Shown: one piece after another, positions 1-33,889 of the stretch | Layout: every line of letters starts with the position of its first letter | Position numbering within the stretch: position 1 is the first letter of the stretch | Assembly: GCA_009694835.1 (NCBI GenBank) | Contig: SICC01000007.1 | Span: 1 to 33,889 of the forward strand | DNA: 33,889 nt | Direction of reading: 5' to 3' | Origin: Patescibacteria group bacterium | Lineage (GTDB): Bacteria; Patescibacteriota; SICC01 | Position numbers and translations under genes: made by a program | Notes under the pieces: model-generated | The model's input: the letters and a program-made list of their open reading frames with translations, nothing else | Databases searched by the model: none | What the model was told of the DNA's origin: nothing

Positions 1-166
1 GTTCGGCAATATCCAGCTTCTGCATCTTGAGCATGCAGGCCATGGCGGCATCATTCCCATAGCGCTGGATCTTTCCGATCTTCGAATTGGGTATGAGAGC
101 CGTGTAAAACTCTGCGGCTCCTTCGGCTTGTCTATCAAGCCAGAGGCAGATTGTAAGTTGTTGCAT
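1..166 (-). CDS. VOC-family (PhnB/3-demethylubiquinone methyltransferase-like) protein, 3' end outside the window
   Basis: Only the first 55 codons are present. The N-terminus MQQLTICLWLDRQAEGAAEF followed by YTALIPNSKIGKIQRYG matches the start of PhnB / 3-DMU-9-MT-type glyoxalase-fold proteins, in which the first beta strand is followed by a helix with the motif AxxFYxxxFPNSxI. The family includes metal-dependent and apparently non-enzymatic members, so no reaction can be assigned from this fragment. The ATG at 166 is preceded at exactly 6 nt by TAGAAT (173-178), a leaderless-type promoter box that overlaps the stop codon of the HAD gene. Family assignment is good; function is unknown. Confidence 0.7.
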   Translation of the reverse strand, partial: MQQLTICLWLDRQAEGAAEFYTALIPNSKIGKIQRYGNDAAMACMLKMQKLDIAE

Positions 167-170
167 GGGT

Positions 171-749
171 TTATTCTACGCCAAGTTGCGCAAGTGATTC
201 ACGAAGCGACTTCGGGTCTGTATAAAGAATCCCCGTTAGCCCGGCTTTCTCCGCTCCAACTGCGTTCACCTCAATGTCGTCAATGAAGATTGCTTCGCTT
301 GGTTCTACGCTGAGCCGCTCACAGGCCAGCTTAAAGATCTTCGGATCCGGTTTGATCAGTTTTACCTTCGACGAAACCACCACGTCATCGAAGTAGCGGT
401 TTAGGTGGTGTTCGCCGATAACCCGTTCGAGTTGCCGATAGTCGGCATTCGAGACAATCCCTGTCTTATACGATTGCTTTAATTCGGCAATCAAATCGAG
501 CACCTGCTTTTGCAGCGTAATCGAGTCATAAATGTCCTGGCGAATCGACTTGCTGGTTACGCCGGCTTCTTTACCGAGCGCATCGTAGACTTCAGCCTTG
601 TCGACGTCCCCCCGATCGGCTGTATCGGCCAAAGTCTGAAAATAGTCACGACGCTGTTCGTAATCCGGGATATGCTCCGCCATCCAACGCCAGTAGCGCT
701 CGTCGCAGATGACTCCGAAGAAGTCGAAGAGAACGGCTCGATACTTCAT
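171..749 (-). CDS. HAD-superfamily hydrolase (HAD-IA like phosphatase)
   Basis: A 192-residue protein with the HAD motifs in order: motif I LFDFFGVI with the nucleophile Asp (the second acidic residue of the usual DxD is Phe), motif II GIVSNAD, the motif III Lys in KLIKPDPKIF, and motif IV FIDDIEVN. The KPDPxIF and FIDD signatures are typical of HAD-IA phosphatases acting on small phosphorylated metabolites; the substrate cannot be predicted. The start is placed at ATG 749 (MKYRAVLFDFFGV). A longer reading frame up to 833 would add a non-conserved Arg/Trp-rich leader and overlap the DUF4287 gene. It lies 46 bp downstream of that gene on the same strand. The altered motif I resembles the DFGGV-type HADs. 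Confidence 0.85.
   Translation of the reverse strand: MKYRAVLFDFFGVICDERYWRWMAEHIPDYEQRRDYFQTLADTADRGDVDKAEVYDALGKEAGVTSKSIRQDIYDSITLQKQVLDLIAELKQSYKTGIVSNADYRQLERVIGEHHLNRYFDDVVVSSKVKLIKPDPKIFKLACERLSVEPSEAIFIDDIEVNAVGAEKAGLTGILYTDPKSLRESLAQLGVE
173..178 (-). promoter_or_regulatory. -10 box TAGAAT, 6 nt before ATG 166
   Basis: A TANNNT hexamer on the minus strand lies exactly 6 nt from the start codon, so transcription would begin at or next to the ATG. It belongs to the recurrent leaderless pattern in this window. No clear -35 was seen. Confidence 0.45.
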
Positions 750-795
750 CTGGTTAGGCTTCGTCGTAAACTCATTTCTTCTTGAGCGCCCCATG

Positions 796-987
796 TTACT
801 TGAAGACTGCCACCAACGCCATCGCGTGGCCATGACCTAAATCAAAGTCTTTCTTTAGCCAATCAGTAATCTGTGTGGCTTTCACTCCAGGCTCGAAAAA
901 TCCCTTCTTCTTGGCCAGGGCGACAAAATCATCCGCGGATTTACCAGTCTTGGCTTGGATGGTATCGAGATACGCTTGAAACGTCAT
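796..987 (-). CDS. DUF4287 domain protein
   Basis: A 63-residue protein beginning MTFQAYLDTIQAKTGKSADD and ending LGHGHAMALVAVFK. These are the hallmarks of DUF4287: an N-terminal YLDxIxxKTGK helix and a C-terminal LGHGHAMA motif. The domain is often fused to DUF5655; here it stands alone. Function is unknown. A TAATAA box (994-999) lies 6 nt before the ATG, compatible with leaderless transcription. The HAD gene follows on the same strand. Confidence 0.8.
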   Translation of the reverse strand: MTFQAYLDTIQAKTGKSADDFVALAKKKGFFEPGVKATQITDWLKKDFDLGHGHAMALVAVFK

Positions 988-1143
988 ACGTATTTATTAT
1001 TGCTTACTGTGGGTCCCTGCGTGGACGACGTTAGAACTGCGGTTCGTGGCTCGCGACAGGCGTTACCCGTTCACTTACCAGTATAGACACCACGATTATT
1101 TCCCATCCTGCGCTGGTAGCACGACACTTGTAACGTCGTTATG

Positions 1144-1173
1144 TTGGCCGATGGCACGCCTGGTCCCTATAAT
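1144..1173 (+). promoter_or_regulatory. Promoter TTGGCC-18-TATAAT
   Basis: The -35-like TTGGCC (1144-1149) and a perfect -10 TATAAT (1168-1173) are separated by 18 bp. The predicted start is near 1180, giving a leader of about 20 nt before ATG 1202. The rest of the 988-1201 intergenic stretch shows nothing else recognisable. Confidence 0.6.
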
Positions 1174-1201
1174 GCCCAGGTGCATCGTTGAGTATGGCCC
1201 C

Positions 1202-2833
1202 ATGATTCAAAAGAAACTTCCAATCCTCTCCGGCAGACTGCCGACCATCCTGTATTATCTGGCGGTCACCGCCGTCCTAGGGATGGCGGCCCGATCGGCG
1301 ACTTGGAACATTGGCGGTGACGGAATACCGTATATCTCGATTGCGCAACATTATGCTAGTGGCCACTGGAAAGAGGCTGTTAATGCCTACTGGTCCCCGT
1401 TGCTGAGCTGGACGATGACTCCATTCGTCGCCCTGGGAATTGATGGGGAAGTGGCGTATCGGATTCTTGTAGTCATAACCGCAGTGGCAATACTTTTTGC
1501 GGGTCAGAAAATCGTCAACCGATACACAAAGGACAAACCGCTCGCCTCCATCGTCTACCAAGGCTCCACGTTTGTCCTTTTGCTATACGCGGTCCAGTAT
1601 TTCGTTACACCCGACCTGTTAGTGGCATTATGGGCGATCGTGTTTGTGTTCATGCTTTCTAAAGCCAGTACCCCATTCGGTCAGTCTAGACAATGGCTGG
1701 TTTGGTTGGGCGTGCTTGGCGGAATCGGATATTTGACGAAAGCTGTTCTGCTGCCAATCTTCATAGTGTCCACAATCGTCTGGTTCCTCTTCCTCGCTAA
1801 GGCTCCTCGGAATATGCGCTTCTCGGGTCGAGTAAGGCACCTTGCTATGCCCTTCCTAGCACTATCCATGGTCGTCGCGGTATGGGTAGTTCCCTTGAGT
1901 TTTAAGTATGAAAGCTTCACCTTGGGCAGCGCGGGAGAATACAGCCTATCGTTTATCGGCCCGCACTCGGTCGGGCATCCCTTCATCAACGGATTACAAC
2001 CCCCGCCTAACAGGTTTGCAGTCACTCCGTGGGAAGACCCGACTATGCACCCCTACGCTTCATGGAGTCCATTAAGGAGCGTAAACGATTTCAGCTTCTA
2101 TTTAGGTAAGGTTCTGACCGGAAATATTCCTGGAGTAGTTTCCGCCTTGAACCAGCTTTCACCTTTCTTAATCGGCACATTCTGGGTCATCATCCTGCTC
2201 TTGATTTCAGGCAATATTAACCGCCGGCATCGCAGTCCACTCGTAGTCGCGAGCCTCTTGGGTGGCGTATTCGCATTAGCCTATTGTGCCAGTCAGGTCG
2301 TCGGCGGTGGTAGATACTTATGGCCTATTCTTATCCTGAACATTACAACCGTTTCCATTCTGGTGGGAAATTGGCCTGTCTACGCCCCCCGACTGCGATT
2401 ACAGTGGGCCTTCCGGCTAACCGCACTGGCTTTTCCGCTTCTTATCTTCATCGCGTGGTACGGATATTTATTCCCAGCCTCCAGGGATCCATACTATCCC
2501 GTGGCACGACAATTCTCCCAGTCCATAAAGGAGAAAGTGCCACCTCGATCCCGGTTCGCGAGCAATAGTTATGGCACCAGCGCAACAGTCGCGTACTTTG
2601 CAAATTTGTCGGGGTATGGCACTACCCAACCTGGATTAACGCTAAATGATCCACTCGTCCAAAAATCCCTGAGGCAGAATGGCATCGAATACTACTTGTA
2701 CATCGAATACCCGAAAAAACCTGTCGACCTTACCGGATTCGACACGATTCTAACGACTAGCCTCGAGTACGGTGATCCGGTAACAGGATTGCCCTATGGC
2801 ACCCACCAGGCCTACCTGATCAAGCTCAAGTAG
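1202..2833 (+). CDS. GT-C-like multi-pass membrane protein (ArnT/PMT-like glycosyltransferase)
   Basis: A 543-residue integral membrane protein with about ten hydrophobic segments. A first extracytoplasmic loop holds GGDGIPYISIA followed by HYASGHWKEAVNAYWSPL. An acidic loop motif followed by (Y)ISIAxxxxxGxW is typical of lipid-linked-sugar-dependent GT-C enzymes (PMT_2/GT39/ArnT type). The C-terminal region after the last membrane segment (about 460-543) is soluble. ATG 1202 is chosen because the promoter TATAAT at 1168-1173 lies inside a longer upstream frame, so upstream start codons would not be transcribed. The 3' end overlaps the convergent methyltransferase by 8 bp. Substrate is unknown. 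Confidence 0.65.
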   Translation: MIQKKLPILSGRLPTILYYLAVTAVLGMAARSATWNIGGDGIPYISIAQHYASGHWKEAVNAYWSPLLSWTMTPFVALGIDGEVAYRILVVITAVAILFAGQKIVNRYTKDKPLASIVYQGSTFVLLLYAVQYFVTPDLLVALWAIVFVFMLSKASTPFGQSRQWLVWLGVLGGIGYLTKAVLLPIFIVSTIVWFLFLAKAPRNMRFSGRVRHLAMPFLALSMVVAVWVVPLSFKYESFTLGSAGEYSLSFIGPHSVGHPFINGLQPPPNRFAVTPWEDPTMHPYASWSPLRSVNDFSFYLGKVLTGNIPGVVSALNQLSPFLIGTFWVIILLLISGNINRRHRSPLVVASLLGGVFALAYCASQVVGGGRYLWPILILNITTVSILVGNWPVYAPRLRLQWAFRLTALAFPLLIFIAWYGYLFPASRDPYYPVARQFSQSIKEKVPPRSRFASNSYGTSATVAYFANLSGYGTTQPGLTLNDPLVQKSLRQNGIEYYLYIEYPKKPVDLTGFDTILTTSLEYGDPVTGLPYGTHQAYLIKLK

Positions 2834-3407
2834 TCTTGGTTTTCTCGAAGACCGCCACCTGGTTCATCCCGAACAGGAACCGTTTATAGGCAACCAGTTC
2901 GAATCCGGCGCGCTCGCCTAACTTCCGGAGGTCACGCTTGTCCAGGAACGTCTCGTGTTCCTCGCTGGCGTCGCTGCTCGCGAGGCCGATTTTCCCGCTG
3001 AAGTCATGGATCGACCTCCCGATCGGGTGCGGCGTCGTCAGGACCACGCGACCGCCCGTTGCCAGCGCCTTTCCGGCGTCCGCGAACAGCTCCTGCGGCT
3101 GGCTCAGGTGTTCGATCAGCGCCAAGGCAGTGACGACCGAGACCCCGGCCGTCCGGATCAGACCCGGCAGCGGATCACCGACCTTGACGACGAAGAAGTT
3201 TGGGGCACCCCGCTTCCAGTATCGCGCGATATCCGCCCCTTGGTAGGTAGCTCCTTTCGGCAGGTAATGCTTCAGCTTCCCTGATCCGCAGCCGAGGTCC
3301 AGGACGGTATCGTCATCTGAGACGAACCGGGCGGCATGGGTGTAGCGTTGACGGGTCAAGAATGGGGAAAGCAGTCCCTGAGCTTCCTGGGCGGGGGAAT
3401 CGGACAT
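2826..3407 (-). CDS. Class I SAM-dependent methyltransferase
   Basis: A 193-residue protein with motif I VLDLGCGSGKL near residues 35-45, an acidic end of strand 2 (GADIARYW) and a post-motif region VVTALALIEHLSQP typical of Methyltransf_11/23 proteins. It would transfer a methyl group from SAM; the acceptor is unknown, but the neighbours suggest a sugar, lipid or glycan. It is divergent from a second methyltransferase with only 17 bp between the two ATGs, and convergent (8-bp overlap) with the GT-C-like gene. TATACT (3414-3419) lies exactly 6 nt before the ATG, suggesting a leaderless mRNA. Confidence 0.85.
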   Translation of the reverse strand: MSDSPAQEAQGLLSPFLTRQRYTHAARFVSDDDTVLDLGCGSGKLKHYLPKGATYQGADIARYWKRGAPNFFVVKVGDPLPGLIRTAGVSVVTALALIEHLSQPQELFADAGKALATGGRVVLTTPHPIGRSIHDFSGKIGLASSDASEEHETFLDKRDLRKLGERAGFELVAYKRFLFGMNQVAVFEKTKTT

Positions 3408-3412
3408 ACTGC

Positions 3413-3419
3413 TAGTATA
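3413..3419. promoter_or_regulatory. Overlapping divergent -10 boxes for two methyltransferase genes
   Basis: In the 17-bp gap between start codons 3407 (minus) and 3425 (plus), TAGTAT (3413-3418) on the plus strand and TATACT (3414-3419) on the minus strand overlap by 5 bp. Each is exactly 6 nt from its own ATG. Only one polymerase could occupy the site at a time. Confidence 0.5.
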
Positions 3420-3424
3420 TCTGC

Positions 3425-4078
3425 ATGCCCAACTCCTACCATGCCCTCCGCGCTACTCCGGAACAGGAAGACTTCCGACGTAAGTATGAGCAGAGCGGAT
3501 TGGTCGGCCAGAAACTGATCGACGGCTACTTCCGAGCCGTCCAGGATCTGTCTGAGCAAGCCCTGTCCGCCGCGGACGGAAAACGCCAGGCCGTGGAAGT
3601 CGGCTGCGGCGAAGGGTTCTCGACCGTGCGGCTGCGGAAGATGCTGCCGGCACGCGTCCGCCTGGAAGCCTCCGAGTACGTCGAGCACCAGATCCCGGAA
3701 GCCAAGCGCCTCAACCCGGGAATGCGGATCATCCAGGAAGACGCCTACGAGCTGCGCCGCGAGGACGACAGCCTCGACCTGGTCTATCTGCTGGAAGTAC
3801 TCGAGCATCTGGACTATCCTGACCGATCCCTGGCGGAGCTCAAGCGGGTGGTCAAACCCGGCGGCTATCTAATCCTGGGAGTTCCGCGGGAGTCGCTCTG
3901 GCGCGTGCTCAACGTGGCCCGCGGCAAGTACCTCCGCCACTTGGGAAACACCACCGGCCATCTCAACCATTGGTCGAAGCGCTCCCTGATCCGGAACGTC
4001 GAATCCGGATTCGGTCCCGTCGTAGCCACTAAGTCACCGCTCCCATGGATGATCGTCCTGGCCCAAAAAAGCACATAG
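3425..4078 (+). CDS. Class I SAM-dependent methyltransferase
   Basis: A 217-residue Methyltransf_11-type protein. Motif I is AVEVGCGEGFSTV (about 56-68), the strand-2 acidic residue is in LEASEYVEHQ, and motif IV is SLDLVYLLEVLEHLDYPD followed by ELKRVVKPGGYLILGVP. The LEVLEHL and VVKPGG signatures are characteristic of SAM methyltransferases that modify small molecules, sugars or lipids. Its last 34 bp overlap the start of the flippase-like gene, so the two are probably co-translated. The start has TAGTAT exactly 6 nt upstream and no Shine-Dalgarno, as expected for a leaderless mRNA. Confidence 0.87.
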   Translation: MPNSYHALRATPEQEDFRRKYEQSGLVGQKLIDGYFRAVQDLSEQALSAADGKRQAVEVGCGEGFSTVRLRKMLPARVRLEASEYVEHQIPEAKRLNPGMRIIQEDAYELRREDDSLDLVYLLEVLEHLDYPDRSLAELKRVVKPGGYLILGVPRESLWRVLNVARGKYLRHLGNTTGHLNHWSKRSLIRNVESGFGPVVATKSPLPWMIVLAQKST

Positions 4079-4926
4079 CGATCCGGACGGGCCTGCTGGT
4101 GGTGCAGGTCTCGATCCTCGCCGCGGTCGTCTACTTTCTCTGGGACCGGGCCGGAGCGCTCTTGGCCGACTTCCGAATCGACGACATCCGCGGTCAGGAA
4201 GGATGGTTGGCCCTTTCCGGGCTGCTATACGTCGCCTTCTACGGGGTTGCAGCCTGGCACTGGCAGTTGGTCGCCCGGCTGATCGACTCGTCGGTACACA
4301 CGCGTTTGTGGCTCAGCTCATTCGCGGCTCAACCGTTCAAGTATCTGCCGTCCAGTTTGTTCACGTTCTCGTTCCGGGCCAAGTATGCGCACGACATGGG
4401 ATTCTCGCTCAGAAAAAGCACCAAGGCGCAGCTGCTTGAATACGCCAACCTGGTCGCCAGCGCCCTGGTGTTGAGCGGAATTATCTTCGCGTTCGATTAC
4501 GATCTGATCCTCGGTACGGTCACGGCAGGCTTGACCGCCCTAGCCCTGGCGGCAGGCTTGGTACACACCGGGAGCGTGAAGATTCCCAAGCTCGGTACCG
4601 TCCCGACCCGCCGGGAAGCCGGACTGTTGCTCCTGTGTGCAGCCGGCTGGGTACTGGCTGGCCTGGCGTTCTGGACGGTGCTCCAGGCCTTCCACGCTTC
4701 GGTCGGTATCTTTCCGGCCATCGCCATCAACGCTTTGGCATTCTCGGTCGGCATTCTGGCGGTCTTCGCCCCTGGCGGACTCGGCGTCCGTGAGGTGATT
4801 TACGCCGCGAACGGGATCGCCAACCCGCCGATTGTCCTCTGGCGGTTGATTACCTTAATTGTCGACGTGGTCACCGGCGTTGCGGCGATCGGGGCCATCC
4901 GCTGGCAGAAACGCCGGGGTCGCTAA
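4045..4926 (+). CDS. LPG-synthase TM-domain / flippase-like membrane protein
   Basis: A 293-residue multi-pass membrane protein (about 7-8 hydrophobic segments). It contains the family landmark FAPGGLGVREVIYA near residues 237-250 and an earlier FKYLPSSLFTFSFR that corresponds to the PxxxGxxxR region of UPF0104/AglD proteins. Relatives include the flippase half of MprF and membrane proteins of glycolipid loci. The role is inferred to be lipid or glycolipid translocation across the membrane. The start overlaps the preceding methyltransferase by 34 bp and the stop overlaps the convergent GT2 gene by 4 bp. No separate promoter is visible. Confidence 0.8.
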   Translation: MDDRPGPKKHIAIRTGLLVVQVSILAAVVYFLWDRAGALLADFRIDDIRGQEGWLALSGLLYVAFYGVAAWHWQLVARLIDSSVHTRLWLSSFAAQPFKYLPSSLFTFSFRAKYAHDMGFSLRKSTKAQLLEYANLVASALVLSGIIFAFDYDLILGTVTAGLTALALAAGLVHTGSVKIPKLGTVPTRREAGLLLLCAAGWVLAGLAFWTVLQAFHASVGIFPAIAINALAFSVGILAVFAPGGLGVREVIYAANGIANPPIVLWRLITLIVDVVTGVAAIGAIRWQKRRGR

Positions 4927-5867
4927 CGCCGGTACTGGATCCGCTTCAGGCGTTCGAGCTCATCTTCCTGGAGAATCCGGGTGGTGCGGATCAGGTCAGA
5001 GATCACGCCCATGATGAAGCTGAGGAATGACCCGACCAGCAGCACTGAACCGAGGATCAATGACTGCAGATGCCCGCCGGGCGTGGGGTCGGTGGAGAGT
5101 AGCCAGAGGTAACGGCCGAACGGAATCAGCCCGAGGAGCAGCAAGGCGATACCGAGGGTGATGAAGATGGCGTACGGCTTGTACATCAGGTAGCTGCGGA
5201 TGATCGCTAAGGCGGATTTGGTAACGTGGTGGCCGGTTGAGCGGTAGAGCCGCGATTCCCGCAGTTTCTCATTGGTCTTGATCGGCACGCTGACAATCGC
5301 CAGCTTCTTGATACCGGCCTGGATGATCGTCTCCATGCAGTAGCTGAACCGGGTGACGACGTTCAATCGGAACAGGGCTTCGCGGGAATAGGCCCGGAAG
5401 CCGCTGGCAGCGTCCGGAATATCCGTACCGCCAGCCCGGTTTACGATAGCGCTGCCCCAGCGCTGCAGTACTTTCTTCATCCAGGAAAAGTGGGCGATGG
5501 TCTTGGTCTGCCGGTCGCCGATGACGATCTCGGCGCGGCCATCGAGAACGGGTTTTACCAGCTTGGAGATATCCTGCTGGGGGTACTGGTTATCTCCGTC
5601 CGTGCTGACCAGGATGTCCGCCTTCAACTCGAGCGCTTTATTGACGCCGTCATGGAACGAGCGGGCTAATCCCATGTTCCGCCGGTGCAGGATGAAATGC
5701 TTGACCCCGTGCCGCTTGGCGACCTCGACCGTTTTGTCCGTCGACCCATCGTCGATTACCAGCACCTCGATCTGCTTGATCCCTGGTATCCGTTTCGGGA
5801 TATCCTGTAAGACCAACGGCAAGGTCGCTTCTTCGTTGAGGCAGGGGATTTGGACGACGAGTTTCAT
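4923..5867 (-). CDS. Family 2 glycosyltransferase, dolichyl-phosphate-mannose-synthase-like, with C-terminal TM pair
   Basis: A 314-residue protein. The GT-A fold starts IPCLNEEATLP, followed by VLVIDDGSTDKT and the metal-binding STDGDNQY. IPDAASGFRAYSREA is the acceptor-side signature of DPM1/GtrB-like enzymes. Two membrane helices follow (about residues 235-260 and 270-295). It should transfer a sugar from a nucleotide donor to a polyprenyl phosphate, supplying lipid-linked sugar to the GT-C proteins nearby. ATG 5867 is chosen because the conserved fold begins there and a longer frame would run into tRNA-His. TATACT (5876-5881) lies 8 nt before the ATG. The stop overlaps the convergent flippase-like gene by 4 bp. 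Confidence 0.88.
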   Translation of the reverse strand: MKLVVQIPCLNEEATLPLVLQDIPKRIPGIKQIEVLVIDDGSTDKTVEVAKRHGVKHFILHRRNMGLARSFHDGVNKALELKADILVSTDGDNQYPQQDISKLVKPVLDGRAEIVIGDRQTKTIAHFSWMKKVLQRWGSAIVNRAGGTDIPDAASGFRAYSREALFRLNVVTRFSYCMETIIQAGIKKLAIVSVPIKTNEKLRESRLYRSTGHHVTKSALAIIRSYLMYKPYAIFITLGIALLLLGLIPFGRYLWLLSTDPTPGGHLQSLILGSVLLVGSFLSFIMGVISDLIRTTRILQEDELERLKRIQYRR

Positions 5868-5875
5868 ACCTACTG

Positions 5876-5881
5876 AGTATA
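5876..5881 (-). promoter_or_regulatory. -10 box TATACT between tRNA-His CCA end and GT2 start
   Basis: The box is 8 nt from ATG 5867 and starts only 3 bp downstream of the encoded CCA of tRNA-His. The expected transcription start is at or within 1-2 nt of the ATG. Confidence 0.45.
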
Positions 5882-5884
5882 ACT

Positions 5885-5962
5885 TGGGGTGGCTGATGGG
5901 ACTCGAACCCACGACCCCCGGCACCACAAGCCGGTGCTCTAACCAACTGAGCTACAACCACC
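5885..5962 (-). tRNA. tRNA-His (anticodon GTG)
   Basis: The minus strand folds into a complete cloverleaf with acceptor stem GTGGTTG/CAGCCAC. It has the extra G at position -1 opposite discriminator C73, the identity element of tRNA-His. Anticodon loop TTGTGGT is closed by CCGGC/GCCGG. CCA is encoded (5885-5887), unlike the other tRNAs here. A TATACT box at 5988-5993 lies about 25 nt upstream of the mature 5' end. Confidence 0.95.
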
Positions 5963-6002
5963 ATGAATTGGAAACGGTACAAGCCTAAGTATACGTCTTA
6001 AT

Positions 6003-6118
6003 CTCTTAGGTAAGAGTGCCAAAAGCCGAGGTTTCCATACAGACCGAGTTTCGCGATTCATTCGCGAAACGACGCCAGCTCTACAACTTCTGCATTTCTG
6101 AACCGAGGTTCAGAAATG
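6003..6118. repeat. Three consecutive hairpins between tRNA-Arg and tRNA-His
   Basis: Three perfect inverted repeats follow one another: CTCTTA-GG-TAAGAG (6003-6016), GTTTCGCGA-ttcat-TCGCGAAAC (6048-6070) and CATTTCTGAAC-CGAG-GTTCAGAAATG (6093-6118). None is followed by a T tract on either strand, so they are not typical terminators. They lie between two tRNAs on the same strand and could be processing, structural or repeat elements. No ORF fits here. Confidence 0.7.
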
Positions 6119-6129
6119 TTGATAAATAG

Positions 6130-6201
6130 TGCCCCGGGTAGGGATCGAACCTACGACCTTGAGCTTAGAAGTCTCCTGCTCTTCCACTGAGCTACCGGGG
6201 C
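6130..6201 (-). tRNA. tRNA-Arg (anticodon TCT)
   Basis: A 72-nt cloverleaf with perfect acceptor GCCCCGG/CCGGGGC, D-stem GCTC/GAGC, T-arm GTAGG-TTCGATC-CCTAC and discriminator A. The anticodon loop is CTTCTAA (anticodon TCT). The anticodon stem GGAGA/GCTCA pairs only at the three central positions, with A-G at 31-39 and G-A at 27-43, which is unusual. CCA is not encoded. A TACTAT box (6210-6215) lies 8 nt upstream of the 5' end. Confidence 0.88.
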
Positions 6202-6263
6202 ATGTCCATATAGTAAAGTGCCGGCGAAGCAATTGCTGCGCCAGTCAATAAAAACCGACGCGG

Positions 6264-6587
6264 TTACGCCGGGAGTCTGGTCTCTTCGGGGTCGGTAGCC
6301 AGGAAGTTGACGATCCCGCGGTCTTCGTCAGAAAGATTCTGGTAGGTGTACTGGGCGGTAGCTTCCACGTCTGCCTCACTCCAATCAGGGTAGATTTCGT
6401 GGACAATTTCGTGGAGTAACGTGATAGCCCGTTGATCGATAGCGGCGTCTCGACGAATAATGATTCGATCAGTAGCCGGATCGATGTAGCCGTTAGCTTG
6501 GTGGGTGGTACCGAAGCGCGGTAGACGGTTACGAAACTCAATGTCGTAACCGGTATCAAAAACTCCTTGGAAGACGTTGGCAATCAT
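6264..6587 (-). CDS. Small HExxH-motif protein (putative zinc metalloprotease-like)
   Basis: About 107 residues. The core ITLLHEIVHEIYPDWSEADV followed by EATAQYTYQNL contains HEIVH, a zinc-binding HExxH motif. Two downstream acidic residues, in the SEADVEA stretch, could supply the third ligand as in gluzincins. No family name can be given and proteolysis is not shown. ATG 6587 is preferred because the extra 16 residues from GTG 6635 are Arg-rich and atypical. However, a GGAAGG sequence 7 nt before that GTG keeps the longer form possible. A strong promoter lies at 6666-6694. It stands alone between tRNA genes. Confidence 0.6.
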   Translation of the reverse strand: MIANVFQGVFDTGYDIEFRNRLPRFGTTHQANGYIDPATDRIIIRRDAAIDQRAITLLHEIVHEIYPDWSEADVEATAQYTYQNLSDEDRGIVNFLATDPEETRLPA

Positions 6588-6665
6588 TCGGTGTTTGTTT
6601 GGATAGTGCGGACGCGAAGTCCGACCTCTTCTCACCGGCGTGCCTTCCGAGTGGAAAATTAGAGA

Positions 6666-6694
6666 ATAATACCACCTCCAGGCACGAAAGTCAA
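6666..6694 (-). promoter_or_regulatory. Promoter TTGACT-17-TATTAT
   Basis: On the minus strand -35 TTGACT (6689-6694) and -10 TATTAT (6666-6671) are separated by 17 bp. Transcription should start near 6659 and drive the HExxH gene. The leader contains a small hairpin, CGGAC-TTCGC-GTCCG, around 6610-6625. Confidence 0.7.
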
Positions 6695-6714
6695 TGAGCT
6701 ATGGGGTTTTCGGG

Positions 6715-6745
6715 GTTGACAAAAAACCGGCCGAGTTCGGCCGGT
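6715..6745 (-). terminator. Intrinsic terminator of tRNA-Pro
   Basis: On the minus strand a 9-bp perfect stem ACCGGCCGA/TCGGCCGGT (6726-6745) runs directly into six T residues. It lies 17 bp downstream of the tRNA-Pro 3' end. Confidence 0.85.
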
Positions 6746-6761
6746 CATCAGAATGTCTTTG

Positions 6762-6835
6762 TCGGGGCGGTCAGATTCGAACTGACGACTTCCTGCTCCC
6801 AAAGCAGGCGCGCTACCAGGCTGCGCCACGCCCCG
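6762..6835 (-). tRNA. tRNA-Pro (anticodon TGG)
   Basis: Cloverleaf with acceptor CGGGGCG/CGCCCCG, anticodon arm CCTGC-TTTGGGA-GCAGG and T-arm GTCAG-TTCGAAT-CTGAC; discriminator A; no encoded CCA. A TATGAT box at about 6844-6849 lies upstream on the minus strand. An intrinsic terminator follows. Confidence 0.95.
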
Positions 6836-6877
6836 ATACCCTTATCATAAGCTACAATTAAGCACTGTAACGCATCT

Positions 6878-6949
6878 GCGGGTGTCGTATAACGGCTAAT
6901 ACACTAGCCTTCCAAGCTAGTAATGAGAGTTCGATTCTCTCCACCCGCT
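6878..6949 (+). tRNA. tRNA-Gly (anticodon TCC)
   Basis: Cloverleaf with acceptor GCGGGTG/CACCCGC, anticodon arm CTAGC-CTTCCAA-GCTAG, T-arm GAGAG-TTCGATT-CTCTC and discriminator T; CCA is not encoded. It is divergent from tRNA-Pro. A TACAAT box (6853-6858) precedes it on the plus strand. Confidence 0.95.
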
Positions 6950-6960
6950 CAACGCTGACC

Positions 6961-7000
6961 CAAACGAAAACCCCCTCGCGACCTAGGTAGCGTGAGGGGG
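6961..7000 (-). terminator. Intrinsic terminator of the HU gene
   Basis: A GC-rich hairpin with CCCCCTC at 6971-6977 pairing with GAGGGGG at 6994-7000 (outer 7 bp perfect) is followed on the minus strand by TTTTCGTTT. It lies 19 bp after the HU stop codon. It may also stop plus-strand transcription from tRNA-Gly, but no T run exists in that direction. Confidence 0.8.
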
Positions 7001-7018
7001 TCTACGAATGCGTTGGCA

Positions 7019-7312
7019 TTATTTTCGGACGGCCTCTTTAAGGTTCTTGCCCGGAGTAAACTTCGCGACTACAGTCTCAGGGATATGAATCCGTTGAGAA
7101 GTATTTTGCGGGTTTACACCCATGCGGGCGGCGCGCTTATTAGCGTACCAAGCACCGAAACCACTGACGGATACCTTGCCTCCGTTTTGGAGAGTCTTGG
7201 TAATCGAGTCGGTCATTGCCTCTAAAGCGACAGTGGCCGCTTTCTTCGAGATCTTGGCGCGATTGGCCATAGTCTCGATGAGATCCTGCTTGTTCATAGT
7301 TGCTCCTGCCAT
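7019..7312 (-). CDS. hup: HU-family DNA-binding protein
   Basis: The typical HU/IHF fold of about 90 residues begins MNKQDLIETMANRAKISKKA. It carries VSVSGFGAWYANKRAARMGVN and the DNA-minor-groove arm region NPQNTSQRIHIP, and ends AKFTPGKNLKEAV. It compacts DNA as a dimer. Two start codons each have a Shine-Dalgarno: ATG 7312 behind GGAGGTG at 8 nt, and ATG 7297 (the canonical MNKQDL start) behind CAGGAG. The stronger site favours 7312, giving a 5-residue extension MAGAT. A strong promoter at 7375-7402 and a terminator at 6961-7000 make it a monocistronic unit. Confidence 0.95.
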   Translation of the reverse strand: MAGATMNKQDLIETMANRAKISKKAATVALEAMTDSITKTLQNGGKVSVSGFGAWYANKRAARMGVNPQNTSQRIHIPETVVAKFTPGKNLKEAVRK

Positions 7313-7374
7313 ATGTACTTCACCTCCTAACAATGATAGATTCCCTTAACAAAGCGTTTGTTTGTGTACCCATC

Positions 7375-7402
7375 AGTATGCCTGGGGGCAAAAATATGTC
7401 AA
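7375..7402 (-). promoter_or_regulatory. Promoter TTGACA-16-CATACT for HU
   Basis: A perfect -35 TTGACA (7397-7402) and -10 CATACT (7375-7380) lie 16 bp apart on the minus strand. The predicted leader to ATG 7312 is about 55 nt and carries the AGGAGGTG Shine-Dalgarno near 7321-7328. Confidence 0.75.
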
Positions 7403-7417
7403 TGGCGGGACTGTGGA

Positions 7418-8209
7418 TTACTGCCTGGTTGTAATTCGCTCTATTGAGTGCGATTTGTGACGGTCGATAGTATCGATTACAACGGCGTCACAGATGTACG
7501 GACGAGCCTCAGAAAGGTCGAATGGGACGTCTCCTTTGAATGTACCCATCTCATTCTTCAGCCATTTTTTAGAACTGGGCGGATGAAAGCCGATTACACT
7601 TTCCTCGGTTCCGGACATACCGACGTCTGACTGAAAGGCCGTACCGTTCGGCAGAATTCGGGTATCTGCGGTTGGTACGTGAGTATGCGTCCCGACCAAC
7701 GCGCTCACCTGTCCATCGAGGTGATGTGCCAAGGCGGCCTTTTCGGTCGTAGTCTCGGCATGGAAATCGATGAAAATGGCTTCGAGTGCTGGATCGTCTT
7801 GTTGCTTAAGGATGGCATCAGCTGCATCGAAGTAATCGGTGGCGTCCCGCTTCACGAATGCGAAGCCTAACAGGCTAATCAGGAGCACCTTCTTATGTAA
7901 AGCAGTCTCAACCACCCGTACTCCAGCCCCCGGGTATTTCCCTTTCAGGTTAGCTGGTCGCACCAGCGGATAGTCCGCCAGTTTCTCCAGCTGATGATCT
8001 TCGAGATGATCCCCATACGTAAACGCCTCAACGCCAGCCTTCATGAGCTCGTCCAGCGTAGCCGGCGTAGCTCCATGGCCATGTGCGGAATTCTCCGGGT
8101 TGGCGATTATCAGATCGGGTGAGTGTTCTTTCTTCCACTTTGGTAGAGCCTCAGCCACCGCTAAGCGGCCGGCTTTTCCGACCACGTCACCGATAAAGAG
8201 TATTTTCAC
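7418..8209 (-). CDS. ymdB: TIGR00282-type metallophosphoesterase (YmdB-like)
   Basis: A 263-residue protein with the YmdB calcineurin-like fold: MKILFIGDVVGKAGR, the metal-ligand motif IANPENSAHG, the TYGDH segment where most family members have GNH, IDFHAE, and the C-terminal ligands VGTHTHVPTAD. Family members are cyclic-nucleotide phosphodiesterases that associate with RNase Y. The GTG start (8209) overlaps the RNase Y stop codon as GTGA, indicating translational coupling. The rny-ymdB pair is widely conserved, so a joint role in RNA turnover or signalling is inferred. The N-to-D change at a metal-site position is noteworthy. Confidence 0.92.
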   Translation of the reverse strand: MKILFIGDVVGKAGRLAVAEALPKWKKEHSPDLIIANPENSAHGHGATPATLDELMKAGVEAFTYGDHLEDHQLEKLADYPLVRPANLKGKYPGAGVRVVETALHKKVLLISLLGFAFVKRDATDYFDAADAILKQQDDPALEAIFIDFHAETTTEKAALAHHLDGQVSALVGTHTHVPTADTRILPNGTAFQSDVGMSGTEESVIGFHPPSSKKWLKNEMGTFKGDVPFDLSEARPYICDAVVIDTIDRHKSHSIERITTRQ

Positions 8210-9726
8210 TTGGCGTTCTCGGAAGCTCGAGTCTCGCGGATGACGTTGACCTTGATCTGACCCGGATAGGTCATTTCCTTCTCAATCTTCTCGGCCACTT
8301 CCTTGGCCAGCTTGATAGTCGAAAGGTCATCAAGCTCTTCCGGCTTCACCAGAATGCGAACTTCGCGGCCGGCCTGGATAGCGTAGGACTTCTGAACACC
8401 ATCGAATGAGTTGGCGACATTCTCCAGATCCTGCAAGCGTTTGACGTACTGCTCGAAGTTTTCGCGACGCGCACCGGGTCGGGCACCGGAAATAGCGTCT
8501 GCCACCTGAGTGATGATGTCGAGCGGTGAATCCATCGGCATATCTTCATGGTGAGCACCTACAGCGTGGCAGACGTCTTCTGGCAGACCATACTTCTTAC
8601 AAATGTCGTAGCCAATCAGGGCGTGTGGACCTTCGACTTCGTGGGTGACCGCTTTGCCGATGTCGTGGAAGAGTGCGGCCAGCTTGGCCTTCTTAGTATC
8701 GACCCCAATTTCGGCCGCCAGCATCTCAGCTACGCGCGCTACTTCGACCGAGTGATCCAAAATGTTCTGTCCGTAGCTCGTCCGGAACTTCATGGTGCCA
8801 AGTAATTTGACCAAATCCGGCTTGATACCAGTCAGCTTCAGCTCGAACAAGGCGTCTTCACCGGCCTTCTTGGTAATCTTGTTGATTTCCTTCTCAGCCT
8901 TGCCGACCACTTCCTCAATCCGCGACGGATTGATCCGACCGTCCGCGACCAGCGTCTCCATGGCTATCCGAGCCACCTGACGACGAACCGGATTGTAGCC
9001 GGACAGCACCACGGTGTCGGGACTATCACTGTCGACGATGATATCGATCCCCGTAGCCTTCTCGAAGGACTGGATGTTGCGGCCTTCCTTGCCGATGATG
9101 CGGCCTTTAATCTCCTCGTTGGGAATCTGAACCGTCGTCACCGTCATCTCGGACGCTTGGTCAGCGGCGTAGCGTTGAATAGCCGTCGCAATAATCTTGC
9201 GGGCTTTTTCTTCACCGTGTTCCGTAGCGTCTTCTTCCATCTGTCGGGCCTTCTTGGCCATCTCGCCAGAGAACTCTTTCTCGACCATCTTCAGTAAGAC
9301 GTCTTTGGCCTCAGACTGTTTCAGCTTGGCGACCTTTTCCAGATTGGTAACCTGGCGAACTTTGACCTCTTCGACGTCCTGCTTCAATTGCTCAGCCTGC
9401 TTGCGATCAGTCTCAACTTGCCCAGTCTTCTGGTCGAGCTGCTTTTCTTTCTGATCCAGCGTTTCTTCGCGAGCCGAAACCCGAGCCTCTGATTTCTCCA
9501 ATCGAGCCCGCTGTTCGCGCTCCTCGTCTTTGGCCGCCGACTTAGCCTTCAGCGCTTCTTCCTGCGCCTTTAAGACAAGCTCTTTGCTCTTGGCTTCAGC
9601 TTCGGCTACGAGTTTTTCAGCTCGGGCGTCCGCGTGTTGGTGCTTTTTTCCCGTGGTTTGGGAAAAAATCACATAGCCAAGACCGGCTCCGACGCCAGCG
9701 GCGACGAGTGCAATCAACAGTTCCAT
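8206..9726 (-). CDS. rny: Ribonuclease Y
   Basis: A 506-residue protein: N-terminal membrane anchor (residues 1-21), a long charged coiled coil (about 30-190), a KH domain with GRIIGKEGRNI (208-218), and an HD domain with LFHDIGKA (H354-D355) and GAHHEDMP. It is the membrane-bound endoribonuclease that initiates mRNA decay in many bacteria lacking RNase E. It is close to the usual length (about 520). The start is ATG 9726. TAATAC (9735-9740) lies 8 nt upstream, a near-leaderless arrangement. The next gene, ymdB, overlaps it by 4 bp. Confidence 0.97.
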   Translation of the reverse strand: MELLIALVAAGVGAGLGYVIFSQTTGKKHQHADARAEKLVAEAEAKSKELVLKAQEEALKAKSAAKDEEREQRARLEKSEARVSAREETLDQKEKQLDQKTGQVETDRKQAEQLKQDVEEVKVRQVTNLEKVAKLKQSEAKDVLLKMVEKEFSGEMAKKARQMEEDATEHGEEKARKIIATAIQRYAADQASEMTVTTVQIPNEEIKGRIIGKEGRNIQSFEKATGIDIIVDSDSPDTVVLSGYNPVRRQVARIAMETLVADGRINPSRIEEVVGKAEKEINKITKKAGEDALFELKLTGIKPDLVKLLGTMKFRTSYGQNILDHSVEVARVAEMLAAEIGVDTKKAKLAALFHDIGKAVTHEVEGPHALIGYDICKKYGLPEDVCHAVGAHHEDMPMDSPLDIITQVADAISGARPGARRENFEQYVKRLQDLENVANSFDGVQKSYAIQAGREVRILVKPEELDDLSTIKLAKEVAEKIEKEMTYPGQIKVNVIRETRASENAK

Positions 9727-9783
9727 GTAGTGATGTATTAGTCATAAGGTCACCAAAATTCAGTTTTACCTACCCACTATAAG

Positions 9784-9864
9784 CAGTCGCTAGTGACTAG
9801 TCGATAGTCGCTGGAAATTTTTGCCTTACCTGACCAGAGACTAGCGACTAACGACCCGCGACTC
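9784..9864. repeat. GACT/AGTC-rich repeat tract
   Basis: The 154-bp space between rny and the divergent GT-C gene contains two clusters of CAGTCGC / TAGTCG / GACTAGCG / GCGACT units (9784-9812 and 9831-9864) around an AT-rich spacer. The sequence family recurs upstream of other genes in this window. The cluster ends right at the -10 box of the GT-C gene. Confidence 0.6.
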
Positions 9865-9866
9865 TC

Positions 9867-9872
9867 TATACT
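9867..9872 (+). promoter_or_regulatory. -10 box TATACT, 8 nt before ATG 9881
   Basis: TATACT ends 8 nt from the ATG with no Shine-Dalgarno between, so a leaderless or 1-2-nt leader mRNA is predicted. It argues against the TTG codon at 9872 as the start. Confidence 0.5.
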
Positions 9873-9880
9873 TGAACGGT

Positions 9881-11878
9881 ATGTTAGCCCTGGGTTATCT
9901 TCTGATTTCGTTGGCAGCCGGATTTACCCTGGCCTACGCCATTCCGACTACCAAACTCCGATTCGAAGATCGGGTCTTCTTGGCTATTCCAATTGGATTT
10001 GCCGTGGCCGGACTGCTGACGTTCGGCGCGGCTATGCTGTTCGGCTTGAACGTCTGGGTAATTGGCGGAGTCGCCAGCATATTGATGATTTTCAGTATCG
10101 AATCGTGGTTCCGCGAATACTGGCGAAAGCCGCTCAAGCGCGAATGGCGTGATGTACGGAAGCGCGTAAGAAAACGGCAAGGACTCGGCACCTTCCTGGT
10201 CTACCTCGGCATCGGTGCCATGCTGACCTACATCTACTGGAGTGCCATCTTCCTGCAGGATGGCAGCCTGTTCGCTGGATTCGGGAACGTTTGGGGTGAC
10301 TGGAATCAACACTTGGCTCAAACCAATAGTTTTGCCTTCGGCGATAACTTCCCGCCGGAGTTCAATTATCTGTCTGGTCAGAAGATTACCTATCCGTTCA
10401 TCACTAACTTCTTCTCCGGCGTCTTGCTAAAGGGCGGGTTCGATTTGCTCTGGGCGATGAAAGTTCCTGGCATTCTGCTGGCACTGTCTGGCTTAGGGTT
10501 ACTGGGGACGTTCACCCGAATCACCATCGGCCGCGGCATGTGGCTGACCCCAATCCTCTTCTACTTCTCTGGCGGACTGGGATTTGTGAACTTCTTTACC
10601 GATGCTGCGGGTAGTCACCAGAGCTTCGGCCAATTCTTGGCCAGTCAGCCGCATAACTATACCCAGACCTGGGGTAACGTCCCAATTCCGAATATTAACT
10701 TCATTAACACTATCTATGCCTATCTGATTCCACAGCGCGCCTTCCTGTTCGGCCTGCCGCTGTTGCTCGGCACGGTCTCGCTGCTCTACTTGGGACTGAA
10801 AAGCAAAGGCCGGGATACCAAGTTGTTCCTGGCCGCCGGACTCATCGCCTGTCTGTTACCGCTCATCCACACTCACTCGCTGATGGTGCTGGGTCTGCTG
10901 ACTACCGTGCTCATCCCGCTCACTTGGAAGCAACTGGCTGGACGAGCCAAACCGAAACTCAAACACCTCAAACTGTGGTTGTGGTTCGTGGTACCGATCC
11001 TGATTGTGGCCCTACCGCAATTCGTCTGGCTGACGACTGGCACGCATATTACCGAGTCGTTCCGGTTCCAGTACGGCTGGACCAAAGGCAGCGACGACTT
11101 GGTTTGGTTCTGGTTGAAGAACGCTGGACTGTTTATTCCGCTGATTCTAGTCGGTCTGGTGGTCTTCCGAAAATCAGAACGGCTGCTGGTGTCGTTAACG
11201 CTGGGAGCCGGGCTGGTCTGGCTGGCCGCCAACTTCTACGTCTTCCAACCGTGGGATTGGGATAATACCAAGCTGCTCGTCTACTGGTTCATCTTCAGTC
11301 TGCCGATTGTGGTGCTGTTGCTGTCGCGATGGATGGATCGCGGACGAATCGCCAAAGTAGTAACCGTACTGGTTATTCTCAGTTTGACCGCCGCTGGCTT
11401 GGCTGATGTTTCGAAAACCCTCCAACCAAACAAATACAAAGCGCAGCTGTTCGACCAAACGGGTATTCAGATTGGGCGAGATGTGATCACCGGCACTGCA
11501 CCACACTCTGTCTGGCTGACCTCACAACAGGTTAATAACCCAGTATCAGTACTGGGCGGCCGCCAAGTCTTGCTCGGGTACAGCGGCAACCTCTGGAGCT
11601 ACGGCCTGAAGTTCCAAGATCGTGAACGGGACGTCAAAGCCATGTACGAGGCTCAACCAGGAACCGAAGAGTTACTCAGACAGTATGGCGTGGATTATGT
11701 GGTAATTGGTCCGGCCGAACGGGCCGACAAAGGCTTCACCGTAAACGAAGGGTTCTATCAGCAATTCCCGAGATGGAAAACGTTCGCCGTAAACGGCGGC
11801 AGCGGACCAGTTAACGTTTACGACGTCCAGGTGCTGACGAACTCCTTTTCGAGCCCTACTTCTTCTTCGGCAACGTAA
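9881..11878 (+). CDS. Large GT-C-like multi-pass membrane protein
   Basis: A 665-residue protein with roughly 12-14 hydrophobic segments. A large extracytoplasmic loop (about 125-165) contains FGNVWGDWNQHLAQTNSF and FNYLSGQKITYPF. The D-W-x-x-H element after a membrane segment resembles first-loop motifs of GT-C glycosyltransferases. The C-terminal 140 residues are soluble and include LRQYGVDYVVIGPAE, a sequence style seen at the end of many uncharacterised DUF-type GT-C proteins. It is probably an envelope glycosyltransferase using lipid-linked sugar; this is inference. ATG 9881 is chosen because TATACT lies just upstream. Its end overlaps convergent tsaB by 23 bp. Confidence 0.6.
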   Translation: MLALGYLLISLAAGFTLAYAIPTTKLRFEDRVFLAIPIGFAVAGLLTFGAAMLFGLNVWVIGGVASILMIFSIESWFREYWRKPLKREWRDVRKRVRKRQGLGTFLVYLGIGAMLTYIYWSAIFLQDGSLFAGFGNVWGDWNQHLAQTNSFAFGDNFPPEFNYLSGQKITYPFITNFFSGVLLKGGFDLLWAMKVPGILLALSGLGLLGTFTRITIGRGMWLTPILFYFSGGLGFVNFFTDAAGSHQSFGQFLASQPHNYTQTWGNVPIPNINFINTIYAYLIPQRAFLFGLPLLLGTVSLLYLGLKSKGRDTKLFLAAGLIACLLPLIHTHSLMVLGLLTTVLIPLTWKQLAGRAKPKLKHLKLWLWFVVPILIVALPQFVWLTTGTHITESFRFQYGWTKGSDDLVWFWLKNAGLFIPLILVGLVVFRKSERLLVSLTLGAGLVWLAANFYVFQPWDWDNTKLLVYWFIFSLPIVVLLLSRWMDRGRIAKVVTVLVILSLTAAGLADVSKTLQPNKYKAQLFDQTGIQIGRDVITGTAPHSVWLTSQQVNNPVSVLGGRQVLLGYSGNLWSYGLKFQDRERDVKAMYEAQPGTEELLRQYGVDYVVIGPAERADKGFTVNEGFYQQFPRWKTFAVNGGSGPVNVYDVQVLTNSFSSPTSSSAT

Positions 11879-12272
11879 TCGACGGATCACGTCCGTAGTG
11901 TGGCAGCACGGCACTTTCGGTCTGACGGTCATCAACCCGCGCGGCCACCGTCTTTGCAAAGGCTGAGTCGGAAGGAACTTCGTCAGCATCCAAGGCTACT
12001 ATCGGCAATTTATGGGCGTAGGCTAAAGCGTTCGTCACGGCCACGCCAATGCGCAATGCGGTGAACGGCCCCGGTCCACGGACGATACCGATGGCGGCCA
12101 GACTTTCGAGCGGGGTTTTGGATCCGCGAGATAATTCATCGATTCGCTCCAGTAGTTTCTCGGATAATTGTTTACGATCGGTTACCTGCGAATCGGCTAG
12201 AATTTTATCCGCCGTAGCGATGGCCACCGTGGCCGGTTCTTTGGCAGTGTTAATCAACAGAAAGCGTCTCAT
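11856..12272 (-). CDS. tsaB: TsaB-like t6A biosynthesis protein, short form
   Basis: A 138-residue protein starting MRRFLLINTAKEPATVAI with the TsaB hallmark VRGPGPFTALRIGVAVTNAL (about 64-83). It ends with VLPHYGRDPSIT, resembling the extreme C-terminus of full TsaB (about 220-230 residues). The second ASKHA lobe is missing, leaving the dimer and TsaD-contact lobe. TsaB acts with TsaD and TsaE in making tRNA t6A37. ATG 12272 is chosen because the Shine-Dalgarno GGAGG lies 6 nt upstream inside the 73-bp structured element. The gene follows tsaE in the same operon. Confidence 0.88.
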   Translation of the reverse strand: MRRFLLINTAKEPATVAIATADKILADSQVTDRKQLSEKLLERIDELSRGSKTPLESLAAIGIVRGPGPFTALRIGVAVTNALAYAHKLPIVALDADEVPSDSAFAKTVAARVDDRQTESAVLPHYGRDPSITLPKKK

Positions 12273-12343
12273 CCGACCCTCCTTTGCGAGATGCAAAGCA
12301 TCTCGCCTAAAACTCGGAACGAATTTTCAAAGGAGGGTCGGAT
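12271..12343 (-). promoter_or_regulatory. 73-nt stop-to-start RNA element before tsaB (copy 1)
   Basis: The element runs from the last base of the tsaE stop codon to the second base of the tsaB ATG. Outer stem: 16 bp, 12271-12286 with 12328-12343; the inner hairpin base also uses g12286. Inner hairpin GCGAGATGC-aaa-GCATCTCGC: 12286-12306. A second small hairpin, 12309-12327, pairs fully only as minus-strand RNA because one pair is G-U. The downstream arm contains GGAGGG, the tsaB ribosome-binding site, so the fold would hide it. A ribosome terminating on tsaE could open it, which suggests a coupling device. Alternatively it is a MITE-like repeat. Confidence 0.75.
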
Positions 12344-12792
12344 CATGACGGTAGCGACTTTCTGAGACTCTTTGGCAGATTAATCTTCCGCTCCGTGTCG
12401 CCAACCACTGAAAATTCCACGACGTATTGGTTGTTCCGCTTGGTCTTGTGTAATTTATCCGCCCACTCAATCACCGTAATGGTGTCGTCGTCGGCCAAAC
12501 GGTCGAGCAACTCGATGCTTTCCAGCTCACGATCAGTCGGTTTGTCCGACAATCGGTACAGATCAAAATGCGCTAACCGCGTTGACCGATTCGGTAGCTC
12601 GTATTCACGCAGATAGGTATAGGTGGGGCTTTTGACCGGATCAGTTACACCCAAACCTTCGGCGAGTCCTTGAGTGAAGGCCGTCTTGCCGCTACCCAGC
12701 TGTCCGATTAAGAGCAGGTTCTCACCGCCAGCCATGCTCTGGGCCAGCCGGCGACCGAGCGTTCGGGTTTCATCTGCGGAAGAAGTAATCAT
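12343..12792 (-). CDS. tsaE: TsaE, t6A-modification ATPase
   Basis: A 149-residue P-loop protein of the usual TsaE length: Walker A GQLGSGKT (residues 30-37), then FTQGLAEGLGV, the family signature SPTYTYLREYE (switch-like region), FDLYRL, and ITVIEWADKL near the C-terminus. TsaE stimulates TsaB/TsaD-dependent synthesis of N6-threonylcarbamoyladenosine in tRNAs. It lies between the lamin-tail protein and tsaB; a 73-bp structured element flanks it on each side. ATG 12792 overlaps the end of the upstream copy. Confidence 0.95.
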   Translation of the reverse strand: MITSSADETRTLGRRLAQSMAGGENLLLIGQLGSGKTAFTQGLAEGLGVTDPVKSPTYTYLREYELPNRSTRLAHFDLYRLSDKPTDRELESIELLDRLADDDTITVIEWADKLHKTKRNNQYVVEFSVVGDTERKINLPKSLRKSLPS

Positions 12793-12863
12793 CCGACCCT
12801 ACTTCGCGAGACGCCAAGCGTCTCGCTAGTAAATTTGTTACAAATTTCGAAGTAGGGTCGGGT
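12791..12863 (-). promoter_or_regulatory. 73-nt stop-to-start RNA element before tsaE (copy 2)
   Basis: It has the same length and architecture as the element before tsaB. Outer stem: 14 perfect pairs (12793-12806 with 12848-12861). Inner hairpin GCGAGACGC-caa-GCGTCTCGC: 12806-12826. A second hairpin AAATTTG-tta-CAAATTT: 12831-12847. It runs from the stop codon of the lamin-tail gene to the ATG of tsaE. Compared with copy 1, two outer-stem pairs and one inner-stem pair change on both sides, preserving pairing. GAAGTAGGG is the weaker ribosome-binding region here. Confidence 0.75.
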
Positions 12864-13597
12864 CATAGAGTTCGGATTCGTTTGTACCAGTAGAGCATAG
12901 CAAGCGTCATCGGGAGGACGTAGCCGGCCCAGGGCGTTCCGCCAGCTGGTAGTTTCTTGGCCGCGCTGGTTTTAGTGGCCGACGTTTTACTGCTGGCCGT
13001 CGACGCTTTCGTCGTAGCCGTCGTCGACTTTCCGGTAGCACTGGTTGCCGCGGTAACGATGCCTTCCGGATCAGCACCAGCCTCGGGAGCCGGAATCGGA
13101 TTAACTTCGCCCTTACTAGTAACGTCGGTCCAGGTGCCTTCCGTCGCACTGGAGCGCGCCCAGGATTGCCCTTCGCCACCCGTGTCATCATAGGTCACCC
13201 TATCCAACTCGGTTGTACCCGTCTTCAAAATAAGCGTATCGCCGGTATTGATCAGGCTGCCGCTATTGGTGAAGGCGGCGACTCCGCCAGCCACGATAGT
13301 CGTTCCGGTTGGTACCGTCAAAATGGTCGACCCGGAGATTCGAACGACGAGCAATCCACCAACATCAATGGTGTGGGTCGAGACGTTGGCTAGTTCAACC
13401 CATTCGTTGCCGGTATCCGTACCGACTGGGTTCGGGAGAAACTCGTTGATTCGTACCTCTCCGGCCAACGGCTTAGCAATCGGCTGCATCGAAGCGGTTG
13501 GACTGGGAGACGGCACGGGTGTTGGGGATACCGCCTCTACAAAGTCTGGCATCGCCATCACCAATGCAAACGTGATTGCAATGAGTAGCTGTTTCAT
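12863..13597 (-). CDS. Secreted lamin-tail-domain protein with C-terminal membrane anchor
   Basis: A 244-residue protein. Signal peptide residues 1-22 (MKQLLIAITFALVMAMPDFVEA). A Pro/Ser/Thr linker follows, then a lamin-tail domain (about 46-170): EVRINEFLPNP, NEWVELANVS, and LDRVTYDDTGGEGQSWAR. A low-complexity Ala/Ser/Thr/Lys region follows (about 180-215). The end, KLPAGGTPWAGYVLPMTLAM, is followed by a basic tail. LPAGG plus hydrophobic segment plus Arg/Lys tail resembles a sortase-type sorting signal, but no sortase is in the window. It is the first gene of the operon with tsaE and tsaB, driven by the promoter at 13668-13696. Confidence 0.8.
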   Translation of the reverse strand: MKQLLIAITFALVMAMPDFVEAVSPTPVPSPSPTASMQPIAKPLAGEVRINEFLPNPVGTDTGNEWVELANVSTHTIDVGGLLVVRISGSTILTVPTGTTIVAGGVAAFTNSGSLINTGDTLILKTGTTELDRVTYDDTGGEGQSWARSSATEGTWTDVTSKGEVNPIPAPEAGADPEGIVTAATSATGKSTTATTKASTASSKTSATKTSAAKKLPAGGTPWAGYVLPMTLAMLYWYKRIRTL

Positions 13598-13667
13598 GAG
13601 TAGTAAGAAGAAGGCCCGATTCCGACCGCCCTCCGCCCTCCGGCAACCTAATGGTCGCTCGCTTTCT

Positions 13668-13696
13668 ATACTAATTGGTTGGTTGCTATATGTAAA
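13668..13696 (-). promoter_or_regulatory. Promoter TTTACA-17-TAGTAT for the lamin-tail/tsaE/tsaB operon
   Basis: -35 TTTACA (13691-13696) and -10 TAGTAT (13668-13673) are separated by 17 bp on the minus strand. The leader of about 64 nt contains a duplicated GGAGGGC unit (13628-13642). Confidence 0.65.
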
Positions 13697-13763
13697 GCAG
13701 AACTTGTCCCCAACTGGTCAGAAAGGTTGAAAAAGGCACATAATAGAGGTAATCTCCTTAGCT

Positions 13764-14066
13764 ATGGATATTCCTTTAGGCGTCCCGCCCATCCCCAATC
13801 CGTTACTTTCGTTCGAGCCTGGAAACGTGCTCGCGCAAGTGATTAACACCCTGCTCCTCTGGGGCGGTGCGGTAGCACTCGTCTTTATCATCATTGGCGG
13901 CTTCCGCTTCATCATCTCGATGGGTAACCCAGAAGGCGTCGAGAAAGCTCGACACACCGTGATGTACGCCATCCTCGGTCTGATCATCATCTTCGTGGCC
14001 TACATTATCGTGGCCTACATCCTAGACGACTTCCTGGGCGTGAAGCCTTCGTATCAGATTAGCTGA
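13764..14066 (+). CDS. T4SS-pilin-like small membrane protein (TrbC/VirB2-like)
   Basis: A 100-residue protein with two hydrophobic helices (about 27-50 and 66-88). They are separated by the short polar segment RFIISMGNPEGVEKARHTVM, giving the layout GGFRFI...GNPEGVEKAR...YAILGLIIIF. This matches the T4SS_pilin family (Pfam PF18895 type) common in CPR genomes, thought to be related to VirB2/TrbC pilins. No other secretion genes are nearby. A CATAAT box lies at about 13738-13743. The stop codon abuts the L25 stop codon with no gap (convergent). Confidence 0.75.
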   Translation: MDIPLGVPPIPNPLLSFEPGNVLAQVINTLLLWGGAVALVFIIIGGFRFIISMGNPEGVEKARHTVMYAILGLIIIFVAYIIVAYILDDFLGVKPSYQIS

Positions 14067-14867
14067 CTAGTCTTTAGTATCTTTTTTGTCGTCCGACTTC
14101 TTGTCGTCGGCCTTCTTGTTGCCGCCCGAGTCGTCGGGTTTCTTGTCGTCACCCTTGTCATCTGACTGAGCGTCGTCGTCAGAATCACCGTCACCTTCGC
14201 CTTCAGTTCCTTCTTCACCCTCTTCGCCTTCTTCATCTTCCTCACCTTCAACTTCCGGCTCACCGGTATCTTCATCCTCAGCCAGTTCAGCCTCGAGCTG
14301 CTCTTCCGTCTTCGGCGGTTGGACGGCAACCACGTTGGTCTCGGCTTCGCTCAACACCTCGACACCTTCCGGAATCTTCAGGTCGGCCACAGTAATGGCG
14401 TCTTCAAATGTCTTGAGAGCCGCAAGGTCGACGATAATTTCGGATGGTAGGTCACCTGGCAAACATCCAATCTCCAGTTCGTTCAAGTTGGTAACCAAAA
14501 TTCCGTCTAGTTCGCGGACGGCTGGTGATTCGCCATCGGTATGAATCGGCACAGTGGCCTTAATCTTCTCGTCCATCTTCACTTGGAAGAGATCGGCGTG
14601 CAGATACTGCCCCGTCCGCGGATCGCGTTGGATCTCATGAATCAGGACCGTCTGATCGCCATCCGACATTTTCATCGTGACCATGGCGGAGCGGCCGGCC
14701 TTTCGGTAGACCTTCTCCAGTTCACCGCGAGCGATAGTCAGATTCTTCGGTTCAACGTGGTGACCGTACAGAACTACTGGAACCACTCCGTCACGACGGA
14801 GCTGTTTGACCTTACGCCCGGTGATTTCCCGAGGTTCGGCTTTCAGCGTGTAGGTTTGGTTAGTCAT
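14067..14867 (-). CDS. rplY: Ribosomal protein L25 (CTC/TL5 type) with long acidic tail
   Basis: A 266-residue protein. The N-terminal L25 5S-rRNA-binding domain (about 1-92) has LKAEPREITGRKVKQLRRDG, VVPVVLYGH and VLIHEIQRDPRTGQYLHADL. The TL5 C-terminal domain (about 95-185) follows. The last 75 residues are almost wholly Asp/Glu/Gly/Lys, ending in DDKK repeats. ATG 14867 is chosen because the L25 domain begins there; upstream in-frame residues come from a GACT repeat. TACAAT (14905-14910) is the likely -10. The end abuts the convergent pilin gene. Confidence 0.93.
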   Translation of the reverse strand: MTNQTYTLKAEPREITGRKVKQLRRDGVVPVVLYGHHVEPKNLTIARGELEKVYRKAGRSAMVTMKMSDGDQTVLIHEIQRDPRTGQYLHADLFQVKMDEKIKATVPIHTDGESPAVRELDGILVTNLNELEIGCLPGDLPSEIIVDLAALKTFEDAITVADLKIPEGVEVLSEAETNVVAVQPPKTEEQLEAELAEDEDTGEPEVEGEEDEEGEEGEEGTEGEGDGDSDDDAQSDDKGDDKKPDDSGGNKKADDKKSDDKKDTKD

Positions 14868-14895
14868 TAGTCGCGAGTCGTGAGTCGTTAGAGAC
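14868..14895. repeat. GACT/AGTC repeat in the L25 5' leader
   Basis: Immediately upstream of the L25 ATG, the minus strand reads repeated CGACT-type units (ACGACTCACGACTCGCGACT). This forms most of the short leader between TACAAT (14905-14910) and the start codon. Confidence 0.6.
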
Positions 14896-14904
14896 AACGT
14901 TCCT

Positions 14905-14910
14905 ATTGTA
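14905..14910 (-). promoter_or_regulatory. -10 box TACAAT of rplY
   Basis: TACAAT on the minus strand, 37 nt before the L25 ATG. No convincing -35 was found. The leader is mostly GACT repeat. Confidence 0.35.
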
Positions 14911-14957
14911 AACAACGCCAGCAGTGAGTCCAGGACTGATGTCTGGGGTCTGAAGAC

Positions 14958-15299
14958 TTATGACTGCTTTGTCACCAGCCAGTACTTATTATATGAGATA
15001 GTGCTCGCCTCTACTCGCTCAATCAGCCTCTCTTCAATAGCACCGAACAGGTGGTTATAGGCTTCTATCGCTTTCCGTCCAGCACTGGAAGATGTGTACC
15101 CGAGGATCTCACCAATTTCGGCGTAGGATCGCTTTTCATCAAACTCGTGGAGCAACGTAAGCGCATCCGGTTCCGATGAGAACACCGTGTCGAGCACTAT
15201 GAGAAATTCTTGAAGCCGTTCTGGGCGTAGCGGTTTACCAGACTTGAGTGCCGTCTGGGCAAACTCAATAAATAAGGTTGATTCGGTTGGTTCGGTCAT
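14958..15299 (-). CDS. Uncharacterised HTH-like protein (sigma-region-4-like helices)
   Basis: About 113 residues, all helical in character. The stretch LTLLHEFDEKRSYAEIGEIL, then GYTSSSAGRKAIEAYNHL, resembles the helix-turn-helix of sigma-70 region 4 (SYxEIAxxLG....V...R). Region 2 is absent, so it is not a sigma factor; a small regulator is possible but unproven. ATG 15299 is preferred over an upstream TTG at 15320 that would add MSTTRTN. The last codons lie in a GACT-rich tract that continues downstream (14931-14965). It is 58 bp downstream of the zinc-ribbon gene on the same strand. Confidence 0.55.
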   Translation of the reverse strand: MTEPTESTLFIEFAQTALKSGKPLRPERLQEFLIVLDTVFSSEPDALTLLHEFDEKRSYAEIGEILGYTSSSAGRKAIEAYNHLFGAIEERLIERVEASTISYNKYWLVTKQS

Positions 15300-15377
15300 G
15301 TTTGTGCGGGTGGTGCTCAAAAAGCGTTTAAGCGTAACAAAAAACTACCGGGCTGACTACGCCGAGCCTATCAAGTC

Positions 15378-15719
15378 TTACTTAAAGGCTTGTTCGAAGT
15401 TCCCGTCGAAGTCCTTGAGGAAACTGTGGACGTCGACGATGTGGTCGCTGGAAACGGGATCGTGATTCTTCACATCGCGCATTTCCTCGGTAGAAATGTC
15501 GCTCATCAACTTCGGTGCCTGGACTTGGTTCTTGTCGGAGACGACGATGGTGGCCATCACCGGCAGGCCACAGCTTTGGCAATCAAGCTGAATCAAGGCG
15601 GCCATATCGAGTTGGCCGAGGAAGTGAATCTGGTTTTCGGTGTACGATGCTCCACACGATGGGCAGCGCATCATCGACTGGATGTTTTTGATTAATTCCT
15701 GCAATTGGTAGCTGTTCAT
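15378..15719 (-). CDS. Small zinc-ribbon protein
   Basis: 113 residues. CPSCGASY near residue 20 and CQSCGLPV near residue 48 form a four-cysteine zinc ribbon; the C-terminal half is acidic and helical (MSDISTEEMRDVKNHDPVSS). Function is unknown. Start choice: an upstream in-frame ATG at 15749 lies inside the -10 box TACTAT of a strong promoter (15748-15776). The mRNA would begin downstream of it, which leaves ATG 15719 as the usable start with a leader of about 20 nt. Confidence 0.7.
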   Translation of the reverse strand: MNSYQLQELIKNIQSMMRCPSCGASYTENQIHFLGQLDMAALIQLDCQSCGLPVMATIVVSDKNQVQAPKLMSDISTEEMRDVKNHDPVSSDHIVDVHSFLKDFDGNFEQAFK

Positions 15720-15747
15720 GGGTTGACCCTGATCTTCAGGTTGATGC

Positions 15748-15776
15748 ATAGTACCTCACGATTGGCACCGTGTCAA
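15748..15776 (-). promoter_or_regulatory. Promoter TTGACA-17-TACTAT for the zinc-ribbon gene
   Basis: A consensus -35 TTGACA (15771-15776), a 17-bp spacer and -10 TACTAT (15748-15753). It sets the 5' end of the mRNA downstream of ATG 15749 and so decides the start codon. The remaining 15777-15875 sequence, after the end of atpG, shows no hairpin terminator. Confidence 0.75.
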
Positions 15777-15875
15777 TGACTAGGATTACAAGGGACATTC
15801 GGTGCCGGTTTTTATTTTTTACGTCTTCATCGTACGCCAGCCGTATCAGCCGTCAAGAAAGCCGCTCTACCACGA

Positions 15876-16730
15876 CTAGGCCGCGGCGGACGCCGCGGAA
15901 ATCTCCGCGATTTCCTGAGTAATGGCAGCCTGGCGAGCTTGGTTGTACGAGAACTTGAGTTCCTCGAGTAAGTCACCGGCATTGTTACTGGCATTCCGCA
16001 TCGCCAACATCCGAGCCGAGTGTTCAGAGGCCTTAGTTTCGAGTAAAGCTTGGTAGAGTCGAATTTCTAAGAGCCGCGGGAGGAGTGATTCTAGTACGGC
16101 TTCGGCTGATGGTTCGTATAAGGTTTGGGCGGAGTCGACTGACTGCTTCGGATGGTCTTCCGGCAATTCGGCTGGCAACAGCGTTTCCACGCGCGGCTTG
16201 TTCACCAAGGTTGAAACGAACTCTGGGTAGACCAACACAATCTTGTCGACGTTTCCGGCGATGAATTCATCAATCAACACACCAGCAATCGGTAGAATTT
16301 CTCGGTACTCGGAAAGGTCGCCCAATCCTTTAAATGAAGCGACCAGTGGTTTTCCGCGAAGCGCCTGCTCCGACTTGCGGCCGACGGAGATAAACGTCGA
16401 CGCGCCAGCTTTGTTATCACTTTCAAGCGCGGCTTTAACCGTATTGGTGTTCATGGCACCACAGAGTCCGCGGTCCGACCCGACCACCACGTAGGCTACT
16501 TTCTTAACGGGACGCTTTTCGAGTAGCGGTTGGCTTTGGATATGTTCCTGAGCCGCTTCAGCCGAAACCGACACTAACAATTTCTGAGCGCGTTCGGCGT
16601 ACTCGCGAGTGCCAACTACGGCCTGCTGGGCCTTGCGCATTTTGGTAGCCGCCACCATCTCCATCGCCCGGGTAATCTGCCGAGTATTCTCGATGGATTT
16701 CATCCGCCGCTTGATATCGCGGGTGTTCAT
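15876..16730 (-). CDS. atpG: ATP synthase F1 gamma subunit
   Basis: 284 residues. The N-terminal helix MNTRDIKRRMKSIENTRQIT and the C-terminal helix YQALLETKASEHSARMLAMR, then NASNNAGDLLEEL, form the rotor coiled coil; the central VVGSDRGLCGAMNT is the family signature. Gamma rotates within alpha3beta3 to couple proton flow to ATP synthesis. It is the last ATP synthase gene in the cluster: atpD (beta) and atpC (epsilon), which normally follow, are absent and a zinc-ribbon gene lies downstream instead. A GACT tract separates it from the cupin gene upstream. Confidence 0.96.
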   Translation of the reverse strand: MNTRDIKRRMKSIENTRQITRAMEMVAATKMRKAQQAVVGTREYAERAQKLLVSVSAEAAQEHIQSQPLLEKRPVKKVAYVVVGSDRGLCGAMNTNTVKAALESDNKAGASTFISVGRKSEQALRGKPLVASFKGLGDLSEYREILPIAGVLIDEFIAGNVDKIVLVYPEFVSTLVNKPRVETLLPAELPEDHPKQSVDSAQTLYEPSAEAVLESLLPRLLEIRLYQALLETKASEHSARMLAMRNASNNAGDLLEELKFSYNQARQAAITQEIAEISAASAAA

Positions 16731-16768
16731 GATTCAGTCGTCAGTCATCAGACTTCAGTCCTCAGCTG
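16731..16768. repeat. GACT/AGTC repeat upstream of atpG
   Basis: CAGTCGTCAGTCATCAGACTTC and related units fill the gap between the atpG start and the cupin stop and run into the cupin 3' end. Same repeat type as near 9800, 14880, 17130, 20950 and 22340. Confidence 0.6.
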
Positions 16769-17121
16769 ACTACCTCCAATTTTTCAGGGTTGAACGGTGG
16801 GTTGTGGATTCCCAGCATGGTCATCTGGCCCGAGTGTGAAAAACTACTGCCTTTCGGTACATATACCAAATCACCTTTGGTAACTTCGTGAACAGTCCCA
16901 TTAATTGTGTAGGTTCCCGAACCTTCGAGTACAAAGTCGAACGTGTCCGCGCCCGTATCAACCGTCGTGTCATCTTCCCCGTCAATTTTCACGATGGCAA
17001 AACTAACGCTGGAATGATCATCCACGAGCTTGCGAATCGAAAGGACACCTCGCTCGAAAGGCTGTACTTCACTCGACTTAATAACTCCAGCCTTCACAAT
17101 CTTACGACTCACGACTCGCAT
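16762..17121 (-). CDS. Cupin-domain protein inside the ATP synthase cluster
   Basis: About 119 residues. The beta-barrel motifs [20 protein letters not shown] and [20 protein letters not shown] correspond to the two cupin motifs. The metal-ligand histidines of motif 1 are mostly replaced (DTFDFVLEG), so catalysis is doubtful; a ligand-binding or scaffold role is possible. The start is uncertain. ATG 17121 lies within the GACT tract that also encodes the atpA C-terminus (20-bp overlap). GTG codons a few residues in (about 17112 and 17097) are alternatives. It sits between atpA and atpG, an unusual position. Confidence 0.7.
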
Positions 17122-18664
17122 CTGATGTCTGATGTCTGTCGTCTGACGACTGACTAAATCGCTTCGCTTTCTTAAACTGCGTAATCGCCTTGTCGAGTTC
17201 AGCTTTCAGCTCATCGGTCAGGACCGGCTCTTTCTTAAGGGCGGTCGCGACTTTGCCGTGCTTCTGTTCAACATACGGAATGAACTGCGCTCCGAATTCC
17301 TGGATGCGCTCGACCGCAACGTCGTCCAAGCCACCGCTGGTGGCAGCGTAGATAATTACCACTTGTTGGTAATCCTTCAGCGGTTGGTACTGATCCTGCT
17401 TGAGGACTTCCGTCAGTCGCGCACCGCGATCGAGTCGGCCACGGGTTTCTTCACCCAAGTCAGAACCGAACTGGGCGAAGGCCGCCAGCTCGCGATACTG
17501 AGCCAGTTCCAATCGGAGACTTCCGGCTACGGACTTCATGGCCTTGGTCTGAGCGGCGCCGCCGACTCGCGAGACCGAGTTACCAACGTTGATGGCCGGC
17601 CGGATGCCCTGGTAGAACAAGTCCGTCTCAAGGTAAATCTGGCCGTCGGTGATGGAAATGACGTTAGTCGGAATATAGGCCGAGAGGTCACCGGCTTGAG
17701 TCTCAATCACCGGCAACGCCGTCAACGAGCCGTTACCGTGCTCCTTGTTCAGACGGGCCGCTCGTTCGAGCAACCGTGAGTGCAAGTAGAAAACGTCGCC
17801 CGGATACGCCTCGCGGCCGGACGGACGGCGCAGCAACAGTGATAGTTCGCGGTAGGCCGTGGCATGTTTGGAAAGATCGTCGTAGGCAATCAGCGCGTCA
17901 CGTCCGGAGTCCCGGAAGTATTCGCCGATCGTGCAGCCGGCGTACGGTGCCAAGTAGAGTTGGGCCGCTGGATCGGTGGCGGTGGCGACCACCACCACGC
18001 TTCGCTCCATCGCCCCATGCTCCTCAAGCGTCGCCACCAACCGCGCTACCTTGGAGGCCTTCTGGCCGATCGCCACGTAAATCGAAATCACGTCGCCCTT
18101 TTTCTGGTTCAGAATGGTATCGACGATGAGCGCCGTCTTGCCGGACTGCCGGTCACCGATAATCAGTTCGCGCTGGCCGCGGCCAATCGGCACCATGGCG
18201 TCGATAGCCTTCACGCCCGTGTGGAGCGGTGTATCAACCGACTGCCGGCTGATAACTCCCGGAGCGACCACGTCGACCGGAGCGCGCTTTTTGGTCTTGA
18301 TCGGGCCTTTGCCATCGATTGGTTCACCGAGCGCATTCACCACGCGTCCAATCAGCTCGTCGCCAACCGGCACGCTCATAACCTCACCAGTTGAGCGGAC
18401 TTCGCCGCCTTCCTTCAGGCCAGTATCGTCGCCGAGGATGACGGCACCAACGGTACTTTCATCCAAGTTCAGGGCGATTCCGAAGACTCCGCCGCCAAAG
18501 TTGAGTCGTTCCGAGGCTTTCACTTCAGACAGACCGGCGATGACGGCGATGCCGTCGCCGACCGAGATGATTCGGCCACGAGACTTCTGTTGGCGAGCCA
18601 GACTACTCTTCTCAACTCGGCCAGCGAGCGTAGCGGTAATTTTGTCTGCCGTTGGATCAGACAT
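17102..18664 (-). CDS. atpA: ATP synthase F1 alpha subunit
   Basis: 520 residues: N-terminal beta barrel (about 25-90), Walker A GDRQSGKT (170-177), then the catalytic-interface region [20 protein letters not shown] with [20 protein letters not shown], and the C-terminal helical domain. It forms the non-catalytic nucleotide sites of F1. AAGGAG lies 5 nt before ATG 18664. The last about 17 residues (SQSSDD...SRES) are encoded by a GACT repeat tract and extend past the normal end after AKRF, probably by repeat expansion. The next gene, cupin, overlaps by 20 bp. Confidence 0.97.
17103..17157. repeat. GACT/AGTC repeat overlapping the atpA 3' end and cupin 5' end
   Basis: Units such as GACTCACGACTCG, CTGATGTCTGATGTCTG and CGTCTGACGACTGACT occupy the end of atpA. 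They encode its last residues ([17 protein letters not shown]) and also the first residues of the cupin frame. Confidence 0.65.
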
Positions 18665-18692
18665 ACGTTCTCCTTGTCATTTCGACCCACAT

Positions 18693-18764
18693 TGTCATTC
18701 CCGCGAAGGCGGGAGTCAGTTGGTAATCCGAGACTGATCCTCGGGTCAAGCCCGAGGATGACAA
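18693..18764. repeat. TGTCATTCC...GGATGACA palindromic repeat, atpH-atpA spacer
   Basis: Terminal inverted repeats TTGTCATTC and GGATGACAA enclose two perfect hairpins, CCCGC-gaag-GCGGG and CCTCGGG-tcaag-CCCGAGG. The element fills most of the gap between atpH and atpA. A partial extra copy of TTGTCATTTCGACCC lies at 18674-18688. It belongs to a dispersed family with copies at 20061 and 32450. Confidence 0.75.
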
Positions 18765-18778
18765 AAGGGTTAGACCAT

Positions 18779-19303
18779 TCATGCTCGCACCTCTAGGTTC
18801 GTGGCCAGTTGATCGAGTGCCCCGCCGATACTCATATCGTAGGAACGATCACCGACCGTGACCCGAACGCCACCGATCAGACTCGGTTCCTCGACTACTT
18901 CGAGTAGGATTTTCCGGCGGTCGACGTTCAAGGATTTCAGAATCGCACTGATGTTCGCCGAACTGAGCGGTCGAGCCGTCTCAATGCTGACAGATTCAAA
19001 GCCTTCTTGGCGAAGCAGCAATGTGAAGCCTTCTAGGATGTCCGGCATCTGATCGACACTGGCATCAGTCGCGAGCAAATCGAGTAGACGCTGAATCTGG
19101 GCCGGTTGGCCTTTGAACAGTTTGCTGATTTCCTGTTTGCGAACCTTAGCTGGCCGTGTTCCGATGCCAACTAATAGCTGTTTCAATCGCGGCACGGTGG
19201 CCAGAGCCTGATTCGTCTCGCGGAGTGACTCCCAGGTCTTTCGCGCATCACCGCCAGCGTTTCGGAGCGCTAGGGCATAGGTCTTGGCAGTATTATTTGC
19301 CAC
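18779..19303 (-). CDS. atpH: ATP synthase F1 delta subunit (OSCP)
   Basis: 174 residues, the usual length. It starts MANNTAKTYALALRNAG, has a helical N-domain, and ends with the OSCP signature PSLIGGVRVTVGDRSYDMSI followed by GGALDQLA. It links F1 to the peripheral stalk. The GTG start at 19303 overlaps the end of atpF by 11 bp with GGAG upstream, indicating coupled translation. Confidence 0.95.
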   Translation of the reverse strand: MANNTAKTYALALRNAGGDARKTWESLRETNQALATVPRLKQLLVGIGTRPAKVRKQEISKLFKGQPAQIQRLLDLLATDASVDQMPDILEGFTLLLRQEGFESVSIETARPLSSANISAILKSLNVDRRKILLEVVEEPSLIGGVRVTVGDRSYDMSIGGALDQLATNLEVRA

Positions 19304-19811
19304 GGACCTTCTCCTGTTTCTTTAAGTACTTGGCGGCCTCGGCGACCATCTTCTTCTGATCAGTTGGCTTCACCACGTCACTCAGAACCTTGCGGGTCGT
19401 TTCGATCGTCAGACTGGCAACTTCCGCTCGCAGTTCGGCGCGGAGCTTTTCGCGTTCAACAGCTAGTTGTTCCTCAGTCCGAGCCCGCAGGGCGTCGGCA
19501 TCTTTCTTAGCGGCATTCAGTAGTTCGGTACGGGTTCGATCAGCCTGATCTTTCGCATCTTTCAAGAGCGCCGTAGCTTCCGCCGCGGCCTTGTCTTGTT
19601 CCCTCTCGCGGGCAGCCTTTGAGGCTTCAACTTCCTTACGAGCATCCTCGGCAGCTTTAAGCTGTTCTTCAATCGAACGTTTTCGTTCGTCCATTAGCTT
19701 AGTCAGCCGCGGCAATACCAGCTTCCAAATCACAAACACCAGGACAGCAAAGTTTATCAACTGCACGATCAGCAGCTTCCCGTTGATTCCAAACTGTTGC
19801 AGGATGTCCAC
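19293..19811 (-). CDS. atpF: ATP synthase F0 b subunit
   Basis: 172 residues: a single N-terminal membrane helix (LLIVQLINFAVLVFVIWKLV, about 13-33), then a long charged coiled coil rich in Ala/Glu/Lys/Arg, ending at a Lys-rich tail. It forms the peripheral stalk with delta. It starts with GTG 19811 behind GGGGG, 13 bp after atpE, and overlaps atpH at its end. Only one b-type gene is present. Confidence 0.95.
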   Translation of the reverse strand: MDILQQFGINGKLLIVQLINFAVLVFVIWKLVLPRLTKLMDERKRSIEEQLKAAEDARKEVEASKAAREREQDKAAAEATALLKDAKDQADRTRTELLNAAKKDADALRARTEEQLAVEREKLRAELRAEVASLTIETTRKVLSDVVKPTDQKKMVAEAAKYLKKQEKVRGK

Positions 19812-19824
19812 GTGCTACCCCCGA

Positions 19825-20058
<234 letters not shown>

Positions 20059-20060
20059 TT

Positions 20061-20145
20061 ATTGTCATTCCGAGCGAGCGAAGCGAGTCGAGGAATCTGT
20101 CTTCGATTGGCTTCCCAGATCCTTCACTTCGTTCAGGATGACAAT
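20061..20145. repeat. ATTGTCATTCC...GGATGACAAT palindromic repeat, atpB-atpE spacer
   Basis: Terminal inverted repeats ATTGTCAT (20061-20068) and ATGACAAT (20138-20145) enclose a GAGCGAGCGAAGCGAG-type hairpin arm and an ATCCT...AGGAT hairpin. Its right end overlaps the first base of the atpB stop codon. Same family as the copy between atpH and atpA. Confidence 0.75.
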
Positions 20146-20933
20146 TAGTGTTCCGTACTTAATGATGCGATTTTGACAAACACAATGGTCAGCATAGCAA
20201 AGACGAAGGCTTGAATCAGCCCCACGAAGACTTCGAGGATGTAAAACGGGGCGGAAAGCGGTATAAACACCGGCAATAACGTTCCGAAGACGACTAAGAG
20301 TACTTCGCCGGCATAGATGTTGCCGAAAAGTCGAAAGCTCAGGGCGACGAACTTGGCGACCTCGGATATCAGCTCGACCAACCCGAGCAAGAACATCGGG
20401 ATGAACAGCGCAAAGTTCTTCCAGTGGTACGGTCGTTTGAACAGTGAGCTCAGGTGGATGAACTTGTTGAAGTACTTGAAGAGGCCAACCAGGACGATGC
20501 CGGAGAATTGAGCGACCAGGAAAGCTACTCCGGCCATGGCGAAGGTCAGGTTCAAGTCGGACGATCCGGCCCGCAAGAACGGCACCAGTTCACCGTGTTC
20601 CATAATTCCGACGGTACCGAAACCTGGCAGCAAGGCTACCCAGTTCAGAATGAGGACGAACAGAAAGATGGTGATGATGAGGGGCAGGTAGCGATTAGTC
20701 AGTTTGTCGTCTTCCATCACACTGTTAACCACGCCGCGCAGTCCGTCGATGACGGTCTCCATACCGTTTTGAACCGTTCCCGGAACCATGGTCGGTTTGC
20801 GAGCCGCCACGAACAGTAATCCTAAAAGAATCGCCATCGCCAGCCAGGTACCGAGAATGGCATTGGTAATCGGCCAACTCCCGATGTGGAAGAGTGGCTC
20901 GGCCGCTAAGGTCGGGACGGAAATATCAGCCAT
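20145..20933 (-). CDS. atpB: ATP synthase F0 a subunit
   Basis: 262 residues with 5-6 membrane helices. The essential arginine is in LSFRLFGNIYAGEVLL (helix 5), and the helix-6 region LIQAFVFAMLTIVFV is present. It forms the proton half-channels against the c ring. ATG 20933 follows a GACT tract; TACAAT (20976-20981) embedded in the palindrome ACAATTTAATTGT may be an internal promoter -10. The end overlaps a palindromic repeat. Confidence 0.95.
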   Translation of the reverse strand: MADISVPTLAAEPLFHIGSWPITNAILGTWLAMAILLGLLFVAARKPTMVPGTVQNGMETVIDGLRGVVNSVMEDDKLTNRYLPLIITIFLFVLILNWVALLPGFGTVGIMEHGELVPFLRAGSSDLNLTFAMAGVAFLVAQFSGIVLVGLFKYFNKFIHLSSLFKRPYHWKNFALFIPMFLLGLVELISEVAKFVALSFRLFGNIYAGEVLLVVFGTLLPVFIPLSAPFYILEVFVGLIQAFVFAMLTIVFVKIASLSTEH

Positions 20934-20935
20934 GG

Positions 20936-20966
20936 TCAGTCGTCGGACGTCGGACGTCAGTCATAA
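20936..20966. repeat. GACT/GACGTC repeat upstream of atpB
   Basis: The minus strand reads TGACTGACGTCCGACGTCCGACGACTGAC just before the atpB ATG, with a tandem CGACGTC unit. The location, directly before a start codon, is like the L25 and atpG cases. Confidence 0.6.
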
Positions 20967-20990
20967 GACAATTAAATTGTAGAACGATAG

Positions 20991-21215
20991 TCATTTTAGT
21001 ACTCGGTAAGCCTCAACTATAACAAGGATGGTCGCGCCGATACTGCCGACGATGACCCCGCCGACCAGCCCGAATGGAGAAGCGTGAAACCAGGCGTCTA
21101 GTCCCCAGCCGATCAGGGCGCTGACGAGCAGAATACCCGACACTTGGCCGAGCAGTTTGAGGCCATACCAAAAGCCTTGGTTGGCACTTATCTTGTTACT
21201 GGAATCTTTAGGCAC
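20991..21215 (-). CDS. atpI: AtpZ/AtpI-family membrane protein
   Basis: 74 residues with two membrane helices (about 19-40 and 48-70). The motif WYGLKLLGQVSGILLVSALIG and later GWGLDAWF are typical of AtpZ/AtpI proteins that precede F0 genes and assist c-ring assembly or Mg2+/Ca2+ transport. It begins with GTG 21215, and TACACT (21222-21227) lies exactly 6 nt upstream. It is the first gene of the ATP synthase cluster, 57 bp before atpB. Confidence 0.85.
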   Translation of the reverse strand: MPKDSSNKISANQGFWYGLKLLGQVSGILLVSALIGWGLDAWFHASPFGLVGGVIVGSIGATILVIVEAYRVLK

Positions 21216-21221
21216 GAGCCT

Positions 21222-21227
21222 AGTGTA
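21222..21227 (-). promoter_or_regulatory. -10 box TACACT, 6 nt before GTG 21215
   Basis: Leaderless-type spacing at the head of the ATP synthase cluster; no Shine-Dalgarno precedes the GTG. Confidence 0.45.
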
Positions 21228-21258
21228 GCTATATTAGCCGTTGGATTCAGCTTTTTGC

Positions 21259-22314
21259 TTATTTTTTCGTTCGCCCCAGCCACACTAGTACGGTCGTCAT
21301 CAACACGGCCAGCAGAATGAACGCCAGGGCCTTATTGCCAGTCGTGCCAGCCAGCAAGGCCAATCCACCGAAGATGGCTGAAACGCCATAGAGCGAGAGA
21401 ACCGTTTTACGCACCGTATAGCCACGCTGCAGTAATAAGTGATGAAGATGACGGGTATCGGCCCTCCATGGTGGTTCCCCGCTGGCTGTCCGCCGCGCCA
21501 CGATGCTAAGTGCGTCAATAATCGGGAATCCGAGCACCAACAAGGCCGTCGCCACTTTACCGCCAGAGATAATCGCCAAGGTCGCCAGGGTAAATCCGAT
21601 AAACGTCGAACCAATGGTGCCGAGGAAGATCTTGGCGGGATTGAAGTTGTACGGCAGAAACCCCACCAACGCTCCCGTCAGGATTAGGGCCAGCAAGGCC
21701 ACGTGCGGTTGGTCAACCGCTACCGATAAGGACAGCAGGGCGATGGTTGCCGCACTGATGGCTCCAACACCGGTTGCTAGTCCATCCAATCCATCCAGCC
21801 AATTGAACGCATTGATTACTAGTACCACCCACGCAATCGTCAGTAGGTCGGCTGGTAGCTGAAGAAATCGGTCAGCGGGAAATCCTGGCACGTGGACCTG
21901 CCACTGATGCAGGTCAATGACGCCGCCAAACGGATTGCCGACCTGTTCGATTCCCATTCCAACCGCCACCAGGATGCAGGCCACCACAACATGCGATACT
22001 AATTGCAAGATGGGCGGTACGCCCCATTTGTCATCAATCAATCCAATGACCAACAAGAATAGTGCCGCCAGACTAAAGGCTAGCAACTGCCCTGGACGAA
22101 AATTCGGTGAAATGCTTGGTAGGTAGAGCCAGAGAGCGACAAAAAATCCAATCAGCACGGCCAAGCCGCCAAGCCGCGGAGTAATTTTCTGATGAATCCG
22201 TCGTCCGCCGGGATGATCCACAATACCAATCCGCTTAGCAATCAGGATGACGACCGGAGTTGCCAGCGCGGTCACGGTAGCGGCAAGTAACATTCCCATC
22301 AGTAGGTTGGTCAT
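21259..22314 (-). CDS. Polyprenyl-phosphate GlcNAc/HexNAc-1-phosphate transferase (WecA/TagO family)
   Basis: A 351-residue protein with about 10 membrane helices. Family motifs in order: DHPGGRRIHQKITPRLGGLA, LIDDKWGVPPILQL (catalytic Asp pair), NWLDGLDGLATGVGAIS, and the cytoplasmic HLHHLLLQRGYTVRK (HxxHHxx-R motif). It attaches a sugar-1-phosphate to undecaprenyl phosphate and so starts synthesis of a cell-envelope glycan. Closest type is WecA/TagO/Rfe rather than MraY. TAGACT (22321-22326) lies exactly 6 nt before ATG 22314. It precedes atpI on the same strand. Confidence 0.93.
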   Translation of the reverse strand: MTNLLMGMLLAATVTALATPVVILIAKRIGIVDHPGGRRIHQKITPRLGGLAVLIGFFVALWLYLPSISPNFRPGQLLAFSLAALFLLVIGLIDDKWGVPPILQLVSHVVVACILVAVGMGIEQVGNPFGGVIDLHQWQVHVPGFPADRFLQLPADLLTIAWVVLVINAFNWLDGLDGLATGVGAISAATIALLSLSVAVDQPHVALLALILTGALVGFLPYNFNPAKIFLGTIGSTFIGFTLATLAIISGGKVATALLVLGFPIIDALSIVARRTASGEPPWRADTRHLHHLLLQRGYTVRKTVLSLYGVSAIFGGLALLAGTTGNKALAFILLAVLMTTVLVWLGRTKK

Positions 22315-22320
22315 ACAATA

Positions 22321-22375
22321 AGTCTACAGCTGTCAGACTCAGGACGTCAGGATTATCGTTTCTCTGATGTCTAGC
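22321..22375. repeat. GACT-type repeat and -10 TAGACT upstream of the WecA-like gene
   Basis: The segment holds TCTACAGCTGTCAGACTCAGGACGTCAGG and CTGATGTCTAG, variants of the GACT repeat. TAGACT (22321-22326, minus) is 6 nt before the ATG, so the repeat occupies the promoter region. Confidence 0.5.
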
Positions 22376-22415
22376 CATGCAAGCACTAGATATGGATGCG
22401 TGTTTATAAGTCGTC

Positions 22416-22443
22416 TTGTAGCTGGCTGCACGGTCGGTACACT
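22416..22443 (+). promoter_or_regulatory. Promoter TTGTAG-16-TACACT of a candidate small RNA
   Basis: -35 TTGTAG (22416-22421) and -10 TACACT (22438-22443), spacer 16 bp. The predicted start is near 22450. Confidence 0.5.
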
Positions 22444-22449
22444 AAGTAA

Positions 22450-22582
22450 GAACACCAATATCCAAAGGACGGATCGCGTCCAAAGCAATCAATACGTCTC
22501 CTAAAAACGGAGACGAAACAAAAACCCCGAGAGAGGGAAAATAGGGTCTCAGCGCATAGCGCGGGGCCCTGTTTTTATTTTC
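22450..22582 (+). ncRNA. Candidate structured small RNA or attenuator leader
   Basis: A transcript of about 130 nt between the promoter at 22416-22443 and a clear intrinsic terminator. Visible hairpins: GGACG-gatcg-CGTCC (22467-22481) and CGTCTCC-taaaaac-GGAGACG (22495-22515), then an A-rich linker and CCCCGAGAGAGGG. GAGAC in the second hairpin can also pair with GTCTC of the terminator stem, so an alternative anti-terminator fold is possible. No ORF of note. It could be an independent sRNA or a riboswitch-like leader of the M23 gene 140 bp downstream, though that gene also has its own promoter. I do not recognise an RNA family. Confidence 0.55.
22543..22581 (+). terminator. Intrinsic terminator on the plus strand
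   Basis: Stem AGGGTCTC/GGGGCCCT with two G-U pairs, extended by GCGC-ata-GCGC, then GTTTTTATTTT. The G-U pairs form only in plus-strand RNA, so it terminates a plus-strand transcript. Confidence 0.85.
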
Positions 22583-22643
22583 TCTACACTCTGCACGGAA
22601 GTGTCATTTTCATGTAATTTTCACGCCTAAAAGTGCGTATATA

Positions 22644-22680
22644 TGCCTCTATTGAGGCAAAATTACTTGACAGAGAGGCA
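22644..22680. promoter_or_regulatory. Candidate operator: TGCCTC/GAGGCA inverted repeat plus a third half-site
   Basis: A perfect TGCCTC-tatt-GAGGCA inverted repeat (22644-22659) abuts the -35 of the M23 promoter. A third GAGAGGCA half-site (22673-22680) lies in the promoter spacer. The placement suggests repressor binding; the regulator is unknown. Confidence 0.5.
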
Positions 22681-22695
22681 TTTTTCTGCTAAGGT
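22667..22695 (+). promoter_or_regulatory. Promoter TTGACA-17-TAAGGT for the first M23 gene
   Basis: Consensus -35 TTGACA (22667-22672) and -10 TAAGGT (22690-22695). The leader is about 25 nt before GTG 22726, without an evident Shine-Dalgarno. Confidence 0.65.
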
Positions 22696-22725
22696 TAGGT
22701 AATTTTTCGGGTACTCGAACTAAGC

Positions 22726-25011
22726 GTGAAACACCTACGGACATTCAGGAAACGAGCTCTTACCGGTGCGGCGACGATAATCATCGTCGCTTCTGTGCTT
22801 TTCATGGGGGGTGTTGAGAGCGCCAAAGCCTATTCCGGATTCACCTACCCCTGTGGCGGCTACGGAGTGACAGGTTATGGATTCGGCCGGTGGGTTTCCG
22901 GTACCTACCATATCGGTGAAGATGTTTGCAGCAGCGCCGGCCGGGCTGTCTATGCCGCCGCCGACGGTACCGTCGTCTATTCCGCCAAGACTCCCGACTC
23001 GTACCGCTGGGGTAACCTAATCATGATCCAATCCGAAGACGGCTTTGGTGGCGAGCTAACCACGGTATACGGACACCTTTCGAATGATCGCCGCGCCGGG
23101 GCCGGGGCTATCGTTACCAAAGGCCAACTGATCGGATTTACTGGACCGTCCTATACCAGCGAGAACGGTAACTGGGGTGCCCACCTTCACTTCGGCGTCC
23201 GAGGCGGAGCGTATGGCAGCCCCATCGGAAAGTACAACCCGGGCATCTCCGGGTACAAGAGCACCACGTCTGGATGGTATCCGGGCGGCCAAGTCATTCG
23301 CGAACGACAGGTGGTTATCGATTATCAACCAGCCAGTGTAACCGTCGGCGGAGCGCGTACCAAAAAACAACAGTATTACATCGACTTCAACCTCCGGAAT
23401 ACCAGCAACACTGTCTGGCATAAGAACGGCTCGGGCGCCATCAGACTCGGTGCCATCGATCCAGCCGACCGAAACTCTGGCTTTTCAACCGGCCAAATTG
23501 GCCAAGGTTGGTCGTCCGGAAACCGCATCGCCCTGATGGAAGATACCGCCCCCGGCAATGTCGGAACCTTCCGAGCACTCTTCGATAACACTGCCGTCGA
23601 TCCCGGACACTACATTGAAAAATTCGCTCCGGTCATCGACGGAAAAGGCTGGCTCGCTGACCGCGGCCTCAAGGTCGACATCACCGTGCAGCCACCGCAA
23701 TATCGTTCCCAGTGGGTTGGCCAAGGAATCTACACGGATATCTCTCCGACCAACACCTCACACCCTGACAGTGCCCAGTATGTCACTCCAGGCCAACGGT
23801 TGAATGCTAAGGCCTACCTGCGGAACGTCGGTGATTACCAGTGGAAGTCGTCCGGGTCGAATCCGGTCCGACTGGGAACCACCTACCAGAACGACCGGAA
23901 CAGCCCATGGGCAACAACCGGCGTCGGCAGCATTCCGGCCTCCGAGAATTGGCTGTCCGGCAACCGAGCTTCGAACATCGACGGTCGATTGAAAAGCAAT
24001 GGATCGATTACCCCGACGGACACCATCAACCCGGGTGAGACAGCCGTCTTCTCCTTCGCTATCACCGCTCCAAACATCCCGGCTAACTTCAAGGAATACT
24101 TCAACCCGGTCGTCGAAGGTGTCGGCTGGATGAACGACGTCCAGATGTGGTACGGACCGCGCGTCCTCCCCGACGGCTACCACTACGCCTTCGTCGGTCA
24201 GGAAGAGCCGGATCCGATCCAACTCGGCCGGACAGCCGACACTGCCAAACTGTATCTGCGCAACATGGGTCAGACTAACTGGCCAGTAGGCGGGAACGTC
24301 AAACTGGGAACCGATCGGAACCGGGATCGGGCCTCGGCGTTCTCGGAAGACTGGCCGGCTCCGAACCGGGCGACGAGCGTCGACGCTAACGTGACCAATC
24401 CAGGTGACACCATCATTCGACCAGGCAATGTGGCTGAATTCAAGTTCGACGTGAAAAGCGAGTCCGTTCGAGACGGCAGTTACCAGGAATACCTCAAGCC
24501 GTTAGCTGAGGGGGTGACCTGGATGCCGGAGGACTATGGGATTTATATGCCAGTCAAAGTGCAGTCACCGGCACGGGACTATAAGGTCATCACGCAGACC
24601 TACTCGACCGACGTCGGCAACCTCCATCCAGGGCAGAAATTCTCTACCCAGCTGACTGTTCGCAACGTCGGCAGCCTGCCATGGAATGTCGATGGGACCG
24701 ACCCGATCCGGCTGGCGACCAACCGGCCGCAGGACCGTAATTCTGGATTCAGTACGCTGGCTGGTCTAGATCCCTGGATCAGCACAAACCGAGCTTCGAA
24801 GATCGACGGTAAGGTGATGGGGTATAGCCCGCTCCAGACCGCCCCAACGTCCGTCATTAACCAAAGCGAGGTCGCCTACCTCAATATCCCGATGAAGGTC
24901 CCGAATGTCAGCTACGGCCTCTACCAAGAGTACTTTAACTTTGTCCAGGAAGGTCAATCCTGGTTCCCAGATCTCGGGATTATGTTCCCCTTCGTGGTTT
25001 CGGGAAATTAA
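22726..25011 (+). CDS. Secreted M23 metallopeptidase with four FW (NBR1-like Ig) domains
   Basis: 761 residues. Signal peptide about 1-35, ending AKA. M23/LytM domain about 38-195 with zinc-site motif HIGED (62-66), YGHLS (115-119) and HLHFG (153-157), so all catalytic residues are present. Then come four repeats of about 125-150 residues (about 200-330, 335-490, 492-615, 620-761). Each has the FW/N_BRCA1_IG pattern: RNxGxxxW, LG/LATxxPxDRxSxF, WxSxNR, then an EYFxPVxEGxxW segment. Likely a cell-envelope peptidoglycan endopeptidase with adhesive or wall-binding repeats. It starts with GTG. A paralogue follows directly. Confidence 0.88.
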   Translation: MKHLRTFRKRALTGAATIIIVASVLFMGGVESAKAYSGFTYPCGGYGVTGYGFGRWVSGTYHIGEDVCSSAGRAVYAAADGTVVYSAKTPDSYRWGNLIMIQSEDGFGGELTTVYGHLSNDRRAGAGAIVTKGQLIGFTGPSYTSENGNWGAHLHFGVRGGAYGSPIGKYNPGISGYKSTTSGWYPGGQVIRERQVVIDYQPASVTVGGARTKKQQYYIDFNLRNTSNTVWHKNGSGAIRLGAIDPADRNSGFSTGQIGQGWSSGNRIALMEDTAPGNVGTFRALFDNTAVDPGHYIEKFAPVIDGKGWLADRGLKVDITVQPPQYRSQWVGQGIYTDISPTNTSHPDSAQYVTPGQRLNAKAYLRNVGDYQWKSSGSNPVRLGTTYQNDRNSPWATTGVGSIPASENWLSGNRASNIDGRLKSNGSITPTDTINPGETAVFSFAITAPNIPANFKEYFNPVVEGVGWMNDVQMWYGPRVLPDGYHYAFVGQEEPDPIQLGRTADTAKLYLRNMGQTNWPVGGNVKLGTDRNRDRASAFSEDWPAPNRATSVDANVTNPGDTIIRPGNVAEFKFDVKSESVRDGSYQEYLKPLAEGVTWMPEDYGIYMPVKVQSPARDYKVITQTYSTDVGNLHPGQKFSTQLTVRNVGSLPWNVDGTDPIRLATNRPQDRNSGFSTLAGLDPWISTNRASKIDGKVMGYSPLQTAPTSVINQSEVAYLNIPMKVPNVSYGLYQEYFNFVQEGQSWFPDLGIMFPFVVSGN

Positions 25012-25040
25012 GTAACTTTTGCCTTTATTTTTGGTTCCTG

Positions 25041-25046
25041 TTAACT
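25041..25046 (+). promoter_or_regulatory. -10-like TTAACT, 6 nt before GTG 25053
   Basis: TTGCCT lies 16 bp upstream (25019-25024) as a possible -35. The box is weaker than the others but has the same 6-nt spacing to the start codon. Confidence 0.3.
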
Positions 25047-25052
25047 GGAGCT

Positions 25053-27365
25053 GTGGGTTTAATAAAACCATTTTTTAAAACACATACTGCTCGATTCGCG
25101 ATTACCATCGTCCTCGCCGGGGCAGTAGCCATTGGCGGCATGCCCGGACTAGCTCGAGCCGCCGATACCTTCCAGCTCGGCTGTTACCCGTATGGAAATC
25201 CCGACTTCGCCTTCAATCAGTACATTTCCGGATGGGGGCGACATATGGGCGAAGACGTCTGTCACGAAGCTGGTACGCCCATCTACGCCGCTGGTGACGG
25301 CGTGGTGGTTTATTCTGCCCAAACCCCGAACTCCTACCGCTGGGGCAACCTCATCATGATTCAACATGACAATCCGGGTGGCAGCCAAGTCGTTACTCTC
25401 TACGGACATATGAACAGTGATCGGCGCGTGGCGGCCGGGCAGCGGGTTAATAAGGGTGACCGGATCGGGACCGTTGGTCAACAAGGCGATGTGAACGGAA
25501 ACTGGGAGCCGCACCTTCACTTCGGTGTTCACGCTGGAGCTTACGGATACCCAGCTGGAACCTATGCACCATATATTCACGGCTACGAACAATCGTGCTG
25601 CGCTGGCTGGATGAAGTCGAGCGAGTACGTCAACGACCGCATTGCTTCCTTCGACAACGCCCCGACCGACTTCTACGGCGATACGACGATGTACAACAAC
25701 GGAGAAACCCAATTCACCTTCCGTTTCCGGAATACCGGCAGTCAGACCTGGCGAAAAGACGGCCCGCAACCGACCCGACTGGGTACGATCATGCCGCGTG
25801 ACCGTGGCAGTGGCTTTTCCCAAAATGGAGCCGCCGCTGGCTGGGTCGGCCCTAATCGAATTCAGCTGCAGAACGACGTTCCCTCTGGCGGTCTGGCCGT
25901 CTTTACGGCAACCTTCAAATCCCACGGTGTAGCTGGATCATATCCGGAATGTTTTTCTCCAGTCGTAGATAATCTCGGCTGGATGCCAGAACGGAAACTC
26001 TGTGCGACCTTCACCGTCCTACCGCCAATGTACCGCGCCCAGTGGCACAGTCAGTTGATTACCAACAACTTTAGTCCGACCGACTTGAGCAATCCGACCA
26101 ACGCCAACTATATGCTACCAGGCGACAAGCGGAGCCTGAAGCTCTTCGTGAAGAATACCGGGGAACTCCCGTGGGACGCCGCCGGAGCCAACCCGGTCCG
26201 AGTGACCACCGCCCGAAACCTCGACCGGACTAGCCCGTGGTCGACCCTCGGTGATAACTCGATCACCAGCTCCGAAAACTGGGTGACCCCGAATCGGCCG
26301 TCCGCACTCGAAGGTCGGTACGAACCGGGCTCCAACTCCGTCGTCGCCGACACCCAGATCACCCAAGGTGAGATCGCGGCCTTCTCGTTCGCCGTGACCG
26401 CTCCGGATATCCCTGGTAATTTCATGGAATACTTCCAACCGGTCATCGAAGGGAAGTATCACTTCCCGGACATGGGGATCTGGTACGACCTCCGCGTGGC
26501 TGACCGCGGCTACCACTACCAATACGTCACCCAGAACGCGACCCCATCGACCATCGGGCAGACTAACACGACTCAGGACATTACCTTGCAAGTGCGAAAT
26601 ACCGGCCGGGAAAGCTGGCCGGTGGGCGGTGACCTTCGCCTGGCGACCGACCAGCCCCGCGACCACCAACCGGTCTGGTACACGCCGAGCGGTACCGGAT
26701 CCTGGGTTTCCCCGAACCGGCCGTCAGCCATCGACCGGAACGTTACGACGGGCGCCACCAGCGGCCAGGTTAACCCCGGCGAGGTCGCCGAATTCAGCTT
26801 CCGGTTGACCGTTCCGACCACCCTGGGCACTGGCACCTATAAGTTCTACGTCCGCCCGGTCAAGGACGGAGTGACCTTCTTCCCTGAGGATTACGGAATC
26901 CACTTCCCGGTCACCATCACCGTTCCCCCGTACAAGCATGAAGCGGCTTACCAGAGCTGGTCGGGTGACATCAATAACTTCACTAAAGGAACAAGCATGA
27001 CCGCTGACTTGGGCCTGAAGAACGTCGGTCGAGCCACCTGGAACGCCAGCGGGGCCAACCCGGTCCACCTGGCTACCGAACGACCGAAGGATCGCACGAG
27101 CGGATTCGCGGACTTCGCCGCCGGTAATCCGTGGATTTCGGGTAGCAGAGCCAGCGCTATCGACGGACGAGTAACGTCTCTTCCACCATCGTTCGCGACG
27201 ACGGCTGATTCTTCGATCGAGCCGAACGAGATCGCCTGGTTCCGAATGACCCTCAAGGCCAACCCGAACCCAGGAACCTACAACGAATACTTCAACCTGG
27301 TTAAGGAAGGTATCACCTGGTACTCCGACCTAGGCATCTTCTTCCCGTTAACCGTCACGCCGTAG
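25053..27365 (+). CDS. Secreted M23 metallopeptidase with four FW domains, tandem paralogue
   Basis: 770 residues with the same architecture as its upstream neighbour. Signal peptide about 1-36 (ending ARA). M23 domain with HMGED (64-68), YGHMN (117-121) and HLHFG (154-158). Four FW-type repeats fill the rest. Near-identical stretches such as SYRWGNLIMIQ show recent common origin, while the repeat regions have diverged. One Cys pair (EQSCCAG) is unique to this copy. The GTG start 25053 is 41 bp after the first gene. Probable tandem duplication, with a division of labour in envelope remodelling inferred. Confidence 0.88.
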   Translation: MGLIKPFFKTHTARFAITIVLAGAVAIGGMPGLARAADTFQLGCYPYGNPDFAFNQYISGWGRHMGEDVCHEAGTPIYAAGDGVVVYSAQTPNSYRWGNLIMIQHDNPGGSQVVTLYGHMNSDRRVAAGQRVNKGDRIGTVGQQGDVNGNWEPHLHFGVHAGAYGYPAGTYAPYIHGYEQSCCAGWMKSSEYVNDRIASFDNAPTDFYGDTTMYNNGETQFTFRFRNTGSQTWRKDGPQPTRLGTIMPRDRGSGFSQNGAAAGWVGPNRIQLQNDVPSGGLAVFTATFKSHGVAGSYPECFSPVVDNLGWMPERKLCATFTVLPPMYRAQWHSQLITNNFSPTDLSNPTNANYMLPGDKRSLKLFVKNTGELPWDAAGANPVRVTTARNLDRTSPWSTLGDNSITSSENWVTPNRPSALEGRYEPGSNSVVADTQITQGEIAAFSFAVTAPDIPGNFMEYFQPVIEGKYHFPDMGIWYDLRVADRGYHYQYVTQNATPSTIGQTNTTQDITLQVRNTGRESWPVGGDLRLATDQPRDHQPVWYTPSGTGSWVSPNRPSAIDRNVTTGATSGQVNPGEVAEFSFRLTVPTTLGTGTYKFYVRPVKDGVTFFPEDYGIHFPVTITVPPYKHEAAYQSWSGDINNFTKGTSMTADLGLKNVGRATWNASGANPVHLATERPKDRTSGFADFAAGNPWISGSRASAIDGRVTSLPPSFATTADSSIEPNEIAWFRMTLKANPNPGTYNEYFNLVKEGITWYSDLGIFFPLTVTP

Positions 27366-27401
27366 CTAGACACCATCCCGGAACCCCCGCATGATTGAAG
27401 C

Positions 27402-28787
27402 ATGCAAGGAGGACTCAGGCTGACTTGGAAGACAGTAATCGTCGTCATGATTGGCGTTATCGTCTTGTCGTTACTTTTCTGGTCCCGACTCTATCTCCGC
27501 AACCAGACGATCGCTGGTGACGAACCGCACTACCTGGAGATGACCTACAGCCTGATCCACGACGGCGACCTCGACCTGGTGAACCAGTATGGAAGCCGCG
27601 AGTGCCAAGGGTTCTGCCCCGGCCAGTACGATCCGCGCGGCCATGTTCCTGATTCCGATAAGACCGCATGGTACAGCGCTCACGGCGTGCTGCTGCCAGT
27701 ACTGCTTGTACCAGGCTACCTAATATCCGGATTGCCGGGCGTAACCGTGACGATGATCTTGCTAGCGCTGCTGACGCTCTGGCTGTCCTGGAAATGGACG
27801 GAGATTGTCACCGGGAACCGGACCATCAGCCTGGCCGCCACTGGATTGCTGGCGATATCGTTCAGTTTCCTGATGCTCGAAGGGCTGGTGTTCCAAGACC
27901 TTCTGATCGCCTCGGCGGTGCTCGGCGGACTGATCCTGGCCACCCGACGGAAGCAGACGACCTGGTCGTTAGCCGGGTTGGGAGCGTTGATCGGACTCAG
28001 CCCCTGGATCCATCCGAAGATGACGTTAGTCCTCCTGACGCTCGGCGTCGTCGTGCTCATCAGGAATCCGCACAGACTCCGGACGCTGCTCCTGGTCGGA
28101 CTTCCGGCCGTGCTGCTCGGCGGGTTCTTCGAACTGAAATACGCCGAGTGGTTCGGGACGCTCATCCCGGGAACGTCGGATGGTAACGAAGTCTCGCACC
28201 TCTTCTCGTTATCCCCGCTCTTCAGCCTGCCGGCCATGTTCCTCGACGAGACCAAAGGGTTACTGCCGCCCAATCCAGTTTATCTACTGATGCTCGTCGG
28301 ACTTCCGCTCTGGTATCGGCTAGCCCGCCATAGTCTGGTTATAACACTTATCGTCATCGTGCCGACACTCGTAATCACCTCGACGCTTGGCGACTGGTGG
28401 GGTGGATATGGCTCGAACGGCCGCTACCTAATGGAGTTGCTGCCGGCGTTCTTGCCAGCCTTGGCATTCCCGTTCCTGCTCTGGTCGAAACCATCGTTCA
28501 AAGCCCTGCTCGGTATCCTCGTCATCGCTCAGCTCTGGATAACCGCAACCGCCATCGGCATCAACGCGCCGGTGACCACGCTCGGACAATCATTACCGCC
28601 GTTCTCTTACTTGGAGGCCAAATCCGGCATCAACCTGAACGTATTCTGGCCGACGTTCGGTTCAGCTAATTTTTTCGGTAGCTACCTATCGTTGGTAGTC
28701 GACCTCGTCGCTCTCTCAGGATTGTTCGCTTACGGGGTCATGAACGCCAAGCCCAAGACTACGCGCGACGTTCGGTCGGCTGACTGA
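27402..28787 (+). CDS. GT-C-like multi-pass membrane protein
   Basis: 461 residues, about 10-11 hydrophobic segments. The first extracytoplasmic loop starts TIAGDEPHYLEMTYSLIHDG followed by DLDLVNQYGS. The acidic pair in GDEPHYL after the first membrane helix is the GT-C/PMT_2 catalytic-loop signature. It is expected to use a lipid-linked sugar to glycosylate an exported acceptor, possibly the M23/FW proteins upstream; this is inference from position. The only -10 candidate is CATGAT, 6 nt before ATG 27402. The 3' end overlaps the convergent GT2 gene by 29 bp. Confidence 0.7.
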   Translation: MQGGLRLTWKTVIVVMIGVIVLSLLFWSRLYLRNQTIAGDEPHYLEMTYSLIHDGDLDLVNQYGSRECQGFCPGQYDPRGHVPDSDKTAWYSAHGVLLPVLLVPGYLISGLPGVTVTMILLALLTLWLSWKWTEIVTGNRTISLAATGLLAISFSFLMLEGLVFQDLLIASAVLGGLILATRRKQTTWSLAGLGALIGLSPWIHPKMTLVLLTLGVVVLIRNPHRLRTLLLVGLPAVLLGGFFELKYAEWFGTLIPGTSDGNEVSHLFSLSPLFSLPAMFLDETKGLLPPNPVYLLMLVGLPLWYRLARHSLVITLIVIVPTLVITSTLGDWWGGYGSNGRYLMELLPAFLPALAFPFLLWSKPSFKALLGILVIAQLWITATAIGINAPVTTLGQSLPPFSYLEAKSGINLNVFWPTFGSANFFGSYLSLVVDLVALSGLFAYGVMNAKPKTTRDVRSAD

Positions 28788-30564
28788 CCCGGCCCTTACT
28801 ACGACTTGACTTGGGAGTGACCCAGAACTCGAGATACTTCCCGAACATCAACCGCGTCTGACTCTCGATGGCTGGGATGGCTGAAAAGAAGATCGTGGTC
28901 ACCGGTAAGAGCGCCCATTGGAGCAGCATCGCCACCCGATGATGGGCCTTATACCCCGGCGGCTTCTCTGGTAGTAACAGCATCGAGATGAAAACGGTCA
29001 CGATCATGCCGACTAACGCCGCCGTCAGGATGAGGCTCGCTGTCGGAGCCAACGTCTGACCGAACAACGTCTCACGGAACGTGGGTGACAGTACGACTGG
29101 TAGCCAACCTACAAAGGTGATCAGAATAGCGGCCGATGCCCACGTCACGTGACCTTCCAGGAACCGAATAATCTGGGCACCTTTGTTGGCCCAAGGGATT
29201 TCCTTGTCCCGTACGGAATTGACCACGATATAGGGAAAGTCCGAAGAACCCCAGGCCCATCGACGGAGTTGGAGATACTGGGCGCGCAGCGTCGCGAGGT
29301 ACGTGTCATCCAGTACCGCGTCTTGGTAAACCGGAACGTAGACCGGTTGGACATAATGATTGCCATGGTAGCGGAAATAGGTGCGCCAGAACTGCTGGCC
29401 GTCCTCGACGATGGTATCGACCGACCAGTAGTCCGAATCAATCACCGTCTCGAGACCCTGTGAGTGCGCCGCGAAATTGCGGAGCCGGTAGGCCCGGGTG
29501 GATTCGACCATATGCCAGAACGAGTTACCGGTGGCAATGACCCGGTTGATGGCGGTTGTGTGCCAAAGGTTGTTGTGGAATAGCGGTGTCGGCTGGAACG
29601 ATCGGTATTTACGTTCCGGATCGAGCACGTAGTGATAGGTCAACGCCGCAAGGTATTGGGGATGCGGCCGATGATCAGCATCCAGGGTAGTGACGATGAC
29701 GTTCTGGTGCGGAATTCCCAGTCGATCAATTTCCTTCACGGCTTGGCGGCCAGCCCAGGCAATATTCGATCCTTTACCTTTTACCTCGCCAGTAATATTC
29801 GATGGGTGCTCCGTAACAATCAGTTTCTTGAACCGCTTGCCAAACTCACTCTGAATTACCTTGGTGTTGGCTTGGGCCCGGTCGCGGTCACGTTCTTCAG
29901 TCGCCAGAACCACGATCATCCTGTCTTTGTCGAACTTCGAGTCGGCCAGGGCTTGGAAACTCGGACGAAGCGTGTCGAGTTCCTCGGTGTAGGTCGCCAC
30001 AATCACGAGCTGATAGATGTCGCGCGGGTGCAGCAACGGAGCACCATCAGTGGCCGACTCAATGACATTCTCGACTTCCTCAAGTTCAACTTTCAACTCA
30101 CGGTAATCTTGTTGCAATGGCCGGTTCAGAATCATCAACCGCACATTCCAGAGCATCCGAGAAATATTCTTCCGGCCACCGTCAATCCGGGAAATAATGC
30201 GCTCCAACGTCCCGGCGTACGTATCGATACTACGATCAAGCTGCTTCAGACGAGCTTGCCAGTCGACCTTGGTGTCGCGCTTGAGGTAGCGATAGGCTCG
30301 AATCAGGCTGTGCGACATGGTGACAGACTTCACCAGCCAGTAGACGTCGAACAGCAGGATAGCATAGGCCACCACCCGCGGTACGAACAACGACAAGATG
30401 ATGCTGCCAAGGATGATTCCCCAGGTAATCAGACCGGGAACCATTTCCAAGCTGCGCCAGACGTCCTGTGGGACGGTCATCCGGGTAGCCCGAGACGAAA
30501 CTGGCGGATCGGTAAAGGCCGGCTGTTCGATATACTTCTTTACTTGGTCAGGAGAAAGGGGCAT
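28759..30564 (-). CDS. Processive-type family 2 glycosyltransferase, membrane protein
   Basis: 601 residues. A pair of N-terminal membrane helices (about 45-80), a cytoplasmic region of about 100 residues, then a GT2 core: VIVATYTEELDTL (185-199), TLDADHRPHPQYL with the metal-binding DAD (293-305), VDTIVEDGQ (383-391, catalytic Asp) and QLRRWAWG (432-439, the QxxRW motif). Several C-terminal membrane helices follow. This D,D,D,QxxRW set defines cellulose/hyaluronan-synthase-like enzymes. The likely product is a surface polysaccharide or glycolipid, identity unknown. TATACT (30574-30579) lies 9 nt before the ATG. It overlaps the convergent GT-C gene. Confidence 0.85.
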   Translation of the reverse strand: MPLSPDQVKKYIEQPAFTDPPVSSRATRMTVPQDVWRSLEMVPGLITWGIILGSIILSLFVPRVVAYAILLFDVYWLVKSVTMSHSLIRAYRYLKRDTKVDWQARLKQLDRSIDTYAGTLERIISRIDGGRKNISRMLWNVRLMILNRPLQQDYRELKVELEEVENVIESATDGAPLLHPRDIYQLVIVATYTEELDTLRPSFQALADSKFDKDRMIVVLATEERDRDRAQANTKVIQSEFGKRFKKLIVTEHPSNITGEVKGKGSNIAWAGRQAVKEIDRLGIPHQNVIVTTLDADHRPHPQYLAALTYHYVLDPERKYRSFQPTPLFHNNLWHTTAINRVIATGNSFWHMVESTRAYRLRNFAAHSQGLETVIDSDYWSVDTIVEDGQQFWRTYFRYHGNHYVQPVYVPVYQDAVLDDTYLATLRAQYLQLRRWAWGSSDFPYIVVNSVRDKEIPWANKGAQIIRFLEGHVTWASAAILITFVGWLPVVLSPTFRETLFGQTLAPTASLILTAALVGMIVTVFISMLLLPEKPPGYKAHHRVAMLLQWALLPVTTIFFSAIPAIESQTRLMFGKYLEFWVTPKSSRSKGRVSQPTERRA

Positions 30565-30573
30565 CGGTTACCC

Positions 30574-30579
30574 AGTATA
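30574..30579 (-). promoter_or_regulatory. -10 box TATACT, 9 nt before ATG 30564
   Basis: TTGAGC lies 18 bp upstream as a -35. The start of transcription should fall within 1-3 nt of the ATG. Confidence 0.45.
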
Positions 30580-30583
30580 ACGG

Positions 30584-30946
30584 TCAGCTTGAAAACAGCT
30601 CAATCGTCCGCGCCACTTCGTCCTGAATTCCGTCGATGCAATCGTAGTCCTTCACTTCCGTGGCATCGACCCAGGCCGCCTCGGTAAAGGCGCCGACTTC
30701 CGGTTTTACCTCACCGCCAGCGTACTCGGCCCCGAACTGCAGCATGACTACGGGAATCCCGTCCGGGCGTACGAAAACGATATCTCCTAGTAACCGAAAG
30801 TTGTCACCGAGTTCGATGTTGGCTTCTTCCTTTGACTCACGGCGGAGCAAGTCCGCTACAGCACCTTGAAAATCAAAGACATCGCCGTTCATACGCGTTG
30901 GGTTCTTCAAATCGAGATCCTGGTGTTCAAGCTTGCCGCCCGGCAC
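30584..30946 (-). CDS. Nudix hydrolase, start uncertain
   Basis: The Nudix core VPGGKLEHQ...RRESKEEANIEL is clear, with about 20 extra residues between GGK and the REXXEE helix. The frame reads upstream without stop to about 31005 as LILKRDECEKVHPGKWG, the usual N-terminal strand of the family. That stretch lacks an in-frame ATG, GTG or TTG. The coordinates use the only standard start (GTG 30946), which would delete this strand. A CTG at 30997 or an ATT may be the true start; an out-of-frame ATG overlaps there. It lies just downstream of the histidine phosphatase. Likely a nucleotide-pyrophosphatase; substrate unknown. Confidence 0.7.
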   Translation of the reverse strand: MPGGKLEHQDLDLKNPTRMNGDVFDFQGAVADLLRRESKEEANIELGDNFRLLGDIVFVRPDGIPVVMLQFGAEYAGGEVKPEVGAFTEAAWVDATEVKDYDCIDGIQDEVARTIELFSS

Positions 30947-31005
30947 GCCCCATTTACCCGGATGAACTTTCTCGCATTCATCGCGCTTGAGAATCAGGCA
31001 TGGCT

Positions 31006-31587
31006 CTAGTTTAGCCTACGAAGCTCGCCAGTTCCGATTGGGTGCTGCCGGTGATGGCGCAAGTCATCTCCCTCAATCCAGGCTTGCAGCACCGAAAGCG
31101 GGTCGCCGTGTGAAACCAACAGAATTGTCTCTCCGGAATAGATAGCTTCAAGATTAGAAAATAGCGTGGCCCAACGCGAAGCAAGTTCCGCCGTCGACTC
31201 GACTCCGAACGGGAGTGATTCCGCCGATTGTGCGTCATGCGCATAAATGTCCGTAAAACTCGCTGATGACTTACCGTCAAACTCACCAGCCAGCCGCTCT
31301 CGAAGTTCCTCTCGTTCAATGACAGGAGCGCCGGCACCAAGAATCCTGCGGGCAATTTCGGCGGTTTCTCGAGCTCGACGAAAATCCGAAGTGAAAATCT
31401 GTATCGGCTGTTTCGTCTTCGGAAACGCTTTCAGGGACCGCTCGACTTGCTGCCGCCCTTTGTCCGTTAGTCCATACTGCTCTAGTCCGACCGCCGGATC
31501 GGTCACATTGATTCCCAGCACGTTCGATTCACTTTCACCGTGCCGCAAAATAAAGTACCGATTCTTCAGTTCAACAGGCGGTTTCAT
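31006..31587 (-). CDS. Histidine phosphatase family (phosphoglycerate-mutase-like) protein
   Basis: 193 residues. Catalytic motif ILRHGESESN (H16), the TSDFRRARETAEIARRIL region with the second conserved Arg, and LVSHGDPLSVLQAW carrying the second catalytic His. The branch-2-like acid/base Glu lies in REELRERLAGEFDGK. It is a phosphomonoesterase or mutase acting on a small molecule. TAAGCT (31594-31599) lies exactly 6 nt before the ATG (leaderless type). The Nudix gene starts near its stop codon, so the two form an operon. Confidence 0.88.
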   Translation of the reverse strand: MKPPVELKNRYFILRHGESESNVLGINVTDPAVGLEQYGLTDKGRQQVERSLKAFPKTKQPIQIFTSDFRRARETAEIARRILGAGAPVIEREELRERLAGEFDGKSSASFTDIYAHDAQSAESLPFGVESTAELASRWATLFSNLEAIYSGETILLVSHGDPLSVLQAWIEGDDLRHHRQHPIGTGELRRLN

Positions 31588-31593
31588 AGTTTC

Positions 31594-31599
31594 AGCTTA
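31594..31599 (-). promoter_or_regulatory. -10 box TAAGCT, 6 nt before ATG 31587
   Basis: Leaderless-type spacing. No convincing -35. Confidence 0.4.
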
Positions 31600-31610
31600 C
31601 TGCAGAGTGA

Positions 31611-31647
31611 CGTGTCTTTTTCTTACACCGACGAAAGAGGTGCGCAG
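31611..31647. repeat. Direct repeat copy A
   Basis: CGTGTCTTTTTCTTACACCG followed by ACGAAAGAGGTGCGCAG is repeated with a few changes at 31711-31745, 100 bp away. The 31588-31847 stretch has no credible gene; besides the repeats and hairpins I see nothing else in it. Confidence 0.6.
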
Positions 31648-31710
31648 GCTCAGGTTTTCATATGGCCTCAATTCGGGGTTTTGGTGATATTAGTGAGTGT
31701 TCGGTTCACA

Positions 31711-31745
31711 CGTCTTTCTTTACCCCGAACGAAGGAGGTGCGCAG
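31711..31745. repeat. Direct repeat copy B
   Basis: CGTCTTTCTTTACCCCGAAC followed by GAAGGAGGTGCGCAG, similar to the sequence at 31611-31647. It forms the left part of a longer palindrome. Confidence 0.6.
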
Positions 31746-31769
31746 CGCAGCGAGCACGCCTTCGTTCGG
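31725..31769. repeat. 45-bp palindrome
   Basis: CCGAACGAAGG (31725-31735) pairs with CCTTCGTTCGG (31759-31769). The loop has a further GTGC/GCAC pairing and a GCGCAGCGCAGCGAGC run. It lies about 80 bp downstream of tRNA-Thr on its transcription strand. No T tract follows, so it is not a classic terminator. A smaller hairpin GGTCGC-gacga-GCGACC lies at 31801-31817. Confidence 0.65.
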
Positions 31770-31847
31770 AAGAGGAGCATCGCCTCAGTAGGCTGGAGCT
31801 GGTCGCGACGAGCGACCTGCGAAAGCCGGATGAGCGATGGGACGCGG

Positions 31848-31920
31848 AGCCGATGGCCGGAGTCGAACCGGCGACCTTTGCTTTACGAAAGCACTGCTCT
31901 ACCAACTGAGCTACATCGGC
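31848..31920 (-). tRNA. tRNA-Thr (anticodon CGT)
   Basis: 73-nt cloverleaf: acceptor GCCGATG/CATCGGC, D-stem GCTC/GAGC, anticodon loop TTCGTAA with stem GTGCT/AGCAA (G-A at 27-43), T-arm GCCGG-TTCGACT-CCGGC, discriminator T, no encoded CCA. A TATACT box lies at 31932-31937, 11 nt upstream. Confidence 0.93.
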
Positions 31921-31963
31921 TTGGTATTCAAAGTATATAGGTGCAAAGCTCAGCCGTGGACGG

Positions 31964-31969
31964 TACCAT
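31964..31969 (+). promoter_or_regulatory. -10 box TACCAT, 6 nt before ATG 31976
   Basis: Leaderless-type spacing; divergent from the tRNA-Thr promoter. Confidence 0.4.
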
Positions 31970-31975
31970 GCAGCT

Positions 31976-32443
31976 ATGCCTACAGTTAATGTTACTGAAC
32001 GAAAAGTCTCCCCGCGGCTCGACCAAGGTTTACTGACCGGATTAATCGCTGGCGGTGTCGTGTGGGTGTGGATGTTGCTGATTGGTGCCCTCGGTGGCGG
32101 TTCGGCCGCGGAATACGCCGTGAACGTTTCCGGATTTGTGCTCGGTAATGCCCCGCTGAATAACTCGTCCTCATTCGGAGTCGATTGGCTAATCGGAACG
32201 GCCGTTCACTTTGTAACCTGGGCGTTGATTGGAATTGTCTGGGCACTGATCTGGCCGAAAATTCGCCGCTACGGAATCTGGACGCCAGCCCTGCTCTTTG
32301 GAATCGTGATGTACCTGATTGTCGAACAGTTTATTGGCCGGCTGATTAACGCCGAGGTCGTTAACGCTATTGGATTCTCGGCTCTCTGGATTGGCTATAT
32401 CTTGGCTGGATTCGTCTTCGCCTTCCGCTATCGTAAAGCTTAA
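31976..32443 (+). CDS. Uncharacterised four-helix membrane protein
   Basis: 155 residues with four membrane segments (about 18-41, 66-88, 99-118, 129-150). Short polar tails lie at both ends and one extracytoplasmic loop (NVSGFVLGNAPLNNSSSFGVD) joins the first two helices. I recognise no family motif. TACCAT lies 6 nt before the ATG and no Shine-Dalgarno is present. It is followed by a palindromic repeat and then the GDPD gene. Confidence 0.65.
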   Translation: MPTVNVTERKVSPRLDQGLLTGLIAGGVVWVWMLLIGALGGGSAAEYAVNVSGFVLGNAPLNNSSSFGVDWLIGTAVHFVTWALIGIVWALIWPKIRRYGIWTPALLFGIVMYLIVEQFIGRLINAEVVNAIGFSALWIGYILAGFVFAFRYRKA

Positions 32444-32449
32444 TTCATA

Positions 32450-32523
32450 TGTCATCCCGAGCAGAGCGAGGGATCTGTTACGTACATAGACTCCCAGATT
32501 CCTCACGTACGTTCGGAATGACA
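32450..32523. repeat. TGTCATCCC...GGAATGACA palindromic repeat
   Basis: Third copy of the dispersed family: TGTCATCC at the left, GGAATGACA at the right, and inner ACGTAC sequences at both sides. It fills the space between the membrane-protein gene and the GDPD gene, ending 11 bp before the GDPD ATG. Confidence 0.7.
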
Positions 32524-32534
32524 AGAATTGTGTC

Positions 32535-33152
32535 ATGAAAAAGGACTTCCAAATTATCGGACACCGGGGCGATGGGGCCGGGCCGGATGAAAATACCCTG
32601 GCCAGCTGCCAGCGGGCGATTCGTCATGGGGCTAACGCTGTGGAGCTCGACGTCCGTTTGAGGAATGGTGAGCTGGTACTATCCCACGACACTCGACGTG
32701 TAAATGCCGCTCAGCTCACCGACGTTTTGCCCATGCTAACTGTTCCGGTGGTGCTGCATATAAAACGACAGTGGTTTAACCCTCTCCAAGACCGAAAGGT
32801 TTTGAAGGTCATAGCTAATATAAAACATGCTCCTGGCCTGATTGTGTCCTCGGCGTGGCCGGGAACATTGATACACGCAAAGCGCCGCTACCCGAAACTT
32901 CAGACAGCATTCATCACATTCCTACCCAGTTGGGACTTGCGATTCGCGAAGCGGCTCGGGGTGTCCGCGTATTGCATATGGCACAAACGGCTGACAAGCC
33001 GGGTCGTGTCTCGTGCGCGAAAGCAAAATATACAGCTGTTTGCCTTCACTCCGAATCAGCCGAATCAGGAAATTCGGAAACGTGCAGACGGCGTGATTAC
33101 CGACGACGTCAGCGCGTGGCGTCGTGCAGTTTCCGCTGCTCGGCGCGGGTAA
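32535..33152 (+). CDS. Glycerophosphodiester phosphodiesterase (GDPD) family protein
   Basis: 205 residues. Motifs of the TIM-barrel family: IIGHRGDGAG with H10-R11, DENTLASCQRAI (E19-N20), AVELDVRLRNGELVLSHD (E37, D39, H51) and a C-terminal FAFTPN...ADGVITDDV. It hydrolyses glycerophosphodiesters to glycerol-3-phosphate and an alcohol. It is shorter than the usual 240-250 residues and the middle of the barrel seems reduced. AAGAAT is 6 nt before the ATG, a weak -10. The 3' end overlaps the convergent pseudouridine synthase by 44 bp. Confidence 0.88.
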   Translation: MKKDFQIIGHRGDGAGPDENTLASCQRAIRHGANAVELDVRLRNGELVLSHDTRRVNAAQLTDVLPMLTVPVVLHIKRQWFNPLQDRKVLKVIANIKHAPGLIVSSAWPGTLIHAKRRYPKLQTAFITFLPSWDLRFAKRLGVSAYCIWHKRLTSRVVSRARKQNIQLFAFTPNQPNQEIRKRADGVITDDVSAWRRAVSAARRG

Positions 33153-33813
33153 GCTCACGGTATTCGCCAGGCTGCAGCTTGCCGAGCTTGAGTGGCCCCA
33201 GCGATACCCGCGTCAGTTTGAGCACCGGAAACCCCACCGCGTCACCCATTCGGCGGATCTGTCGGTTGCGTCCTTCATGAATAGTCAGTTCGAGGATGGA
33301 ACCTGACTTACTGCGTTTCTTCACGACAACATCGGCTGGGGCGGTCTTTCCGTCATCTAACTTCACACCGCCCTTCAGTGCATCAATCGCTTCCTCAGTA
33401 ATCCGCCCGCGTAGCTCCACTTGGTAGGTCTTGGGAACCTCATAGCGCGGATGAGTCAGCTTGTTCGCCAACGCACCATCATTCGTCAGCAGGATCAACC
33501 CGCTCGAGTCCGAGTCGAGCCGTCCGACTGGATACAACCGGGCTCGTGATGAAACCAGACCGGTGACCGTCTTCCGGCCTTTTTCGTCCGAAGCCGTCGA
33601 GATAACGCCCTTCGGCTTGTTAACGAGATACGTTTCAAGCTCGTCTGCCACCAGTCGCTCACCGGACACTTCAATCGTGTCTTGTTCGCTCACTGAATGA
33701 GCAGGGTCTTTGACTATCTCACCGTTCAGCTTCACTTTGCCGGCTGCAATCAGTTCCTCGGACTTCCGCCGCGACGCTACTCCGGCGTTCGCCAATCGTT
33801 TTACTAAACGCAT
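33109..33813 (-). CDS. Pseudouridine synthase, RsuA/RluB/RluE family
   Basis: 234 residues. N-terminal S4 RNA-binding domain (about 1-60: LVKRLANAGVASRRKSEELI). Catalytic motif YPVGRLDSDSSGLILLTNDG with the nucleophile Asp (D100). Family motif HEGRNRQIRRMGDAVGFPVLKLTR. It modifies a uridine in rRNA, most like RluB (23S) by its HEGRNRQIRRM signature. TATGCT (33820-33825) lies exactly 6 nt before the ATG with TTCGAA at 17 bp as a -35. It overlaps the convergent GDPD gene by 44 bp. Confidence 0.93.
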   Translation of the reverse strand: MRLVKRLANAGVASRRKSEELIAAGKVKLNGEIVKDPAHSVSEQDTIEVSGERLVADELETYLVNKPKGVISTASDEKGRKTVTGLVSSRARLYPVGRLDSDSSGLILLTNDGALANKLTHPRYEVPKTYQVELRGRITEEAIDALKGGVKLDDGKTAPADVVVKKRSKSGSILELTIHEGRNRQIRRMGDAVGFPVLKLTRVSLGPLKLGKLQPGEYRELTRAEQRKLHDATR

Positions 33814-33819
33814 ATCGCG

Positions 33820-33848
33820 AGCATAGCAAACTGCTTGTGATATTCGAA
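33820..33848 (-). promoter_or_regulatory. Promoter TTCGAA-17-TATGCT, leaderless type
   Basis: -10 TATGCT (33820-33825) ends 6 nt before ATG 33813; TTCGAA lies 17 bp further upstream on the minus strand. The rest of the sequence to the window end shows nothing else. Confidence 0.5.
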
Positions 33849-33889
33849 AAGAATCCCTATAGTTAGCCAGTTCAGGCTTCCATTGTTCT

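Follow-up and report, generated by a model that had tools for sequence, protein, structure and literature searches.

Two Palindromic Elements at the Junctions of tsaE

The window, by which we mean the whole stretch of 33,889 nucleotides analyzed here, is contig 23 of a 578-kb Patescibacteria genome (G000) that is assembled in 29 contigs and is 83% complete. On its minus strand, the gene for a secreted lamin-tail-like protein is followed by tsaE and tsaB (Table 1), and this order is conserved both in G001, a genome from the same family but another genus, and in G002, from the same genus as G001. The tsaE gene was assigned by a match to the Pfam TsaE family (G000:C23:12385-12783, E = 1.6e-33), and a tsaE scan of genome contigs returned distant relatives only. 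The name tsaB is that of the original prediction, the tsaB-like gene being called here from its ORF and from synteny with G001 and G002; the lamin-tail-like label, like the gene names at all compared junctions other than tsaE, was assigned by eye from the translated sequence.

The original prediction described two 73-nt elements in this cluster, each extending on the minus strand from a stop codon to the ATG of the following gene; both are confirmed by the sequence, one ahead of tsaB (copy 1) and one ahead of tsaE (copy 2). In gene sense both copies read ...ATGA-TCCGACCC....GGGTCGG-ATGA..., with the first T changed to C in copy 2, where the first TGA ends the upstream gene and the last ATG begins the downstream one. 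Copy 1 is the palindrome TCCGACCCTCCTTTG...CAAAGGAGGGTCGGA with ATGA at each flank, and scored 99.6 bits with the covariance model described below. As predicted, both copies fold into an outer stem enclosing two hairpins, one AT-rich and one GC-rich, with fold energies of -45.3 (copy 1) and -43.0 kcal/mol (copy 2), whereas their shuffled versions average -18.8 and -16.2 (z = -9.2 and -9.0; 0 of 200 shuffles as good), and the stem starts 0-1 nt past the stop codon. The outer stem, expected to be 14-16 bp long, measures 15 bp in copy 1 but folds with 13 bp in copy 2. The expected double-sided changes between the copies are present (C-G to A-U and U-A to C-G in the outer stem, U-A to C-G in an inner stem), and the AT-rich hairpin keeps its pairing, which in copy 1 includes a U-G pair, despite sequence differences between the copies. 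The placement of the ribosome-binding region also holds in that an SD-like stretch and the start codon lie in the 3′ arm, with GGAGGG in copy 1; copy 2, however, has GUAGGG, so that the SD-like sequence is not constant. In copy 1, AAAGGAGG is a perfect 8-nt match to CCTCCTTT of the genome's 16S tail (duplex -12.6 kcal/mol), the tail itself (GGATCACCTCCTTTCT, on G000:C5) being standard. The two copies flanking tsaE had prompted the idea of a gene cassette (attC), which was rejected since G001 and G002 have this gene order with no element at these junctions.

Table 1. Genes and palindromic elements of the tsaE region, with copies of a second palindrome family (window positions unless a contig is named)
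Feature	Position	Strand	Remarks
tsaB-like gene (MRRFLLINTAKEP...)	11856-12272	-	3′ of copy 1; ORF, syntenic in G001 and G002
Element copy 1	12271-12343	-	tsaE stop TGA 12345-12343 to tsaB start ATG 12272-12270
Copy 1, outer stem 3′ arm	12272-12285	-	AAAGGAGG at 12285-12278 and A of tsaB ATG
Copy 1, GC-rich hairpin GCGAGATGC-TTT-GCATCTCGC	12286-12306	-	
Copy 1, AT-rich hairpin AAAATTCG-TTC-CGAGTTTT	12309-12327	-	Holds the one U-G pair of copy 1
Copy 1, outer stem 5′ arm	12329-12342	-	Adjoins TGA; partner 12285-12272
tsaE gene	12343-12792	-	Flanked by copies 1 and 2; Pfam TsaE match
Element copy 2	12791-12863	-	Lamin-tail-like gene stop TGA 12865-12863 to tsaE ATG 12792-12790
Copy 2, outer stem 3′ arm	12793-12805	-	GUAGGG ahead of tsaE ATG, weaker SD
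Copy 2, GC-rich hairpin GCGAGACGC-TTG-GCGTCTCGC	12806-12826	-	
Copy 2, AT-rich hairpin AAATTTG-TAA-CAAATTT	12831-12847	-	
Copy 2, outer stem 5′ arm	12849-12861	-	Partner 12805-12793
Secreted lamin-tail-like protein gene	12863-13597	-	5′ of copy 2; ORF and conserved gene order
Second family, copies	G000:C4:2571-2618, C8:28921-29020, C13:2508-2606, C20:4971-5015, C27:30906-30969, C29:19821		
Second family, loci	L057, L062, L068, L079, L092, L088		

Copies of the Element and Their Placement

A pattern search followed by a covariance model (R1) yielded seven full copies in G000 and one in G001, with identities between copies of 39-91% in ungapped comparison. All eight share the overall design of an outer stem and two hairpins, all lie in gene sense, and all end in an ATGA that forms the start of a long downstream ORF. 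Seven of the eight begin directly after the TGA of a real upstream gene in a co-directed pair, the exception being the copy at C8:32959, which has no gene 5′ of the ATGA where it begins and at its other end reaches the start of an MFS transporter gene. In addition, a partial remnant comprising the right end only is found at C19:15133 (G000:C19:15066-15143), beside a GTCATTCCGG-type palindrome and directly 5′ of an ATGA start codon. The original prediction had proposed a covariance-model search of this kind and had named a family lying mostly outside operons, in both orientations or without covariation as evidence against it; none of these patterns was seen. The SD-like purine stretch of the 3′ arm is a strong SD match in three of the eight copies and weak in copy 2 and in the copy on C28, and energies of the duplex with the 16S tail range across the copies from -6.1 to -13.0 kcal/mol.

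A second model (R2) was then built from all eight copies. G002 has no copy in its whole genome with either R1 or R2 (its sequence was read in part, the model searches covering all of it), and R2, run with stricter filters, detected no additional copy in a sample of 380 genomes from across the phylum, 377 of them from other families and without copies, or in the examined stretches of G001 and G002. Exact-pattern scans gave no copies in phages, plasmids, viral contigs or other genome contigs, collections from which records of the own lineage were perhaps excluded, and Rfam gave no match at gathering score, the window returning tRNAs only and a best weak match of E = 9. Crude gene calls give G000 55 free NTGA stop-start overlaps as against 2110 intergenic TGAs (both strands), and no copy of the family is present at any of these roughly 2110 intergenic TGAs. 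The probability that at least six of the seven G000 copies would fall in overlaps is about 3e-9, a value that depends on these crude gene calls and assumes that TGA is the sole requirement and that all non-coding sites are equal. Either insertion targets start/stop sites, or copies elsewhere are lost.

Pairing and Covariation

Over the eight copies, 92.9% of the alignment cells of the outer stem and GC-rich hairpin are paired. Double-sided changes occur in 10 of 23 pairs (shuffled mean 4.3) and in 18 cells as compared to 4.9 after shuffling, and the covariation score is 0.345 (0.164 shuffled); none of 500 shuffles attained these values, and slid controls gave at most two such pairs and scores of at most 0.115. 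The AT-rich hairpin was left out of this count because it pairs in most copies but is shifted by one position between subgroups. The covariation noticed between the two window copies thus extends to the larger alignment, where compensatory changes exceed chance, and this suggests that the fold itself is under selection, whether in the mRNA or in a DNA intermediate of mobility, two forms between which covariation does not discriminate. The original prediction had favored the mRNA on the grounds that a G-U pair of copy 1 was available in one strand only. This argument did not survive the comparison of all eight copies, in which the antisense strand folds with about the same energy as the sense strand, and some sense A-C mismatches become G-U pairs in the antisense RNA; because antisense folding is as good, structure alone leaves an RNA role unproven.

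Empty and Occupied Junctions

The presence of the family in two related genera with conserved gene order allowed occupied junctions to be compared with their element-free counterparts. Five junctions occupied in G000 are bare in G001, namely those of the lamin-tail-like gene and tsaE (GGCAT-ATGA-TTTCC), tsaE and tsaB (ATTTG-ATGA-GGCGC), the gatD-like gene and pyrE (GCAGC-GTGA-ACGCG), the gene pair on C28 (GCGCG-ATGA-AGGCC), and pilN and pilO (TGATG overlap), such that the empty site is ATGA in three cases, GTGA in one and TGATG in one. Reciprocally, the junction of atpC and murA carries an element in G001 and is a bare overlap, AGCTC-ATGA-GCACG, in G000. This reciprocal presence and absence between sister genera indicates that the elements are mobile and MITE/REP-like. 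A MITE/REP-like repeat had been offered in the original prediction as the alternative to an RNA element, but in light of the empty sites, which show mobile palindromic insertions, the two are not alternatives. Overall, the interpretation given there is partly supported, the mobility of the palindromes having been missed.

TGA is found at both flanks of all eight copies, usually as ATGA. In G000 the gatD-like/pyrE element is flanked by GTGA on its left, matching the empty site, and by ATGA on its right, from which it follows that the shared unit is TGA and that the last base of the element, an A, turns NTG into ATG. The same layout is also expected without duplication if the right TGA is the element's own, and the flanks accordingly fit either a TGA duplication or an IS200/IS605-type target plus element end. 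By these comparisons, insertion leaves both genes intact and apparently equips the second with a new start codon and ribosome-binding site. In G002, the two window junctions read ATGA-N9-ATGA and ATGA-N10-ATGA (L051:1480-1500 and L051:1935-1952), spacings that may be scars of lost insertions or independent changes; they make the window junctions less clean than atpC/murA, and their ancestral state is not perfectly clear.

Relation to Known Mobile Palindromes

At 73 nt, non-coding, with outer inverted repeats of 13-16 bp and seven copies in one genome, the family resembles bacterial MITEs, with which it shares short length, lack of an ORF, long terminal inverted repeats, multiple copies, matching short flanks and presence/absence between relatives. 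It differs from them in having no partner transposase that we could find, in the location of nearly all copies at stop-start overlaps in one orientation, and in an element end that rebuilds a start codon and carries an SD-like sequence. Y1_Tnp (PF01797), DDE_Tnp_1 and rve domains were absent from G000 (83% complete), G001 and G002 in searches that detected the positive controls, and no long element with the same ends was seen that could serve as an autonomous partner; each of the three genomes encodes one Xer-like integrase-family recombinase. A terminal-repeat scan with free flanks was swamped by chance palindromes and uninformative. REP/BIME sequences with their Y1 transposase TnpA-REP are likewise palindromic repeats near gene ends, and those close to stop codons affect translation (PMC12306157). 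In contrast to them, the present elements enclose two inner hairpins in an outer stem, are placed in NTGA overlaps whereas REPs are generally intergenic, and occur in genomes where Y1_Tnp was not found. Mobile hairpins tolerated in genes or at gene boundaries are also known from mitochondria (double hairpin elements, RHE, byps; see PMC2800124). Compared with these hairpin elements, the family described here has a bacterial host and a stop-to-start placement, and bypassing is unnecessary.

G000 also contains a second family of palindromes, CCCAGCNCCTC...GAGGNGCTGGG, whose loops vary and whose flanks mostly contain TGA. One copy occupies the ATGA overlap of rplQ and rplM, a junction that is bare in G001 and G002. 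Two further copies lie in ATGAA start codons, those of a glycosyltransferase gene and dnaN, where G001 has plain ATGAAG/ATGAAA starts and G000 reads ATGAA-element-TGAA; GTG is the likely new start at these two insertions. The second family is also found at sites other than starts and in either orientation, and in this respect is like ordinary MITEs.

Proposed Mechanism and Alternatives

In bacteria, few kinds of gene junction are as common as the overlap of stop and start codons, which is believed to enforce coupled translation. The target sites of the elements are exactly the ATGA, GTGA and TGATG overlaps at which coupling by termination-reinitiation has been described (PMC6728339, PMC10666635), with the difference that stop and start now lie 70 nt apart in sequence and would be joined only by the stem. 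The reading that we favor, with a probability of roughly 0.6, is that the family consists of mobile palindromes residing in stop-start overlaps, whose stem masks an SD sequence that would be freed by the terminating ribosome, a coupling step that we infer. Short non-coding palindromes insert into the TGA within a start codon (NTGA), chiefly in the 4-nt ATGA/GTGA overlaps of operons, leaving a TGA on each side, the left of which still terminates the upstream gene. Together with TGA, the A at the right end of the element restores the downstream ATG, with an SD-like GAGGG ahead of it in the 3′ arm. The insertion, its site, the gene layout, the preservation of both frames, the ATG with the element's base, the SD-like stretch and the conserved pairing are grounded in sequence comparison. 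In the mRNA, the predicted fold of outer stem and two hairpins would mask the SD and bring stop and start next to each other. On reaching the TGA, a terminating ribosome would then open the stem by entering its 5′ arm, which would expose the SD, and the downstream gene would be translated mainly when the upstream gene is.

Such termination-reinitiation coupling through the element is plausible in light of work on other gene pairs. In E. coli pairs tested, an additional spacing of 38 nt nearly abolished coupling (PMC10666635), and a plain 70-nt insert is thus expected to uncouple the genes unless it is looped out. RNA unfolding couples other gene pairs, in which the ribosome on the upstream gene opens a hairpin that masks the SD (reviewed in PMC12548453), the same working principle as the one predicted here, except that the masking hairpin would be a mobile insertion rather than native to the gene pair. 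The same review reports that structure just past the stop correlates with weaker coupling, which counts against our proposal. We also consider, tentatively and with the odds slightly against it, that the elements represent a mobile class specialized for translation junctions and comprising at least two families, joined by a lookalike palindrome in G001, in which the element's own end rebuilds start and SD and a self-looping stem, opened only by a ribosome that completes the upstream gene, keeps the coupling. Our literature search found no report that joined MITEs with translational coupling.

The main rival is a purely selfish or neutral origin, in which the palindromes insert at many TGAs but survive only where nothing is broken, the fold serves DNA mobility only and nothing is regulated; imprecise deletion would be lethal since the element now carries the stop, SD and start. 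This we regard as unlikely, even though the MITE-like anatomy and the empty sites, the equal folding of sense and antisense strands, and the second family, with copies off start codons in both orientations, all agree with it. Survivorship would have to assume fast loss elsewhere, given a single remnant and no copy of the first family at the intergenic TGAs, and pairing is kept in copies that have diverged to 39-91% identity. An improbable alternative is that the elements act as REP-like attenuators, the strong hairpin past the stop holding up ribosomes as they terminate and reducing expression of the upstream gene, with effects on the downstream gene being incidental. Ribosome stalling has been reported for E. 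coli REPs that lie within 15 nt of a stop codon (PMC12306157, citing Liang et al. 2015), and the stem adjoining the stop here falls well inside that distance, but attenuation leaves unexplained why the 3′ end is always at the next start codon and why the MFS-start copy has no upstream gene. A vertically inherited, non-mobile cis-regulatory RNA of the operon class (riboswitch-like), the original reading, which strong covariation and fixed position would suit, is very improbable given the unrelated gene pairs, the TGA on both sides and the lack of an Rfam match, and it is contradicted by the reciprocal empty sites between sister genera.

Together, the paired junctions form a natural set of empty and occupied sites at which palindromes entered exactly at the stop-start overlap and neither gene was broken. 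They make it testable whether the stem loops out the insert so that coupling survives, and how the element finds start codons. If mobile palindromes of this kind do mask and release the SD as proposed, they offer operons a possible route to new SD-led, structure-controlled initiation sites.

Further Palindromes and Repeats

Several other repeats were noted. In the window, degenerate CAGTCGTCAGTCATCAGAC-like repeats, direct and inverted, are located in intergenic regions near the atp operon (14862-14892, 16734-16768, 17100-17154, 20935-20968 and 22319-22350). In G001, a stop-to-start palindrome on the minus strand, ATGA-TCCCGCC...GGCGGG-ATGA (C1:436689-436610), is located between genes for a flippase-like protein and a glycosyltransferase; it has several inner hairpins, differs in its inner sequence and does not match the models. 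An unrelated genome of the same phylum (G025) has its own repeated palindrome, TCCCGTTAGAAAT...ATTTCTAACGGGA, present in several copies (L236, L242, L245, L252).
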